64,000 bases of DNA from Aurantiochytrium sp. KH105 (taxonomy: Eukaryota; Sar; Bigyra; Thraustochytrida; Thraustochytriidae): the NCBI GenBank assembly GCA_003116975.1, contig BGKB01000028.1, forward strand, positions 592,171 to 656,170, given 5' to 3'. The number at the start of each line of letters is the position of its first letter. Position 1 is the stretch's first letter. The notes beneath the pieces are model-generated. The model had not been told where the DNA came from, did not search any database, and was given only the letters and a program-made list of their open reading frames with translations. The translations under genes were made by a program, and so were the position numbers. This document shows, one piece after another, positions 1-64,000 of this stretch.

Positions 1-866
1 TCTCTGTCTCCTCGAGGGAACCTACGTTCATACTCGCGACGGTCAACGCCGCCACGTCTCTCAAAGCTGGAATAACTGCGCGGGGGAGCATCATAAGCAG
101 GCGCGGGTCTGCTGTTACCCCGATATCCCCCACCTCCACCTCCACCTCCGCCAAACCCAAAGCTACGGCCCGCGTAACTATCGAGCGGACGTGCCAAGCT
201 CTTATTGAGCTCCTCAAGTTTGGCGCGGACGAGCTTCCAACCGTTGTATTGCTTACCCGTAAAGTGGCTCAAGAGCCGCTCGTCGTTGTCGCCGCGCGAA
301 ATCAGGTTGCCACTTACAGGACACACGATATGCAGACGTTGCGAGTCTGGCACGGAGAACAAGACGTTGCGTTGCGCGCGGAGAGTCTCGACACGCTTGT
401 ACAAGTTGAATGCCATCACGACCTCCCCTTGTTTCGCCAAGGCCTGGAGACGCTCGAGCGTCTCATCCATTTCGTCCTCGAGCTCCAAAATCCTGAGCGC
501 GGAATTTGCCATTGCCTCGGGGTCTTCTGGGTTGCTGCGCGCGAGGTTATCCTTGATTCGATAATCGACTTGACGCACCAGTTTCTCCAAAAATCGTCTC
601 GTCTCTTCTTCGTACCCGTACCTGCGCTTCTCTTGTTCGCTGAGCTCTTCCCAGGCCGCCTTGCACTCATCGTCCGGGATCTTGGGGTTTGGCCCAAGGT
701 CTGACTTGGTTCTGCGGAACAACTCGTACGGCGAGCACCCGACGAGATACATTTTGTCCACGTCACGATCGGAAAAGTGCCGTTTTCTCGTTTGTGTGCG
801 CTGCTCCGGGGCGAGGTTGCGCTCCGCGCCCATGAGCTCGTCCAGCAGCGCTCGTTGAGCCTCCAT
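1..866 (-). CDS. LUC7: LUC7-family U1 snRNP-associated protein (C-terminus off the left edge)
   Basis: LUC7 proteins stabilise U1 snRNP on 5' splice sites in the nucleus. The frame is read on the minus strand from ATG 866-864 and is open to the window edge, giving 288 codons without a stop. The start is chosen because MEAQRALLDELMGAERN matches the family N-terminus and a stop lies in frame about 70 bases upstream. Family signatures are DRDVDKMYLVGCSPYELF (35-50), TKSDLGP (53-59), a long helical stretch (about 65-175) and DNDERLLSHFTGK (193-205). A Gly run (239-246) starts an Arg/Ser/Tyr-rich tail of RS type. Odd point: most zinc ligands of both family zinc fingers are replaced. Finger 1 keeps only C44; finger 2 keeps C182 and H201 but has S185 and Y207 at the other two positions. 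The family call is firm; the function of this divergent form is inferred. Confidence 0.88.
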   Translation of the reverse strand, partial: MEAQRALLDELMGAERNLAPEQRTQTRKRHFSDRDVDKMYLVGCSPYELFRRTKSDLGPNPKIPDDECKAAWEELSEQEKRRYGYEEETRRFLEKLVRQVDYRIKDNLARSNPEDPEAMANSALRILELEDEMDETLERLQALAKQGEVVMAFNLYKRVETLRAQRNVLFSVPDSQRLHIVCPVSGNLISRGDNDERLLSHFTGKQYNGWKLVRAKLEELNKSLARPLDSYAGRSFGFGGGGGGGGGYRGNSRPAPAYDAPPRSYSSFERRGGVDRREYERRFPRGDR

Positions 867-1012
867 GATGCGGTGCACGACGGACGCACTATCCCCCAAA
901 GCCTCTTGCGCTCGCCGACTCTCCTTCCAGAGTGAAACTCACGCTGGTCCTGGACTGGCGCGGACGCCTGAAGCGAGCTTCCTTTCCTCCCCCTGCCGCC
1001 GCCGCCGCGGCC

Positions 1013-1044
<32 letters not shown>

Positions 1045-1397
1045 CGCCGCTGGTTTTTGCTTTTGCTTTTCGAGTTGCCTTTTTACGCGCGCACCCATTC
1101 GTATTTCACTCGTCTTTTTACTGCCAAGCTTGGATTTGATGATGGCGACAACGACAGTCACAAGCCATCGCAAGAGAGAGTTCGGAAACGAGCAGGATAG
1201 CGAAGAAAACCAAGAGGAATAGAAGCGCTCGTGGCTCAGACGCCTTGAGAATCCAAGAAAAGGCCCCTCACGGCGGCTCTGCCATCATTTCGTTCTCACA
1301 GTAAAAATAACTTTTCGATTTGACCTTCTACTACGAGCACTTACTCCTCGCTTTAAACAAAGCAATCAATCATACATTGGGCTTACTGCTGCTGCTA
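867..1397. other. Intergenic 5' leader region with GCC/GCN trinucleotide run
   Basis: This gap lies between the LUC7 start and the 3' end of the JmjC-GT32 gene. It contains a compound GCC/GCN run at about 980-1045. The run translates as polyalanine in several frames and so creates short open frames on both strands. I see no convincing gene; this is probably the promoter and 5' UTR of the LUC7 gene. Confidence 0.6.
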
Positions 1398-3374
1398 TTA
1401 CTTCTGCCAGGAACGAGCCCAGTGATGCACGGCAAGAGCACCTTGCGCAGCATAGTCCTTTGAAGATAGCACCTGCTCAGGAGAGGCGTCGTTGGCCAAG
1501 GGATAGAGTGTTCTCGGGGGAAGAATGAGAACGCTCGAATTCTCGCGTACTTGCGGCAAAACCACACGAGTAAACATCCCCGGGCCCGTGCGGGAAATCG
1601 TTTGAGAAGATGAACTCACCGTTTTTGCACTCTCCAGTACCTCTTGATCCTGTGGCGTGAGGAAACTATCCAAAAGACCGCCCACGGCGCTCAGGGGTGA
1701 GCTCGCCTTGGCAGATCCCACTCGTTCAACGAGAGCTTCGAGGACCGGATGGCCTGGCGTTGACGCGATAAAAGCATTATTGATCTCCAAAGCGCCCACG
1801 TTGGACAGCCCACAAATAAATTGCACATCCAAGGCCGCCATCTCATTCATAAATTCGGTGATGGAACGGACACACTCAAAGTCGACATCGACGTAGACGC
1901 CTCCATAACGCCGCAGAATCTCATAGCGCGCAATGTCTGACCTTTCGCCCACATTTGCTGCTGTTTCGAACGCGCGCCGATTTTGCAGGTCGAGTTGTGA
2001 AATGTCGGCATCGCGCCAAAGTCGGAGCTCCCAGCCCTCATCAGCAAGAAATCGCTGCCAGGACTTGACCCAGTCACCGTGGTTGGGGATGTTCTTGGAG
2101 CCTAACCAAATGTGGTGAACGATGCGAGGAATGCACTTTGGCCCGTGTTGGACGCGCGGACGGCTCCAAAGCTCGTCATATCGTTGCTGGATCGCGTGCA
2201 TCCAGGCTTCGTCGTCCGCACCCCATAAATTGGGTCGAGTCTGTGGAGCTTTGCATCCCTCGAGACCCTCTGCAAAGCTCGCCGGCAACGGGACGCGGCG
2301 CGCCAGTCCGCTCTCGTCTGGAAAGCGCTCCTGCATCGCCTTGAACCACGCCGTCTTGAAAGGACTTAATTTCTGCAACCGCATGGCTTGCGTGACCTTT
2401 CCAAGACTTGCGCTGCTCGCAAAATTCTGCGTCACAGCCACCGTCATGTCCAAGTTTATCACAATATGCCACCATCCACGAGGAACAAAGACTGTATCTC
2501 CAGGTGCCTGTGTAAATTCTAGCAGTCCTAGCGCTGCGCGATCAAGCGTGGGAAGCACCTCGGCAAACCACCGCTCCACGTTTACATCCCGACGGAAACG
2601 ACGCACTTCTTCCTCCGGGACGTCTGGCGGAATGAGCACCCAACGCTTGTGGCCTTCAAGAAGTGTGTTCCATGCCGAGGTCCCCACAGGATCATAGTGG
2701 ATTCGCGTGCCCGAGCGCGCAGGCCCGATGAGTAGCCATCGAAAGCGTGGCCGGCCTTCGAGGCCGTCAGCCTTGTTTTCAGGGCCCTGATTTGTGCTCG
2801 CAAGCTCGAAAAGATCACGTCCAGCAAAAACACGCGGAACCTCGTACCCGGCCAGAATTGCATCGCGCGCTGCCGCAGACTTTGCATCTGCGGCGTCTGC
2901 ACGTACACTGAGATCTTCAAAGAGATAAAGCGGACACTCGTCGATCTCTGCCCGTCCCTCCGCGTACGATAGGTACTCGCGAAGCGTGAATTTCTGCCCG
3001 GTATACAGCGCAAACGATGCGTCCCCGTACGTGTCGCCGAGTGAGGCCGCCGTCCAGCTTCGTGCTTCCCACGCGTCGGCGCAGCCAAGGAGCGCCAGCG
3101 GTCGTCCCCGCGCGAGAAAGTCGCGCTCGAACTCCTCTGGTGCAAGTTCGCTTGCGTCTCGCAGCTCGAGGTCGCCAAAGTGAACACGATCCGCCGCTTT
3201 CTCCTTTGTTCCTTCTTCGAGAAACGTCTCGAGCTGCTTGCGGAGTGCCTCGGCCGAGGCCCGCGTCTCGCCGTCCTCGGCAGCGCCCTGGTCGCCGTCG
3301 CCCTCGCCGTCGCTCTCGTCGTCGTCTGCGAGCGCCGCCGCCATGGCGAACAGGTCCAGCGCGGACTCGGCCAT
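1398..3374 (-). CDS. JmjC-domain hydroxylase fused to a GT32 (Och1-like) glycosyltransferase
   Basis: A single 658-residue frame encodes two enzymes. Residues about 75-330 form a JmjC Fe(II)/2-oxoglutarate oxygenase of the JMJD6/cupin type, with iron ligands in HYD (H226, D228) and WWHIVINLD (H303), and the GDTVFVPRGWWH strand before the last ligand. Residues about 413-655 form a GT32 glycosyltransferase: RIVHHIWLGSKNIP (417-430), DIARYEILRRYGGVYVDVDFE (from 480) with DXD D496-V-D498, and an AVHHWARSW end. The N-terminus is acidic, with no signal peptide or membrane segment, so a nucleocytoplasmic location is expected. I chose the internal ATG at 3374; the frame is open to 3527, but that extension reads through GATCGATC promoter repeats. 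The gene diverges from the TTL-like gene across 236 bp. Inference: it hydroxylates a side chain and then glycosylates the hydroxyl. JmjC members can instead be demethylases. Confidence 0.85.
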   Translation of the reverse strand: MAESALDLFAMAAALADDDESDGEGDGDQGAAEDGETRASAEALRKQLETFLEEGTKEKAADRVHFGDLELRDASELAPEEFERDFLARGRPLALLGCADAWEARSWTAASLGDTYGDASFALYTGQKFTLREYLSYAEGRAEIDECPLYLFEDLSVRADAADAKSAAARDAILAGYEVPRVFAGRDLFELASTNQGPENKADGLEGRPRFRWLLIGPARSGTRIHYDPVGTSAWNTLLEGHKRWVLIPPDVPEEEVRRFRRDVNVERWFAEVLPTLDRAALGLLEFTQAPGDTVFVPRGWWHIVINLDMTVAVTQNFASSASLGKVTQAMRLQKLSPFKTAWFKAMQERFPDESGLARRVPLPASFAEGLEGCKAPQTRPNLWGADDEAWMHAIQQRYDELWSRPRVQHGPKCIPRIVHHIWLGSKNIPNHGDWVKSWQRFLADEGWELRLWRDADISQLDLQNRRAFETAANVGERSDIARYEILRRYGGVYVDVDFECVRSITEFMNEMAALDVQFICGLSNVGALEINNAFIASTPGHPVLEALVERVGSAKASSPLSAVGGLLDSFLTPQDQEVLESAKTVSSSSQTISRTGPGMFTRVVLPQVRENSSVLILPPRTLYPLANDASPEQVLSSKDYAAQGALAVHHWARSWQK

Positions 3375-3610
3375 CTTGCTTATCAAAGCCGTCTGCCTCT
3401 CGGGTTCTCTTCCCCGTCTCCCTGATCGCTTGATCGATCGGAGCAAGCGATCGATCGATCGTGGGCTGTCTTGCGCTCGCCGCCACTGCTGCAATGTGTG
3501 AATGGAATGGAATGGCACACAGAGCAAGGGAAAGCTGCGCGACGTCGGTCAGGGTCCAGCTTGGAACGGACGCGGGTTCGTCTCGCAGATCAAGATCGAT
3601 CCATGGGTCC
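3375..3610. promoter_or_regulatory. Bidirectional promoter region with GATCGATC palindromes
   Basis: This 236-bp spacer separates the divergent ATGs of the JmjC-GT32 gene and the PAN-TTL gene. It carries clustered TGATCGATCG and CGATCGATCGATCG palindromes at about 3425-3460. Both neighbouring reading frames run into it, but neither extension looks like protein. A shared promoter is inferred from the geometry only. Confidence 0.45.
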
Positions 3611-6001
3611 ATGGCGCGCGCGGAGGGCTCCTGCGGCGCGGGCTCTGGCGCCGGCGGCAGCGGCTGCGGCGGCAGCGTGGGCCTGAGCGCGGCCACACTG
3701 CTGCGCCGCGTCCCGTCCCCGCGCGCCGCCTTCCACGGCGGCGGCCCCGGCCCCGCGGACCCGGCGGACTCCAACCCGCTGCGCGCGACCCACGCCTACG
3801 CGTACGCGCGCTCCCAGTCCGCGCGCGACGTGCGCGCAGCGTCGGATAGCAACCTCGGCGCTCGCGGCGTAGCTTCGGGCCTCAGTGCGAGCTTTCGATG
3901 GAGTCCAGCATCCACCCCGACCGGCGTGGCAGACGCCGGAGGCAACGGCAGGTATCAAATTCCGCGCAGACCGAAACGCACACGCTCAAATGACCTTGGC
4001 ACCAACGCAGCTGCCCAGGCGCTCGCGCAAGCTGCCGCCCAAGCCGCTGCGTGGCATGATGAGAGTCGCGAAAATCTGATGGAGACAGTTGTCTTTCATG
4101 TGATCGCTCTGCGTGCCATCGTGCTCGGGTTCTCTGCCGCGATTCTCCTTCTCGGAATCTCTGCTCTCGTCGACGCCTCAGGAGCTCGCGTGTGGCTTGG
4201 CATGGCCGACCAGGGTAGCTGCGAGCTTCCAGAGGGGGGCTTTGCTGCTCCAACTTTCGATGCTAGCATCAGTGCATGGGACACGCGTCTTTCGTGCCGG
4301 GATGCCCAGGCGTGGGACCACATTCACCTGGTGGGTCGCGAGTTGCATGTGACGTCTGCCGACTCACTTGGCGCATGCTGTAGCGCCTGCAGCGCGCGAC
4401 GGAGATGCGTCGGCCTTAGTTTTAACTTCGTCGCGGATCGTTGTGTGCTCTTCAAGGACCACATTTCTGACGCAGTCCAGGCAAGCTGGACACGCTCTCT
4501 CGTCATCCACACGCAGGCTGGTGTCAACGCGAGCAGCTTGAGTAAACATTGCCGTCCTGCGCGGGAGACGGAACGCTGGGATCCGGCATGGACGTACGAG
4601 CGAGCGCTTGCGCCTCCAAGTTTTAGTGTGGAAAGCACGTATCGGGATCCGTCTTCACGAAATCGACGGACGCGGACAGACTACCGCGATCACGTCACTG
4701 GCGCCTTGCGAGACGTAGGTCTTGTGCCAATTTCATCGTACGAATCTAGCGTGCGAGCCGACGTGGTGTGGGCTCTTCATTGGGAGACAGAGCAGGCGTT
4801 TGCAGAGGCAGCCCTTGGCCCTTGGCAGCTGCTCAATATGGTCCCGGGCGCTCTCGACCGTACATTGGGAGAAAAGGACGCCCTGCACCGCACGACACAC
4901 GCTGCACGAGCGCGACTGGGTGCAACTCGCATTGACGCCTTCATGCCACATTCTCTAGTATTACCCGACGAAGCGGCTGCACTCAGCGCGGAACCAGATC
5001 GAGTTTGGATCTGGAAACCGCTTCGCTCATGGTCGGGAGATGGCATTGCGGTGCTGACGGGGTCGCAGGCGCAAGCTCGCGCCACGCGCGAGCGACTTGG
5101 CACGCAAAAGGTGATTTTGCAAAGCTACATTCTTCGCCCGCTCACGCTCATGGGCCACAAATTTGATGCGCGATGGTGGGCCATCGTCACCAGCGTGGCT
5201 CCTTTAAGAGTTTATTCTATTCCGGACGCATACTTGCGTCCGGCTGCTCTGCCGTATCGTACTGATCGCGCAGGCCTTGTGGACAAATGCATTCATGTGA
5301 CCAACGGCAAGGTCTTCAAGCATTGCAAGGGATCGCGCAAGCTGGGACTTGCATCGCATCACGTTCGAGACCGATTTCTCCTCGACACGTTGCGTGACGA
5401 AGCAGGCGGTCCTTTGACGGAGGATATGCGGGACAATGTTCGTCGCACGCTCGTATCCCGTACGCAGACGTCGCTCGTGAAAACGATCCTGCTGGCCCTA
5501 CCCGGTTTATTGGAAGCAAGGAATTGGACGCAGGCGCGTACATTTCAATTGCTTTCATTTGATGTAATCTACGACGCCGCGACCGCTTCTCCGTGGATCG
5601 AAGAAGTGAACACCAATGGCTTTCTTGGCAGCGGCGTCCTCGAGGTCTCGCGCGCAATGTCGTCTGATATTCTTCGTGACATGTTCGTCCTCGTTGGTGC
5701 GGCAGGCTACGATCGCTCCACGTATCAAGCGAGTTTGGAGCGCGCTATTCTCCGACGCGGTTCAGACGCGAGGGCGTCTGTTCCAGCTGTGCAAGCAGCC
5801 GTGGATGAGCTTTTTGCGCCGCAACGTTCGTGGAAACTGATTTACCCGCGCATTCGCGACCCCTTGCATGCTGAGATCGATGCGTTCGCGCAAGACGCAG
5901 GTGACGACGCAGAGCACGGCAAGCTTCTCGCGGATCTTCTGCCTGGAATCCCGGGTCAGCCTGCGCTTTCAACAAAACTCGACGCGGAGCTTCCCCTGTA
6001 A
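3611..6001 (+). CDS. Type II membrane protein with PAN/apple-like and TTL (tubulin-tyrosine-ligase-like) ATP-grasp domains
   Basis: The protein has 796 residues from ATG 3611; the frame is open upstream to 3461 inside the shared promoter. Order: a low-complexity Gly/Ala/Arg N-terminus; a basic patch RRPKRTR (119-125); one strong hydrophobic segment (160-187); a Cys-rich PAN/apple-like module (about 204-314, eight Cys including CCSACSARRRC); and a TTL-family ATP-grasp ligase (about 375-715). Ligase signatures are NMVPGALDRTLGEKD (409-423), WIWKPLRSWSGDGIAVL (466-482), QSYILRPLTLMGHKFDARWW (504-523), HVTN (562-565), and FQLLSFDVIYD with PWIEEVNTNG (645-670), which keeps the metal-binding E and N. 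TTL enzymes ligate an amino acid to a carboxylate using ATP, classically Tyr or Glu on tubulin. The positive-inside rule puts the ligase in the secretory lumen or outside the cell, where tubulin is absent. Substrate unknown. Confidence 0.82.
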   Translation: MARAEGSCGAGSGAGGSGCGGSVGLSAATLLRRVPSPRAAFHGGGPGPADPADSNPLRATHAYAYARSQSARDVRAASDSNLGARGVASGLSASFRWSPASTPTGVADAGGNGRYQIPRRPKRTRSNDLGTNAAAQALAQAAAQAAAWHDESRENLMETVVFHVIALRAIVLGFSAAILLLGISALVDASGARVWLGMADQGSCELPEGGFAAPTFDASISAWDTRLSCRDAQAWDHIHLVGRELHVTSADSLGACCSACSARRRCVGLSFNFVADRCVLFKDHISDAVQASWTRSLVIHTQAGVNASSLSKHCRPARETERWDPAWTYERALAPPSFSVESTYRDPSSRNRRTRTDYRDHVTGALRDVGLVPISSYESSVRADVVWALHWETEQAFAEAALGPWQLLNMVPGALDRTLGEKDALHRTTHAARARLGATRIDAFMPHSLVLPDEAAALSAEPDRVWIWKPLRSWSGDGIAVLTGSQAQARATRERLGTQKVILQSYILRPLTLMGHKFDARWWAIVTSVAPLRVYSIPDAYLRPAALPYRTDRAGLVDKCIHVTNGKVFKHCKGSRKLGLASHHVRDRFLLDTLRDEAGGPLTEDMRDNVRRTLVSRTQTSLVKTILLALPGLLEARNWTQARTFQLLSFDVIYDAATASPWIEEVNTNGFLGSGVLEVSRAMSSDILRDMFVLVGAAGYDRSTYQASLERAILRRGSDARASVPAVQAAVDELFAPQRSWKLIYPRIRDPLHAEIDAFAQDAGDDAEHGKLLADLLPGIPGQPALSTKLDAELPL

Positions 6002-6244
6002 GTAAGACTTTATAAAAGGAGAGCACGATCTTTTCTTTTTTTTATCATCTTGATCTAAATCGTGACAAACGTGACATGATTTCTAGACTACCGTGGGTAT
6101 GTATGTATATACCGGGCAGGTTGCATCTAACCAGTGAAGGTGACGTGATGTAATGCTCGCTTACTCGCCCGGGATTTCCTAGGGGTGTGGTGTGGTGCGA
6201 GGTGATGTGGTGTGGTGTTGCCAGACCTCGTAAGAAAAGGTCAT

Positions 6245-6796
6245 TTAAAGAATGTTGAGAATGCCGAGACTCGAGGACACCGCAGTGTACACGACTCCAA
6301 TGAGGCAGGTCCAGATGTGAGGAGCCATGCGCGACTTGGTGTAGCGCGTCTCCGCCGAGACAGCGTAGCCATCGGCCCAGGCCAGGCGCGAGCACATGTA
6401 GACAGCGCCGCACAGCGAGGTCACAATCGGGTGGCGAAGGCCGCCGATGAGCGAAAGGGCGAGAAAGCTAGGGTAGGTCTCGAGGGCGTGCTGATGGCCG
6501 CGCTGCACCTGGTTAAAAGCCTTCGCGTCCTCCGAGTCGCCTTCGGCGTACATCTTCGGGTACTCGACACCATACTTCTTGCGGGCCTTGCCCACACGCG
6601 AAGCCAGCGAAAGGAGGGTGAAGGTGGATCCAACCACGTTGAAGAGCGCCACAAGGCCGTACAGCTTGGGAACCGCCAGGATGCTCGAGCCCTGCACAGG
6701 CTCCGGCAGGAGCTCCTGAAAGTTCGTCAGGGCGTACGTCTCGCCGATCATGAGCGCTGCGATGGGCAGGCCCCGCTTCACCAGGATCTCGATCAT
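6245..6796 (-). CDS. MGST3: MAPEG-family membrane enzyme, microsomal glutathione S-transferase 3-like
   Basis: A 183-residue integral membrane protein of the MAPEG superfamily, whose members conjugate or reduce substrates with glutathione or act in eicosanoid metabolism in the ER membrane. The MGST3 signature is clear: ARKKYGVEYPKMYAEG (71-86), then FNQVQRGHQHALETYPSFLAL (94-114), matching the conserved R-x-H-x3-E pattern, then GGLRHPIVTSLCGAVYMCSRLAWADGY. Hydrophobic segments fall at about 43-67, 108-123, 125-142 and 160-182. The N-terminal 38 residues are longer than in animal MGST3 and partly hydrophobic. The gene converges with the PAN-TTL gene, with 243 bp between stops. Peroxidase versus transferase activity cannot be decided from sequence. 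Confidence 0.88.
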   Translation of the reverse strand: MIEILVKRGLPIAALMIGETYALTNFQELLPEPVQGSSILAVPKLYGLVALFNVVGSTFTLLSLASRVGKARKKYGVEYPKMYAEGDSEDAKAFNQVQRGHQHALETYPSFLALSLIGGLRHPIVTSLCGAVYMCSRLAWADGYAVSAETRYTKSRMAPHIWTCLIGVVYTAVSSSLGILNIL

Positions 6797-7607
6797 CTTT
6801 CCACGCTAGCGCTCGTACCTGAGGCTTTGCTATGTGTCCACGTGCACCGTTTCGTTGCTGCTGCCGCTGCTTCTTTTGTGTCTGGGTTTGGTTTGTTTTG
6901 GTTTTGGATTTGCTTCGTTCGTGCGTTTGGATTTGCAGCCTCCTGCGAAATCCTATCCTCGCGAAGCTCTCGCAGAACACTCCCCCCCTGCCCCTTTACG
7001 GATCTTTATTCCACCGTACTTGATACACCAGCCGGGCCCACTAAATGGGTGTACTCTGCAAGTATAAATTTCACCGAACATCCGGCCGAACAGAGAAGAA
7101 GAATCCGCGGCTGAAAAAGGGTTGCGCAAGTCTAACCGTTGAAAACTGCGTCCCACTGGCGCTTGGCCCTGCGCCGGCAAGTCGCTTAAAGGAGGGCGCC
7201 GTGCTCGCGTCCCCAAAAGTAGTAGCTAGTTCGCTATAGACGGCCAGCTGACACGCTAAACCTTGCACGCTGTACTTTGCGAGCTAGCCCACGACCGAGC
7301 GAGACCCCGAAGAAACGCATTCCTAAACTGGCTTCAAGATCCTGGTTGGCACAGGCCCAAGACCCAGGCGTCCAGCCGGCGTGGTCGAAAATAGGGCGAG
7401 AGAGGGCTTGAAGACCAAGCAGGCGCGGACGTTGACGGGATTGAACGGTCGATCAGGAATAGAACCGGTGGGATCTTGCCATTGGCTTTTTCTTCGTCAC
7501 GGGTACGGTGCTTTGGCGGCGATAGGTCCACATAATCGACGCTGATAGGCTCACAACGGCAACAAAGCGTCAAAGGAAAAGTGGGACGCAGAAGCTGAGC
7601 CGCGCCA
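6797..7607. other. Intergenic region, divergent promoters
   Basis: This holds the upstream regions of the MGST3-like gene (-) and the RhoGEF gene (+). T/G-rich stretches lie at 6880-6930. I see no supported gene, RNA or mobile element in it. Confidence 0.55.
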
Positions 7608-10600
7608 ATGCAAGACGCAACGCACGCACGGATGATGGAGTACGAGCGCGACGAAATTGCGACGACGGAAGAGGATGAGGAGCACGAGGAGGTCCTATCG
7701 CCGGACTCTACCTCGCGAGGTAGCTTTGGCGAGCTCGAGGAGGTCCCAGGCGAGCTGGACGAAGCACGTCGTGTTGCTCTTGAACAGGTGGAGATCAAAT
7801 CTGAGGCAAACTTTGACCACGACGCCGAAAATAGCCACGGCCACGGCCTTGATCTCGCCCAGGACCTTCGCGACGGTGACTTGCACAGACTTTCCAGTAG
7901 ACCTGGTCATGGCGCGCTCGACTACAGTAATGATGTTGTTGGAATGGACGACGACGAATACGACGACGACGATGAAGAAGGAGAAGAAGTATACCAACAA
8001 CAGCAGCATCAGCATGAGGATGAAAATGAAGATGAAGATGAGGAAGAGACACTTGGCAGCGATGAACATGAAGTCGACACGGATGAGGGCGGAGATCAAC
8101 GACGTTCTCCGCGTCTAACGATTGATCTGCAACAAAGCGAACCTTCAGATTGCAACGCAGCGAACGCAATTACGGCGGAAAGCGCAAGCGCAAGCGGAAT
8201 TGCTCCAGAGCAATCTCGACGAAGATCTTGGTCCGCTGCCTCGTATCTGCGCAGCAAAACGCCGTCCACTCCTCTTCGTGGACGCAAAAAGGACAACGCA
8301 ACGGAACGCGCACGAGCCAGCAGTATCGAGTCGAGTGCAAGCAACATGGCATCTCCTTCCTCTGCTGCAAGTCATAGACTCCCTCGAACCCCCCTATCCG
8401 CGTTTCGCAAGCGCGCTAACAACAAGACCCCAAGCAACGACGCTGCCGCAGCAGCGCAGCCTTCAGTGCGCAGACGAACATTCTCCGCCAGCAGTTTCGG
8501 CAGCCTTCTTTCAAGCCCAATGTCCGCGCTTCGTGGGCGGAAGACACCCCAGTCAGCAACACCGCGTAGTGATGCAACGGGAGGCTTTCGAGAATCGCCG
8601 CAACGTAGACGCCGCTTCTGGTCGAACGCAAGCACGGAAAGTGACCACGAAGCCAGCCAGGCACATGACGAAGAAAAACGATCAAGCAAGGAATCGAAGA
8701 TGGGGCGTTTCCGCGCTGCCTTCAAGTCGAGCAAGGCGCGAATCTCCAAATTTGGGCGTCGCGCAAGCCAGGAGTCTCTCGCTTCCCGCGACGATGCAAG
8801 TGATCGAGAAGGCAAAACTGCGTCTCCTCGGGAAGAGGTGGTGGCTGCATCACCTCGTTCTCTTATTTCAGAGAGTGACAACGAGATCGAGTACGGCCCC
8901 AAAGATGACCCTCATGGCGACTCGAGGAGCGAGACAAGCTCTCAGCGGACCGTGGAGGTCCCCTACGAGGAGGAGATCCGTGTTTGTCTTCTCTCCTTTT
9001 ACATCGAGCACAATCCGGAGAAGATTGGAGATGTGCCCATGCTTTTAGAAAAGTACGCAGGAGACGAAGAACAGATGCTTCTCAAACTCGAAGAAAAGTA
9101 TGATGCAGATGTCCTTGCCTACGAGGATGCGCTTGAGGTCGTACAAGACTACGAAGAGAGAGAGGGAGTAAGACTGCTCGAAGTTGACGATGCCACCTCT
9201 GAAAAGGACCATCAGAGCCGCCCTCCATCCCCGCTGCGTGAGCCCGAGTCTGCACCTTCACATGCGCAAAGTCCCAGATCCCCACGTCTCCCTCGAAGAC
9301 CTGGCTCTCCTCCCCTTCCCCAAAGACCAGGGTCGCCGCCCTTGCCTCACAGACCCGGATCGTCCGAGGCAGCAGCTAAAGAAAATCCGAGCAAACGAGA
9401 GTTTGCAGAGCCCTTTGGTACCATTGAGAGAATTTGGCTCACTACGAAGCCCGAGCTTCTGCTTGGTATCTCGTATCATGAACATGCGCGTGCCATCCTT
9501 TTGCAGCTTAACGAGAGTTTCATGAGGCAAGAGTCTGTGGAGTCTGTGCTGCAGACACTTCGTCGTGCGCACAAATATTATTTGCACGGTGCGGACGAAG
9601 CGCTTGAAGAAGGTATCCGCGAGCTGAAGGATGTCTTGCAAAGTCACGACCGGCGAGAGGATCGAGCTGATGCAGCACCGGAAGACGACAACGGGGAAGA
9701 TGAAGTTGCTGCGGAGTCACCTCAGCCACATCACGATGAGGACCAACGTCTTGAGGCTGCCTCTAAAGCCTCGAGCACGCTCGATGCCGAGCGCGAGAGC
9801 GCGTCTGATGAATCTTCCGTCGAGGACACCGCAACAGGGGTCGGTGCTCTCATCCGTAAGAATGAAGCAGCGATTTCTGCTGTTCAAGAACAGGAGGCCG
9901 TGAATGCTCCAGATTGGATGTGGGAGGGTCGCGAATTCGATGACGACGGTGACGACAACGGCAATGAGGATGAAAGCAAGAGGCCTCAAGAAACTGAAGA
10001 GGACCAAGATGATGATCGCAGCGAGAGCATGTCGGAAGGTAGTTGGGACCGTGACACTGAAGCTTCCGCGCCAGAGAATTCGAGTCATCAGCAGGAGGCT
10101 TCTCCCGAAATCGCTTTGTCCGTCTCGGAAAAGGAAGACGAAATGCTCATGTCGCCACTCTCTCCAAGTACAGGCGAGGAGACATCTGATTTCGGCGATG
10201 GCGGCGGCGACGACGACGACGACAACGAGAATGTGAGCATAAGCGATGGCGAAAATTCTCCTGTGGCGCCACCTGTGCCTTCACGAACACAATTTGACGC
10301 ACTTGACACGGCTGGACTTTCGTACCGGGACCGAGTGGATGCGGAAAGCGTACGTCAATGGAAAAAGAGGCTCCGGCTCATGGACAATGCTCTCTTTGAG
10401 ATCATCGACACGGAGAGACAGTACTTTAATCACCTCGACACCATCAACGACCTAGTGATTGGTCCTATGCTCGAGCAGGTCCAGAAGCGCAAGATCCGTT
10501 TCACACAAAAGGGCGCTGATGCGCTTTTGGGGCTGCTTCGATTGTGGCCAAAGCTTACAAAGTTCCATGGGAATCTCAATGAGAGACTTTGGCGGCGTTG

Positions 10601-12074
10601 CGTTGACGAGAACGCGAGACAACATGGAGTCCCTCTACGCGTGTGCTGGGACGAGTCTTCACAGCCCCTGTTCGGTTGCCTTGATGAGCTTGCGTCTCTT
10701 CGTGGTGCCTGCTTCATGTATGAGGACTACTGTTCACAATATGCAGCAGCTGTGGCGAATTATGCCAAGGAACTCCAGGTAAACAAACAGCTCGGGACGT
10801 TTTTGCGCGCAAATTGCGAAGGCGCCTTGCGCGGCGGGAGCTTGGAGAACTTTCTCATCATGCCCGTGCAGCGCATCTGCAAGTATCCCCTTCTCTTACA
10901 AGCGGTGGCATCGCACCAAGCTCAATTTACACCGCTGCAGCGCGAAGCCTGTGAGAAGATCAATCGTGCAATTCGCGATACTGCCTCCTGGGTGGAACAG
11001 ATCGATGTCAGCACGTCGAAGACTTCCATGTACGAAGCCATGGCGAACATCACCCGGCGTCTTCGCTTTGGCGAGGATGAGGACTCTGTGTCGCTCACGG
11101 AACCTCACCGGGCTCTTCTCAAGGCCGAGACGCTTGCGATTCTTCGGGACGATTCCGGTGACAGGGCAAATGCTGCGCAGGGAGAGATGCGTTTCGTCAT
11201 TCTTTACAACGATGTCCTCCTGCTCACTGTCGCGCGCAAATCATGGCTGAACCCGGCCATCAAGGTGTACGATGTCATGCAGGTCCTTCCCTTGCGCGAA
11301 GCTGTATGCGTGTCGATTGCAGGTATTGGAGGCACTGGCATTGAGCCGCTTCGTCTCGAAAGTGATGCATGGCGACTGACACAGACGCTTGATTTGCTGT
11401 TTGAGACCTCGGCGCAAGCTGACGCGTGGAAGGCGGGAGTCGAAAGCGCCCTGGCGTTTGCTAATAACGAAATGAATGCGCACCGAGACGGCAGTCTCTT
11501 GGCGCAGCTGGCGCAGCGCATCAACAGCAAGCGGAACCAGTCGACCTTCATGCGTCAGCTCTTGGAAAAGCCTTCGCGCGTTTCACGCGCCTTTGGGCAA
11601 CTGCACCAAGCTGGCGCGATCACTATCCAAAGGACGTTTCGCGGTCTGTGCGGTCGTCGTCGCGCAAAGGCGCGCAAAGACGAGCTTTCACGTGAGGTTT
11701 GGGCGGCCATGACGATCCAGCGTGCATTCAAGCGTATGAGAAAGAAGCTGTACTGGTCCAAACAGCGCAGACTTGAAGGCGAGCGTGAAGCGCGTGTCAG
11801 CTACGAGGAACTCAGGAAAGCCGCTGAAGATGACAGCAGCAGTGGCGACGAAGATGAAGATGAAGACGATGCCAAGAATGAGAACGCTTTGGAGGAGGAG
11901 GACCCATATTCTGACTGGGATGACACAGCTTCCGAGGCTGAGGCAGCGCCACCTCGGGCTTCGACTGTCGACGGCGGCGACAGCCTCGACGACTTTGGCG
12001 CTTTCGACGAGGCTGTTGGACTTCGTTTCGACGATGATGATGATGATGACGATGACGATGTCCAGCGTGTTTAA
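7608..12074 (+). CDS. Rho guanine nucleotide exchange factor (DH-PH) with C-terminal IQ motifs
   Basis: A 1488-residue protein. A DH domain (about 917-1130) begins KRLRLMDNALFEIIDTERQY and includes GGSLENFLIMPVQRICKYPL, the conserved Rho-GEF helix. A PH domain follows (about 1170-1285; MRFVILYNDVLLLTVARK). Two IQ calmodulin-binding motifs come next (about 1334-1375: AITIQRTFRGLCGRRRAK and AMTIQRAFKRMRKK). The tail is acidic and ends in an Asp run. The N-terminal 900 residues are mostly acidic or Ser/Pro-rich disorder, with two ordered islands: about 450-500 (FYIEHNPEKIGDVPMLLEKY type) and about 600-680. The predicted role is activating Rho/Rac GTPases at the cytoskeleton or membrane under Ca/calmodulin control. 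The start is the first Met, 34 bases after an upstream stop-rich leader. The target GTPase is unknown. Confidence 0.9.
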   Translation: MQDATHARMMEYERDEIATTEEDEEHEEVLSPDSTSRGSFGELEEVPGELDEARRVALEQVEIKSEANFDHDAENSHGHGLDLAQDLRDGDLHRLSSRPGHGALDYSNDVVGMDDDEYDDDDEEGEEVYQQQQHQHEDENEDEDEEETLGSDEHEVDTDEGGDQRRSPRLTIDLQQSEPSDCNAANAITAESASASGIAPEQSRRRSWSAASYLRSKTPSTPLRGRKKDNATERARASSIESSASNMASPSSAASHRLPRTPLSAFRKRANNKTPSNDAAAAAQPSVRRRTFSASSFGSLLSSPMSALRGRKTPQSATPRSDATGGFRESPQRRRRFWSNASTESDHEASQAHDEEKRSSKESKMGRFRAAFKSSKARISKFGRRASQESLASRDDASDREGKTASPREEVVAASPRSLISESDNEIEYGPKDDPHGDSRSETSSQRTVEVPYEEEIRVCLLSFYIEHNPEKIGDVPMLLEKYAGDEEQMLLKLEEKYDADVLAYEDALEVVQDYEEREGVRLLEVDDATSEKDHQSRPPSPLREPESAPSHAQSPRSPRLPRRPGSPPLPQRPGSPPLPHRPGSSEAAAKENPSKREFAEPFGTIERIWLTTKPELLLGISYHEHARAILLQLNESFMRQESVESVLQTLRRAHKYYLHGADEALEEGIRELKDVLQSHDRREDRADAAPEDDNGEDEVAAESPQPHHDEDQRLEAASKASSTLDAERESASDESSVEDTATGVGALIRKNEAAISAVQEQEAVNAPDWMWEGREFDDDGDDNGNEDESKRPQETEEDQDDDRSESMSEGSWDRDTEASAPENSSHQQEASPEIALSVSEKEDEMLMSPLSPSTGEETSDFGDGGGDDDDDNENVSISDGENSPVAPPVPSRTQFDALDTAGLSYRDRVDAESVRQWKKRLRLMDNALFEIIDTERQYFNHLDTINDLVIGPMLEQVQKRKIRFTQKGADALLGLLRLWPKLTKFHGNLNERLWRRCVDENARQHGVPLRVCWDESSQPLFGCLDELASLRGACFMYEDYCSQYAAAVANYAKELQVNKQLGTFLRANCEGALRGGSLENFLIMPVQRICKYPLLLQAVASHQAQFTPLQREACEKINRAIRDTASWVEQIDVSTSKTSMYEAMANITRRLRFGEDEDSVSLTEPHRALLKAETLAILRDDSGDRANAAQGEMRFVILYNDVLLLTVARKSWLNPAIKVYDVMQVLPLREAVCVSIAGIGGTGIEPLRLESDAWRLTQTLDLLFETSAQADAWKAGVESALAFANNEMNAHRDGSLLAQLAQRINSKRNQSTFMRQLLEKPSRVSRAFGQLHQAGAITIQRTFRGLCGRRRAKARKDELSREVWAAMTIQRAFKRMRKKLYWSKQRRLEGEREARVSYEELRKAAEDDSSSGDEDEDEDDAKNENALEEEDPYSDWDDTASEAEAAPPRASTVDGGDSLDDFGAFDEAVGLRFDDDDDDDDDDVQRV

Positions 12075-12609
12075 AGTAATGTAAAAGGTAAACTGCACGA
12101 ACTTTACGAGTACAACTCATTGCAAAGTTCCACTCCTTGTACAAGCATGGCGGCTCAGGTCTCCACATCGCCCTCATCATGCCCTTGTCCCACCAGCCAG
12201 CCAGCCAGGGATGGCACCGTATTTTAGCATCCCACCTTGAACCATGAACACACCATTCTCGCATCTCGACGTCTTTCACTCACGCCTCCACATGTTTTGC
12301 GTCTCGTCTCGCACGTGGACGACGAAGCGCCAACGCGGAGAAGCAAGCCTCGACGATGCGAGCAGGTCGAGGGCATTCCCTCCACCCCTCGAGATCGCTC
12401 GCTTCAACTTGCTTGCTTCCTTGCTTCCTTGCTTGCTTGCTTGCTTGCCGACGAGCCGCAGCAAGCGCAATAAGCAAGACGCAGTTCGGATTTCTCCTGC
12501 CGGGCGACCAGGCCTCGCTCGGGAAGCCGCGGTGTGGCAAACGCGGCGCGCGGCGGGAGCGAGCGGCGCGCGCGAGAGGGCGGCGGGAGGGCGGGGACTG
12601 CCGCGCGGG
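12075..12609. other. Intergenic leader with CTTG tetranucleotide repeats
   Basis: This gap contains a GCTT/CTTG array at about 12409-12450 and a GC-rich stretch directly upstream of the next ATG. The downstream frame is open back to 12244, but its translation here looks like leader sequence (Leu/Cys runs produced by the repeat). Confidence 0.5.
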
Positions 12610-12835
12610 ATGGCGCCCCCGCGCGGTAGAGCGAGCAAGGGCGCCGCGGCGGCGGCCAAGGAGCTGGATGCCGCGACGCCGGCGACGGCGGCGACGAGCA
12701 CGACGAGCGCGACGACGACGCCCGCGACTGCGACGGCGGAGCCCGCGCCGGCGGCGGCAGCGGGGGCGGAGGCCTCGACCTCGCGCGCCCGAAGCCGCAG
12801 CGCGGGGAGCGGCGGCACCGGCGACAAGCTCCGGG

Positions 12836-12867
<32 letters not shown>

Positions 12868-13650
12868 GCCGTCGCGCGCCGGATCATGACGAGGAGCAGG
12901 TCCGGAGCAGGGGCCTTGGCGAAGCGAGCCAGGGAAGCCCAAGCAGCGACGATTTCGCCCGTCCCGGTTGCGAAAAAGCCTCGGCGCCGGGCCGCGGCGA
13001 CCGGAAAAGTATTATCTGTCGACGGCGCAGGAAAGAACAAGACACCGCGCGCCGCAAAGTCTACAAAGCCCAAAGAAACAAGCCTCTCGACCAAATCTGC
13101 GAGCAAGGCATCCGCGCCAGCCTTGCCCGCTATGGCGAAAGCCAAGCGGGCAGCGCCGGCGTCGAAGCCGGGCATCAAGATGCCCAGCGGAACCTCACCC
13201 ACCCATCGTGCCCCGGTTTGTGGCGCAGGGAGATTCTGTCTCCAAATCGCGAGCAAAACCTACTTGTGCTCCTTTTGTCAGAACCATCGCGTCGTCCACA
13301 AGCTTTGCGCGCAGGCCATGTGCATGCCCGAAGGCAAAGTCGGCTGTCAAGACCACGCGATCGACTTTTGGGCAATTCGCAGTTGCTCTCTTACGACCGA
13401 ACGTGTCCCGGGCGCCTTGCGCTGGCGAGTCTGTTTTCTCGCGGATACGTCTCCCGAACCTCTATTGAGGCCTTCCAGCGAGTCATCACCTCGCAAGGAT
13501 CGCGATGTCAGGGTCGGATCACCCGCCCATGGCGAGCAAGTTTTCGCGGCGGGTCATCACGATCGCGATCCGCGCGACCGTGAGGACGAAGCTGCTCTTG
13601 GCTATCATGCGCTCTACGCAGCGAATCGTGGCCATCAACTCCTCATGTAA
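12610..13650 (+). CDS. Basic low-complexity protein with a C-terminal Cys/His cluster, unknown function
   Basis: I do not recognise a family. From ATG 12610 the frame gives 346 residues; an in-frame ATG at 12244 would add a leader-like 122 residues. The N-terminal 70 residues are Ala/Thr-rich, followed by a polyglutamine run from (CAG)n at 12838-12866. A Lys/Arg/Ala/Ser-rich stretch (about 85-195) with KKPRRR looks like a nuclear localisation and nucleic-acid-binding region. A Cys/His cluster follows at about 198-248 (C-x5-C-x9-C-x2-C ... C-x4-C ... C-x2-H), which could bind zinc. The last 90 residues show no motif, and two other plus-strand frames are also open there, so the 3' part could be misread or spliced. 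Nuclear location is inferred only. Confidence 0.5.
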
Positions 13651-14217
13651 GGCTAGCCTAGCGCCGTGCACAAAGTTTATTTCCCCTTTACTGTCACTTT
13701 CTCGTTGTTGATTTTTTCTCTCACGCATCCGGATGCATGTATTTTTGCATGCGTGTATTCATTCGTTCGAGTGATAGAGCCGTGTGCCATTCACGCATGA
13801 TGGCGGCTTTTTGCATTTTGTTTTGCCCAAAAGTCATCGACGTTGTTCTCTAACAATAGAATGGATGTTGTTGCCTCGAATGGACGCGCATGTACCAGTG
13901 GGCCTATCCACGATGGGCCTGGCTTGGCTTTCAATGATTTTTTTTTTTTCTTTGGCTCCCGACGACTTGGCAATTCTCGTTTTGCGGAGAGCGAGCGGTG
14001 CGACCGCGCGCGGGCACGCTCTAGCGCTCGTCTGTCTGTTCCCCTGTCTGTTTGTCTGCCTGCCTTCTTCTCTTGCTTGCTTACCTGCTCGCTCGGCAGC
14101 GCACATCGCACGGCCAGACGTCGCGTCGAAACGCCAAATTTGGTTGAAGAGTGGCAGGCGCTGCGAGCTGCCGACGCGACAGCGACAAGGCAAGCGCGTG
14201 ACAAAGACGCGAACACC
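13651..14217. other. Intergenic region upstream of the U1A-like gene
   Basis: The region is T-rich, with a homopolymer T run at about 13938-13950, and has CTGT/CTTGC-type simple repeats at 14030-14090. No gene is supported. The downstream frame is open back to 13843, but that translation does not resemble the snRNP family. Confidence 0.5.
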
Positions 14218-14934
14218 ATGGAGACGCCAAGCCACACGCTATACCTACGCGGTCTAGAGGAAAAGGTGCACCCGGACCGCATCAAACTGATGCTGTACAC
14301 GGCTTTTTCAAGGTACGGGACAATCCTCGACATTGTATGCTCGCGGCGCAACAAGCTGCGCGGCCAGGCATGGATCATCTTCAAGGAGGTGCTTCAGGCA
14401 ACCGAGGCCAAAAAAGCAATGACCGGGGCAACCATGTATGGGAAGGAAATCAGAATCGAATACGCGAAAACGAAGTCGGATGTTATTGCCCGTCTCGACG
14501 GGACCTTCAAGCCGCGCGTCAAGCGAAAGCCAGAGGATGGAGCCACGCAGGGCCCCAAACGCCCTGATGCCGCACCTGCAAAAATGATCAAGAGTGATAC
14601 GAATGGGTCTCAAGAGCCTACGAGCGCTGCTGAGTCTGGCAGTGTTCCGATGGACACCTCCGAAGGTCCTGCAAACCCTGCTCAGCCAGAGGTCGAAGCA
14701 CCACCACACAAGGTGCTGTTTTTGCAGAACCTGCCTTCCGAGGCTTCAAAGGAGGCCCTCGAAATTCTCTTTAAACAGTTTCCCGGTCTTGAAGGCGTAC
14801 GTTATTTCGCCGCCAAGAATGTGGCTTTCGTAGACTTTGATTCCGTAGAGAATGCCAAGCTCGCCAAGGATGGTTCGCAGGGTTTCAAGCTCACGGCTAC
14901 GCACGAGGTACACGCTGCATTCGCCAAACAGTAA
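14218..14934 (+). CDS. U1A/U2B''-like snRNP protein with two RRMs
   Basis: A 238-residue spliceosomal RNA-binding protein of the SNF/U1A/U2B'' family, which binds stem-loops of U1 and/or U2 snRNA. RRM1 (about 6-88) shows TLYLRGLEEKV, FSRYGTILDIV, RGQAWIIFKEV (RNP1-like) and IRIEYAKTKSDVIARLDGTF, all typical of this family. A linker (about 90-160) with KRKPEDG and a Ser/Pro/Thr stretch leads to RRM2 (about 162-237; HKVLFLQNLP, FKQFPGLEGVRYF, NVAFVDFDSVENA). I chose ATG 14218 because METPSHTLYLRG begins at the family start; the frame is open to 13843. A single SNF protein often serves both U1 and U2 in protists, so I do not assign U1A or U2B'' individually. Confidence 0.92.
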   Translation: METPSHTLYLRGLEEKVHPDRIKLMLYTAFSRYGTILDIVCSRRNKLRGQAWIIFKEVLQATEAKKAMTGATMYGKEIRIEYAKTKSDVIARLDGTFKPRVKRKPEDGATQGPKRPDAAPAKMIKSDTNGSQEPTSAAESGSVPMDTSEGPANPAQPEVEAPPHKVLFLQNLPSEASKEALEILFKQFPGLEGVRYFAAKNVAFVDFDSVENAKLAKDGSQGFKLTATHEVHAAFAKQ

Positions 14935-15151
14935 TTTGATAGTGAAGCCTTCGTGTCTTTTCTTTTCTATCTTTTCTTCTATTTCTTTTCTCCTCTCACC
15001 ACGTCTTTCTCCTTGCAAACAAAACTTTAAGTAATACTATACATGCGCATCTTGCTTGCGATCTTTCACGCGGCAGCGCGTCCTCGCGCTTACACTTGCA
15101 GCTCGAGACTTCTGTTCACTACTGCCTTGCAAAGACTGATTGTAGGCGTCG

Positions 15152-16039
15152 TCATCGCTGATTTCCGACAGGCAGCGAAAGGCTTTTGCCCGCAAGAAGA
15201 ATTTGCTCGAGAGCTTCAAGACAAAGAAGACCTGGTGGGGCCTCAAAGACTTCTTTGTTGCCTTGAAAGCAAATGCTTTGCAGCTGCCTGGACATCTCCT
15301 CCCATGGCAAGGCTGACACAGACTCCCAGCGCAATGTGTTGTGGCTGAAATCGACCTCGATCAATTGGCGAAGTCCGACGAGGAATGATGGGATTTCAGA
15401 AATTTTGTTCGCGCTTACAGAGAGTCTCTGCATGCGTCGCAGTGACTTGATTCCTGCCGGAAGGCTTTCAAGTTCATTGTGGTCGAGACGTAGCTCCATC
15501 AGAGTTGCGAGATTCCCTAGTGCATCGGGCATTGACGCGAGCCGATTGTTGCTAAGAATGAGGCGCTCGAGCCGAGGAAGTGAGAACAGGGTCTCGGGGA
15601 GATCGGCAAGGTTATTTCCTGCGAGACCAAGTGTGCGGAGATTGAGCAGACTTCCGATTTTGTGCGATAGGCTTGCAAGACGCTGATTTGTGAGCCAGAG
15701 CTCTCTCAAGCCTTGGCCCGTGTCCCGCTTCATGCGATACTTCTTGAACACCTCTGCAGGTACCATGTGTAGCTGGCAAGCTTGGACTTTGTGTTGCACA
15801 TTGATGTTCGGACTGCCCAGGTTCGCTTCATCCTCGGCAGCTCCATCTTTCTCGCTTTGTCTGCGTTGTTCGTCATTTTCGTACAAGCTTCTGTGCGGGT
15901 AGAATGCAAGATCTAGCTCCCCACGCTCCGCCTTTCGTTTTGCAGCAGAGGCGATCATTCTACTCCTCGGTTCGCTTTCCCTGCGGCTCGAGTGCTCGCG
16001 AGTCGTGACAGCTGCTTTTGAGCAATGCCCGCCGACCAC
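15152..16039 (-). CDS. Leucine-rich repeat protein
   Basis: A 295-residue protein with about seven LRRs of the SDS22/Ras-suppressor type (about 108-275): repeating L-x2-L-x-L-x2-N-x-L units such as LRTLGLAGNNLADLPETL and LERLILSNNRLASMPDAL. No kinase, membrane segment or signal peptide is visible. The N-terminal 100 residues are charged (QRRQSEKDGAAEDEA). An internal Met at residue 28 (15958) is an alternative start. The gene converges with the U1A-like gene (217 bp between stops). LRR proteins of this type are protein-binding scaffolds; the partner cannot be inferred. Confidence 0.85.
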   Translation of the reverse strand: MVGGHCSKAAVTTREHSSRRESEPRSRMIASAAKRKAERGELDLAFYPHRSLYENDEQRRQSEKDGAAEDEANLGSPNINVQHKVQACQLHMVPAEVFKKYRMKRDTGQGLRELWLTNQRLASLSHKIGSLLNLRTLGLAGNNLADLPETLFSLPRLERLILSNNRLASMPDALGNLATLMELRLDHNELESLPAGIKSLRRMQRLSVSANKISEIPSFLVGLRQLIEVDFSHNTLRWESVSALPWEEMSRQLQSICFQGNKEVFEAPPGLLCLEALEQILLAGKSLSLPVGNQR

Positions 16040-16790
16040 TCGGAGAGACGACTTGGAATTCTGCGTTTCTCACCAGGCAACTCACGCTTCTCAGATCAAA
16101 CCGCATGAACCTCTTTCCGTCCTCGATTTCTTTTTGCAGAATGCGCGCCACACTCTCTCCGCTTTCCCCTCCCTTTCTTACAAAGGCCTCTCACTCGCTC
16201 GCCTCTCCTCTCCTCTCGCCTTCCAGGCAAGCCAAAAAGTCTCCACCATCCACCCGCCCAGCCGCCCCCCAAGCAACCTGTGCTACGCTGACCTGATCCG
16301 AGCCTCGTTCCTGGCCAAGCTCTCCTCCTCCTCCTCCTCCTCCTCCCGCGTCCAGCCAGCATCCCTGCCTCCAGCCGTGTCGCCCTCGTCCCCATCGCAG
16401 TCCTCGTCCTCGTCCTCGTCCCTCCCCGCGGGCGTGAACGGATAGGATGGTGACCGGGGGACCCCGTGGCGACGCCGCGCTGCCACCGATCGATCGATCC
16501 CTCGACAAGCAGGAGAGCAAGAACAACAAGCAAGCAAGCAAGCAACAAACAAACAACAATCAAACAACAATCAACAATCAAGCAAACGCGGCGCGAGCGA
16601 GCCCAGCCCAGCCCAGCCCAGCCGGCCCGGCCGCCGAGGCAGGCCCCGCGCGCGGCGAGGGAGCGAGAGAGCGGCCCGCCCGCGCCCGAGCGGCCGCGGC
16701 GCGCGCGCTCCTCGGCCCGGAGCGCCTTCCCGAGGCGGAGATCGAGTGGCGCAGCACAAGGCGAGGCGAGGCGCGACAAGAGCGAGCACG
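16040..16790. other. Intergenic region with clustered microsatellites
   Basis: Contains (TCC)n at about 16321-16345, (TCG/CCTCGT)n at about 16400-16425, a GATCGATCGATC palindrome at 16489-16500, (AAGC)n at about 16528-16545, AACAA-type repeats to 16585 and (CCAGC)n at about 16600-16625. These open several frames on both strands, but none looks like protein. It is the leader/promoter zone for the mS23 gene and the LRR gene. Confidence 0.6.
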
Positions 16791-17589
16791 ATGTCGGCGT
16801 GGAAGGCCTTCCGCAAGACGATGAACATCGTCGAGCGCACAGAGAGACTCATGGGCAAGGGCGCCATCCAGCGCAAGGTACGTGCGACGATTCAGCAGCT
16901 TTCGCTTGCCCGGAAAATGGGGGGGGGGGGGGGGAGGTGCAAGGCAGGTCGACGAGATCGTCTCGACTTTGCTTGTCATCCCATGGTGGCGGGGAAGAGG
17001 AAGGACAAGATGAGCTCGCGTTGCGAGCGCAGGCGCGAAGAGTGCCTTGAATCCTTTGGGAGAGAGAGTTTGAAAAGACAAAAGGAAGCCTTGAGACTGA
17101 CTTTCCCCGTGATGTGAAATCGCGCAGCCCAAATGGTTTGACATTATGAAGGCGATCCCGCCTTCGGAACCCTGGGAGTTCAAGGAGTACCGCAAGGCGA
17201 TCAAGTTTCCCGAGGAGGGTCTCTTGCAACGATTCTACCGACGCAACCCGGAGCTTCTTAGCTCAGAAGTCTATGATCCGGAAGTTCGTTCCTCGATGCC
17301 TGTTGCCTTCCGCTTTGTTGGCCTTCAGCTCAAGTACATGAAGGAGAAGGGACTCCCAGAATACGAAGCCTATGAGCGCGTCAAGCGTGAACTTGGCCAC
17401 GACATGAAGAGCAACGTCGCAGCCTCTGCAGAGAGCTTTGAAGAAGATGTTAACGTAGAGGCCGAGGGCGGAGCCATCAAGTCGAGTCGTGGTGATGCTG
17501 ACTCCATCTCGCTGAGGGACAAATTCCGGGAATGGACCGAGGCAGAGCAGCAATATTACCAGGCAAAGGCTTCGAAGAAGAAGAAATAG
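16791..17589 (+). CDS. MRPS23: Mitochondrial small-subunit ribosomal protein mS23 (two exons)
   Basis: Joined exons 16791-16877 and 17128-17589 give a 182-residue protein. Exon 1 ends CAG-CGC-AAG before GTACGT; exon 2 follows a CGCAG acceptor, phase 0. The junction produces LMGKGAIQRK|PKWFDIMKAIPP, which aligns with the conserved mS23 segment (human: Leu-Val-Arg-Ala-Gly ... Lys-Pro-Leu-Trp-Phe-Asp-Val). The next residues include FPEEGLLQRFYRRNPELL, and the C-terminus is acidic then Lys-rich (ASKKKK). mS23 sits in the body of the mitoribosomal small subunit. The short N-terminus (SAWKAFRKTMN) is basic and amphipathic, suitable for mitochondrial import. The 250-nt intron carries a 16-G homopolymer. 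Without exon 1 the frame would start at Met 17146 and lose the diagnostic motif. Confidence 0.85.
16919..16934 (+). repeat. G16 homopolymer in the mS23 intron
   Basis: Sixteen consecutive G residues lie about 41 nt downstream of the 5' splice site of the mS23 intron. The tract could form a G-quadruplex in the pre-mRNA. It is also a likely site of assembly length error. Confidence 0.85.
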
Positions 17590-17678
17590 CGGATAGAGGA
17601 AAAAAGAAAAAGAAAAAAGAGTGGGACCTGAATTGTCTGCAAGAAAAAAAATGAGAATTTAGTCTACTCGCCCCCTGG

Positions 17679-17945
17679 TCAAACAGTGACGGACTGCGGC
17701 TGGCGTGAAGAGGCAGCAGTAGCCCCTTTTGCTGTTTTGCGTCGTTCATGGCGGCCATGCGGCTGCGAAGATCTACTCTTGGCCTTGGCATTTCGCTTGG
17801 GCCCAGCATTGCTCGGGCCTTCGCCTCCAGACGAAGTTGATGTCGGTGTTGGCGTTGATGTAGATGAAGTCGATTGACTCGACTTCTTCTTGCTTCCGCC
17901 ACTTCGACGTGGTCTCGACTTGCGGGACTTGGAGCTTTGCTGCAA

Positions 17946-17977
<32 letters not shown>

Positions 17978-20900
17978 TTTGCTGTTGCTGAGACCTGGAA
18001 AAGATGGCATCCTGCTGCAGGCCCTCTTGCGCCGCGAGCTCCATGGCAAGACGTTCTGACTCCATTTCTAGCGCCTGTTGCGACTGGATATCAGAGAGCG
18101 TCTGTTCTCCATTACGCGTATGCATGCCCCAACTCGAGACTTGAAGGTCACAGCGGTTACGACCGGTCACGCTCTCTTCTTGTTGCTCCATCTGAATGCT
18201 TTGAAGGTCGAGGGATTGTTGCATTGCGCGAAGGACTGTTCCCTGCGAACCACTCATGCTCTTGTCCTTGCGAGAGCTCGACTTGGCACGAGCTTGTTGC
18301 GCCCACGGCGCAGCCGAGGCTCGGTTAGACTTGGTCTTTGGCGTCAAATAGTCACTCAAGGAGACGCCTCGAGGTGGCGGCCCGCTTGCGTCCTTCGTTT
18401 CGGGCGAAGCGGCAACATAGGTGGGAACCCGCGGCGATGACGATGTCACGCTTGATTCTCCCAGCTGAAGCGACCGCGCGCTACCTCCTCCACTTGCGCC
18501 TGCTGATCCTCCAGGGGTAGCTAACATGCTTCCTGAGCGCTGTCTAGACGTCAGCGGCGACAGATAAGCCGAGGCCAGGGGTGAATCCGTGAGCGACATG
18601 GAAGGAGGCACCGCGCCGCTCACTTGCTTGGACCATGTACCCTGCTGCGGAGTGGCAGGAAGCATGCCTTGACTCTGCAAGTATCGTCGACGCTGCTCCT
18701 GAAAGAGTTTACGGGACTCTTCCTCCTGCTGAATGTCACGCAAACTAGCGCCCGCGGCCACGGATCCAGATCGTCGACGAGGCTCCGTCTCGTGTCGCGC
18801 AGGGTGAGCTCCTGCACCCCTGTCAACTTGCGGGCTTTGCCACGGATTTGAGGCATCCCGCCGATGCGTTGGCCCATCGGAAGACGGTTGCGCGGCCAGA
18901 GCATGGCCACGCGACTTCTCCTTTTGCGCGTCGAGTTTTATCCTTTCCTGCTCCTTGGCTTGATTGCGACGGTGCTTTTTGCCCGACACATGGTGAACCA
19001 TGGCGTTCTCGCTGTTGACACGAACGTCGCACGTCCTGCACCAGTACAGGTTGTCTGAGTCGTCTTGTGGCGCAGCGCAGGTTTTACTGCTTGCTAGACG
19101 AAGCGTGATTTCGTGTTCGATGAGCTGCATGGATGCGAGAATATCTGCCATTTGCTCATCAAGCGCTCGCGCACGCTTTGCCTGGGGCTTGCGACGATCG
19201 GGCGTTGACGCCATGAGTTTCAGCTGCATATCTTCCGTCCCGAGACGCTGACGCTCGCAGGCCTCGAGGCGCTTCCGCAGTCGAGGCAGCGAGAGCGAGC
19301 TGAGGTCGACTTTTGCTGTTGTTGCCGGTGGACAGGCTGCGGCGCCCACGCCAGGACCCATGGGACTGAACTGACAGCGCATGCCACGATCCTCAAGGTC
19401 GCTGGCGGTCGAGAATGCACTGACTACACTTTGGGAACGCATACGGGCGAAGTCAGTGACGTGGGCGGGGCTTGCGGCCCCAGCCTGCTCTTGTGCAGGA
19501 TCTTGGCACGTTTCCACGGCCAAGACTTGATCTATATCAAAGAGGGGCTCAGCACAGAGGCGAGCGATACGTTCCTCAACTTTTAAAGTATTGCCCATTG
19601 TAAGAACAACATCAAGGTTGAGTGCGACAAACCGTTTGCAAAAGTTTGCGAGAGAGACGGCATACAATCTGTCGGCAAACTCCCATGTGGACACAACGTT
19701 CCATAAATTTACAGACTCCGCCATGACGCGCTCGCAGGTGAGCTGTAAACTCATGGGCTGATGAACTACTGCATGCCCGTCATGGTCAGATTCTCCTTCG
19801 CTGTCGCTTTCGTCGTCTGGATAGTCACCCGAGATAGGCTCTGCCAAGTCATCCGGCGCACTCGTCTCATCGGAGCCTAGGTTTTGCTCGGACTCCTCCC
19901 CAAGCAAAGAGACGCCTGGCCATGATCCTTCTACTCCCTCGACCCCAAAGGCGGCAGCGAGTGGGATCTCGTCAAACTTGGGCTCCCGCGTCTGCACGAG
20001 CGCAATGGTGTGGGTATCAGCGGCGGCGGCGGCACAGATACCGCGCAAGGTTGTAACGCGCGTCGGGGTGGGCTGGTAGGTTTGCGAGGAACCTAGTGCA
20101 CCACGCTCGCCATTACCCCAAGTGTACATGTTACCCCGATGGTCAAGGGCACACGTGTGATTCCGCGAACAGGAAACCGAGACGATGCGCTGCCTCCTCA
20201 AGGCCGTGACGCGGCTTGGTTTGGTTGTATGTGCTTGTTCATTGTTACGATCGCACCCTTTGCCTGCGTGGCCCAAAAGGCTTGCGTGGGTTCCCCATGT
20301 GAAGAGCATGCCCTCGGTGGTGACTGCAGCGGCATGGCTGGGCCCACACGCGAGATGGCTCACGCGCACCCCGCTTTCGCCACCACGACCGCCATACGAC
20401 CAATCGGCATGCTCATCATCGTCGCCGTCTCCACTACGAAGGCGAAGACGAACCTTTGTTGGGGCATGAAGGCCAAGCCCAATTTGCAGGACATCGCCTG
20501 ACTTGGACAAGAGATAAGTGACACCCTCAGCAGCGCAAGCTTGAATGATACCCGAGGATGCAAGGCGCACGCCCGCGGTCATGAGGCGAGGCGAGGTAAC
20601 GCGACTGGCAAGGGTGTCCCTTACTCCGAGCTGGCACTTGTCGTTTGCACCCCAGGCGTAGGCGCGGCCAAGGTTGTCAATTGCAACCGAATGCGCGGCA
20701 CTGGCCGCGATGAGACGGACAGAAGGCCGTGATCGCTCGTTGAGGTCACTGTCGACGCTGCCTACGGCGCTGGACTTGGCTTCCTCGGCAGGGAGCCTGA
20801 CGCGGCGCGGCTGAGCGCTGCCACGCCCCGAGCCGGTACCGAGCTGCCCCTTTTCGTTGCTGCCCCAAGCGTAGAGGTTGCCATGGGAGGTCACGGCAAG

Positions 20901-21536
20901 CGTGTGGTCCTTGCCCGTAGCGACGCGCGTGACAACGTGAGAGGCCATCTCGCGCACGAGGTTTGGCTCGATGCGCGTCTTCTCGTCGCCAAGGCCGAGT
21001 CGGCCATGCTGGCCGTGGCCCCAGGTCCAGATGCGGCCGTGCTGGTCGACGGCAACCGTGTGGTGGAGCGCGGTGGAAAGTTTGGTAATGCGCACGTCGA
21101 GGTCGATGCGACGCGGGAGGACCTGGATTGCCACGGAATCTGCTGTGGCGTAGCCGAGCTGCAAGTCGCAGCGCCCGAACGACACGAGACGGCCCCCGCG
21201 TCGTGTCTGCGCGAGCGGGACCCGTTTCTTCTCTGCGCGCAGAGCATCAGAGACGGTCTCTACGAGGCTCTCGTACGATGCCAGGCTTTCGTTGGCATCG
21301 GCGTCGAGCGCAAGGCTGCGCTGGAGCACGAGCAGCGCGCACACGAGCCCCAGCGACGACGTTTCGAGCGGCATGCCCCGCAGCGCGTTTTCCACGGCCT
21401 CCTTCGCCCTTCCCACACGTACAAGTCGCACGACCTCTTCGCGGGCGCCGCTCGTCACCGTCTCCGCCTCCATCGTCGCCGTCTCCGCCTCCGTCGTCGT
21501 CATCGTCGCGCCCTCGGCGCTCTGCTCCGCGCTCAT
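17679..21536 (-). CDS. RCC1-repeat protein with BTB/BACK-like region, matrin-type zinc finger and polyQ tail
   Basis: A 1285-residue protein from ATG 21536; the frame is open to 22001, but that extension is Arg/Ala-rich leader. RCC1 repeats span about 112-515 and form a beta-propeller (SFGRCDLQLGYAT, WGHGQHGRLGLGDE, YAWGSNEKGQLGTG, YAWGANDKCQLGV, YTWGNGERGALGSS). A segment at about 597-645 (VNLWNVVSTWEFADRLYAVSLANFCKRFVALNLDVVL) resembles the end of a BTB domain and the BACK helices, as in IBtk-like proteins. A C2H2 matrin/U1-type finger follows at about 829-855 (CRTCDVRVNSENAMVHHVSGKKH). The last 400 residues are Ser/Gln-rich, with polyQ at about 17945-17990 and a basic end. Possible roles are substrate adaptor for a cullin ligase or an RNA-linked scaffold; both are inference. 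A canonical full BTB fold is not evident. Confidence 0.82.
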
Positions 21537-22546
21537 GAGGTCCTTTTCCAGCTCGCAGCTCGCTCGCTTGCTTGTGTCAGTACGGTGCGTCTTTCTTTCT
21601 TTCTTCCTTTCTTTCCGCTCGCGCGCGCGGCCGCGCCGGCACTCTCCGCGGCGCCTCCGCCGCTCCTCCTCCTCCCGCTGCGCTGCGCTGCGCCGCGCTG
21701 CGCTGCGCTCTGCTGCGCTCTGCTGCGCCGCCTCGCGCCGTCGCGGTCGCCGCCGCGCTCGCTCGTCGCGCCGGGGCCTCGCCGATGCCGCCGCTCCGAT
21801 CCCGCCCGCGCCGTGCCGCTCTCCTTCCCGGATCGCTCGCGCCTGCGCGCCGCCGCGCCGCGCCGCCGCTGCGCGGGTTCTGTCTTTGGCGCGGCGCGAC
21901 CGAGACCGCGCGGGCGAGGAGCGACGCGCGGCGACGCGACGCGCGAGGTGGCGGGATGGGAGGAGATGAGATGCGAGGGGCCGGCCAGGCGGCGCGATCA
22001 TTGTGCACGTGGGATGATGTCATCGACCATGGCGAGCGAGGAATCCTGGCCCGGCATGCCACTGAGGCCTTCGCCGGGATCACGCTGAGTCGAGATGCCG
22101 CCAGGGCACGTCCGTCGGGCGACCAAGATGCGGAGAACGGGCGCGGCGCGCTTTAGAAGAAGAAGCGGCGTGATCTTCTTCTCTTGGCCACGAGGCGCAT
22201 CTTCTTCGTGCCACCCTGCAAGCAAGATACTGACGGTGCCGGTGACGTGTCTCTTTTTTTTGGGGGGGGGGGGGGAGATCCAGATGCGAGAGCAAACGAA
22301 TCTTGCGCCAGAGAAGGGCTCCCCGCTTGATAAATGAAGTAAAGTCTGCCGAACACCAAAGTCGAGCGCGTCTGAGAAGGGGAGCCAGTATTGTACTCTA
22401 CGTAAACGAAAGACAGCAGGCAAAAAGGCACGTAAAAAGGCAAAAACAGGGAGATACGCTCCAGTTTGTCTCGTCGAACAACCACGTGGCGGGCAAATTC
22501 ATCAGGCAATGTGACCATCGCAGAAAGTATGGAACAAGCGAGCGCG
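21537..22546. other. GC-rich promoter/leader of the RCC1 gene and spacer
   Basis: Very GC-rich up to about 21960, with (CTTT)n at about 21591-21615 and GCTGCGCTGC repeats at about 21680-21730. A T8G14 tract lies at 22254-22275. Open frames on both strands are compositional. No gene is supported. Confidence 0.5.
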
Positions 22547-23075
22547 GAGTCGCCATGGGGCGACAACTGGCTGCATACGTCTACTCTTGATCGAGTTTGA
22601 ATACAACGACTACAGTCGCTCAGCGACAATTGTATGCGTCCGTCTTCTCGTGATCGAAATTTTTAGAAACACAATGACTACGGTCGCTCGCATGGAGTCG
22701 CCATGGGGCGACAACTGTCTGCATACGTATACTCGTGATCGAATTTGAATACAACGACTACAGTCGCTCAGCAACAACTGTATGCGTCCGTCTTCTCGTG
22801 ATCGAAATTTTTAGAAACACAATGACTACGGTCGCTCGCATGGAGTCGCCATGGGGCGACAACGGTATGCATCCATCTACTCGTGATCAAGTTTGAATTC
22901 AACGACTACGGTCGCTCAGCGACAACTGTATGCATCCGTCTTCTCATGATCGAGGTTCTTAAAACACAATGACTACGGTCGCTCGCATGGAGTCGCCATG
23001 GGGCGACAACTTTATGCGTCCGTCTTCTCGTGATCGAGACTTTCAAAACACAATGACTACGGTCGCTCGTATGGC
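22547..23075 (+). repeat. Tandem array of a 147-148-bp dimeric repeat
   Basis: Successive units begin at 22547, 22695, 22843 and 22990 (GAGTCGCCATGGGGCGAC), giving periods of 148, 148 and 147; the fourth is truncated near 23070. Each unit is two related halves of about 74 bp. Both halves carry TATGC/GCATACGT...CTCGTGATCGA and (A)ACAATGACTACGGTCGCTC or ACGACTACAGTCGCTC. Both contain a short inverted repeat: GTCGCC-ATGG-GGCGAC in one half and GTCGC-TCA-GCGAC in the other. No coding potential is seen. Confidence 0.9.
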
Positions 23076-23304
23076 TGACTTTCCTTGCTGGTCAGAGAAC
23101 CAGACTCTGGCCACTTTACATTCACGAGAACCCAATCGTCACTTAATGGAACGGCCGCTATGTCGCACGAGCCAGTTTCGTTCTTTTCGTCAAAGGACAG
23201 ACACGCGTGGCACAAGTCATGACGTCAAGGTCCTTCGATTTGGCATGAAAGCCGTGACAAGAGAAAACAAAAGGGAGATGTCCACATCTGTGCTTTGTTC
23301 GTTT

Positions 23305-23535
23305 AGGAGACTTGTCGTCGTCTCTTTGTGAAACAGCACACAAGATGAGACTCGGCATGCGGGCCAGACGTGTTTTCAGGCGATTTCTGGACTGACCAAG
23401 TTGATGCGGGTTGGATTCAACTGATTCGTCCGTCATCTGTTCGTCCTGGAGTCTGTTGGTATTAGGCACGAAGCAACGGTAAAGCTTTCTTTTGTCAACT
23501 CGGCGAGGGTATTCCATTGGTGCATGGCCACGCCA
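23305..23535 (+). repeat. Direct repeat copy A of a diverged segmental duplication
   Basis: This segment aligns with 23710-23925: CTGTGAAACAGC.../TCTGTGAAACCGC, GCGGGCCAGACGT/GTGGGCCGGACGT, TTGATGCGGGTTGGATTCAACTG/TTGATGCGGTTTGGATCCAACTG, CACGAAGCAACG/CACGAAGCGACG and GTCAACTCGGCGAGGG/GTCAACTCGGTGAGGG. Divergence looks like roughly 20-25% by eye. Confidence 0.8.
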
Positions 23536-23556
23536 CTTCGAGCATTTGAGTACCAA

Positions 23557-23700
23557 GGGAGAGCTTTATTTGACCTTTGCGGGAGATCTTTATTTGACCT
23601 TTGCGGGAGAGCTTTATTTGACCTTTGCGGGAGAGCTTTATTTGACCTTTGCGGGAGAGCTTTATTTGACCTTTGCGGGAGAGCTTTATTTGACCTTTGC
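23557..23700 (+). repeat. 24-bp minisatellite, six units
   Basis: Exactly six tandem copies of a 24-bp unit (GGGAGAGCTTTATTTGACCT + TTGC) run from 23557 to 23700. Only the second copy differs (GAT for GAG). Because 24 is a multiple of three, several frames on both strands stay open as repeated octapeptides; I treat these as artefacts. Confidence 0.95.
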
Positions 23701-23709
23701 GAAGCTTGT

Positions 23710-23925
23710 ATGGATTCAGACTTCTCGTCTGTCTGTGAAACCGCGCGCAAGTTGAAACTCGAAATGTGGGCCGGACGTCTTCACTTGACTGGCCGACCAT
23801 ATTGATGCGGTTTGGATCCAACTGCGTCATCTTTCATCAACTGTTGGCACAAGCCACGAAGCGACGCCAAAATGTTCTGTTCGTCAACTCGGTGAGGGAA
23901 TTACGGTCACGGCAATAACGGAGAT
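23710..23925 (+). repeat. Direct repeat copy B of a diverged segmental duplication
   Basis: Partner of 23305-23535, offset by about 400 bp, with the 24-bp minisatellite lying between the two copies. The similarity runs through the shared blocks listed for copy A and fades after the GTGAGGGAATTACGG end. Confidence 0.8.
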
Positions 23926-25558
23926 TGGTACAAGACTAACATGACCGCTTGGGTGAAGTCTGAACAGCTTGCGCAACATTTTCGAGCTTAGACGCCTGTC
24001 ACTTAGCCTCTGACTCTCTCCCTCTCCCTCTCCCTCTTTCTCTCCCTCTCACAAGACAAGATGAGACAAGCTAGGCCTAGGCCCCAATGGTAATAGTCCC
24101 AGGCGCACGGTGAACCGGGCGCACGTCCACATTTCCGGCCGGCGCCGTGGTGTGCGCAAGCTCCCATCGCGCGCACGCAGGCACGCACGCTCGCTCGCAC
24201 GCACGCACGCACGCACGCTCACGCGCACGCCCTCTTCATCTGGGCTGGAAGGACCGACCGCGGCCGACACTGGGCGCGCGCCACTTTGAGCGTTGAAAGT
24301 ATATACTGCCTCCCGGCCACTGCTACGTTCGCGCGTGCCCTCCTTCTCGAGCCCGGGCGAGACGCCTCGTCGTCGCTATCGGGCGCACGCTCGGCCGCCG
24401 CGCGTGGCAGCAGACTTGGAGCAAGCAACTGCAAGCGACAGCGAGCGCGCGTGCCATGTTCTCGCGGGACGGCGACCTCGTTCGAGAGAACTCGCTCGCT
24501 CGAAGTCAGTTGCTGTCGCTGTCGCTGTCGCAGCCGCTGTCGCACGCTCGATCCGTGCTCGGCGAAGGCGCGAGGGCGTGTGCACCTGGCTGCACTCGGC
24601 CGGACTCTGCAGCTGTATAGCCAACTCTGGCGCGGCGATGATGACGATGATGATGAGCATCCGCGCGACGGAGATGCTGCAGATTCTCCTCGACAACGAC
24701 GCCGACCGCCGCGACGAGCCTTTGCAGCAGCAGCGGCGCGAGAAGCCAGAACCCAGAGTGCGAAGCCAAGATCCACGCGTCGCCGACTGCGACCGCGGCG
24801 TATACATACTACAGTTCCTGGAATCATGATGCTTTCCTCCCTCCTGCGGGCCGCCAATCTTGGGCGCGCGCCCTCCTCGCTCCTCCCTCCCTCCCTGCCG
24901 CTTCCTGGAGCCCACGAGCGAGCGAGGGAAGGCGCGGTCTGCGGCAGCGCAGCGGCCGCCGCCCAGGCGCGCTGTCGCAGGCCGTGCGCCCGGCCAATCA
25001 ACCGATCGATCGATCGCAGTCGGGAGCGAGGGTCGAGAGATTGCTCGGCCGGAGATCGGAGACTGGTTTTGAATTTTGTTGAATTCCTGTGATTGCTTGC
25101 TTGCTTGACGGACAGTGAGAGAGAGACAGACGGCGACCGTTCAAGCGGAGGGAGGCCGGCACCCTTTTTTATGCTGCGCCAATCGGTATGGCGCGTCGGC
25201 GCCCAGCACGTGCGCCGCGCACTCTCCCCCGCTGCCCCGCTCGGACCGCTGCCTTGGCCCTCACTACCCCCGTCGCACGCCAGATGCCGGCTTATCTGCT
25301 CATGCGGAAGGTGGGGTAGTAAGCAAGTATATGCGGAGAAAGGGGGGCACGCTGAGGTGTGTACGAGGGAGGGATTCGGGCGGCGTACTTCCAGCGGAGA
25401 CGGTAGGGGTTCCTAGGCGCCGTCTAGGCAACCGGGGGGCGGGCTGGAAAGGAGGCGGAGCAGAGACGAGAGCGCGCGCCCCCGCGACCAAATCCCCAAC
25501 AACAATCAGCAGCGACAGCGCAAGCAGCGACGCGCCCGCTTCCGGCCTGCTGGCTAGC

Positions 25559-25597
<39 letters not shown>

Positions 25598-25741
25598 CTG
25601 CCGCGAGTGCGTGCGTGCGTGCGTGCGTGCGAGCCTCGCTTGCTCTGTTGACCGGCGTGCCTCTGTGCGTGTTCGGTCCATTTGCACGCGCCCCGCCTCG
25701 CCCAACTCGCGTCGCGTGTTTGTTGTTGTTGTTTTCCTACG
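23926..25741. other. Low-complexity region and long leader upstream of the myosin gene
   Basis: Contains CTCTCC repeats (24008-24050), (ACGC/GCACGCACGC)n at about 24175-24230, TGTCGC repeats at about 24508-24545, GATCGATCGATCG at 25003-25017, (GATT)n at 25558-25597 and (GTGC)n at about 25608-25633. A TAGGCCTA palindrome sits at 24072. Overlapping open frames on both strands at 24219-25092 are compositional. I see no supported gene. Confidence 0.5.
25559..25597 (+). repeat. (GATT)n microsatellite in the myosin leader
   Basis: About nine to ten GATT units lie about 150 bp before the myosin ATG, followed closely by a GTGC tetranucleotide run. They are probably in the 5' UTR or core promoter. 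Confidence 0.9.
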
Positions 25742-28579
25742 ATGGAGCGTCGCCGCATCGTCGAGGGCGAGGAGGATGACCTCGTCCTCCTCAAGAACAT
25801 CAGCGAGAAGGACGTCGTGAACACTCTCGAGGCACGGTACGCCAAGGATGCCATCTACACCCGCATCGGACCCGTGCTCGTCAGCGTGAACCCCTTCAAG
25901 GATATCCGCGGCTTGTACAGCGTCGACATGATGCGCAAGTACTACGGCCGCTACCTCTTCGAGATGGCCCCGCATGTCTTCGGCACCGCCGAGGAGGCCT
26001 ACCGTGCCCTGCTCTCGACCGGCAAGAACCAGGCCATTCTCATCAGTGGTGAGTCTGGCGCCGGTAAGACCGAGGCCGCCAAGAAGATCATGGAGTACAT
26101 TGCTGCGGTCTCCAAGGACCGTGCCGAGGTGGCCCAGGACATCTCCGTTGGTGAAATCAAGGACGCCCTCCTCAAGTCGAACCCCGTGCTCGAATCCTTT
26201 GGTAACGCCAAGACCAACCGAAACGACAACTCGTCCCGCTTCGGCAAGCTCATGCGCATCTTCCTCGACTACGATGGCGTGCCTCTTGGTGGTGCCATCA
26301 GCACGTACCTGCTCGAGAAGGCCCGCGTCGTCTCGCAGGGTGAGGGTGAGCGCAACTTCCACTCCTTTTACCAGCTTTGCTCCGCCCCGAGCTCGCTCAA
26401 GAGCAAGCTTCGTCTCAAGTCCGCCCGCGACTACCGCTACACGGCGACCACGACTTCGGTCTCGTCCATCAACGACGGCTCCGACTTTTCCGAAATGGAC
26501 AAGGCCATGGACGCGGTCGGCATCGGTGCGGACAAGATGGAATTCTACGGCATTGTCGCCGGTATTCTTCATCTTGGTAACGTCGACTTTGACGCCAAGC
26601 GTGACTCTTGCGACGTCTCGCGCAGCTCCTCGGGCGCGCTCGGCGACGCCGCGGCTCTTTTGGGCATGGACACCAGCGACCTCGCTCGCGCAATCACGCA
26701 CAAGACCATTCAGTCCCGCACCGAGGTCATCACCAGCCCGCTCACCACCGTTGACGAGTGCTGCAAGTCGCGCGATGCCCTGGCCAAGGCCTTGTACACG
26801 CGCGCATTCTCCCGTCTTGTGGAGATGATCAACGTGGGCATCCACGCTAAACTTCAGGAGCTCACGCTTGGCATCCTCGATATCTACGGTTTCGAGATCA
26901 TGCAGCACAACAGCTTCGAGCAGCTTTGCATCAACCTCACCAACGAGAAGCTCCAGCAGCTCTTCATCGAGCTCACCCTCCGCGCCGAGCAGGACGAGTA
27001 CAAGCGCGAGGGCATCACCTGGACGCCGGTCAAGTACTTTGATAACAAGGTCGTGTGCGAACTCATCGAGAGCCGCCGCCCCGCTGGAATCTTCCAGCTT
27101 CTCGACGACGAGGCCCTGCGCCCCGGTGGTAACGATAAGGCTCTGATTGGCAACCTTAACTCCAACCTTGGCCGTCATCCTCACTACGTCTCTCTCGAGA
27201 CCAAGACCAAGAACGATCTTGCCGAGTTCACGGTGCGCCACTACGCCGGTGACGTCACCTACAGCACCGAGGGCATGCTCGACAAGCACGTCGACACCCT
27301 CTTTCGCGATCTCATCATGGTCGCTGGCAAGGGCTCCAGCAACGCCTTTATCCGCAGCCTCTTCCCCGAGGCCGACGAGCCTCCTTCGGGCAAGCGCCCC
27401 ATCACCGCAGGTACGGCCTTTGTCCGCGATCTCGGTCTTCTCATTGACGAGCTCCATGAATCTGAGCCGCACTACGTACGCACCATCAAGCCCAACGAGT
27501 CCAAGCGCAACATGTTCGACCGCGACCTCGTTGACTTCCAGGTCCGCTACCTTGGTCTTGTGGAGAACATTCGCGTCCGCCGTGCCGGTTTCGCCTACCG
27601 CTCCCCGTATGACTTCTTCTTCCGGCGTTACCGCATGGTCACGGACGCCACCTGGCCCCTGGGTTCGGGCCGCCCTCAGCGCGATACGCTCACCATTCTG
27701 CGCGAGCTCCGCATTTCCGACTTCCAGGAAGGCAAGTCGAAGATCTTCATTCGCGAACCCGGTGATGTCTTTACCCTCGAAAAGTCTCGCGACGAGGCGC
27801 TCAACATGGTTGCGGGCATCATTCAAAAGGCCTACCGCGCCTTCAAGGCTCGTCTCTACTTTTTGCGTCTCCGCGAAAAGAGCGTCGAGTTCCTCAACCA
27901 CCAAAAGCGTCGTCGCGCGAGCTACACCTTTTACTTTGTTGGCGACTACATTCATGCCCAGGACAACGAGCAGATTACGTCGCAGATCGATGGCCGCGTG
28001 CGCTTCGCCGAGACCGTCAGCGTCGTTGACGCCAAGGCTCGCCGTTCGAGCGGATACATGATCATTACCCGCAGCCACCTGTACATCATGCAGGCTCTCA
28101 CCTACAAGATCCTCCACGCCTTTTCGCTCAACGACATTCGCAGCTTTACGCTGTCCTCCTATGCCGACGGCTACATGCTCGTCGATGTTGCCTCGGAGAA
28201 GCTTTCGGCGACTCTCATTCTCGACACCATGCGCAAGGCCGAGGTGGCGACCATGCTCCACGAGGATGGCGTTGATGTCAACTTTAGCGACGATGTGAAC
28301 GTCACGGTCATTTCCAAGTCGCTCTTTGGCTCCAAGGTCCTGCAAAAGAACCTTCACTTTACCGAGGCCGGACACCTTCCCGACGGCGCCACTCGCGTCC
28401 TGGTCACCAAGAAGGATGGTGTCGACCCCAAGCGCGAGATGGTCATTGAGGTTGCCCCTGACCTTGCCTCGGGTGCCAAGGTCCAGCTCGACGAGGATGT
28501 TCTCTCGCGCGTGCAGATCCACAAGACTGCCCACGGCGTTGCCAAGAAGGTTCCTTACAAGAACTTTCGTGGGTACTAA
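25742..28579 (+). CDS. Class I myosin heavy chain (motor, IQ, TH1)
   Basis: A 945-residue myosin. The motor domain (about 15-690) shows the P-loop GESGAGKTEAAKKIM (from about 103), switch I NDNSSRFGK, switch II/relay LDIYGFEIMQHNSFEQLCINLTNEKLQQ and the actin-binding/SH1 region HYVRTIKPN. The TEDS-rule position aligns with E328, an acidic residue, so heavy-chain phosphorylation should not be needed for motor activation (inference). One IQ-like segment (about 695-715; IIQKAYRAFKAR) is followed by a TH1 membrane-binding tail (about 735-945). No SH3 or TH2 is present, so this is a short-tailed myosin I acting at membranes and cortical actin. I chose ATG 25742, which gives MERRRIVEGEED; the frame is open 20 codons further. 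Codons are extremely GC-ending and uniform compared with neighbours, suggesting high expression. Confidence 0.96.
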   Translation: MERRRIVEGEEDDLVLLKNISEKDVVNTLEARYAKDAIYTRIGPVLVSVNPFKDIRGLYSVDMMRKYYGRYLFEMAPHVFGTAEEAYRALLSTGKNQAILISGESGAGKTEAAKKIMEYIAAVSKDRAEVAQDISVGEIKDALLKSNPVLESFGNAKTNRNDNSSRFGKLMRIFLDYDGVPLGGAISTYLLEKARVVSQGEGERNFHSFYQLCSAPSSLKSKLRLKSARDYRYTATTTSVSSINDGSDFSEMDKAMDAVGIGADKMEFYGIVAGILHLGNVDFDAKRDSCDVSRSSSGALGDAAALLGMDTSDLARAITHKTIQSRTEVITSPLTTVDECCKSRDALAKALYTRAFSRLVEMINVGIHAKLQELTLGILDIYGFEIMQHNSFEQLCINLTNEKLQQLFIELTLRAEQDEYKREGITWTPVKYFDNKVVCELIESRRPAGIFQLLDDEALRPGGNDKALIGNLNSNLGRHPHYVSLETKTKNDLAEFTVRHYAGDVTYSTEGMLDKHVDTLFRDLIMVAGKGSSNAFIRSLFPEADEPPSGKRPITAGTAFVRDLGLLIDELHESEPHYVRTIKPNESKRNMFDRDLVDFQVRYLGLVENIRVRRAGFAYRSPYDFFFRRYRMVTDATWPLGSGRPQRDTLTILRELRISDFQEGKSKIFIREPGDVFTLEKSRDEALNMVAGIIQKAYRAFKARLYFLRLREKSVEFLNHQKRRRASYTFYFVGDYIHAQDNEQITSQIDGRVRFAETVSVVDAKARRSSGYMIITRSHLYIMQALTYKILHAFSLNDIRSFTLSSYADGYMLVDVASEKLSATLILDTMRKAEVATMLHEDGVDVNFSDDVNVTVISKSLFGSKVLQKNLHFTEAGHLPDGATRVLVTKKDGVDPKREMVIEVAPDLASGAKVQLDEDVLSRVQIHKTAHGVAKKVPYKNFRGY

Positions 28580-29029
28580 ACCACGTGTTGACTGACATTT
28601 TGTCTGTGATCGGTCGGTCGACCGATTCATCCTCCCGCGCCGTGCCGCGGTATATTTCCTCTGCTGTCTCGACAAGCCGCCACCCTGTTTGTTTACTCGC
28701 GCGCTGTTTGTCATCCATTCTATCGAAAATATTGTTTCTTTCTTTTTGTGTTCTCAATCATCATCAAAGTCATCATCATTATCACCAAGTCTTCATTCAA
28801 GACTGGTCGACTCACGACTTGGAAACTACATGTATGCGTGCATGCATGCATGCATGTATGCACGCAGCCGGCGAGTCTTTCGATGAGAAAAAACGTAATA
28901 TTGCTGCAAGCGTGCGCATGGCCTCGAGGATTATGAGTAGTCGTACACCGCCATTTTTCAAATCCGCAACGAGCAGACGCACCTTTGCATCCAGTTCGTT
29001 CTTAACAAGGGAAAAGAAGGGACGGAGCG
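28580..29029. other. Intergenic spacer, myosin 3' end to FAAP24-like gene
   Basis: AT-richer than the flanks. It contains TCATCA-type repeats (28756-28790) and a (GCAT)n tract at about 28829-28862. No gene is supported. Confidence 0.55.
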
Positions 29030-29834
29030 ATGGCTTTCCTCCTTGCACGTCTTGACCTCGTCGAAGCGGCAAATGATGATGCGCTCGCCAAGGCGTTGCA
29101 AGCACAAACCGGGATTCGCGCCGTGCGGCGACTTGTCCCAGACTTTGTGGTGCCTAGCGCGGGTTGTGCGATCGTTCTTCACCGCGCTGGTCCCAATGCC
29201 AGGACTGCGCGAGTAGCGATCGAGCTCCTCCGAGGATTCAAAATGGGTATTTTGGTGGTCGTTGGATCTCGAATCAACGACCCAGAGACCTACCTTGCGC
29301 ATATCCCCGACGCTGTGCAGATGGTCGTACTGCCTGACGACCCGCGCGAAATCTTTGTTTTTCTTGTTCGAGTACGTCGGTCAATACGTGCAAGTACTAT
29401 GCGTTTTCTTTAACCTTGGCGTCGTCGCGAACTCACCCATGTCTTTATGGCCAAAATGCAATCGTAGATTGCCCAACGTGTGCATAGCAGTAAGCTGCAC
29501 GCTGCAAAATCTTGGATCGACGACGAACGCACCAGACTTGCTGCCAATGTTCAAGATGCGCGCATGCAGGTAAGTAGGCACGAGAGATAAGAAAGCTGCA
29601 AAAGGTCACAAAGCTCACCGGTTACGAACTCGTATGCGTCGCGGGCTCAAGGCGGTATTGAACGCTCTTCCCATCGACCGTGGAGAAGCGCACGCACTTG
29701 CAGATGTCTTTGGGAGCGCCGAGGTGCTTGCGCGCATGTCGGTTGCCGAGATCACTGCGAGAACACCTCTCTCCCAAGAAACAGCCTCTCGTATCATCGA
29801 CTTTTTCGCCCGCGACGAGGCTCTCCTCCACTGA
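29030..29834 (+). CDS. FAAP24: FAAP24-like Fanconi anaemia core-complex protein (three exons)
   Basis: I join exons 29030-29371, 29468-29569 and 29652-29834, all phase 0, into 208 residues; human FAAP24 has 215. Donors are GTACGT and GTAAGT; acceptors are CGTAG and CTCAAG. The first domain is a degenerate XPF/ERCC4-type nuclease fold: VRRLVPDFVVPSAGCAIVL, then FKMGILVVVGSRINDPETYL and MVVLPDDPREIFVFLVR. This matches the FAAP24 order (TPDF... CCILYV... GIVVVEKTRM... LLP). The catalytic GDxnERKx3D motif of XPF is absent, as in FAAP24. A C-terminal tandem helix-hairpin-helix follows (AVLNALPIDRGEAHALADVF; MSVAEITARTPLSQ ... IIDFFARDE). FAAP24 partners FANCM at stalled forks and DNA crosslinks. 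The exon 3 acceptor is the least certain part; an unspliced reading hits a stop after each donor. Confidence 0.68.
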
Positions 29835-29909
29835 GAATCTACAAACAATTGGCAAAGATTATGTAATGCAATGAATGGAAAAACGAATGAACAAATGCAT
29901 GAGTTGACT

Positions 29910-30851
29910 CTACTCCTTCGAAGGAGGAGCTGTGTTATCGACATTAGCATCAGCGAGCTTGCGCGCCAGCGTTGCGATGCCCTCGACACCGACACGGCAG
30001 CAGCCGCCAAGAACTGCAAGCTGGTTAAATCGCTGAGTCCATTCTGAAAGCATGGAAGCAAAGTCCTCATCCGTCACCCCAGAGGCAGGAACCCAAGCAC
30101 GGTTTACGTACGACTCGCCGCGGTTCGGGTAGGCGACAAGAGGGGTATTAGGCGCCACCTCGGAGGCAATTTCCAATGCGCGCATTACAGCACGAGGCGC
30201 GGTGCAGTTGAAGCCAATCATATCAACACATTTGGCATCGCGCAAAAACGCCAGGGCATCTTCGAGAGACTCTCCACTGTTGAGTTTGGCGTTCTCGTTG
30301 AGTGACATGGAGACCCACGATCGAATTCCTGACGGCAAAGGCCCGGCCTCTTCGAGCACACGAACGACAGCACGGACTTCTTGCATACTCGGGAGCGTCT
30401 CGAACGCCACAAAGTCAGGAAGACGAGACGGGTCTGCAAGTAGAGCCTTGAACCGGTCGCTGTGAAAGGAGACCAAGTGGTCTTCATCGCAGCCAAAGTC
30501 GCCAGTGTACTCACTGCCATTCGCAAGGGTTGCGCCATAGCTGCCAAGACTGGCGGCAACCTTGCGGTCTAGGTTCTCGCCTGCGGCTTTGCGCGCAATG
30601 GCAACACCCTGACGCAACACCTCGCATGCCTCTTCCCGGCCTACACCAACGGCCTCAAAGCCGCCAAAGCTAAATTGGTACGTCGCGGTGGTCACAACCT
30701 GGGCGCCAGCTTCGTAAAAGGCGGCGTGAACATCCTCGATGACTTTGGGGTCGTCTTTCAGTAGCCGGGCCGACCAGAGCGAGTCGCCCGTCAGTTCCAG
30801 GCCGCGCGCCTCGAGCGCAGTGCCGAGCCCGCCGTCGAGCACAAGCACCAT
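29910..30851 (-). CDS. Homocysteine S-methyltransferase
   Basis: A 313-residue cytosolic enzyme that transfers a methyl group from S-methylmethionine (or SAM) to homocysteine to form methionine. Signatures are DGGLGTALEARG (6-17), the barrel strand with TTATYQFSFGGF (54-65), PDFVAFETLPSMQE (145-158), the zinc ligand C216 in GFNCTAPR and the paired C284-C285 in LGGCCRVGVEGI. All three Cys expected to bind the catalytic zinc are present. Length and order match the MmuM/HMT family with no extension. The gene converges with the FAAP24-like gene, with only 75 bp between stops. Donor specificity cannot be read from sequence. Confidence 0.95.
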   Translation of the reverse strand: MVLVLDGGLGTALEARGLELTGDSLWSARLLKDDPKVIEDVHAAFYEAGAQVVTTATYQFSFGGFEAVGVGREEACEVLRQGVAIARKAAGENLDRKVAASLGSYGATLANGSEYTGDFGCDEDHLVSFHSDRFKALLADPSRLPDFVAFETLPSMQEVRAVVRVLEEAGPLPSGIRSWVSMSLNENAKLNSGESLEDALAFLRDAKCVDMIGFNCTAPRAVMRALEIASEVAPNTPLVAYPNRGESYVNRAWVPASGVTDEDFASMLSEWTQRFNQLAVLGGCCRVGVEGIATLARKLADANVDNTAPPSKE

Positions 30852-31295
30852 CCTTGAACTCGTTGCGCCTCTTGATACAATTCTGCTTGCTTGTCTTGCT
30901 CGCTTGCTGGCTGGCGGCTAGCACAATGCCGTGGACTGGTGCCGTGAACGATGAATGAACAAAACCAGAATGAGAGAGCTCTCGCCCCAGTGGCAAGTGG
31001 CACTGAGATGAGATGTCGTGAGAAGAACGTGCAGTCACTACCAAAAGAAAATGCCTTACTACACTAGGCCTAGTATACGTAGCGTTCTTAAGGGAGCCAA
31101 GTGCAGCGACAGCTTGGCTCGGGGTTTGTATTCAACGAGTTGCGGCACTTCGAGGGGCTTGCTTGTGCGAGACAAAGAAAAAAGAGAAATAAGTGTTTCG
31201 CTCGTAAAGGGAAATCTACGGGTAGGCCTACGTGTGGACTGGAGTGGTGATGGACAAGACAGCATAACGACACATGAACGAGAAAAAAGAAAAGC
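30852..31295. other. Spacer with two TAGGCCTA palindromes
   Basis: Lies upstream of the homocysteine methyltransferase start and just past the stop of the membrane-protein gene. TAGGCCTA occurs at 31065 and 31223. No gene is supported. Confidence 0.5.
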
Positions 31296-33683
31296 TTAGC
31301 CGTGCACAACGACCTTGACGTGGCCAGCGTGGTCCACAACCTGGAACGGCGTTCCGCTGTCGTAGATACGGAACCAGAGCGCAAAAAGCACGACGGAAAA
31401 CAGCGAGGCAGCGACAGAAATGATGACGAGCGCACCATAGAGCTGCGCATTTCCCAAAATGAGCGCCATGATCGACATGGCAATCGTGCCAAAGGTTCGC
31501 AAGGCAGACTGACATTCCAATACGGTGGGCACCTGTTCTTCCTCGACCCATTCGCGCAAAAGCTTTGCATGCACGAGGGCAAACGCACGGAGCGGGGGCC
31601 CAGAAAAGATGAGAACAACCATGAGGAAGAGCAAAGAAGCCTTTGACGAAGACCCAAAGAGCGTAAATCCAAGAATTGCAGGAAACGTAGTGGACCACAG
31701 CACCCAGAGCGTCAGCGAAGCCGTGCGCGCGAGCGAGCCTGTCCAACGATGAATGTACTTGACAAAGGATACCAGCCCGCATGAGAAGCATCGAAGACCG
31801 ATGAGCACGCCAATGATCCACACCGGTAGGCGACGCCATCGCAAATAGGTGAGCGAGAGAATGCCAAGGTCCAGGATGGAAACGCCAAGGGCTGCGTACG
31901 CCAGACTTGCCAAGAACACAGGGCTGCGCGCGTACACCCTCCAGCGCTTGAGCGACCTCTTGGCCCGCTCAAGGGTCGGTCTGCGCGGGGACACGCCAAT
32001 CGGGTGGTAGATGCTACGGCTTCCATACGGGTCAAAAAAGGTCACACTCGTATCGAGGGGCGGTCTCTCCGTGCGCAGTGCCGCCTCAGTGTGGTATGCG
32101 AGACGGAAACAAGACATCTCGAGCATCAGAACGAGAATTTGCCAGGCCATTAAAGTCTCCATTGCAATAAAAAGGGCCACGCGTGGCTCCCCAAGGTCCA
32201 CGACGAGACCAAAGAGCGTCGGCGCGCACACAAAGGCAATCGTGTGCGCGCGGCTTAGTGACACCTTGAGCGCCAACACCGAGGCGTCAATGCGATCGCG
32301 GGCCATCACGCTTTCCGACATGCGCCCGTAAACAACCTCGGGCTCATGATGCAGGCCGTCTCCCGTGACGGCTCGCCCGTGAACGCCAGCGATTTCTACA
32401 GCTTCAAGCTTTTCTTCAACAATAGGGCTCTCCATGCTACCGCTGCCGAAAAGACCCCCGCCAATGCCCTCGCTGCTATCTTCGCTTTCTGCAAAGCTCC
32501 CAAGCGGACTCATGCGACTTGACGCCTCTGACCCGTGACGCATTGCCAGATCGAGTCTGGCCGTGATCTTGTTTGCTGACGGCCGGCTTTGTTCGTTCGA
32601 AGAAGATGTGAGAAACGGCATCGCCTGAGTCATGCTAAAGGGTGCAGACGCGACAAGCTTGGACCAATCCTTTCGAATAAGCGCGTTGCGCGCAGCTCTT
32701 GCAACCACGCTCAACGAAAAGGCGAAAATGAGCACACAGAGAAGCATGAGCTGCTGAAGCTGCCACACTTCGGGCTGCGACGCAGAAAGCGCGGCGTCGA
32801 CTTCGGGGTCGGCATTGCCCGAAGACCCCTTTTCAAAAACCCACGGCGCGACAGCACCGCTGTCAATTCCGAGAACAGAGCTTGGTCCTGCTCCAGCCCC
32901 TGCTGCTTCCGTAGCCCCTGAGGACGGCGGGCTTGCGTCCGCCCCGGCGCTGCTGGCCCCATCTATATGGGTTTTACTGACCTTGGCATTTTGGAGCAGG
33001 GCGACTGGGCCGTGCACGATGGCCGAGGCTTCGGGAAAGGCGACCTGGGCAAGCCGAAAGGCGAGCGCGATGGCCGTGAGCGCAGAGATCCTTTCCAAAA
33101 GGACCAAGGCGAGAGCGCATGTGAGGCGATCCACCTGCATGAGCTTGGGCACCACACGGTGCACGAGCAGCGAGGTCATGAGCGTGCTGCATAGCACGAT
33201 GGCAGCCGCAGGCTCCAGCGAGTCGGAAAAGACTGCAATAAGCACCACGGCAAGCGTCAGGTCCGTTGTGGCTGCACACGAGGACGAAACAAACTGGGCG
33301 ATCCGCAATGCGCGTCGAGCGCACGTATAAGGATCGACGGCTGGCCTGAACTGCTTGTAAATGGAGGGCCGCACGTAGCCGCTCATGGTCTGCGGTGCGC
33401 GCGAGCTCTTTGCGCCGTTTGGCCGGGCACGCAAGCGCTCTCGCAGGACCATAATGCAGGGGCCCAACCCCAGGGTCCCAATGAATAAGCACGCCCCGAT
33501 CCAGCTGCCTCGGACCAGGCAAATCTCGCTATCCACGACATCGCTGAGGTCCTGCACCGTCAGGAGCAGGCACGGCGTGACGAGCCCCAGCAAGGTAGCG
33601 CACAAAAGGGTGGCCAGGACCAGCGCGAGCGTCTCGAGTTGCCGCGCCGCGCGGGACTGCCCAAAGCCCGCACATCCGGGCAT
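31296..33683 (-). CDS. Orphan polytopic membrane protein (about 12-14 segments)
   Basis: I do not recognise a family. The 795-residue frame shows hydrophobic segments at about 16-41, 62-84, 140-180 (two), 190-215, 305-330, 455-500 (two), 570-625 (two or three), 640-690 (two) and 725-775 (two). A large hydrophilic Ser/Gly/Ala loop lies at about 228-290, and a second acidic/Ser loop at about 345-440 has GSFAESEDSSEGIGGG and GSMESPIVEEKLE. Sequence between segments 2 and 3 (SGYVRPSIYKQFRPAVDPYTC) and before segment 9 (VTFFDPYGSRSIYHPIG) is Tyr/Pro-rich and may be conserved. No ATP-binding, ion-selectivity or transporter signature is visible. The start is the first Met; a basic N-terminus precedes segment 1. 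Codon use and continuous hydrophobic periodicity support real coding. A transporter or signalling role is possible but not shown. Confidence 0.8.
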   Translation of the reverse strand: MPGCAGFGQSRAARQLETLALVLATLLCATLLGLVTPCLLLTVQDLSDVVDSEICLVRGSWIGACLFIGTLGLGPCIMVLRERLRARPNGAKSSRAPQTMSGYVRPSIYKQFRPAVDPYTCARRALRIAQFVSSSCAATTDLTLAVVLIAVFSDSLEPAAAIVLCSTLMTSLLVHRVVPKLMQVDRLTCALALVLLERISALTAIALAFRLAQVAFPEASAIVHGPVALLQNAKVSKTHIDGASSAGADASPPSSGATEAAGAGAGPSSVLGIDSGAVAPWVFEKGSSGNADPEVDAALSASQPEVWQLQQLMLLCVLIFAFSLSVVARAARNALIRKDWSKLVASAPFSMTQAMPFLTSSSNEQSRPSANKITARLDLAMRHGSEASSRMSPLGSFAESEDSSEGIGGGLFGSGSMESPIVEEKLEAVEIAGVHGRAVTGDGLHHEPEVVYGRMSESVMARDRIDASVLALKVSLSRAHTIAFVCAPTLFGLVVDLGEPRVALFIAMETLMAWQILVLMLEMSCFRLAYHTEAALRTERPPLDTSVTFFDPYGSRSIYHPIGVSPRRPTLERAKRSLKRWRVYARSPVFLASLAYAALGVSILDLGILSLTYLRWRRLPVWIIGVLIGLRCFSCGLVSFVKYIHRWTGSLARTASLTLWVLWSTTFPAILGFTLFGSSSKASLLFLMVVLIFSGPPLRAFALVHAKLLREWVEEEQVPTVLECQSALRTFGTIAMSIMALILGNAQLYGALVIISVAASLFSVVLFALWFRIYDSGTPFQVVDHAGHVKVVVHG

Positions 33684-36439
33684 GCTCCGCCCGCCGCGAG
33701 CTCGCCCCGCGAGCCGCGGCCGTCCGCCCGTCGCGCGCCTCCGCGGAGCGCGCGCGAGCTCGGAGAGATGGATAGATAACGAGCGAGCTCGCAGCCGCTG
33801 CCGCTGCCACGATCCCCGATGCCGCCCCGCGACGCGCGGGCGCCTGCCCGCCTCCTGCGCGCGGCTAGCTCGCGGCGGCCGCGCGGCCCCGTCTGCGCGC
33901 CCCGGCGCGGCCCCCTCGCGCCCGGCGCGGGTCCCTCCCTGGCCGCTCGCGCTCGAGCGGCGCAGGAGCGAGTTCTGGTTGACGGCGACTCGCGCCCTGC
34001 TAGGCCAGGAGCGAGCCTTGCAAAAGCGAGCTCGCCGCTACCCCGCTGGAGACGGCGAACCTGAACGGTCGGCCGGAGGCCACGTCCGCGTCCGCGTGCA
34101 CGACCGCGTCGCCGGAGACGAGCACAGCTCGCGTTCAATCGAAACAGCTCGCGCGGCGCCTTGCGCCTTTCAACCTCTGGCGAGCTCAGATCAGCTCAGC
34201 TCAGCTCAGCTCAGATCAGATGAGCTCCAGATCAGGTTAGCTCAGATCAGCTCAGCCAAGCAAGACGCAGACGAAAGAAACCCAAGACGAAACCCGAGTC
34301 GAGGCGCGGCTCCGCTCGCTCCCTTGAGCCGCGGCCTCGCTCGCTCGCTCGCTCGCTCGCTCCCTCCGTTTCGTTTCCCCCTCCCTCCAGACAAGATCGA
34401 GGTTTGCTCGAGTCGCGGTTTTGTTTTCCTGGGACACCTTGAAGATATTCATTCATTCATTCGTCCCCTCGCAACGGGGCCGATCTGCGCCAACTCGAAC
34501 TTGGACTTGCAGAAAGCAGTCAGATGCAAGCCTGCCAGACGCGGCTGCGGCAGGGGAGAGGCCACTGTGGCAGTCGCTGTGGCTGCGGAGGCTGGCGCCG
34601 GTGGTTGGGCTTCTAGCCCTTCGCCTCTTCACGTTGTCGCGCCGCGCAGGCTCGAGCCCACGCCCGTGCTTACGCAGCGCCGCGGCGGCTGCAGCGCAGC
34701 GGCGGTCGGGGTTCGCCGCACGCCGCTCGCGCGCGAGCTCGGGACCGAGGCCTGCGAGCGGGCGGCTGCGCCGGCCGGCGCGGCGCCGCTGGCCGCCGCC
34801 TGAGCACTCGATGATCGCCAGCCGGGTCAGGGGGCGCCCGTGAAAGACACCGCCGTTAGGCGTAGCCGGGGCCTAGGCCGCCCTAGCCGCCCAACGACGG
34901 GTCTTTCACGGCGCGGGCTGGGACGAAGGCGCTGGGACGCGCGGGCGACAACGACGAGGACGAGGACGACAAGGAGGAGGAAGACGAGGGATTCGGAGGG
35001 ATCCGGAGGCGGGAGAGGGAGGAATGAGACGGCCGCCGCGAACGGACGCCCGAGTCGGAGGGAAAGGCTCGGCCTGGCCGCGACGCCGAGCGCGGGGCGC
35101 CAAACGTTGGCTAGCGAGAGGAACTTGCTTGCTCGCTCGCGGACGAAGTCGGGACGACGGAGGCTCGTGAGTTGGTTTTTCTCCTGAAGCCGAATATTTT
35201 CGCGGCCGTCGGGAACGGCAGCAACAGTAGCCAGCAGCTGCAGCAACTGGCTGGCTGACACAGCTGGCTCAGATGACAAGTGACGCGTCACCCGACAACG
35301 TGGGGCGCGGAGCAGCGACGAGGCACGCCTCGCTAAGACAGTGAATGGAATGAGCTTCACAAGAACAATGGCAGATATATCGATGATGACCTGTCCCCTG
35401 GCTGGTGGTATGGAGGGAGGAGGAGAATGAGGATGAACGCTACTGTTCAATGTCTTTTCCCAGAAAGAGGAAGAAGGAGAGAAAAGGGAAGCGAAGGGCT
35501 AGGAAGATCGAATCACAGAGCAAACGAAACAGGTCCAAACTGAGGCCGTAGCCGCCTTCCTCTTCCTTCTCGTGTACAAAGAGATGCAGGGGAGCTTGGA
35601 AAGAGTTGTTTTCTCACGCGGGCCTGTGAGGACTGAAAAAAGAGTCTGGACGGGGCCGTGGTGCAGATATGGCCGAACAAGTGCAGGCTTCGTTTTGGAG
35701 AAGATGCATGCGGCGCGCGCAATCAGGTTAGCTCCACGATGGAACTTTTGCAAGCAATGAACAATATTTGCTTGTCAAGGAGAACCTTTCTTTCGTTTCT
35801 ATGAGTTGCAGTCGCTGGCCAATGATGCGAACATCGTGTCAAATCAAAACAGAGACTGTCCTGTAAAAGCCAACATGACGCCTCTCACTCACTCGCTCGA
35901 GAAGTTGTCCTTGTTATTTGTTCTCGAAATTAGTTCCGAGGAGCTTTGAAAGTTGGCCCTCTGCCAAAACAAAGATCACGTCTGCATCTTGAAGCCGATC
36001 AGCTCCGAGTCTCTTGCTCTTTTCTTCTATTATACCGCTGCCATCTTTTTTTCGGCTCCTTGCTCAAAGCTTGTAGTACTGCTCGTGCCCAACATGCTTC
36101 TTCTCAGATAAACACTCGCGGCCACTGCATACTCACGCTTAAGTTACAATGTTGGTCTCACCGACAATCACGGCGTTTCCAGTTTTGTTCGCAGAGAGAG
36201 AGAGAACAAAGCTCAATTCCCGTCCAAGATTCCGCCGTCAGAACGATCAGCAAGGCGCGCAGCCTTGGACGGGCGGGCAGACGGGCTCGTGAGGAAGAGT
36301 CGAAGCCTTGTCCACAGAGCGCCGCGCTTGCGCCTGCACGCTCGCAGCAAGCTCGAGAGAAGTTTTAGGCGAGGTCGGGTTACCGGTGAGGAGGAGAAGT
36401 TTCCTCGGACTCACAGGCCGTCAACCAGACTCACAGGCC
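33684..36439. other. Gene-poor block with CTCAG repeats, CGCT repeats and a long palindrome
   Basis: Holds AGCTCAGATC/CTCAG repeats (about 34180-34258), (CGCT)n at about 34333-34362, (CATT)n at about 34449-34463 and an interrupted palindrome at 34838-34911. The plus-strand frame open from 33385 to 34803 is Arg/Ala/Pro-rich, starts inside the antisense of the membrane-protein gene and has no recognisable domain, so I do not call it. From about 35450 to 36300 the DNA is AT-richer and I see nothing recognisable. Confidence 0.5.
34838..34911. repeat. Interrupted palindrome with GGCCTAGGCC centre
   Basis: The arms CCGTGAAAGAC (34838-34848) and GTCTTTCACGG (34901-34911) are exact complements. They are symmetric about 34874.5, which is also the centre of the perfect decamer GGCCTAGGCC (34870-34879). 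The 20 or so bases between outer and inner arms pair only partly, better with a one-base shift. Confidence 0.85.
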
Positions 36440-37456
36440 ATGGCGCAGCGAGGTTTCTCGCTGGCGACGGTGTTGCTGGTCGCAGCGGTGGCGGCAGCGG
36501 TCCCGGTGGCCACCACCTCAACCACCGCACCGGCGACAACAGCAAGCTCACCTTTGCTCCTGCGAGAGGTTGGCATGATTATGGCGCACGACGCGGGGAC
36601 CTCGTATCTTCCGGAGGGCCCCTTCATCGACCATTGGGCAAAGACGCAGCCAAGCGGGGGCTTCGGAGCGCTTCTTGACTGCGGCGCACGCGCCCTCGAT
36701 GTCCGCTCCGAACTCCACGGCGGTCGCATCATTATGCATCACGGAGCCATCCCCGTGCCGACGACCTTGGAGACCGGAATTGACGACGTGATGCGCTGGA
36801 GCGAGGCCAACCCAGACGAGCTCGTCTACTTGTATATGAGCCACGATAAGAACCACATTGATGCTAACATCACGGACATATTAAAGCGCGCAGGCGTAGC
36901 CATCCTCTCTTGCGGCGAGTCGCAATCCATTGAATTTGAGGACGCATTGAAGCGAGGACCCGTCATTGCGACACTCGGATGCATGCAGGAAAATTATGAC
37001 CCAGCTGTCCTTTGCGAAGAAGTGGAAGGCCCCTGCTGGCGCGCAGAATACCTCAAATCTCGATTCGCTCGTCTCGTCAAATACTTTAATGCAACCCTGC
37101 AACAGGCTGGCCACTTCAATCGCGACAATGAAAATGTCAACACCGCATCGCTTTGGATGCTTCAGGCTCACTGGCAGTATGATGCTGCTGCGATCGCTCT
37201 TGGGACACTCGAAGGCTCTACGGTCATCAAGGACAATACCAAGAGTGGAATGAATGACTTTGTTGCAAAATTTCTTCGTGCGCTGCCGGCAGTTCACAAG
37301 CTCAACATCGTTGAACTTGATAATGTTTGTGTCGCTGGTGCCGAAATTCGAACGCTTCTTGGTGCAAGAGATATGCGCAATTCAAACAGCGAGCCCTCTG
37401 TACATAGCAAGCACTCACTGCGATTACCAGTAGAGTCCATCAGCGCAATCGTTTAA
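36440..37456 (+). CDS. Secreted PI-PLC X-domain-like phosphodiesterase
   Basis: From ATG 36440 the protein has 338 residues: a cleavable signal peptide (about 1-21: FSLATVLLVAAVAAAVPVA), a Thr/Ala/Pro linker, and a single PI-PLC X-like TIM-barrel domain. Catalytic-type residues are H50 in MIMAHDAGTSY, D80/R84 and D87/R89 in LLDCGARALDVRSELHGG, and H100-H101 in IIMHHGAIPV. This gives the two-His arrangement of bacterial-type PLC and PLCXD proteins. No Y domain, EF-hand, PH or C2 is present. Possible N-glycosylation sites occur (NIT, NAT). The expected reaction is cleavage of phosphatidylinositol or a GPI-type lipid outside the cell, but some relatives are inactive. The frame is open to 36308; the internal Met is chosen because it begins the signal peptide. 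Confidence 0.82.
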   Translation: MAQRGFSLATVLLVAAVAAAVPVATTSTTAPATTASSPLLLREVGMIMAHDAGTSYLPEGPFIDHWAKTQPSGGFGALLDCGARALDVRSELHGGRIIMHHGAIPVPTTLETGIDDVMRWSEANPDELVYLYMSHDKNHIDANITDILKRAGVAILSCGESQSIEFEDALKRGPVIATLGCMQENYDPAVLCEEVEGPCWRAEYLKSRFARLVKYFNATLQQAGHFNRDNENVNTASLWMLQAHWQYDAAAIALGTLEGSTVIKDNTKSGMNDFVAKFLRALPAVHKLNIVELDNVCVAGAEIRTLLGARDMRNSNSEPSVHSKHSLRLPVESISAIV

Positions 37457-37689
37457 TTAATTAACAATCATCAATGACATGTATCTTTATCTTGCGCCGA
37501 ATGCTACGAGCGACCGGTTTGATTCTAGCCAAGATCGACAGCCAATCAAAGGTCCTTACGAAGTGGATTGACAATGATTGGTGCGATGAATCCAATTTTG
37601 AAGCCTCCTAAGATTTAGATCGATCCACTTCCATGGACATCAATGAATCTCACAACATTCAATAGTGATGTTTAGGACATATTCATCAG

Positions 37690-40600
37690 TCAAACTTGCG
37701 GGACGTGCGTCTTGCTACGCTGCTGCTGCTTGACATACTCCCAGAGCAAGATCGATCCACTTGCATGGACGTTGAGCGAGCGCGTGAGACCAAACTGCGG
37801 GATTTCGATGCAGTCGTCCACAAGATTCAACAAGTGCATTGGCACGCCCTCTTTCTCCATTCCGAGCAAAAAGCACACGGGAACGTCCATGGGAAACTTG
37901 TAATCCTCGATTGATACGCTCTCTGCCGCCTGCTCAAGTGCGAGCACGCGGCAGCCTGCAGCTTTGCGTTTGCGAATGTAGTCCCCCAAGTCAGCATAAG
38001 GGACCTCGCTGACCGGGACAAAGTCTTCGGCCGAGCACGCGATCCCAGGAAACCCTGCGTTCTTGAGGAAGCGAAACTGAGAAATCGTAATCTCGGAAAG
38101 GCCAAGTACGTCCGCCGTGCGAATAAGACCCGCAACATTTGGGACCTTGCTGACCAGACTCGCTAGCAGCTCTCCACGACGCAAAAGGGTCCTGTTCGAA
38201 GGAGTGAGGCTGGCGCTCTCCGTCGCCGACTCGGCCAAGATCCCTCCTGGAAAACCAGCAGCGCTTTTTGACGCTTGCAGAGGCTCGTGCAAAGTGCCAG
38301 GCGCGTCACCCCTTTTCCATGCCTCCGACCATGCCTGTCGTCCGTGCTCAGTTTCACTGCAAAAGTGGTGCCACGGCCGAGCCATCGTGTCCATGCCGTG
38401 ACGTCTTACCTTGGCCAGCGCTTTGTCAGCCGTTTTTTGCGCGTGGAGATTACCACGAACAAATCCGTACAGTGATGCGCAAAGTGGATTCTCTGCATCG
38501 ACGCCCCATGCTTTGCGCTCGACAAGCATGCTGAGAAGAGCGGGGCCTAATGTGCGCACACTCAGATTCTCTGATGCAGCCCAAGACACTGCTTCGCGAA
38601 CAATCGTTGAAACCAGTCCAGACTCCGCGCCGCCCTCTGTATCTGTGCTTGCATCAGCTTTGCGAAGCGCGTCAATGTCTTGGTCGCTGACATAATAGAC
38701 GCCGCTCGTGAGCACGTAGACATAAGAGAGAAGCTGTTCAAGGTCATCGCAGCGCTCCACACGAGCGACCAGACGGCGCATCAGGGATTCTGGACGCTGC
38801 AGTAGCAATGCCAACATGGCCGTCTCTAAAATCCAGCGTAGTTCCACTTCCTCGCGAAGACCGTCAAAGTCAGCGTTCATGATCCCCTCGAAAAGTTCTA
38901 CTACAGCTTCGTCGGAAATGCCGCGCAGGTTTGAGCCCAAGACACAAAAAGCACGCGCTGCCCATCGCCTCTCGGCACTCGAGGCCGAGGCATTCGTGTA
39001 GGCCATGTCTTTCAGGCGCTTGGCGAACGAAAGGGCCCAAGATGGATTCCGGTCAACTATCTTGGTGAGAAATTCGAGACACATCAAACGGAGAAAAGGT
39101 GTCGTGTCCAGATCCACCCAAGGCCCCTCCTTATTATTGTTTGAGCTCTGGATGCTCTCCTCATCGCTGGAACGCGTTACCAATGCAAAGATCTCCTCTG
39201 CCCATGCGTTTTCCTCTTGAGCGTCGAGTACGGCCTCAAGCATCTTGAAACTTCCCTGCTGCATACTTGTTGCAGCTTGGTCCCACAGAGGACGAAGCAC
39301 GGCCTCGCGGGTGTCTGCATGCTTTATGACTTGTGCGTTGCTAAATAGGGTATCCACCTTTTGCTCGGCCGTGAGCCTAGGACTCGTGAACACAAGCCGC
39401 GCGACATCATGCTTTGCGGCGCTGACAAACACGTATTCGGCGTGTTGCTGCAAGATGTTGACAAGACTTGAGGTCTCTTCTGAAGACATTACGGCCTCAC
39501 CTGCGAGGGCACGCATCAACGCTTGCAAGGCCTCCCCGGCATATTCTGGATCCTGTAACAGCACGTGCATTGCATTCCATCGCTCCGGGGCATCACTTGC
39601 ATCAAAGTCGGTAAGCAAATTGGCCTTGCAAGCGCTCCATCGCGACTGTGGAAGGATATGTGCACCGGTCTTAACAAGCGCCCAGTAGGCACTCGACTTC
39701 GGCGCTGTGAGCTGCGTACTTTCTAGTGTGCGAGCAATCGATTCCGCGAGACGAGGACCAAAGTCCGGAAAAGTGGCCCCAGCGGAAAAGGCATCGTATA
39801 CCTTGGCCTCTGAATGAGCTTGTGCCCAGTCCAGCAGAAGCAAAGACTCTGAACGTGCGCAGAGTCCGTGCTCAAAGCGCTGACAAATGCTGTCGTTCTT
39901 CATTCCGTGCGCAATGACAGGACAGAGAGTCTGAAGCACGAGCGTAAGCTTGTCTGCGTCTGAAAGCCGCGCCCAAGCTGCGACGGTCTGCACCAAAACT
40001 TCCTGGCCAGACTCCTCGACCAATAGAGCGATAAGAAGCCCTGCACGGGCGCGCGGCGTGAGAGTTGATGATGCGGGAGCCTCGAACAAAGCCTGTGGCA
40101 CTGAGCCCTGCACAGTCCGCCACGACGATGACAATGCCTTCCACTGCGTACGGTTGAGATAGAGAGCGTACGCCAGACGCCCGATGTGTTCAAGGTTGCC
40201 ATCTGCGATTGCGAAAGTGTCGAGAGCAGCCCGAAGAGCTTCTAGCTGCTCAGAAACGGCTGCCGCGAACACAGGGTGCTGGCGTGCCTCTGCAAGGTTT
40301 TCTACTGCCGCAATGAGCGCTTCGAACTTGTTAAAGGAATGATCTGTGCCATCTCCAAGCAATGCGTTGTCAGAAGACCGCTGCGCAAGCGCGATACAAA
40401 GCGGACGCGCAGCCATGAAGGTCTCGTGGGATGCGAGTGCAACACCGGCAGCTCGCAGCATGAGAGGGGCGGAGTCCTTTGCAGCGACGCGGCTGGCGAA
40501 CTTTTCCAATCGGCCAAGTACTTGATCGCGTACATAGAGAGCGAGATTTGACGAGGCGAAGACGTAACGTGCTAAAAAGTCTGCATCCGGAGAAAAAATG

Positions 40601-41835
40601 CCTTGGCCCGACTCAAGGTCGAGAAGTCGCACGGAACATTGTGCAGCAAAGGCAGTATTTCTGTGGGTGAGGGCGCGGCAAAGAGCAATACGAGCCCAGG
40701 ACCAAGCAAAGGCAGGGCCTTCCCAATCGCGCGACCCCGATGTCTTGGTGACAAGTAGCGTCGCAAGCTGTGTCCATGTACGTTTGAGCGCCTGACGCTC
40801 CATCTGAGCTAACCCCTTCAGGACATCGACGAGCTTGCGCCATCGCGGGTCCGGGCAAGCTGCAACACACATGTCGAGCAGAAAGAGCGCTTGACGGCCA
40901 GGCATGTCTGCTCCTTGCTCCAATCCCGCGCGAATGGCCTGCCAAACCGCGGCATCGGTTCGCAAGCGGCCCAACAAACGTGTTTCCACGGCACGCTGTT
41001 TCTCGCAGGCGGCAAAGACAAGCGTTAGACGTCGCAGCGATTCAAGAAGTTGATCTTTATCCCACAGCGCTCGCGCCACCTTGTCGAGCAATTCAGTGTC
41101 CGCGATAGCAAGTCCAAAGGTGCCACAGAGCCGTGGCAAGAGCGTCCCAACACAGCCTTGAATATGCACGTTATCCATGCAAAGCTTCTCAAGACGCTCA
41201 AGGTGGGAAGTGTTCATAAGAGAGGGATCGACTTGGCCCAACAGCGAAGCGATGAAGCGGAGAGATGCCGTAAGCTGCTCCTCGCTTGCTGCACTGGAGG
41301 CGCGGCGCACGACATGGTCGATGGCGTGTGGACGTGACGTTGGGCTCGCCATGGCAAACCGTTCGACGAGCCAATTCTCAAGTGCAGCGCTTCCCCAGCT
41401 TGACATCTCTGCGTTCCCCGCTGCACGCGTCGCGGCCTCGACCGCATTTCCTGTGAAAAGTAGTTCGTTCACCACAACGAGCTCGAGGAGGAGGACTTTC
41501 TCGCCGTCTTCAACAACAACAACATGTGAGCCTTCTCGATCCTGCGAGGAAGAGGTCTCAACGATGGCCTTGGCCACGGCCTCGAGGACCTCACGAGCAT
41601 CACTTGCGTCCTCTTTGCGCTCCCTCCGCACTGCTGCGCGCAAGCACTCCTGGAGCGTGTCAGGGTCCATACACTGCATGGCGGCTTCTCGTCCCAGTGT
41701 CGCCTGACGCCACGCGAGTCTCGCGAGGGCGTTTACATCCGGGGTGGCCTGTGCTTCGCGTGCTCTGCGCAGGGCCCGGTGCACGGCCTCGACGGCCTGC
41801 TCAAGCGCCTCCATGGCGTCCATGGCGCCCGCCAT
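37690..41835 (-). CDS. TARBP1: TARBP1/Trm3-type tRNA (guanosine-2'-O)-methyltransferase, SpoU family
   Basis: A 1381-residue protein: a long alpha-helical (ARM/HEAT-like) N-terminal region and a C-terminal SPOUT domain (about 1215-1375). SPOUT signatures are KVPNVAGLIRTADVLGL (motif 1 with the conserved N and R), VCFLLGMEKEGVPMHLL (motif 2) and CIEIPQFGLTRSLNVHASG (motif 3, the knot with SLNV). In yeast Trm3 and human TARBP1 the enzyme methylates the 2'-OH of G18 in the tRNA D-loop. The family's typical length is 1400-1600 residues, so this copy is complete. The frame is open to 41943 (36 extra residues, leader-like); the internal Met begins MAGAMDAMEALEQAVEAV. It is transcribed in the same direction as the PH-protein gene upstream. 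The call rests on the SPOUT domain; the N-terminal region is only fold-consistent. Confidence 0.9.
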   Translation of the reverse strand: MAGAMDAMEALEQAVEAVHRALRRAREAQATPDVNALARLAWRQATLGREAAMQCMDPDTLQECLRAAVRRERKEDASDAREVLEAVAKAIVETSSSQDREGSHVVVVEDGEKVLLLELVVVNELLFTGNAVEAATRAAGNAEMSSWGSAALENWLVERFAMASPTSRPHAIDHVVRRASSAASEEQLTASLRFIASLLGQVDPSLMNTSHLERLEKLCMDNVHIQGCVGTLLPRLCGTFGLAIADTELLDKVARALWDKDQLLESLRRLTLVFAACEKQRAVETRLLGRLRTDAAVWQAIRAGLEQGADMPGRQALFLLDMCVAACPDPRWRKLVDVLKGLAQMERQALKRTWTQLATLLVTKTSGSRDWEGPAFAWSWARIALCRALTHRNTAFAAQCSVRLLDLESGQGIFSPDADFLARYVFASSNLALYVRDQVLGRLEKFASRVAAKDSAPLMLRAAGVALASHETFMAARPLCIALAQRSSDNALLGDGTDHSFNKFEALIAAVENLAEARQHPVFAAAVSEQLEALRAALDTFAIADGNLEHIGRLAYALYLNRTQWKALSSSWRTVQGSVPQALFEAPASSTLTPRARAGLLIALLVEESGQEVLVQTVAAWARLSDADKLTLVLQTLCPVIAHGMKNDSICQRFEHGLCARSESLLLLDWAQAHSEAKVYDAFSAGATFPDFGPRLAESIARTLESTQLTAPKSSAYWALVKTGAHILPQSRWSACKANLLTDFDASDAPERWNAMHVLLQDPEYAGEALQALMRALAGEAVMSSEETSSLVNILQQHAEYVFVSAAKHDVARLVFTSPRLTAEQKVDTLFSNAQVIKHADTREAVLRPLWDQAATSMQQGSFKMLEAVLDAQEENAWAEEIFALVTRSSDEESIQSSNNNKEGPWVDLDTTPFLRLMCLEFLTKIVDRNPSWALSFAKRLKDMAYTNASASSAERRWAARAFCVLGSNLRGISDEAVVELFEGIMNADFDGLREEVELRWILETAMLALLLQRPESLMRRLVARVERCDDLEQLLSYVYVLTSGVYYVSDQDIDALRKADASTDTEGGAESGLVSTIVREAVSWAASENLSVRTLGPALLSMLVERKAWGVDAENPLCASLYGFVRGNLHAQKTADKALAKVRRHGMDTMARPWHHFCSETEHGRQAWSEAWKRGDAPGTLHEPLQASKSAAGFPGGILAESATESASLTPSNRTLLRRGELLASLVSKVPNVAGLIRTADVLGLSEITISQFRFLKNAGFPGIACSAEDFVPVSEVPYADLGDYIRKRKAAGCRVLALEQAAESVSIEDYKFPMDVPVCFLLGMEKEGVPMHLLNLVDDCIEIPQFGLTRSLNVHASGSILLWEYVKQQQRSKTHVPQV

Positions 41836-42024
41836 CCAAAAGAGCTTTTGCTCCTTTCTGTCAATGCTGCCTGCTTCTGGCCACTGGTGAGCAGAAGTTG
41901 GCCCAACCAGAAGAGAGAACAAGTCACGAGAGGATGGAGGCAACGGCCCAAGGGAACCTCGAGCTGCTGAAAGAAGACAAAGACTGAAGAACGGTGGTGA
42001 ACAACTATGGTTTAGACTAGCAGG

Positions 42025-44409
42025 CTAATGGCCCCATTGCGGCTCGTTGCGCCGGCGAAGGCCTCGAGATGTCATGGTGGTTTTCTTTGCCTTTGACGCA
42101 AGAGTCTTTTTGGAGCCGAGCTTGGAAGAGGCCGAGATCTTGCTGCGTTTTGTTGTAGTCGGGCCTTTATTGCTACTGCCGCCGCCACTGCCAACACCCG
42201 TATTGGCCGCAGCGGCTTCAGACGTCATGGCACCACGCTGGTATTGTTCGAGCTTGGACATGAGAAGCTCGGACTGCACTTGTAGTTCCTCCAATTTAGC
42301 ACCGCGTTGCAAGTACAGACGCTCGAAAGCGTCTCGCTCCGCCCGGAGGGATTCCACCTGAGCCTGGAGATCCTGCAGCTGCCGTGTTGGCTCTGGAGGT
42401 GCGGCACCGTCCACCAAAGTCTGCAATTGGTACCGCAAGCGCGCGAGCTCCAGTTCCTGTGCCTTGCAGCGTTCCCGCAGTGCATGCTCGCGCTTGGTGA
42501 CCTTGTGCTTTTTCGGAGATTTGGCAGTGCCTGCAGGGGCTGCACTCGCCCCAGATGCGGTAGCAGCGGCGCGATGGCGCGATGGCGCGTGTCCCAATGG
42601 CGCTGTTGGAATAACTGTGGTCGATGCAGAGACATCTTTGGTAATTGATGGCTTCACAGCAGCAGTTGTCTTTGGGGATTTACGCGTTGCGCTGGGCCGG
42701 GCGCTCTTGGACCTTGTCTTGAGTTTTGAAGCGTTTCGGGGTACAGAGCGAGACCTCGAGGTGCGCATCGTATCCGTTGTGGTATTGAGTCGCTTCCGGA
42801 GCGAGCGCTTAGGGCTTGCTACGTCTTGACGACGACGACGATGCAACGGGGAGGCTTGGGATACGGTCCCTGAATGCCGCTGGCCAATGCTCGCGCGAGT
42901 AGGACGGTGCAGGGATGAGTTAAGATCGACTGCGACGTGTCGCGGCTTGCGCGAAGTGGCCGACTTGGCGCGCCGACGCGTTGCGAGACTTGGTGCGCTC
43001 GCGTTCAGTCCCGTTGAGACTTTCGTCCGTCCAGTACGGCTTGTGGATCGTTTTTTGCGCCGCGGGGGCTCATTGATCTTTTGAGCTGGGTCCCGATATT
43101 CTTGATCCAAGAAGGTCACATCGGTAAGTGTCCTGTCTTGATCCTGATCTGCTACAAAGGCGCTCGTTTCATGCTGACGAGGCGAAAAGTCATTGGCGCG
43201 ATCATTGACAGAGCCGGGGCTGTTTGGCGATTGTCTCGGCGAAGATTCACGAGCCTCGCGTTCCAGCGCATGAGCGGTGGTTGTCTCAATCTCGGCATGT
43301 AGAATCGAGCCATCAATGGTGCTCTCGTCGGCCCACGTGTTGTCGAGTCCGATGACGGAAGCGCTCGCGCCCATGGGGTGACGGGGCGGGCGCGCCGTGT
43401 CGTATGTTTCGTCGGGAGCACTAGCAGGGAAAGTGTCCGTGTGGGCATTGGACTTTTCTTCGAAAGCATCGACCTCCCCTTGCGGGCCTACGAGTTGCTG
43501 ACCAATTGGACTTTGAGAGGACGTTGGTTGTACCCTATCATCTCTATTTTGAAAATCGCTCTCTGCCTGGTGAGACTGAGCCTCGTGCTCTCTCTGCTGC
43601 TTTTCGTATTGATGTTGGTGGATGAGGGCGCGGAGCTGTGTAACCCAGCGCTGACAGGTATCCGGCGTTGCAGCAAGGAAGGCGGCTGTGCGGCCATCAA
43701 CGGCGTGAAAGACGAGGTCGAATCTGCACGCGGAGCCGCCAAAAGATTGAACATCCTTGATCTCGTCGATGCGCAAGGACCATTTCCCCTCTGGGTCGTC
43801 AAGCAGCGTTTCCGGCTGTGCGTCAGGATCCAAGGTCTTTGCGCTCGATGGACGAGGCAGCACGAGGCCTTTGCTAACAAGAATGGTGTTGTGAAATCGG
43901 TCTCGCCAGAGCTCGACAGTGATGGCGGCCCAGCCAAAGAGGCCGTCCTTGCTGACGGTCTTGATCTTTAGCATATCAGACATGACGAGACCCTCTGAAA
44001 CTTCTGTTGCTGCGGCTGCAGGAGCCCGCGGACCTGCGCTTGCGGCGGCAGCGAGCACGAGGACGTCATCATCGTCCTCGTCCGCCATCTCGTCCTCGAT
44101 TCCATCCTCTTCCTTGCTTTTTCTGACCCCGCCACGGCCAGCCATTGTCCACTTGCGTGTGGCGTGGTTCAAGTTGCCGCGGCCCTCGTCGTTGGGGACG
44201 TCGTCGTCCCAGTCCCGCACGCTGGGGTCTCTTTGCTGGCCTTCGCCGCCGCCGACATCACCGTCGTCGTCGTCGTCGCGAGCCTGACCGCGGCCGTTGC
44301 CGCCGCCATTGCGCGAGGGCCTGGCCCGCGGCGCCGACCGCGCGGGGCTGCTCCAGAGCTCGCTTGGGGCGCCTCCGTGGAGCACAGACATGATTCCAGT
44401 CTGCGGCAA
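42025..44409 (-). CDS. PH-domain protein with basic disordered middle and C-terminal coiled coil
   Basis: A 794-residue protein. The N-terminal 135 residues are Asp/Gly-rich disorder. A PH domain follows at about 145-275: EGLVMSDMLKIKTVSKDGLFGW, WRDRFHNTILVSKGLVLPRP, and the closing helix CQRWVTQLRALIHQHQ. The middle (about 290-650) is Ser/Thr/Arg/Lys-rich disorder (KRRSTSRTGRT-like). A coiled coil spans about 655-735 (REHALRERCKAQELELARLR; QLQDLQAQVESLRAERDAFE). A basic tail ends the protein. PH domains bind phosphoinositides or proteins; the coiled coil suggests dimerisation. A second Met six codons in is an alternative start. No enzymatic domain is seen. Confidence 0.82.
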   Translation of the reverse strand: MPQTGIMSVLHGGAPSELWSSPARSAPRARPSRNGGGNGRGQARDDDDDGDVGGGEGQQRDPSVRDWDDDVPNDEGRGNLNHATRKWTMAGRGGVRKSKEEDGIEDEMADEDDDDVLVLAAAASAGPRAPAAAATEVSEGLVMSDMLKIKTVSKDGLFGWAAITVELWRDRFHNTILVSKGLVLPRPSSAKTLDPDAQPETLLDDPEGKWSLRIDEIKDVQSFGGSACRFDLVFHAVDGRTAAFLAATPDTCQRWVTQLRALIHQHQYEKQQREHEAQSHQAESDFQNRDDRVQPTSSQSPIGQQLVGPQGEVDAFEEKSNAHTDTFPASAPDETYDTARPPRHPMGASASVIGLDNTWADESTIDGSILHAEIETTTAHALEREARESSPRQSPNSPGSVNDRANDFSPRQHETSAFVADQDQDRTLTDVTFLDQEYRDPAQKINEPPRRKKRSTSRTGRTKVSTGLNASAPSLATRRRAKSATSRKPRHVAVDLNSSLHRPTRASIGQRHSGTVSQASPLHRRRRQDVASPKRSLRKRLNTTTDTMRTSRSRSVPRNASKLKTRSKSARPSATRKSPKTTAAVKPSITKDVSASTTVIPTAPLGHAPSRHRAAATASGASAAPAGTAKSPKKHKVTKREHALRERCKAQELELARLRYQLQTLVDGAAPPEPTRQLQDLQAQVESLRAERDAFERLYLQRGAKLEELQVQSELLMSKLEQYQRGAMTSEAAAANTGVGSGGGSSNKGPTTTKRSKISASSKLGSKKTLASKAKKTTMTSRGLRRRNEPQWGH

Positions 44410-45407
44410 GGGCTGGCCGTTGCAGTTCTGCGCTGCCTGGCTGTCGCTATAAATACAAAGAGAAACAATTGACTCTGGCAGTCCCGAAGAAGAAAGAAGG
44501 CTGGAAAAGAATTACCAGCCCGACCTGGGCAAGGAAAGCAGAAGCAACACATTGCCAACTCGTTGTGCGCTTGTGAGTTCAGATTAGGCCAGGCCAGGCC
44601 AGGCCAGGCCAGGCCAGGCTAGACAAGGCCAAGGCCAAGGCAAGCTGCCATTCTGATGAAGAGACCATTGGCAGCTCCGAAGAAGATTGGAATTTCACAC
44701 CCGCAAGCTGCAGCTGCTCTCCGAGTCAGCTTGGTGGCGACCGATCTTGACGTCGAGTTTTCTTTCCAATTTTTGCCCCCGAATGTGATCGACGAGGGAG
44801 GATGACCTGGGAAGACAGACAAAAGAGCGATTGCATTTTGAACAAGGCACTGGAGAATGGCATTCCGCTCCGTTTCGGGACACATCAAATCAAACATACC
44901 AGTATAGGCATCGAATAGACCGCGTTACGGATTGAAGAGGCAAGGATCATCAATTATTGAGGTAAGTAAAAGACGAAAGCGCAATTGATCAATTCAATGT
45001 TCGACAACAACCACGCTGACGGACAGGACTACTTGAGAAGCTAGGCCAGAGCCGCGATCGATTGCTGGGACCGCTGCGAGTAAAGAGGTACGCACGCAAG
45101 CAGGCGAGCAACCGAGGAGGTATGTCGCGCGCTTGCGGCTCGACTTTGACTAACAGATAGGCAGACAGCGAAACAGCCAGACAGGTCGATTTTGATGGAC
45201 TGACTGACTACCTGATTGCCTGACTAACGGAGTTCTCGAGAGAGAGCAAGCGATGAAAAGGGAGACCAGGCACTCAAATGGGCCGAAGTGTATGGTATGA
45301 AAAAGGCGCGACGGCCCCGGTTCACGCCACGACAGGGAAGAAGAAGGGGGAGAGGAAAGGAGAGGAGGGGCACGTCATTCATGCATGAGCTAGTTGTCGG
45401 AGAGCTC
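44410..45407. other. Intergenic region with (AGGCC)n pentanucleotide array
   Basis: An AGGCC/GGCCA array of about seven units lies at about 44586-44622. The remainder, up to the NDUFA5 stop, shows no coding evidence; its open frames are short. It includes the upstream region of the PH-domain gene. Confidence 0.55.
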
Positions 45408-45740
45408 CTACTTTTCGGTCGGCTGGAGAATGGAGGAGCTCTTGAGCATCTCCATGAGCGCGAGCTCGTCCTTGGCCTGGGCCAGGAGCTCCTCGAGCTG
45501 GCCGCAGTCAATCTCCTTTTCGATCTGCTCGCTGTCCTCAAACTTCTGCACGACGCTGAGGCGGTAGTTGGTGATCTGCTCGACGGACTCGCGGTATGGC
45601 ACGCCGCTCGGGACCTCCTTGAGCTTCTCCAGGGTCTCGGTATACTTTTCAATCAGCACCTCCCTCGCGTTCTCTACCACGGGCAGGCCCACGATGCCGG
45701 TCGACCGCTTCGCGGCCATGAGCACGCGCGTCGCGAGCAT
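45408..45740 (-). CDS. NDUFA5: NADH:ubiquinone oxidoreductase subunit NDUFA5 (B13)
   Basis: A 110-residue accessory subunit of mitochondrial complex I, on the matrix arm. Family signatures are AAKRSTGIVGLPVVENAREVLI (9-30, as in KKTTGLVGL...), YTETLEKLKEVPSGVPYRESVEQITNYRLSVV (helical hairpin with the conserved PxxxxYR-x3-E-x-IT) and GQLEELLAQAKDELALMEML. Length matches the family (about 115 residues). The first residues are short and basic, which is normal for this subunit, with no separate presequence. Initiation is at the only upstream Met, 45740. Confidence 0.95.
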   Translation of the reverse strand: MLATRVLMAAKRSTGIVGLPVVENAREVLIEKYTETLEKLKEVPSGVPYRESVEQITNYRLSVVQKFEDSEQIEKEIDCGQLEELLAQAKDELALMEMLKSSSILQPTEK

Positions 45741-46728
45741 CTTGCCTCGGCTTTGTTTGCTTCTTTCCGCGCGCGCCTCCGCTCTTCCGCCTCCGCGCTC
45801 TCCGCTCCCGCGCTCTGCTCCGCGCCGCTCCTGCTCCGCGCTCTCTGCCAGCGAGCTCTGCTCTGCCGCGCCGCGCCTCCTCCTTTCTCTCTCTCGCGCG
45901 CTGCCTCCCGCCAGCGAGCCGCCTCTGCAGGCTGCAGGCGCGCAAACCTGACCGCGCCCTAGGGGCCCCGGTCAGCTGCGCAACGCTTTTGATTGGGCGG
46001 GCAGGCCGGGGGGAAGCGCGCGTCCCGTCCCGACTAGGACGATGGCTTGGGCGACAGCGGCGACAGCGGAGCAGCGGAAGCGGAAGCGAACGCGAGGGAG
46101 GAGGTCGGCGGGCAGAGCGAGGATGGGGGCTGCGGAGGAGCAGCACGATTGAGGATGTCTGGGTGTGGCGAGGAGGACAAAAGGGGGGAATCGGGGGTTT
46201 TCTCCTTCTTGTGAGGTCACCCACATCCTCCTACACGCTGCTGTGCGTGTCTACTACAGTTTCCGAGGCTGTCCGGGCGTGAACCTGATTGAGATTATCG
46301 TTCGTGCCATCCATCAGTGAGCGAGCATGATAGTAGGTAGCTACGATGGAAAGGCAGGCGAATGGGCGATGAAGCGTGTGCAAGAGAGAGAGTATACTAC
46401 GTACAAGAGCTGCAGAATCTTTTCGGCCTTGGACTCGGCCTCCGCCTGCGCATTTCTTATCAATCATGATGAGATCTCCGAGCTCGTCAGAGCGCGGACC
46501 GAGCAAACAAGCAAGCAAATAAGCAAGCCAGTCAGCCGAAGCCGCCACGCGCAGGCCATGATGACTTCGTCATTCCACATAAATAACCTGCGACGGAGAA
46601 AGGCCTAGGCTAGCAGTAGTAGAACCTAGAGGAACCGGCATTCCCAAATTGTTTGGCCGCTGGACTTGCTAGCTCGGCGCTCAGGCCGGACCCGGTCTGT
46701 GCGTGCGTCCAGACGCGTGTGCTGCACG
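45741..46728. other. Intergenic region between NDUFA5 and the MATE gene
   Basis: The first 220 bp are a GC-rich leader with CGCTCT-type repeats. The rest has no supported gene. An AAGGCCTAGG variant of the recurring palindrome lies at about 46600. The MATE frame is open back to 46666. Confidence 0.5.
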
Positions 46729-48462
46729 ATGACGCCGCCACGCGGGCAGATGGAGCAAACGGAGCAGCGGGACGCGCCGCATGACCTGCCTCTTGGACGG
46801 GAAGGCAACCTGCGCGCCCCGCTTCTGGACGACCGGGAACGGCAGGGCGTCGACGAGGACCTGGAGCATGGCGGAGAGCTTGCCCAAGTCGCAGGCGAGG
46901 TGACGGGCGCAGAAGAGCATGCGCGGTGCAGCGACGACGAAGCGGACGGGCCGCGCGAAGATGTAGCCATGTCAATCCGTGAAGCTGTCGATGATATCGT
47001 GCAGGCAGTGTGGCCGCAGGTTATGGTCATTTTCTGTAGGCTGCTCATCACCGTGACGGACACGGCCATTGTGGGTCGTCTTGGCACGGACGAACTGGCC
47101 GCCGCAGGTTTCGCCAACATGGTTATCCAGCTGTCTATTCAGGTGATTTGGTCCGGCTGTGGAGAGGGCCTCATCTCGCTGACGAGCCAGGCGATGGGTG
47201 CAGAAAATCGTTTCCTGGCAGGAGTATGGCTCGAGATTGCCTGCGCGGTCTCGCTCGCGTTTGCAGTCCCCATAGCATTTTGCTGGTGGAACACGGGCGA
47301 GATATTGCGATTGGTCAAGTTGCCCGGTAGCGAGCACGATAATGAACATGTCATGGCGCTTGCAACACGTTTTGGACGGCTTTCGCTCTTGTGGCTATTG
47401 CCCGACGTGTTGTCGGACTGTTTCGCGCAATGGATCAATGGACTTGACCGCGTCGCACGAACCGTGCCGATTCATATTTTTGCGGTGATCTTCAATATCG
47501 GTGCGAACCTCATTCTCGTGCACGGCGTGGGAAGCTGGCATGGTCTTGGCTTTGACGGGTCCCCGCTGGCCACAACGTCGACGACAGTTTTGCGCTTTAT
47601 CATGCTCGTGCTGTACATGCCAAGACATCTTCCCAAGGGCGTCTTTGCCGGCGTGAGCTTTGAACACTTTACAAAGGATCGCATATTGTCATTCATGGGT
47701 CAATTCGTTCCGAATGCAAGCACAGCTGTGCTTGAGCAGGCGCAGTTTGTGGTGTTGACCGTCTTTATCGCCAGTTTTGGCGAAAAACAGCTCGCGGCAC
47801 ACACAATCATGATGAATACCTTTGATTTGTGCTCCGCAGCGCTGTATGGGATGACGGAAGGCGGATCGATGAGCGTTGGTCGAGAGCTGGGCAGAGGTTT
47901 CCCCGTTCGGGCCAAGGCTCTTTCTTGGTATTTGGTTGCGGCCATGACCGTGGTGGCCCTAATCGTGACGACGCTCTTTCTCGTGTTTCCACATCAAATT
48001 GGTGCCGTATTTAGCTCGGATTCCGAGGTCATCGAATACACCGCGGAGCTCTCAATCGTTTCCGGCGCGAGCTACTTTCTTATTGCGCTGACTTTCGCGT
48101 CGTATGCAGTATTGCAGGGCCAGGGTCGGCCTGCACCTGCTGTGGCCGCGATGTTTGGCGGTGTTTGGGTCGTGGGCATTCCTGCCTCGTACCTGCTCTG
48201 CTTCCACCTTCCATGGCTGCACGCGGGTTTCCTCGGTGCGTGGTTGGGCAGCAATATTGGCTACGTCGTCATGACCATCATTATGAGCGCCGCTGTGTAC
48301 TATTCCGACTGGGACCAAATTGCGCGTGATGCGCGTGAGCGTGCCGAAGTCGAGGCCTCTGAAAACGCCGCTCCCGCGGCCTCCCCTCTGCTCGCGCGGG
48401 CCTCCTCCGCCTCGCCTTCCCCGTCTCTTTCCCCCACCTCGCGCCCCTTCATCCGCGCCTAA
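46729..48462 (+). CDS. MATE-family multidrug/organic-cation exporter
   Basis: A 577-residue polytopic transporter of the MATE family, using H+ or Na+ to export organic cations. An acidic cytosolic N-terminus (about 1-80) leads into the first half at about 85 (AVWPQVMVIFCRLLITVTDTAIVGRLGTDELAAAGFANMV, the conserved MATE start). About 12 hydrophobic segments follow to residue 535. The second half starts near FMGQFVPNASTAVLEQAQF, with the repeat signature FGEKQLAAHTIMMNTFDLCSA. The C-terminus is Ala/Ser-rich. I chose Met 46729; Met 46666 adds 21 Arg-rich residues, and Met 46744 is also possible. The family is clear; substrate and coupling ion are not. Confidence 0.93.
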   Translation: MTPPRGQMEQTEQRDAPHDLPLGREGNLRAPLLDDRERQGVDEDLEHGGELAQVAGEVTGAEEHARCSDDEADGPREDVAMSIREAVDDIVQAVWPQVMVIFCRLLITVTDTAIVGRLGTDELAAAGFANMVIQLSIQVIWSGCGEGLISLTSQAMGAENRFLAGVWLEIACAVSLAFAVPIAFCWWNTGEILRLVKLPGSEHDNEHVMALATRFGRLSLLWLLPDVLSDCFAQWINGLDRVARTVPIHIFAVIFNIGANLILVHGVGSWHGLGFDGSPLATTSTTVLRFIMLVLYMPRHLPKGVFAGVSFEHFTKDRILSFMGQFVPNASTAVLEQAQFVVLTVFIASFGEKQLAAHTIMMNTFDLCSAALYGMTEGGSMSVGRELGRGFPVRAKALSWYLVAAMTVVALIVTTLFLVFPHQIGAVFSSDSEVIEYTAELSIVSGASYFLIALTFASYAVLQGQGRPAPAVAAMFGGVWVVGIPASYLLCFHLPWLHAGFLGAWLGSNIGYVVMTIIMSAAVYYSDWDQIARDARERAEVEASENAAPAASPLLARASSASPSPSLSPTSRPFIRA

Positions 48463-49338
48463 TAACAATAGGCCTACTAACTGCTACTGCATACTCTACT
48501 TTTATTCTACTACTATACACTGCACACACAGTCCCCTGCGACTCGTGCGGTGCGTGTAGTACTCTGGCGCTCCCCATCGAGGCCGCCTCCCCACCCAGCG
48601 GCGATCACGGGCTTGCGCTGCTGGGCGGAGTTCGCGCGCTGTCGCCAAGGCTTGCCCAGTGTCCACCCAGCAGTGTCTGCAGCAGCGGCCGTCCACTGGC
48701 GAGCAGACAGCAAACGAACGAACGTACGTGCGAGGCGTGTGCGTGCGCGGGGCGGCGCGGGGCGGCGCGGGGCGGGGCGAGGGCGAGGGCGGGCGGCGGG
48801 CGGCGGGCGGCGGCGGCGGCGCTGTCGTGCCGCCGCGCGGGGCCGCGTCGGGCCGCGAGCTAGCGTGCTAGATCCGGAGAGATAGATGGATATGAACGAA
48901 GGAGTGACGTGTGAGCGAAGCCGACGGCCCGGACGCTTGTGCTTATTTTTATTATCATCGCTTTCCTCGAGAGCTGCCTGCCTGGTGCGTCGGGACGAAG
49001 CAACGGGCGACCGGCTGCAAGGGCTGAGATCCGCATGCACGCGTAGGGCCGATTGCGCGAGCGTGAAGCTGCATTCGTTCCTGACGGATGATTGATTGAT
49101 GAAAGAGCGCTTGCATTGCTGCTTGTTCATGGCGCACCTTGTACATTTTTTCCGGGGAGGGAGGGCGCGGGAGAGGAAAGAAAGAGAGAGAGAGAGAGAG
49201 AGAGGGGGGTTCTTTCTCGAAATACGCGATGACGATGACGAAGGCTAACGACATTTGTGCGTGGCGGGGACATTCAAAACTAAACAGAAGCAAAAGCATA
49301 CACTCAAATTTAGTAGCAAACACACACACAGAAAGACC
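48463..49338. other. Intergenic region with GC-rich repeats and (GA)n
   Basis: TAGGCCTA occurs at 48469, seven bases after the MATE stop. A GGGGCGGCGC/GGCGGGC repeat lies at about 48755-48825 and a (GA)n tract at about 49180-49203. No gene is supported. Confidence 0.5.
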
Positions 49339-49719
49339 ATGAGCGTTCGCCAGGCCTTGATCACCTACGGCGGTGCCATGCTCGGCGCCACCGTCCTCAC
49401 CACCTCGCTCATCCGCGCTGGCGGTGAGACCCCTCGCTCGTCCAACAGCGAGTGGGCCGCTGCCTCCAAGGAGTACATGCGCTTCCAGCAGATGAACCCC
49501 ATCGGTCTGTAAGTTTAGTTTTCCCTCTGCCTTTCGTTGCATTGCGCAGCACAAATCAAGTTCTTTGCTCTCTCTAACTGACATACGTTGTGATTCTCTT
49601 CATGACGATCGAACATTCCGTTACGAATGATGATGTACAATGAATGAATCAATCGATCAATCAATCGCAGTGGCGGTCGCAAGCCCTTCTCACCAACCTA
49701 CCTTGAGAAGAGCGAATAG
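49339..49719 (+). CDS. Small single-pass protein, probably mitochondrial (two exons)
   Basis: Exons 49339-49508 and 49671-49719 join in phase 2 to give 72 residues. The donor is CT|GTAAGT and the acceptor CGCAG|TGG; splicing replaces a stop right at the junction (unspliced end NPIGL) with LGGRKPFSPTYLEKSE. A possible hydrophobic segment spans about 6-26 (ALITYGGAMLGATVLTTSLI), followed by a hydrophilic tail with SNSEWAAASKEYMRFQQMNP. Size, a basic residue near the N-terminus and one membrane segment resemble small accessory subunits of respiratory complexes or ATP synthase. I cannot assign a specific subunit. GC-ending codon use is strong, which suggests high expression. No conserved catalytic residue is seen. 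Confidence 0.6.
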
Positions 49720-50704
49720 ATTGTCCGTCTTTGCAAGCTCTTTTTTCTCCGATTGTGAGCAGTAAGTACGAAGATAAGTTCATCTTTAGTACATACATGA
49801 CAAGCAATTTGTGGATTGAAAGTCAATTTTAGCAACACAATGATCAATTGCGTCCATGACAATCTCCCCGCTCTATCTCTCGCTATATCTTGTTTTCCTT
49901 TCACTGGATCAAGTCTTGTGTGCTTGTGTTCATTTCTCCCTGAAATCTTCTGTGTGAACGGGCATTCTTTTTTGCATCCCATTCCTAAGCTTTTCCCCCT
50001 CCTTCTCGTGACTTCGACTATTATTCCCATGCCACCCCTTTGTCTCCTACCTTCTCCTCCACCCCATCTATTTCGCCTCCCCAGGCTCATCGCAGTGCTA
50101 GGCCTAGTCTGACAGAAGCACCGTTTCCGGCTGGCACGCTTTCAGGGCAGGATTCCTTTCTCTCGTCGTTTCGCCAACCGTGGCGACCTGCGCACGCCCT
50201 CTCGCGTGCAACTGCACCCCGAGCGAGCCCTCCGCCAGAAGCTATCTTGAACGCTCCACCGTCAACCAAGTGAGCCCTCCGCAAGCGAAGCCGTTTGCTG
50301 CATTTGCAACTCGTCAGTCACATCGTCCGCTCGCTCCAGCGGTCCTGGAAGGCCGAAACAAGACTAGACAAGCGGAGCGGCTGCGGGGCCAAGATCCACA
50401 TCGTCAAGGTCCGACCAGGCCGAGTTCGCAGAGCAGCCGCCAGACAGCTCCGCTCAGGCGCCGACTGGCCGGTCTCGCGCGCGCCCTGGCCTGCCCGCCC
50501 GCCTGCTTGCCGCGGCGCAGACAGTCCCGGTACTCGCCGGCCCCGACCGATCGCGAAGCGCCGAAGCGCGAGCGCTGCGGGCGGCCGGTACCCGTGTCGC
50601 AGCGCAGCGCTGATCGCGGAATCTCGACGACAGACAGTCAGTCAGGCAACGCAGACGGAGCTCGTCGCTTGCGCTCAGCAGCCAGGCCTCTGCAGCGCGA
50701 CAAG
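49720..50704. other. Intergenic region and leader upstream of the acyl-CoA synthetase
   Basis: The first 370 bp are pyrimidine-rich. TAGGCCTA occurs at 50099. The downstream frame is open from 50180, but the translated leader is Arg/Pro/Ser-rich and unlike the family. No other gene is supported. Confidence 0.5.
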
Positions 50705-52627
50705 ATGCGGCGAACGGGCCTCGCTCACGCGAGCAGGCGGCTGCGGCTGCAAGAGAGACTCGGGCCGGGCGCAAGAAGCGCGACGCAGCGGCTGCAAAGC
50801 ACGGACGCGCGATTTTACCGAGCAAGCGCTGCGTTTTCGTCCCAGGCCAGCTTCCCCGACGACCTCGGCACGACCTACCTCGTCGGGGACCAGCGGCTCG
50901 CACACGCCAAAGGGCCGACCAGTCTCACGCTGTACGAGCGCACCATTGATGAGCATTTCCGGGCGGCAGTCGAGGCTCGACCGGACAAGCAAGCAGCTGT
51001 CGTCTGTGACGGCGCAGACCATGTCGACGCCCGACACTCGTACGCGTCTCTCGACGCCAAGGTGGACGATCTAGCTCGCGGACTCTTGCGACTCGGCGTC
51101 GAGCGCGGAGACCGCGTCGGCGTGTGGATGCCAAACAATGAGGCATGGCTTTTGACGCAGCTCGCAACGGCGCGCATCGGAGCCATCCTTGTCTGCATTA
51201 ATCCGAATTACAGGCTCCGCGAGCTGACGCACGCTCTCAATCTCGTCGAACTCAGCGTGCTCATCATGAACCCTCACGTTTCGCGCTCAAACTACATTGA
51301 AATGCTTCACACTCTTGTTCCCTCCTTGCGCAAAAGGACGCAAAGGACGTGTCGGGACCCCATACAAAGTGACAAGGTGCCTCACCTCCGCCACGTTGTC
51401 CTGGCAGAGGCAGACGGCTCCGACGGCGAGGACACCTTTATTCGCTTCGAGGATCTGCTCGAAAAGGACGGAGCTGCGCCCGCTCCTACGGGCCAGGGCC
51501 TTTTGCAACCCGACGACCCAATTAATATTCAGTTCACAAGTGGAACCACTGGGGCTCCCAAGGGAGCTCTGCTGTCGAGTCGCAATATTGTCAACAATGG
51601 TAACTTTGTAGGCGCCTGCATCCGGCTCACGCCAGACGACATCATCAATGTCCCTGTGCCCTTGTACCACTGCTTTGGAGTCGTCATGGGCAACTTGGCG
51701 TCCATTTCGCATGGCGCTTCTGTGGTGTATCCGGCGCGTGTATTCTCCGCGAGCAAAACGCTCAGTGTGGTCGAGTCGGAGCGCTGTACTGCGCTTTACG
51801 GAGTGCCAACCATGTTTTCTGCAATGCTTGCGTACCAGCGGGAGGCCAAACACGACGTTTCGACGCTGCGGACGGGCATCATGGCAGGAAGCAACTGTCC
51901 GCGTGAAATGATGCGTCGGGTTGTTGCCGAGTTGAACATGACCGACACCTGCATTGGCTACGGTCAGACCGAGTCTTCTCCCGTGAGTTTCATGTCGCGC
52001 ATCGTCGACGACGAGGATCATCGCTGCGAGACCGTGGGTCGCATTACTCCGCACGTAGAAGCCAAGGTTGTTGATGAGGATGGGGAGACTCTTCCGGTTG
52101 GTGTTCCGGGTGAGCTCTACGTGAGAGGCTACCACATCTTTAAAGGCTACATGAATGCTCCGGAGCAGACCAAGGCTACTTTGACGGACGATGGCTGGCT
52201 GCGTACGGGCGATCTCGTTGACTTGGACCGCGATGGGTACCTGCGCGTGGATGGCCGCCTCAAGGACGTGATTATTCGAGGCGGCGAGAACATTGCTCCG
52301 CGCGAATGCGAAGAGCTCATTCTCGAGCTCCCCGGCGTTCTTACCGTGGCCGTCGTGGGTGTGCCCGACGAGGTCTTTGGCGAGCAAGTCTGCGCAGTTG
52401 TGGTGCCGAACATGGACACATCCGAAGGCAAGGCGCTCGATGGCGATGCTGTGCGCGATTTTGTCCGTGCTGAGCTCTCTCACCAAAAGGTGCCGAAATT
52501 CGTTCTTTTTCGCGACTCCTTTGACGAATTCATGACTGTCACTGGCAAGCTGCGAAAGTTTCAAGTGCGAGACTGGGCGACCAAGGAGACCTCTGCGCAG
52601 AAGGAAGCTGCTGCCAAGGCTGCTTAG
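50705..52627 (+). CDS. Acyl-CoA synthetase, ACSF2-like, mitochondrial
   Basis: A 640-residue AMP-forming enzyme of the adenylating superfamily. It activates a fatty acid with ATP, then forms the CoA thioester. Motifs are FTSGTTGAPKGALLSSRN (P-loop-like A3, from about 275), YGQTESSP (about 418, A5), GWLRTGDLVDLDRDGYLRV (about 495) and GRLKDVIIRGGENIAPRECEE (about 517-537, hinge A8). The catalytic Lys of A10 is in TGKLRKF near the end. The N-terminal 50 residues (MRRTGLAHASRRLRLQERLG...) are Arg/Ala/Ser-rich without acids, a good mitochondrial presequence. ACSF2-type medium-chain enzymes have about 615 residues. The start is chosen at the presequence Met; the frame is open for 175 leader-like codons upstream. 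Chain-length preference is not decided. Confidence 0.9.
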   Translation: MRRTGLAHASRRLRLQERLGPGARSATQRLQSTDARFYRASAAFSSQASFPDDLGTTYLVGDQRLAHAKGPTSLTLYERTIDEHFRAAVEARPDKQAAVVCDGADHVDARHSYASLDAKVDDLARGLLRLGVERGDRVGVWMPNNEAWLLTQLATARIGAILVCINPNYRLRELTHALNLVELSVLIMNPHVSRSNYIEMLHTLVPSLRKRTQRTCRDPIQSDKVPHLRHVVLAEADGSDGEDTFIRFEDLLEKDGAAPAPTGQGLLQPDDPINIQFTSGTTGAPKGALLSSRNIVNNGNFVGACIRLTPDDIINVPVPLYHCFGVVMGNLASISHGASVVYPARVFSASKTLSVVESERCTALYGVPTMFSAMLAYQREAKHDVSTLRTGIMAGSNCPREMMRRVVAELNMTDTCIGYGQTESSPVSFMSRIVDDEDHRCETVGRITPHVEAKVVDEDGETLPVGVPGELYVRGYHIFKGYMNAPEQTKATLTDDGWLRTGDLVDLDRDGYLRVDGRLKDVIIRGGENIAPRECEELILELPGVLTVAVVGVPDEVFGEQVCAVVVPNMDTSEGKALDGDAVRDFVRAELSHQKVPKFVLFRDSFDEFMTVTGKLRKFQVRDWATKETSAQKEAAAKAA

Positions 52628-53673
52628 AAAATAAAGAACAGACAAGTAAAGAAAAGTGAAAATAAAAGACGCGGCATTGCTTCGCGTCCGAATGACGTTG
52701 CCAAAAGTGGGAGAGTGAACAGCGGTTGGAACGAAAGTTGAGATGATGCTATACATCTGAGCGCCTAGGGCTTGCTTTTGTTTTGGTTACTCATAAGAGC
52801 TGAGCAAGTGTGCTGCAAGAAATGTGAAACGCCGAAACACAACATTTCTGATGGAGTTGAGCAGAGTCAAGTTTGCGCATGTGATTGAAGATAAAAAAAT
52901 GATTATGAACGAAAAAGGAAGAAGTCGAAGCACGAGTGCGCACGTTATGAGGAAGCTCCGTCCAATGCCAGGCTGCCCAAAGCATTTCATGAATCCGTAC
53001 TCCCCAGGTCGACCAACACACCAAAATGTACTAGGACTACGGGAAGGAGTGAAGGAACTGTTCTCATGCAGACGACGAAAGTCCTCAAACCAACAACAAC
53101 AACAACAACAACAACTCAAATGAAATCGTGTGTGCGTGTTTGTGTGTTGTGTGAGAAAGAACGAGAGAGAAAGAGGGAGAGAGACGACGAAGATAATGAC
53201 GTCACCGAAAAGGAAAAGGTTGAGATGAAAAGACAATGTCACCTCTTGAATGACGAAAATAAATGACGTCGCCGAGAATGAGGTGATCGAAAAGGTAAGG
53301 AAGTGAAGACGTATCTGAAAGGTGGATGTACAGATGTCGCGTGCATGTACAGGCAGACGTACGCTCCATCTACGGAAAAAGGGACAGTGAAAAGAGGAAA
53401 ACCCGTTGAGCGGTTTCTGCGTGCGGGAACGTTGGTGTAAAGAATATGATGCGAGAAAAAGGAGATGGCCCAGAAGCTGCTACGGCGCCCACTCTACTGT
53501 TGCGCCATAGAATTACCGTGGGGACGCTTGCGGATCTCTCAGAAGTGATGGGAATCCATTCCGCCGACAAGAAATTCTTTTGAAAAGAGCCAAACGAATC
53601 GCCAATACGCGGGTATGGGGAAAGGGGAAAGGGGCTACTGAGAGCGCGAGAGGAGACAGATGGTGGCGCACAG
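52628..53673. other. Intergenic spacer with (CAA)n and GA-rich repeats
   Basis: Spacer between the convergent stops of the acyl-CoA synthetase and ankyrin-kinase genes. It is AT-richer than its neighbours, with (CAA)n at about 53091-53115 and AGAGAG runs at about 53158-53185. No gene is supported. Confidence 0.6.
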
Positions 53674-55305
53674 TCAAGAAATGACGCAGTCCTTGCCAAC
53701 ATTGAGCGGCGTTGACTCGTAGCCCATCTCATCCAAACGCGTTACAATCTCCTCAAAGGAGGGCCGGCCTTCGGGCTGCTGGCTCCAGGCATCGGAAAGA
53801 AGGTTCCGAAGCCCCGGTTCGAGGTTCTTGGGAAGCTTAGGACGGACCTCCTCAAGAGCAGCGGCGCTGACGGCAGCAACGGGGTCCGTGTACTGCACAA
53901 AGGGCCGCGTGGCGGTTTGCATCCAGTACACAATGAGTGAAAAGCTGTACACATCAACCTTCTCGTTGTACTGCTCGTGCTTGAAGACTTCGGGTGCCAT
54001 GTAGCGAAAGGAGCCTGTCTCGCCCGTCATGGAGAATTTGTCGCCGAGCTTCTTGTTCTTGGCGGGAATAAACTTGGCGAGACCAAAGTCAGTGAGCTTG
54101 AGGTCGCCGGTGGCGGTGAGGAGGACATTGCTGGGTTTGAGATCGCGGTGCACGATGCCGCAGCCGTGCAGAAAGTTCATGCCCAGCGCCAACTCATACG
54201 TGTACTTGATCTTTTCCCGCTTGGGCACAGCCTTGCCCTCGGACGCGAAGCGCACGATGCGCTCCTCGAGCGTGCCACCGGGGCAGTACTCCATGACAAG
54301 CAAGGGGGTCATGTGCTTGGTGTCAAAGGCGGCTCCGAGGAAGAGCACGAGGTGCGGGTGACGAAGCGTACTGAGGAGCGAGATCTCATTACCGAGGTCC
54401 ACGAGGGCCTGCTCGTTCGAGACCATGTTGGCGCAGCTCTTGACGACGACGCGCAGTCCGCGCCACTTGGCGAGAAAGAGCTCACCGCCAGCTCCGCGCG
54501 CAAAAGCGTGTTCGCTGTGGATGTTCACTTCGCTAATGGGCAGCAACCAGCGCTCCTTGAGACCGCGGCGCTCGAGAAGTTTCATCGAGTCCTGGGACAC
54601 GTTATCCAGCGAAGTGTCGTAGCTTCCGGTGGTCTCGCCGCCATGCGCCTGGATCACCTCCATGCATTCGGTGTGTTTGCCCGCAGCAGCCTCGTCGAGG
54701 GGGGTATGCCCGTAGCGGTCGCGCTGGTTCACCAGCGAGCCGGCCTCGAGAAGAAAGTTGACCACTTCCAGGTGGCCCTCGCTCGAGGCCACGTGCAAGG
54801 CCGTACGCTGGTCGTAGTCGGCGGCAGACACGATGGACTCGCCGCGCTTCTTGATGAGCGCCCGCACGGTGTCGATATCGCCGGCTGCGGCGGCGTGCAG
54901 AAACTTGGCCAGCGAGGACTCGGGGCTCATGACTCGGCGCTCCTCGTCAACTTCGGCGGCGGTGTCGTCGTTGGTAATGAGGCGGCGTTTGCCCGTTTTG
55001 CATCCCTGGGATTTGAGAAAGGCCACGCACTCCTCATTCTTCTCGACAATGGCGTCGTCGAGGGGTGTGCCCCCCCACCTGTCCAGGGCGTTCAGGTCGG
55101 CGCCCACCTCACTCAAGAGTTGGAGCATGCCGAGCAGGCCCGACGAGCTGGCCAGGTGCGCCGCCGTGCGTCTGTCATAGTCGCTCACGTTCACGTCCAC
55201 GCCCTGATCCAGCAGCGTCTGCACGCGCGCCTGGTCGTCTTGTGCCACCGCGTACAGCATGGCGCTGCTGTCCAGCTCATGCTGGCTCAGTTCCGCGCGC
55301 CCCAT
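53674..55305 (-). CDS. Ankyrin-repeat TKL-type protein kinase
   Basis: A 543-residue protein. Two ankyrin blocks (about 15-102 and 133-223) are followed by a protein kinase (about 258-535). Kinase signatures are RGAGGELFLAKWRGLRVVVK (Gly-rich loop and catalytic K289), E307 as the likely C-helix glutamate, HRDLKPSNVLL (386-396), DFGLAK (406-411), APE (437-439) and VDVYSFSLIVYWM. The HRDLKPSN loop and WRG after the loop fit the tyrosine-kinase-like (Raf/ILK-like) group with Ser/Thr specificity. The two ankyrin blocks resemble each other (SDYDRRTAAHLASS and ADYDQRTALHVASS; GGTPLDDAI and GHTPLDEAA), indicating an internal duplication. The frame is open to 55602, but the extension is Arg/Lys-rich translation of repeats. 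All catalytic residues seem intact. Confidence 0.93.
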   Translation of the reverse strand: MGRAELSQHELDSSAMLYAVAQDDQARVQTLLDQGVDVNVSDYDRRTAAHLASSSGLLGMLQLLSEVGADLNALDRWGGTPLDDAIVEKNEECVAFLKSQGCKTGKRRLITNDDTAAEVDEERRVMSPESSLAKFLHAAAAGDIDTVRALIKKRGESIVSAADYDQRTALHVASSEGHLEVVNFLLEAGSLVNQRDRYGHTPLDEAAAGKHTECMEVIQAHGGETTGSYDTSLDNVSQDSMKLLERRGLKERWLLPISEVNIHSEHAFARGAGGELFLAKWRGLRVVVKSCANMVSNEQALVDLGNEISLLSTLRHPHLVLFLGAAFDTKHMTPLLVMEYCPGGTLEERIVRFASEGKAVPKREKIKYTYELALGMNFLHGCGIVHRDLKPSNVLLTATGDLKLTDFGLAKFIPAKNKKLGDKFSMTGETGSFRYMAPEVFKHEQYNEKVDVYSFSLIVYWMQTATRPFVQYTDPVAAVSAAALEEVRPKLPKNLEPGLRNLLSDAWSQQPEGRPSFEEIVTRLDEMGYESTPLNVGKDCVIS

Positions 55306-55468
55306 CGCCGCTGCCCGCGCGCTCTCCTCGCCTCGCTTCGCCTCGCGTCGCGTCGCCTCTCCTCGCCTCGCGTCGCCTCGCCTCGCGTCGCCTCGCGTCG
55401 CGTCGCCTTGCGTTGCCTCGCGTCGCGTCGCGTCGCGTCGCGTGTCTGCCGCTCGCGCCTTTCCTTCT

Positions 55469-55500
<32 letters not shown>

Positions 55501-56026
55501 TTGTTTCTGTCTCGCCTTCTTTGTTTTCTTTCTTTTTTCCTTGTTTCCTTCCTTTCTTCCTTCCGCGCCTTTCCCGCGCACTTGTGCGCCCGGTTGGCGC
55601 ACTTGCGCCGCTCCCGCGCAAGTCGCCGCCGCGGAGATACTCCACTTGCGCGGCCCCCGCCACCGCGCTGCGCCTCTGCGCCATTACTTCCCACCGCCGC
55701 CCCCGGTCCCGTGCGCCCGCGCCTCTCGAACCTTCACTCCTGCGGTCCCAGACCGCCTTGCGCGCGGTTCTTACCAGACCCGCGCGCCCGCCCAGGGAGG
55801 TGCACGCACCCGCGTGCACACACCGCGGAGAAAACCAGAGAGAAGCAGCAGTGGTGCGGCAGCTGCACCTGTTACTACTACCGGCCAACAACTCCATCCC
55901 TCACCCACGCCGACACCGCCCAGGGCCAGTGCGAGGCGCCTGGCGTTGATTGTGAGCCCAACAAACCGGGCCGTCTTCAAGCGCTCCTCGCTGCCATCGC
56001 AGCAGGTCGCGGCCGCCGTCAGCAGC

Positions 56027-56058
<32 letters not shown>

Positions 56059-56965
56059 TGCAGCACAGCAGCCGCGCTCGGCGCGAGGAAAACACTGCAA
56101 CTGAGTGGAGAGATTCACGAGTTGCGCGCCGGCCTTGATACCGTGACCTAAACATGTCCGGGCTGTGCACGGCCTATCGCTGGTCGATCAATGGTCGATC
56201 AATCGTCCAATCAATCATTCATTCGACCATTCACAGTCAATCAACCAACCATGGCAATGGCAACTGCAACCAACAATCAACCAATTGTCACTGGCAGCGC
56301 AGGACCGAGGCGAGGCGATGGAAATGATGGCATCATGATGTCTCCGGCAGAGCCTCGCGACTTTGTGGCGGGGCCCGCCGTCGGGCAATAGGGACAGCGA
56401 CTAGGCTACTGGATGCCTGCTAGAAGTGAGTGGCACGGGAGTTGCACGGGTGGACGAAGAGCGTTGGCGGAGCGGCGGCAGCGGCGAGGTCGACTCGGAC
56501 GGCAGCGCGGACGGTTCGACGGGACTCCCCGGTCGAGGAAAAGGGGATTCAGAGAAGCGGGAAGGCGTTCAAGGGCAGAAATGTGAGCTGGATGATCGAT
56601 CAAGGGCGCAGAGCTTGCCAGTACGTAAGCCTGCGCTACAAGTGGCCTAGGCAGCCTAGTGAGACAGCCAGCCTGCCGCGCTGACCATAGTTGCGCAGCT
56701 GGCTGTGACGATGATGAGAATGTCAACGAGCATCGCAAATGCTAGCCACTGCCAAGGTGACGCGGGTGGGCCATTCGAAGAGAAGAAGAAATATGTTTCA
56801 CATCACTCACAGTTAGTCATGGCAAAAAAAGGGCGGCTGCGGCTGCGGTAAAGGGCGCTTGCTAGCAAGATCGTTTCGCCAGCTGGCTTGCTAGCCAGCT
56901 CGCAAGCTTCTAGCTTAGCTAGCTTTTGCTTTGTCAGAGTTGCCAAGATCAGTACAAAGGAGTTC
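55306..56965. other. Repeat-rich leader and intergenic region
   Basis: Contains CGCGTCGC-type repeats (about 55320-55445), (TTCT)n at about 55467-55502, (CAG)n at about 56027-56062 and AATC/GATC repeats at about 56180-56225. Overlapping plus-strand frames here are compositional extensions of a frame antisense to the kinase. A GGCCTAGG variant lies at about 56644. No gene is supported. Confidence 0.55.
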
Positions 56966-57889
56966 TTAACTGACAGAGCAACAACTCTTTGCCGGCGGTG
57001 GAGGCGGCGACTCGGGTTGCGTGGGAGGCACAATGATCTCACACGGATACTGCAGCTTGTCCGAAAAGGTTGTCACATAAAGGTCCCTGTCGCAGTCGTC
57101 AGCGAAACGAAGTCGCCTCGTCTCACGCGGCTCGTCGCCAGGACCAGGTTGCAGAGATCTGTTTACAGGCTGGAACTTGGACTCGCCCAGCTCGCGCGGC
57201 TGCCGTCGCGACCGGCGCAGGCCCTTGGCGCGAGAAGGCCGCGGACCCGCACCATTGGCAGAGGCACCCATTGCCCCGCCATTGTTGCCAGAAAAGTCCA
57301 CTAAAGGCGGCTGACCTAAAGAATCTCTTGCAGCAAGAAGCTTCTTCTGCGACGACCCCTGTTGCGAGCCGCGCCCGCTCGCAGCTGCCCCAGTCGCGGT
57401 ACCAGCCCGGACCTCTGTGCCCCCCGCAGAGGACGTGTTCGGGACAGCGCCACCTCCGTTACTCCGGGGAACATTAAGTCGCAAGCCTCCTGGCGGGACA
57501 AGCGTCTCGTCCCGATATGGTTCGCTCTCGCGAACTACCCTGGGAAGACCCATGGGTTGTCCCGGCTGCACTTCGTCCTCTACATCGCACGCCGCTGCCG
57601 TCACGCTCAGACCAGGGCTCAGACCTTGACTCAGGCCCATGCGCGGGCGTATAGATCCGCCTTCCTCATACGTGCTCGCCTGAGATCCAGCCGCGTCAGG
57701 CCCATTTCCGTTTGGCATTTGAGGCGGATCTCCGCGCACCGGCGCGCCATGGGCACGATGAATCACCATACTATCCGGAATGTTATAGTTTGCGAGACCG
57801 CCTTCGCGCATTGCCACTTCATCCGCGACAGGGACCGCCCCATCCTCTTCGCGTGGCGTGGGCTTGTCGACGCTGCCGCTGGGCAGCAT
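56966..57889 (-). CDS. Disordered protein with C-terminal CaaX box and RVxF-like motif, unknown family
   Basis: I do not recognise a family. The 307-residue frame is rich in Gly, Pro, Arg, Ser and Asp with little predicted order. It ends in KSCCSVS, where the last four residues CSVS fit a CaaX prenylation box of the farnesyl type (X = Ser), with an adjacent Cys available for palmitoylation. Near the C-terminus, RRLRFADDCDRDLYVTTF (about 260-277) resembles the protein phosphatase 1 docking segment of glycogen-targeting subunits (R-V-x-F-A-D...), although Leu replaces the usual Val/Ile. A Pro run (PPPPP) precedes the CaaX. The middle is basic (KGLRRSRRQPRE). If real, this would be a membrane-anchored adaptor. 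Prenylation and PP1 binding are inference from short motifs. Confidence 0.6.
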   Translation of the reverse strand: MLPSGSVDKPTPREEDGAVPVADEVAMREGGLANYNIPDSMVIHRAHGAPVRGDPPQMPNGNGPDAAGSQASTYEEGGSIRPRMGLSQGLSPGLSVTAAACDVEDEVQPGQPMGLPRVVRESEPYRDETLVPPGGLRLNVPRSNGGGAVPNTSSAGGTEVRAGTATGAAASGRGSQQGSSQKKLLAARDSLGQPPLVDFSGNNGGAMGASANGAGPRPSRAKGLRRSRRQPRELGESKFQPVNRSLQPGPGDEPRETRRLRFADDCDRDLYVTTFSDKLQYPCEIIVPPTQPESPPPPPAKSCCSVS

Positions 57890-59343
57890 CTTCGCCGTCT
57901 TTTGTAGCTTTTACAGAAAAGACAAAAAAGTTCAAGTCTCGCCCGCCAGACGGCAATCCAGGCCGCCTCGCCTTGCTGCGTTGTGCGCTCTCCGCGCGCA
58001 GCTGCGCAACGCCTTGCTACGCCGCGGCCCCTGCGTCGAGTTCGCGCCTTTGCGCAGCGTAGTCGCGAGGCGCGGCGCAGCGTCCGCAAGCTTCGCTCCG
58101 CTTCTCGGATCTGCCTCGCCGAGCCCCGCGGAGGGGCTCGCGCCCGCGGCGTCGCGTCGCGCGCCCTCGCGCGCGCCCTCGCGCCCGCCCGCCGGCAGCT
58201 CGCCCTGCGCGCGCCCTCCCGCGGCGCGGCCCGGCGCGAGCTCTTCTCCCGCGCGAGGACGGCGCGGGGTTGCTGCTTTGGCCCTTCAAGAAGTTCTCCT
58301 TTTCACGACTTCCACTAGCTTATACTGCTGCTGGCTAGCACGGGTACTACGGCGCCCAGCAGCTCGGCTCGGCCCACCACCACCACCTTGGCCGAGTCCG
58401 AGCACCTTGCAAATGCGAAATGCGCAGCGCGAAAAGGCGTGCCGCGGTCGTCGCCAATGCCGTCCAAGGACGAGGTCGACGCGTCGCTTTTGCTTCGGTG
58501 CTTGCTCTTTCTCTTGCTGACCCCGCTCGGCCGCTCGCACTTTTCGCCGCTGGACAGCGCAAATGGTCTTGCGAGCGACGCTGGCGTGGGTGACGCTGGC
58601 ACGGATGACGGCGACGAAGACAGCATGGCACGTGCGTTTGATTTTATCCTGCTTATCGGCTGATGTCTCAAGCGACCTGGGTGCCGAATGAGCGCTTCAA
58701 AGACCAAGATGAGGAGGATTGTGCTCAGCTTTCGTCCAGCGTGATCAAAGTTGTACGTACTGTACAAGGTCTCCGAGATGTCGTTCGAAGTTTATAACAA
58801 AAAAAGGGAGGTGGAATCGACTGGCTTGTAAATGATGGTCTAGGCCTACGTTTAGTCCTGCCAGGATTTCAACGTCTGCACAATGATCGACAGCGAGAAA
58901 ACGAGAATCGTCATGGTGGTGGTATTGGTTTTTTGATCTTGGAAAAAAAGAAAGAAAAAAAAGCCTACATCGTGTTGGCTTTTCTCGTCAAAGCCATTAC
59001 CAATGCCCGAAATCCGGGTCAGCGAAGTATATCGCTAGGCCTAGGTATCCTCTTCACCTTCCCCGCAAAACAAAACGAAAAAAGAAGAGAGAGAAAGAGA
59101 GAGAGAGAAATGTTTAGAATGTCTAGAATATGGACAACGCAATTTCTTCAACGGATCGACGATGGATAGCAGCTTTATTGGTCGGTCATTCGACCGACGG
59201 ACCTTGCTTGTAGATCGTGCGTGGCCTTTCACGTGCTGACGCACGTGCGCACGTGGCCGAGCGCTGACAAAGCAAGGGAAAGCGTCCACAGATATTGTCG
59301 CGAGACAACTCTACGGTCGGCAAAGACTCGGGGGAGATAGGCC
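57890..59343. other. GC-rich leader and intergenic region with two TAGGCCTA palindromes
   Basis: The first 420 bp are very GC-rich (a run of CGCGCGCC-type words) and open several frames without domains. TAGGCCTA occurs at 58841 and 59036, 503 and 308 bp upstream of the next ATG. (GA)n-type runs lie at about 59080-59110. A weak small frame at 58315-58626 is listed separately. Confidence 0.5.
58315..58626 (-). CDS. Possible small protein, weak evidence
   Basis: A 103-residue minus-strand frame from ATG 58626, Ser/Ala/Arg-rich, with a basic patch (SKRKSKHRSKS). It has no family match that I can recognise, and the opposite strand is also open. Its slightly hydrophobic end (AELLGAVVPVLASS) is not convincing as a membrane segment. 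It could equally be noncoding leader. Listed only because nothing else explains the interval. Confidence 0.22.
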   Translation of the reverse strand: MLSSSPSSVPASPTPASLARPFALSSGEKCERPSGVSKRKSKHRSKSDASTSSLDGIGDDRGTPFRAAHFAFARCSDSAKVVVVGRAELLGAVVPVLASSSIS

Positions 59344-62300
59344 ATGGTTGCGCGGGAGGCTAGCATGCCTTCAACAGCGCTCACCGTCCACATTCCCGTA
59401 GGCGAGACGTACGGGAACGGTCACGCACCTCGAGATCGCGACAACACCAAGCGACACGGTGAAAGCGAAGAACGAGCGCACGACAATGTTGATTGCCCTA
59501 GTTTCGAGGAAATTTATGACCGACGCGTCGAAGTGCTCAAACGCATGGGCTATGTCATCCGTAAAGCACAGCAGGTTCTTGGGAATGCGCAGCTCCAGAG
59601 TCTGCCACCAGCAACTCGCAAGCGCAATGCTGCTCGTTTTGACAGTATCTGCGCGAGCTACGTAGTTCACATGAATTCCCTTAGCATGTATTGCCTCGCG
59701 CACAAACGAATCCAGGAGTGCGGTGTACTTCTCAAAGAGTCCCGCAAACTCACCAAGCCTGTCTGGGGCAAACGTTCCTCAGATTTGCGCGTTTTGACCC
59801 TTAACAGTCTTGCTTGCATGTATCGAGCGAACAATGACTGCGATAGTGCTATTCAGGTTCTCAAAGAGGCTATGAAACTCTCTCGCCACTTGGCTCCAGA
59901 CAGCGAACACCTTCCCGTCACTCACTTGCTCATGTGTGCCACGCTTTCTATCTCGCAACGTCATGAAGCCGCTTACAAACAGGCCACACTAGCCGTATGC
60001 CTTGCGCGTCGTGCTGCGCAAGAAATTAACGAGCGAGTTCTTGCCAAGACCTGCCCGCGCCGTGCAGCGCGCATGCAGCTCCGCAATCTTCGCGTTGTTG
60101 CTAGTCTGGGATTTTACAATGCTGCCATCGAGTCAGATGTTCTCGGCATGCAGGCTGCGAGTCGAGAATATTTACGTAAAGCAGACGGAATTCTGCGACG
60201 CAGTATTAGCTGGCATCTCGAGTATGCTGTTTGCCCGAGCGAGCGGGAACGAGCGCTCGGTGTCCATGATTCCTCGACCAACCGCCCTTCGTTCGATGTT
60301 CTTGCCATGGAGCCATATTATTGGCGACTCGAACAAGACAAGTCTCTCTGGGGCGATGACCTCTTTCAAGCCTGGCACACCATCCGCGTGCCTGGTGGAT
60401 CGCGTGTTCGATCTCGAAAGGGAAAGGCGCTCCCACTGGACTCGCCCACGAAGGCCTTGCGTGATGCGATTCAGCGAAGGACCCCTCTCGGAGCATCGGG
60501 GCGTCATTTTGTTGACGACCAAACTTCCCCTGTGCCATCGCAAACCTCTCTTGAGTCGTTCGACTCTGACCACATTGGCACAGCGTCCCATATTCAGCAG
60601 ATCCGAGCTCTTCGTCATCGACCACTCGACCAGCGAACAGCACAGCATATCTCGCTTAGCAACGTTTCGCAGCGTCCGCCAGCTCCTGTTCAAGCTCTTG
60701 ACGAAAAATTGGTTGAACAGCCGCTGCTCAACTCGCTGAGTTGTATGCCGACAAGGCTAGCAGGTGCCACAGCTCATACCTCGCCAAGAGGAACTTCTTC
60801 CAGACCTCAAAGTCGACTTTCGCGCTTGAGTACACCAAAGCAACAGACACGCTCTGCAGTCTTAGGCAGCGTGGATAACAATGGCAAGGAAGAAGTTCAA
60901 GCTTGTCATAGCACGAGCTCTCGATCGCGCTCGAGGGCAAAGAAACAACAGCAACGTCAGCTGGCGCAGCGCCTTGCTGCTCCTCGTAGACCCCAAAGTG
61001 CTTCAAGCCCGCAGCACACGAATGGTCGCCACCCGGCAAATCATGCAAAACACATGGCTACATTTGAGGTGAGCTCGCGGACTCGCAAGAACAAATTGCG
61101 ACACATGAGAAGACCCCAATCTGCGCAGCCCGCATTGCAGACGAAATCACCGAAAAAGACCATCAAGTCAAAGAAACAGCATGAGCCGATCAAGTTGAAA
61201 AAGCAAAATGAACCACAGGAGCTGATCAGGGAATCTCTCGTTTCTTCTGTGATCCTAAGTGCGGGAAGCGAGACCGTGCACAACTACCACGAGCAGATCG
61301 ACGGGGATGACGCTATAGATGATCAAGTGCGCAGCAACGCGAACCGCGGCAGTGACCCTCGCTTTGACGCAGGAAGCCCAATGGGACAAGAAGCTGATCA
61401 ACTTGCCCTTGCAGAAGCAGACCTTGAAAGAGCACGGTCCATCGAAGCCAAAATCAAGACATTTGATGAAGAACGTGATTTGCACGAGGCCAAGACATAC
61501 CCGTGCGACACCGAGAACCAAACAGAGACGCAAGGGGATGTCGTCAGCGGAGACCGTGACTTCTATTCGGTCGGCAATAAAAGCGAAACGTTTACGCACG
61601 GAAATGAGACACAGCAAAATGTTGAAGATTGCGAGGTCCAGCCTGAGGAAAAATTTGATGCGCGCCTGCACGAGGAGTCCAAACTTCAAGTTTGGGAACA
61701 AGAGGAGTCCAAACTTCAAGCTTGGGGTCAGGAATATCCGCAGGAGGTAAAAGCGCAAGAGAATCATCATGAACTCTTAATCGAAAACAAGACCGAAGCG
61801 CCGTCTGCAAGCGTAGAAGGAAAATGTCATCCTCGAGATATCGAACTTGACGCCAGCGAGACGCAGGCGAACAAGAACGCGCATACTTGTGTCGGTGACG
61901 CCGAGAATCCTCGTCTCATCAATTCTCCCGAAACTTTCACTGAAGCAAATATCGATGTCCAACACAAATCGTCGACCGAAGCAAAGGCAAAGAGTTATCG
62001 TTCTGTCTCGGACCCAAACGATGCCAAAATTGCGCGAACGACACCTCGAGGGATGCAAGAAGTACCGACCTCACTTATTGAGGAAAAAGAAGTAGAGTAC
62101 AGCTCAAGATCAGAACCAGCAGAGGAGGATGCGCTTTCGCTCATTCATAACGCGGCAAAGGGCCTTGATACTAATGCACATTCTCTGACGGCCGACACTT
62201 CTAATTTTTCTGAGGACCTCAGCATCCAGACCATACAACATGCTGCAATTCACCAAAAAGACGAAAATTTAGATTTGGAACAAGTCCAAGCGTCCAGCAA

Positions 62301-63105
62301 TGTCAATACTGTGGCGCAAACGGGCATGGCAATAGCGTTGGATACGCATGCCGCACAGAACATCGCACAAGATATACCGCATGAAGCAAAGGATACGTCG
62401 CGACAGCGTGCATCTTCTCGGACAGAGCAAGCAAGCTTGTGCGCGTCATCTCGGGCTGCATCTCAGGCACAAGAAGAAAGCGAAGCAGAAGAAGCAGAAG
62501 CAAAAGAGAATGAGGGCGAAAATAATGCAGACGACCGTACATGCAACTCTGACCTGATATCTAGCGCAAGTGGCGCTCATCACCCGCCCAACGACGATGG
62601 AAAAGACCAAGTGCAGGAAGGAAAAAGCTTGGATCCAATGGCACTTTTCTGCGAGGCCAAAGGCGACCTCGAAAATTCTGTCCAAGTCCAAGAAGACACA
62701 AGCGCGGGTGTTGAGAATGAGCACAAAGATCAGGGTCAAGATTTGATGGAGTATACAACCATAGAAGACCCGCTGTCCGAGAAGACGTCGAGCTGCAGCA
62801 CTTTTAGCTCCGCGCTGTCAGCAATGTACATGTCGCTCGGGGATGAAGACTTGAGCATGGGTTCGACGTCGAGCTGCAGCACTTTTAGCTCTGCGCCATC
62901 GGCGATGTTCCTTTCGTTCGAGGGCACGGGCGGCTTTCCCGAAGAAAGTATGGAATCCTCATCGAGCTGCAGCACGTTCAGCTCTGCAGGGTCGCTCGCT
63001 TTCATGTCTCTTGACGATGGTGCTGACTTTCCCTCTGATCCGTCCGTGTCCTCGTTTTCGAGCTACGAGCCCTCGATTCTCTCGCTCGAACCAGCTCCTC
63101 GGTGA
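59344..63105 (+). CDS. Large TPR-like protein with long disordered tail
   Basis: A 1253-residue protein. Residues about 50-320 are alpha-helical with TPR-like pairs (SLACMYRANNDCDSAIQVLKE; HEAAYKQATLAVCLARRA), suggesting a protein-binding solenoid. From about 330 on it is Gln/Ser/Glu-rich disorder with basic patches (SRSRAKKQQQRQ; KSPKKTIKSKKQHEPIKLKK). A tandem duplication EESKLQVWEQ/EESKLQAWGQ sits at about 776-797. The C-terminal 120 residues contain three copies of a SSCSTFSSA-x-S-x-x-F/Y-M/L-S module ending near residue 1225. The start is the first Met, just after a promoter-like stretch; a second Met is at residue 8. The final stop is in CGGTGAGT, which is also a perfect 5' splice-site consensus, so a spliced extension is possible. 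Function unknown. Confidence 0.78.
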   Translation: MVAREASMPSTALTVHIPVGETYGNGHAPRDRDNTKRHGESEERAHDNVDCPSFEEIYDRRVEVLKRMGYVIRKAQQVLGNAQLQSLPPATRKRNAARFDSICASYVVHMNSLSMYCLAHKRIQECGVLLKESRKLTKPVWGKRSSDLRVLTLNSLACMYRANNDCDSAIQVLKEAMKLSRHLAPDSEHLPVTHLLMCATLSISQRHEAAYKQATLAVCLARRAAQEINERVLAKTCPRRAARMQLRNLRVVASLGFYNAAIESDVLGMQAASREYLRKADGILRRSISWHLEYAVCPSERERALGVHDSSTNRPSFDVLAMEPYYWRLEQDKSLWGDDLFQAWHTIRVPGGSRVRSRKGKALPLDSPTKALRDAIQRRTPLGASGRHFVDDQTSPVPSQTSLESFDSDHIGTASHIQQIRALRHRPLDQRTAQHISLSNVSQRPPAPVQALDEKLVEQPLLNSLSCMPTRLAGATAHTSPRGTSSRPQSRLSRLSTPKQQTRSAVLGSVDNNGKEEVQACHSTSSRSRSRAKKQQQRQLAQRLAAPRRPQSASSPQHTNGRHPANHAKHMATFEVSSRTRKNKLRHMRRPQSAQPALQTKSPKKTIKSKKQHEPIKLKKQNEPQELIRESLVSSVILSAGSETVHNYHEQIDGDDAIDDQVRSNANRGSDPRFDAGSPMGQEADQLALAEADLERARSIEAKIKTFDEERDLHEAKTYPCDTENQTETQGDVVSGDRDFYSVGNKSETFTHGNETQQNVEDCEVQPEEKFDARLHEESKLQVWEQEESKLQAWGQEYPQEVKAQENHHELLIENKTEAPSASVEGKCHPRDIELDASETQANKNAHTCVGDAENPRLINSPETFTEANIDVQHKSSTEAKAKSYRSVSDPNDAKIARTTPRGMQEVPTSLIEEKEVEYSSRSEPAEEDALSLIHNAAKGLDTNAHSLTADTSNFSEDLSIQTIQHAAIHQKDENLDLEQVQASSNVNTVAQTGMAIALDTHAAQNIAQDIPHEAKDTSRQRASSRTEQASLCASSRAASQAQEESEAEEAEAKENEGENNADDRTCNSDLISSASGAHHPPNDDGKDQVQEGKSLDPMALFCEAKGDLENSVQVQEDTSAGVENEHKDQGQDLMEYTTIEDPLSEKTSSCSTFSSALSAMYMSLGDEDLSMGSTSSCSTFSSAPSAMFLSFEGTGGFPEESMESSSSCSTFSSAGSLAFMSLDDGADFPSDPSVSSFSSYEPSILSLEPAPR

Positions 63106-63790
63106 GTACGACCCGCCACCATTCAAGATCAGCGTCGGTCATGTGGGCAAGTTTGGCAATCCACGTTTCTTCTTGCACATTAGAAAGCGCTTGGAGTGCG
63201 TAGTTAGCTGCCACGAACCTTGCACGTAGCCAGGCGCGGTCTATTGCCTCGAAAAAGGGAACAAGATTGTCCTGGTAAAAGACATCGACGAGCGAAGAAG
63301 CCTGTGCCCATGAAAAATAAATACATATGGTGCTTTTCAGCAGCGAGTATCCCGGTAAAAGCCGCAAGACGGGCTCACCCGCAGCCTCATACATGCGCAG
63401 ACACGCAATGACACACCAAAGCTTGAGGGCGGCGCGTTTGGCGCGGAGGTCCGTCACTTGTTTTCGCTCGAGGTCGTCTCGGTCTTCTTGCTCGAGCCTT
63501 GTCAAGAGGGCCATGCCTTCGTAAGCGTTCGCCCTTCCCTCTTCGCTGACGAAGAGCCCTTGCGCAAGGACTTCCCCCTCGCTGCCCAGAAGAGGGGGTC
63601 GTACCTGCCGCGTCCCACTTGGTCCCCTCACGTCAAGAGCGTCGTCGTCGCCGCCATCGTTGCCGGCGGTCCCGTCCTCGAGTCCCGCGAACGCAGCGCC
63701 GGAGGCGTCTGCTGCGCGCCGGCGCGGCCCGCGAAGGAGCTTCCACGACGCCCAGCTGGTGCTCACCTGGAGCAGCAGGAGCGCGCTCAT
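63002..63790 (-). CDS. REEP/DP1/HVA22-family ER membrane-shaping protein
   Basis: A 262-residue protein of the TB2/DP1/HVA22 family, which bends ER tubules through hydrophobic hairpins. The diagnostic stretch is at about 120-200: LKLWCVIACLRMYEAAGEPVLRLLPGYSLLKSTICIYFSWAQ, then LVDVFYQDNLVPFFEAID, corresponding to the family's hairpins with the conserved P-x-Y-x-L-K. The N-terminus starts hydrophobic (SALLLLQVSTSWASW) and is followed by about 85 Gly/Asp/Arg-rich residues not seen in compact REEPs. The C-terminus is charged (SKTRTRTDQRESQHH). The last 104 bases overlap the end of the TPR-protein gene on the opposite strand. Start chosen at Met 63790, the first in the frame. Confidence 0.8.
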   Translation of the reverse strand: MSALLLLQVSTSWASWKLLRGPRRRAADASGAAFAGLEDGTAGNDGGDDDALDVRGPSGTRQVRPPLLGSEGEVLAQGLFVSEEGRANAYEGMALLTRLEQEDRDDLERKQVTDLRAKRAALKLWCVIACLRMYEAAGEPVLRLLPGYSLLKSTICIYFSWAQASSLVDVFYQDNLVPFFEAIDRAWLRARFVAANYALQALSNVQEETWIAKLAHMTDADLEWWRVVLTEELVRARESRARSSKTRTRTDQRESQHHRQET

Positions 63791-64000
63791 GGCGCCGGCC
63801 GGCCGGCCGACCGTCTCGTTTTGGTTTTGCAGGGTTCGCTTCTGCGACGGGCTTCCTTGCGCAGAGTAACTTACTTTTTGGAGTGGTAACTTGGAGCAGT
63901 AACTTTGACTTGGAGCAGTAACTTGAAGGGCGTATACATCGGTATACTATGCTAGGCGATGCAAGGCAAGTCATGGCATGGCATATCCCGATGATTTGAT
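63791..64000. other. Right-edge sequence with short direct repeats
   Basis: A repeated TTGGAGCAGTAACTT word occurs at about 63891-63925, related to GAGTGGTAACTT just before it. Presumed promoter of the REEP-like gene. Nothing else is recognised. Confidence 0.5.

Follow-up and report, generated by a model that had tools for sequence, protein, structure and literature searches.

A predicted membrane-anchored TTL-type ligase with a PAN-like cysteine module in Aurantiochytrium sp. KH105

To our knowledge, the ligases of the TTL/TTLL family are cytosolic enzymes of the tubulin code, and one of them, TTLL6, is a soluble, microtubule-bound protein. For the position of TTLL6 residue Q180, we take glutamine to indicate an elongase and arginine or lysine to indicate an initiator. 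TTLL11 carries a glutamine (Q255) at this position according to PMC12366701, and PMC11574253 states that its substrates include a protein other than tubulin, DVL3, which it glutamylates at the C-terminus. Among the matches listed from open-licence PMC texts, none describes a TTL that is lumenal or a type II membrane protein; the matched portions of PMC7217449 and PMC7335047 merely name PF03133 in a domain table and a diatom TTL among cytoskeleton genes, respectively. Here we describe a predicted TTL-type protein of Aurantiochytrium sp. KH105 for which the kind of enzyme is known and the membrane or lumenal placement is apparently undescribed.

The ligase domain and its genomic surroundings

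The window, by which we mean the whole stretch of 64,000 nucleotides analysed, is the final 64 kb of contig C28. Near its start lies an open frame for a protein, hereafter the window protein, in which a hydrophobic segment, a cysteine-rich PAN-like module and a TTL domain follow one another (Table 1). The TTL domain scored 86.6 bits against a PF03133 cut-off of 20.1, and its best sequence match among solved structures was TTLL6 (E 1.1e-12, query residues 387-703). The preliminary description had held the ATP-grasp ligase residues to be intact. Indeed, when the signature residues of the family were placed by alignment, 10/10 were found (K469, Q504, K517, D519, R521, N565, D651, D655, E665 and N667), with E665 and N667 presumably binding metal. 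Because these ten residues are kept, the window protein looks enzymatically able, as a prediction. An AlphaFold model of residues 190-796 had a mean pLDDT of 60.2 and a pTM of 0.57. Its TTL part was largely good (pLDDT 83-95 over model residues 231-380 and 73-93 over 421-480) and its PAN part poor, with pLDDT below 50 over most of it. The leading fold matches of the model were TTLL6, TTLL11, TTLL7 and TTL, with TTLL6 on top in both Foldseek and VIA and the TTLL6 structure 8u3z among the matches.

Table 1 Features of the window protein and of the second gene with anchor, TTL and PAN; positions refer to the window unless a locus is named.
Feature	Residues	Position	Strand	Remark
Open frame of the PAN-TTL protein		3611..6001	+	796 aa plus stop; predicted to be membrane-anchored
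N-terminal tail	1-168	3611..4114	+	Probably on the cytosolic side
Single membrane segment (AIVLGFSAAILLLGISALV)	169-187	4115..4171	+	KD(19) 2.55
Eight-Cys module	204-314	4220..4552	+	Pfam PAN match 240-287
Sequon NAS	306	4526..4534	+	Predicted N-glycosylation
TTL domain (PF03133)	405-669	4823..5617	+	Pfam, E 2.3e-24
Nucleotide-loop region (K469 ... S475-G-D-G)	469-478	5015..5044	+	
Sequon NWT	638	5522..5530	+	Predicted N-glycosylation
E665-V-N667 of the ATP-grasp site	665-667	5603..5611	+	
C1/C60 gene		L033:1356-4769, L034:1439-4852		1137 aa in both alleles

An upstream exon with a further membrane segment had been named beforehand as a way in which the topology could be reversed. An in-frame ATG at 3494 could lengthen the window protein by 39 aa and would add no membrane segment. 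Moreover, a divergent frame on the opposite strand begins at 3374, 5' of the TTL gene, and because the stretch up to this neighbour is short there is scant space for such an exon. In the neighbour itself (1401-3374, minus strand), a JmjC/Cupin_8 hydroxylase domain is fused with a glycosyltransferase domain of the Gly_transf_sug (DXD) type. KD revealed no membrane segment in it, and its predicted product is a possible single-protein hydroxylase-glycosyltransferase. Elsewhere in the window, a ferroportin-like transporter (PF06963) is encoded at 31299-33683 on the minus strand. For window positions 1-7000, no second allele was found in this assembly, which otherwise looks diploid.

Cysteine module, membrane segment and orientation of the window protein

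The module between the hydrophobic segment and the TTL domain had been described as an eight-cysteine PAN/apple-like unit. The eight cysteines are present (204, 229, 256, 257, 260, 266, 278 and 314), but the PAN match is marginal. In the full-length protein both Pfam models fell below their cut-offs (PAN_4 20.8 of 27, PAN_1 20.1 of 21.4), and only when the module region was scanned by itself did PAN_1 reach 22.8 bits, above 21.4, with PAN_4 at 24.5, still below 27. A genome-wide PAN_1 search at E 0.001, which returned at least 97 stretches, did not include the window module. Its core cysteines (256, 260, 266 and 278) follow the spacing C-x3-C-x5-C-x11-C, and these four are invariant in 6/6 aligned PAN rows of the genome, namely the window protein, the gene on contigs C1 and C60 (the C1/C60 gene) and four more that resemble two allele pairs. 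When the window PAN was searched against the genome with E up to 1, it recovered, besides itself, only the two copies of the C1/C60 gene, with weak E-values of 0.003 and 0.005; the motif ACCS-x-C is common to the two PANs.

The window protein has one hydrophobic segment overall. The preliminary description had likewise seen a single membrane segment, but the span of 160-187 assigned to it does not hold, as R168 falls within it and the core is the shorter 169-187. The KD(19) value of this core was matched by 0/2000 shuffles of the part preceding the TTL domain, the top shuffle reaching 2.52. The basic N-terminal flank from which the orientation had been derived was not found. Over 15, 25 and 40 residues, the net charges before and after the segment are -1/-1, -2/-3 and -2/-4, and with charges so near to balance the basic-flank argument for topology was dropped; on this count, the near flanks of the window protein hardly favour either orientation. 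Arg, Ala and Ser abound in the tail, whose basic cluster RRPKRTR (residues 119-125) is some 44 residues away from the segment on its upstream side. Ten cysteines follow the segment, eight in the PAN-like module and two in the TTL domain, and both N-glycosylation sequons also sit C-terminal to it. A lumenal C-terminal part is favoured because of this cysteine layout, because the sequons come after the segment, and because a tail of 168 residues would not ordinarily be exported. These three features support a lumenal orientation, none of them amounting to proof.

Related membrane TTLs in the same genome

A hydrophobic segment lies ahead of the TTL domain in 9/23 TTL genes examined in the genome of strain KH105, with a gap to the other TTLs that is narrow at its foot (1.52 vs 1.37). 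The window gene is thus part of a predicted architecture that recurs in this genome. A search for homologues of the same architecture, suggested by the preliminary description, succeeded within the genome itself, where the C1/C60 gene is a second one with anchor, TTL and PAN, and came back empty from the viral and prokaryote collections. Neither the window protein nor the six-cysteine alignment (see below) nor the TTL alignment found an orthologue in viral contigs, and neither the window ectodomain nor the six-cysteine alignment found one in prokaryotic genome contigs; covering viruses and prokaryotes, these searches say little on other eukaryotes. As a separate observation, G000:C17:15714-17699 and C58:15941-17926 hold two FabA domains within one frame of 1845/1857 aa, presumably resembling the PUFA synthase subunit of thraustochytrids.

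The C1/C60 protein resembles the window protein in having a membrane segment, a TTL domain and a PAN module in one chain. Unlike the window protein, its TTL precedes its PAN, its TTL site has degenerated, with K,D replaced by R,V and E..N by D..S, and it contains a zinc ribbon and C-terminal repeats, in the order anchor, TTL, RanBP-type zinc ribbon, PAN. Its PAN scores above both cut-offs. With a net charge of +10 before the segment and -2 after it, the flanks give a very strong N-in signal. The C-terminal repeats are similar to a portion of the RhoGEF protein encoded at 7608-12071 (plus strand) of the window, and a motif of roughly H-N/D-P-x-K...LL..Y.G.E..LL is seen in that protein and in the repeats of the L033 allele. 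Both the RanBP-type zinc ribbon and the RhoGEF-like repeat are usually cytosolic, and they would count against, or at least complicate, a lumenal place of the C1/C60 protein. The likeness of the two PANs suggests either common ancestry of a TM-TTL-PAN protein or a shared PAN subtype.

Six of the nine membrane TTL genes (L047, L048, L050, L052, L053 and L054) cluster together and share six invariant cysteines in or near the TTL domain, with the signature C-x6-9-C ... [FY]C ... F-x-C-W ... C-x-N-C-[YF]. Like the window protein, they have a hydrophobic segment before a TTL with intact signature residues, and their residue at the Q180 position is not Q or R; unlike it, they carry the six invariant cysteines, of which the window TTL has 0/6, and show no PAN match in Pfam. 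Four of the six have a basic N-flank before the segment. On a second hydrophobicity scale, the segment was favourable only in the window protein and L047 among the five proteins tested, L048, L050 and L052 lying at +0.2 to +1.4. The window TTL could not be placed in the tree, where its long branch joins that of L020 and support for any neighbour is lacking, with 1/20 inner branches starred and the bootstrap unsettled. The invariance and number of the cysteines, taken alone, suggest disulphides in the membrane TTLs, and the six-cysteine group may be a safer example of lumenal TTLs than the window gene. L056 (181-2133, minus strand) is another TTL with a hydrophobic segment, and it has G at the Q180 position. 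Its flank charges are of the opposite sense, with basic residues after the segment, and predict a cytosolic TTL domain.

The residue at the Q180 position differs between these genes and the cytosolic-type TTLs. The equivalent position was located by hand count on the TTLL6 alignment, and the engineered chain 6vzq differs there. In the window protein it is occupied by S475, in place of the Q of elongases or the R/K of initiators among the tubulin ligases. The 12 cytosolic-type rows of the genome have Q in 6, R in 4 and C in 2 (Q or R in 10/12), whereas the nine membrane rows read S, S, E, E, G, G, G, G and A (Q or R in 0/9), these rows being related to one another rather than nine independent events and L033 aligning poorly at this point. 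The pattern agrees with an acceptor that is not a tubulin tail.

Proposed function and comparison with known ligases

The reading that best accommodates these observations, to which we give a probability of roughly 0.6, is that the window protein ligates amino acids in the lumen at the expense of ATP, its PAN module binding a non-tubulin acceptor. As a type II protein of secretory-pathway membranes, it would keep its N-tail in the cytosol, use residues 169-187 as a signal-anchor that is not cleaved, and expose its PAN module and TTL domain to the ER/Golgi lumen, a compartment in which ATP is present. Using ATP, the ligase would activate an acceptor carboxyl group (of an acidic side chain or the C-terminus) and couple a free amino acid to it via the acyl-phosphate chemistry of TTL/TTLL enzymes, while the PAN module would keep hold of the acceptor, which would be a glycoprotein en route to the surface. 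Within this reading, the reading frame, its domains and membrane segment, the signature residues, the cysteine pattern and the sister genes are observed, and we infer the orientation, the activity, the donor amino acid and the acceptor. A lumenal ligase had been proposed before partly on flank charge; that reason fails, and the cysteines, the sequons, the long tail and the sister genes now speak for it. Weighing against it are the near-neutral flanks, the marginal PAN match and its poorly modelled region, the lack of the six group cysteines and of a place in the tree for the window TTL, the narrow gap between membrane and other TTLs, the values of L048, L050 and L052 on the second scale, the zinc ribbon, repeats and degenerate TTL site of the C1/C60 protein, and the opposite flank charges of L056.

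If the segment were instead N-out or formed a hairpin, the TTL domain would face the cytosol and could modify tubulin or another cytosolic protein near the membrane, the PAN-like module then being reduced or metal-binding. Such an arrangement would agree with the near-balanced flanks of the window protein, with the zinc ribbon and RhoGEF-like repeats that the C1/C60 protein carries on the same side as its TTL and PAN, and with the basic residues that follow the segment in L056. However, an N-out segment demands export of the 168-residue tail without a signal peptide, 8/10 of the post-membrane cysteines sit in the PAN-like module, the charges of the C1/C60 protein point to N-in, and the window protein has serine at the Q180 equivalent, so we regard a cytosolic ligase as unlikely. 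Non-catalytic use of the architecture probably does occur, because the C1/C60 TTL has lost signature residues, and the window protein might by analogy be a lumenal or surface receptor or scaffold whose TTL fold binds nucleotide or peptide. Its retention of 10/10 signature residues despite a long branch makes this improbable.

The Arg-, Ala- and Ser-rich tail could also be a targeting sequence for another organelle, for example the mitochondrial inner membrane with the domains in the intermembrane space, where disulphides are possible too. Secreted and surface proteins are the typical setting of PAN modules, though, and 4/6 of the six-cysteine members have a basic tail ahead of the segment, resembling type II signal-anchors, which leaves very little room for such a location. 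Returning to the lumenal ligase, a wider form of the proposal is tentative and stands somewhat short of even odds. It holds that the genome encodes an inside-out counterpart of the tubulin-code enzymes, in which type II membrane TTLs, some with ligase domains stabilised by disulphides, work in the Golgi lumen and add amino acids, e.g. side chains of glutamate or glycine, to proteins that are secreted or reach the surface, while the PAN members choose the acceptor. If so, there would be amino-acid ligation without the ribosome in the secretory pathway, and a lumenal TTL branch would mean that amino-acid side chains can be attached to secreted and surface proteins post-translationally, a change not usually sought in work on the secretory pathway. 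This idea is open to testing through the sister genes, which include several intact membrane TTLs, six of them with a searchable cysteine signature.

Among described systems, TTLL6, a tubulin polyglutamylase (PDB 6vzt and others), is the closest to the window protein in both sequence and fold and has the signature residues in common with it. Unlike TTLL6, the window protein has a membrane anchor, a PAN-like module and S475 in place of Q180. Its module has the same core cysteine spacing as PAN/apple domains (PF00024, PF14295) and differs from them in the extra cysteines 204, 229, 257 and 314 and in the sub-cut-off score of the full protein. TTLL11 (PDB 9hq4) resembles the window TTL in fold and is a precedent for a non-tubulin acceptor, but works on cytosolic proteins, in contrast to the lumenal ligase proposed here.
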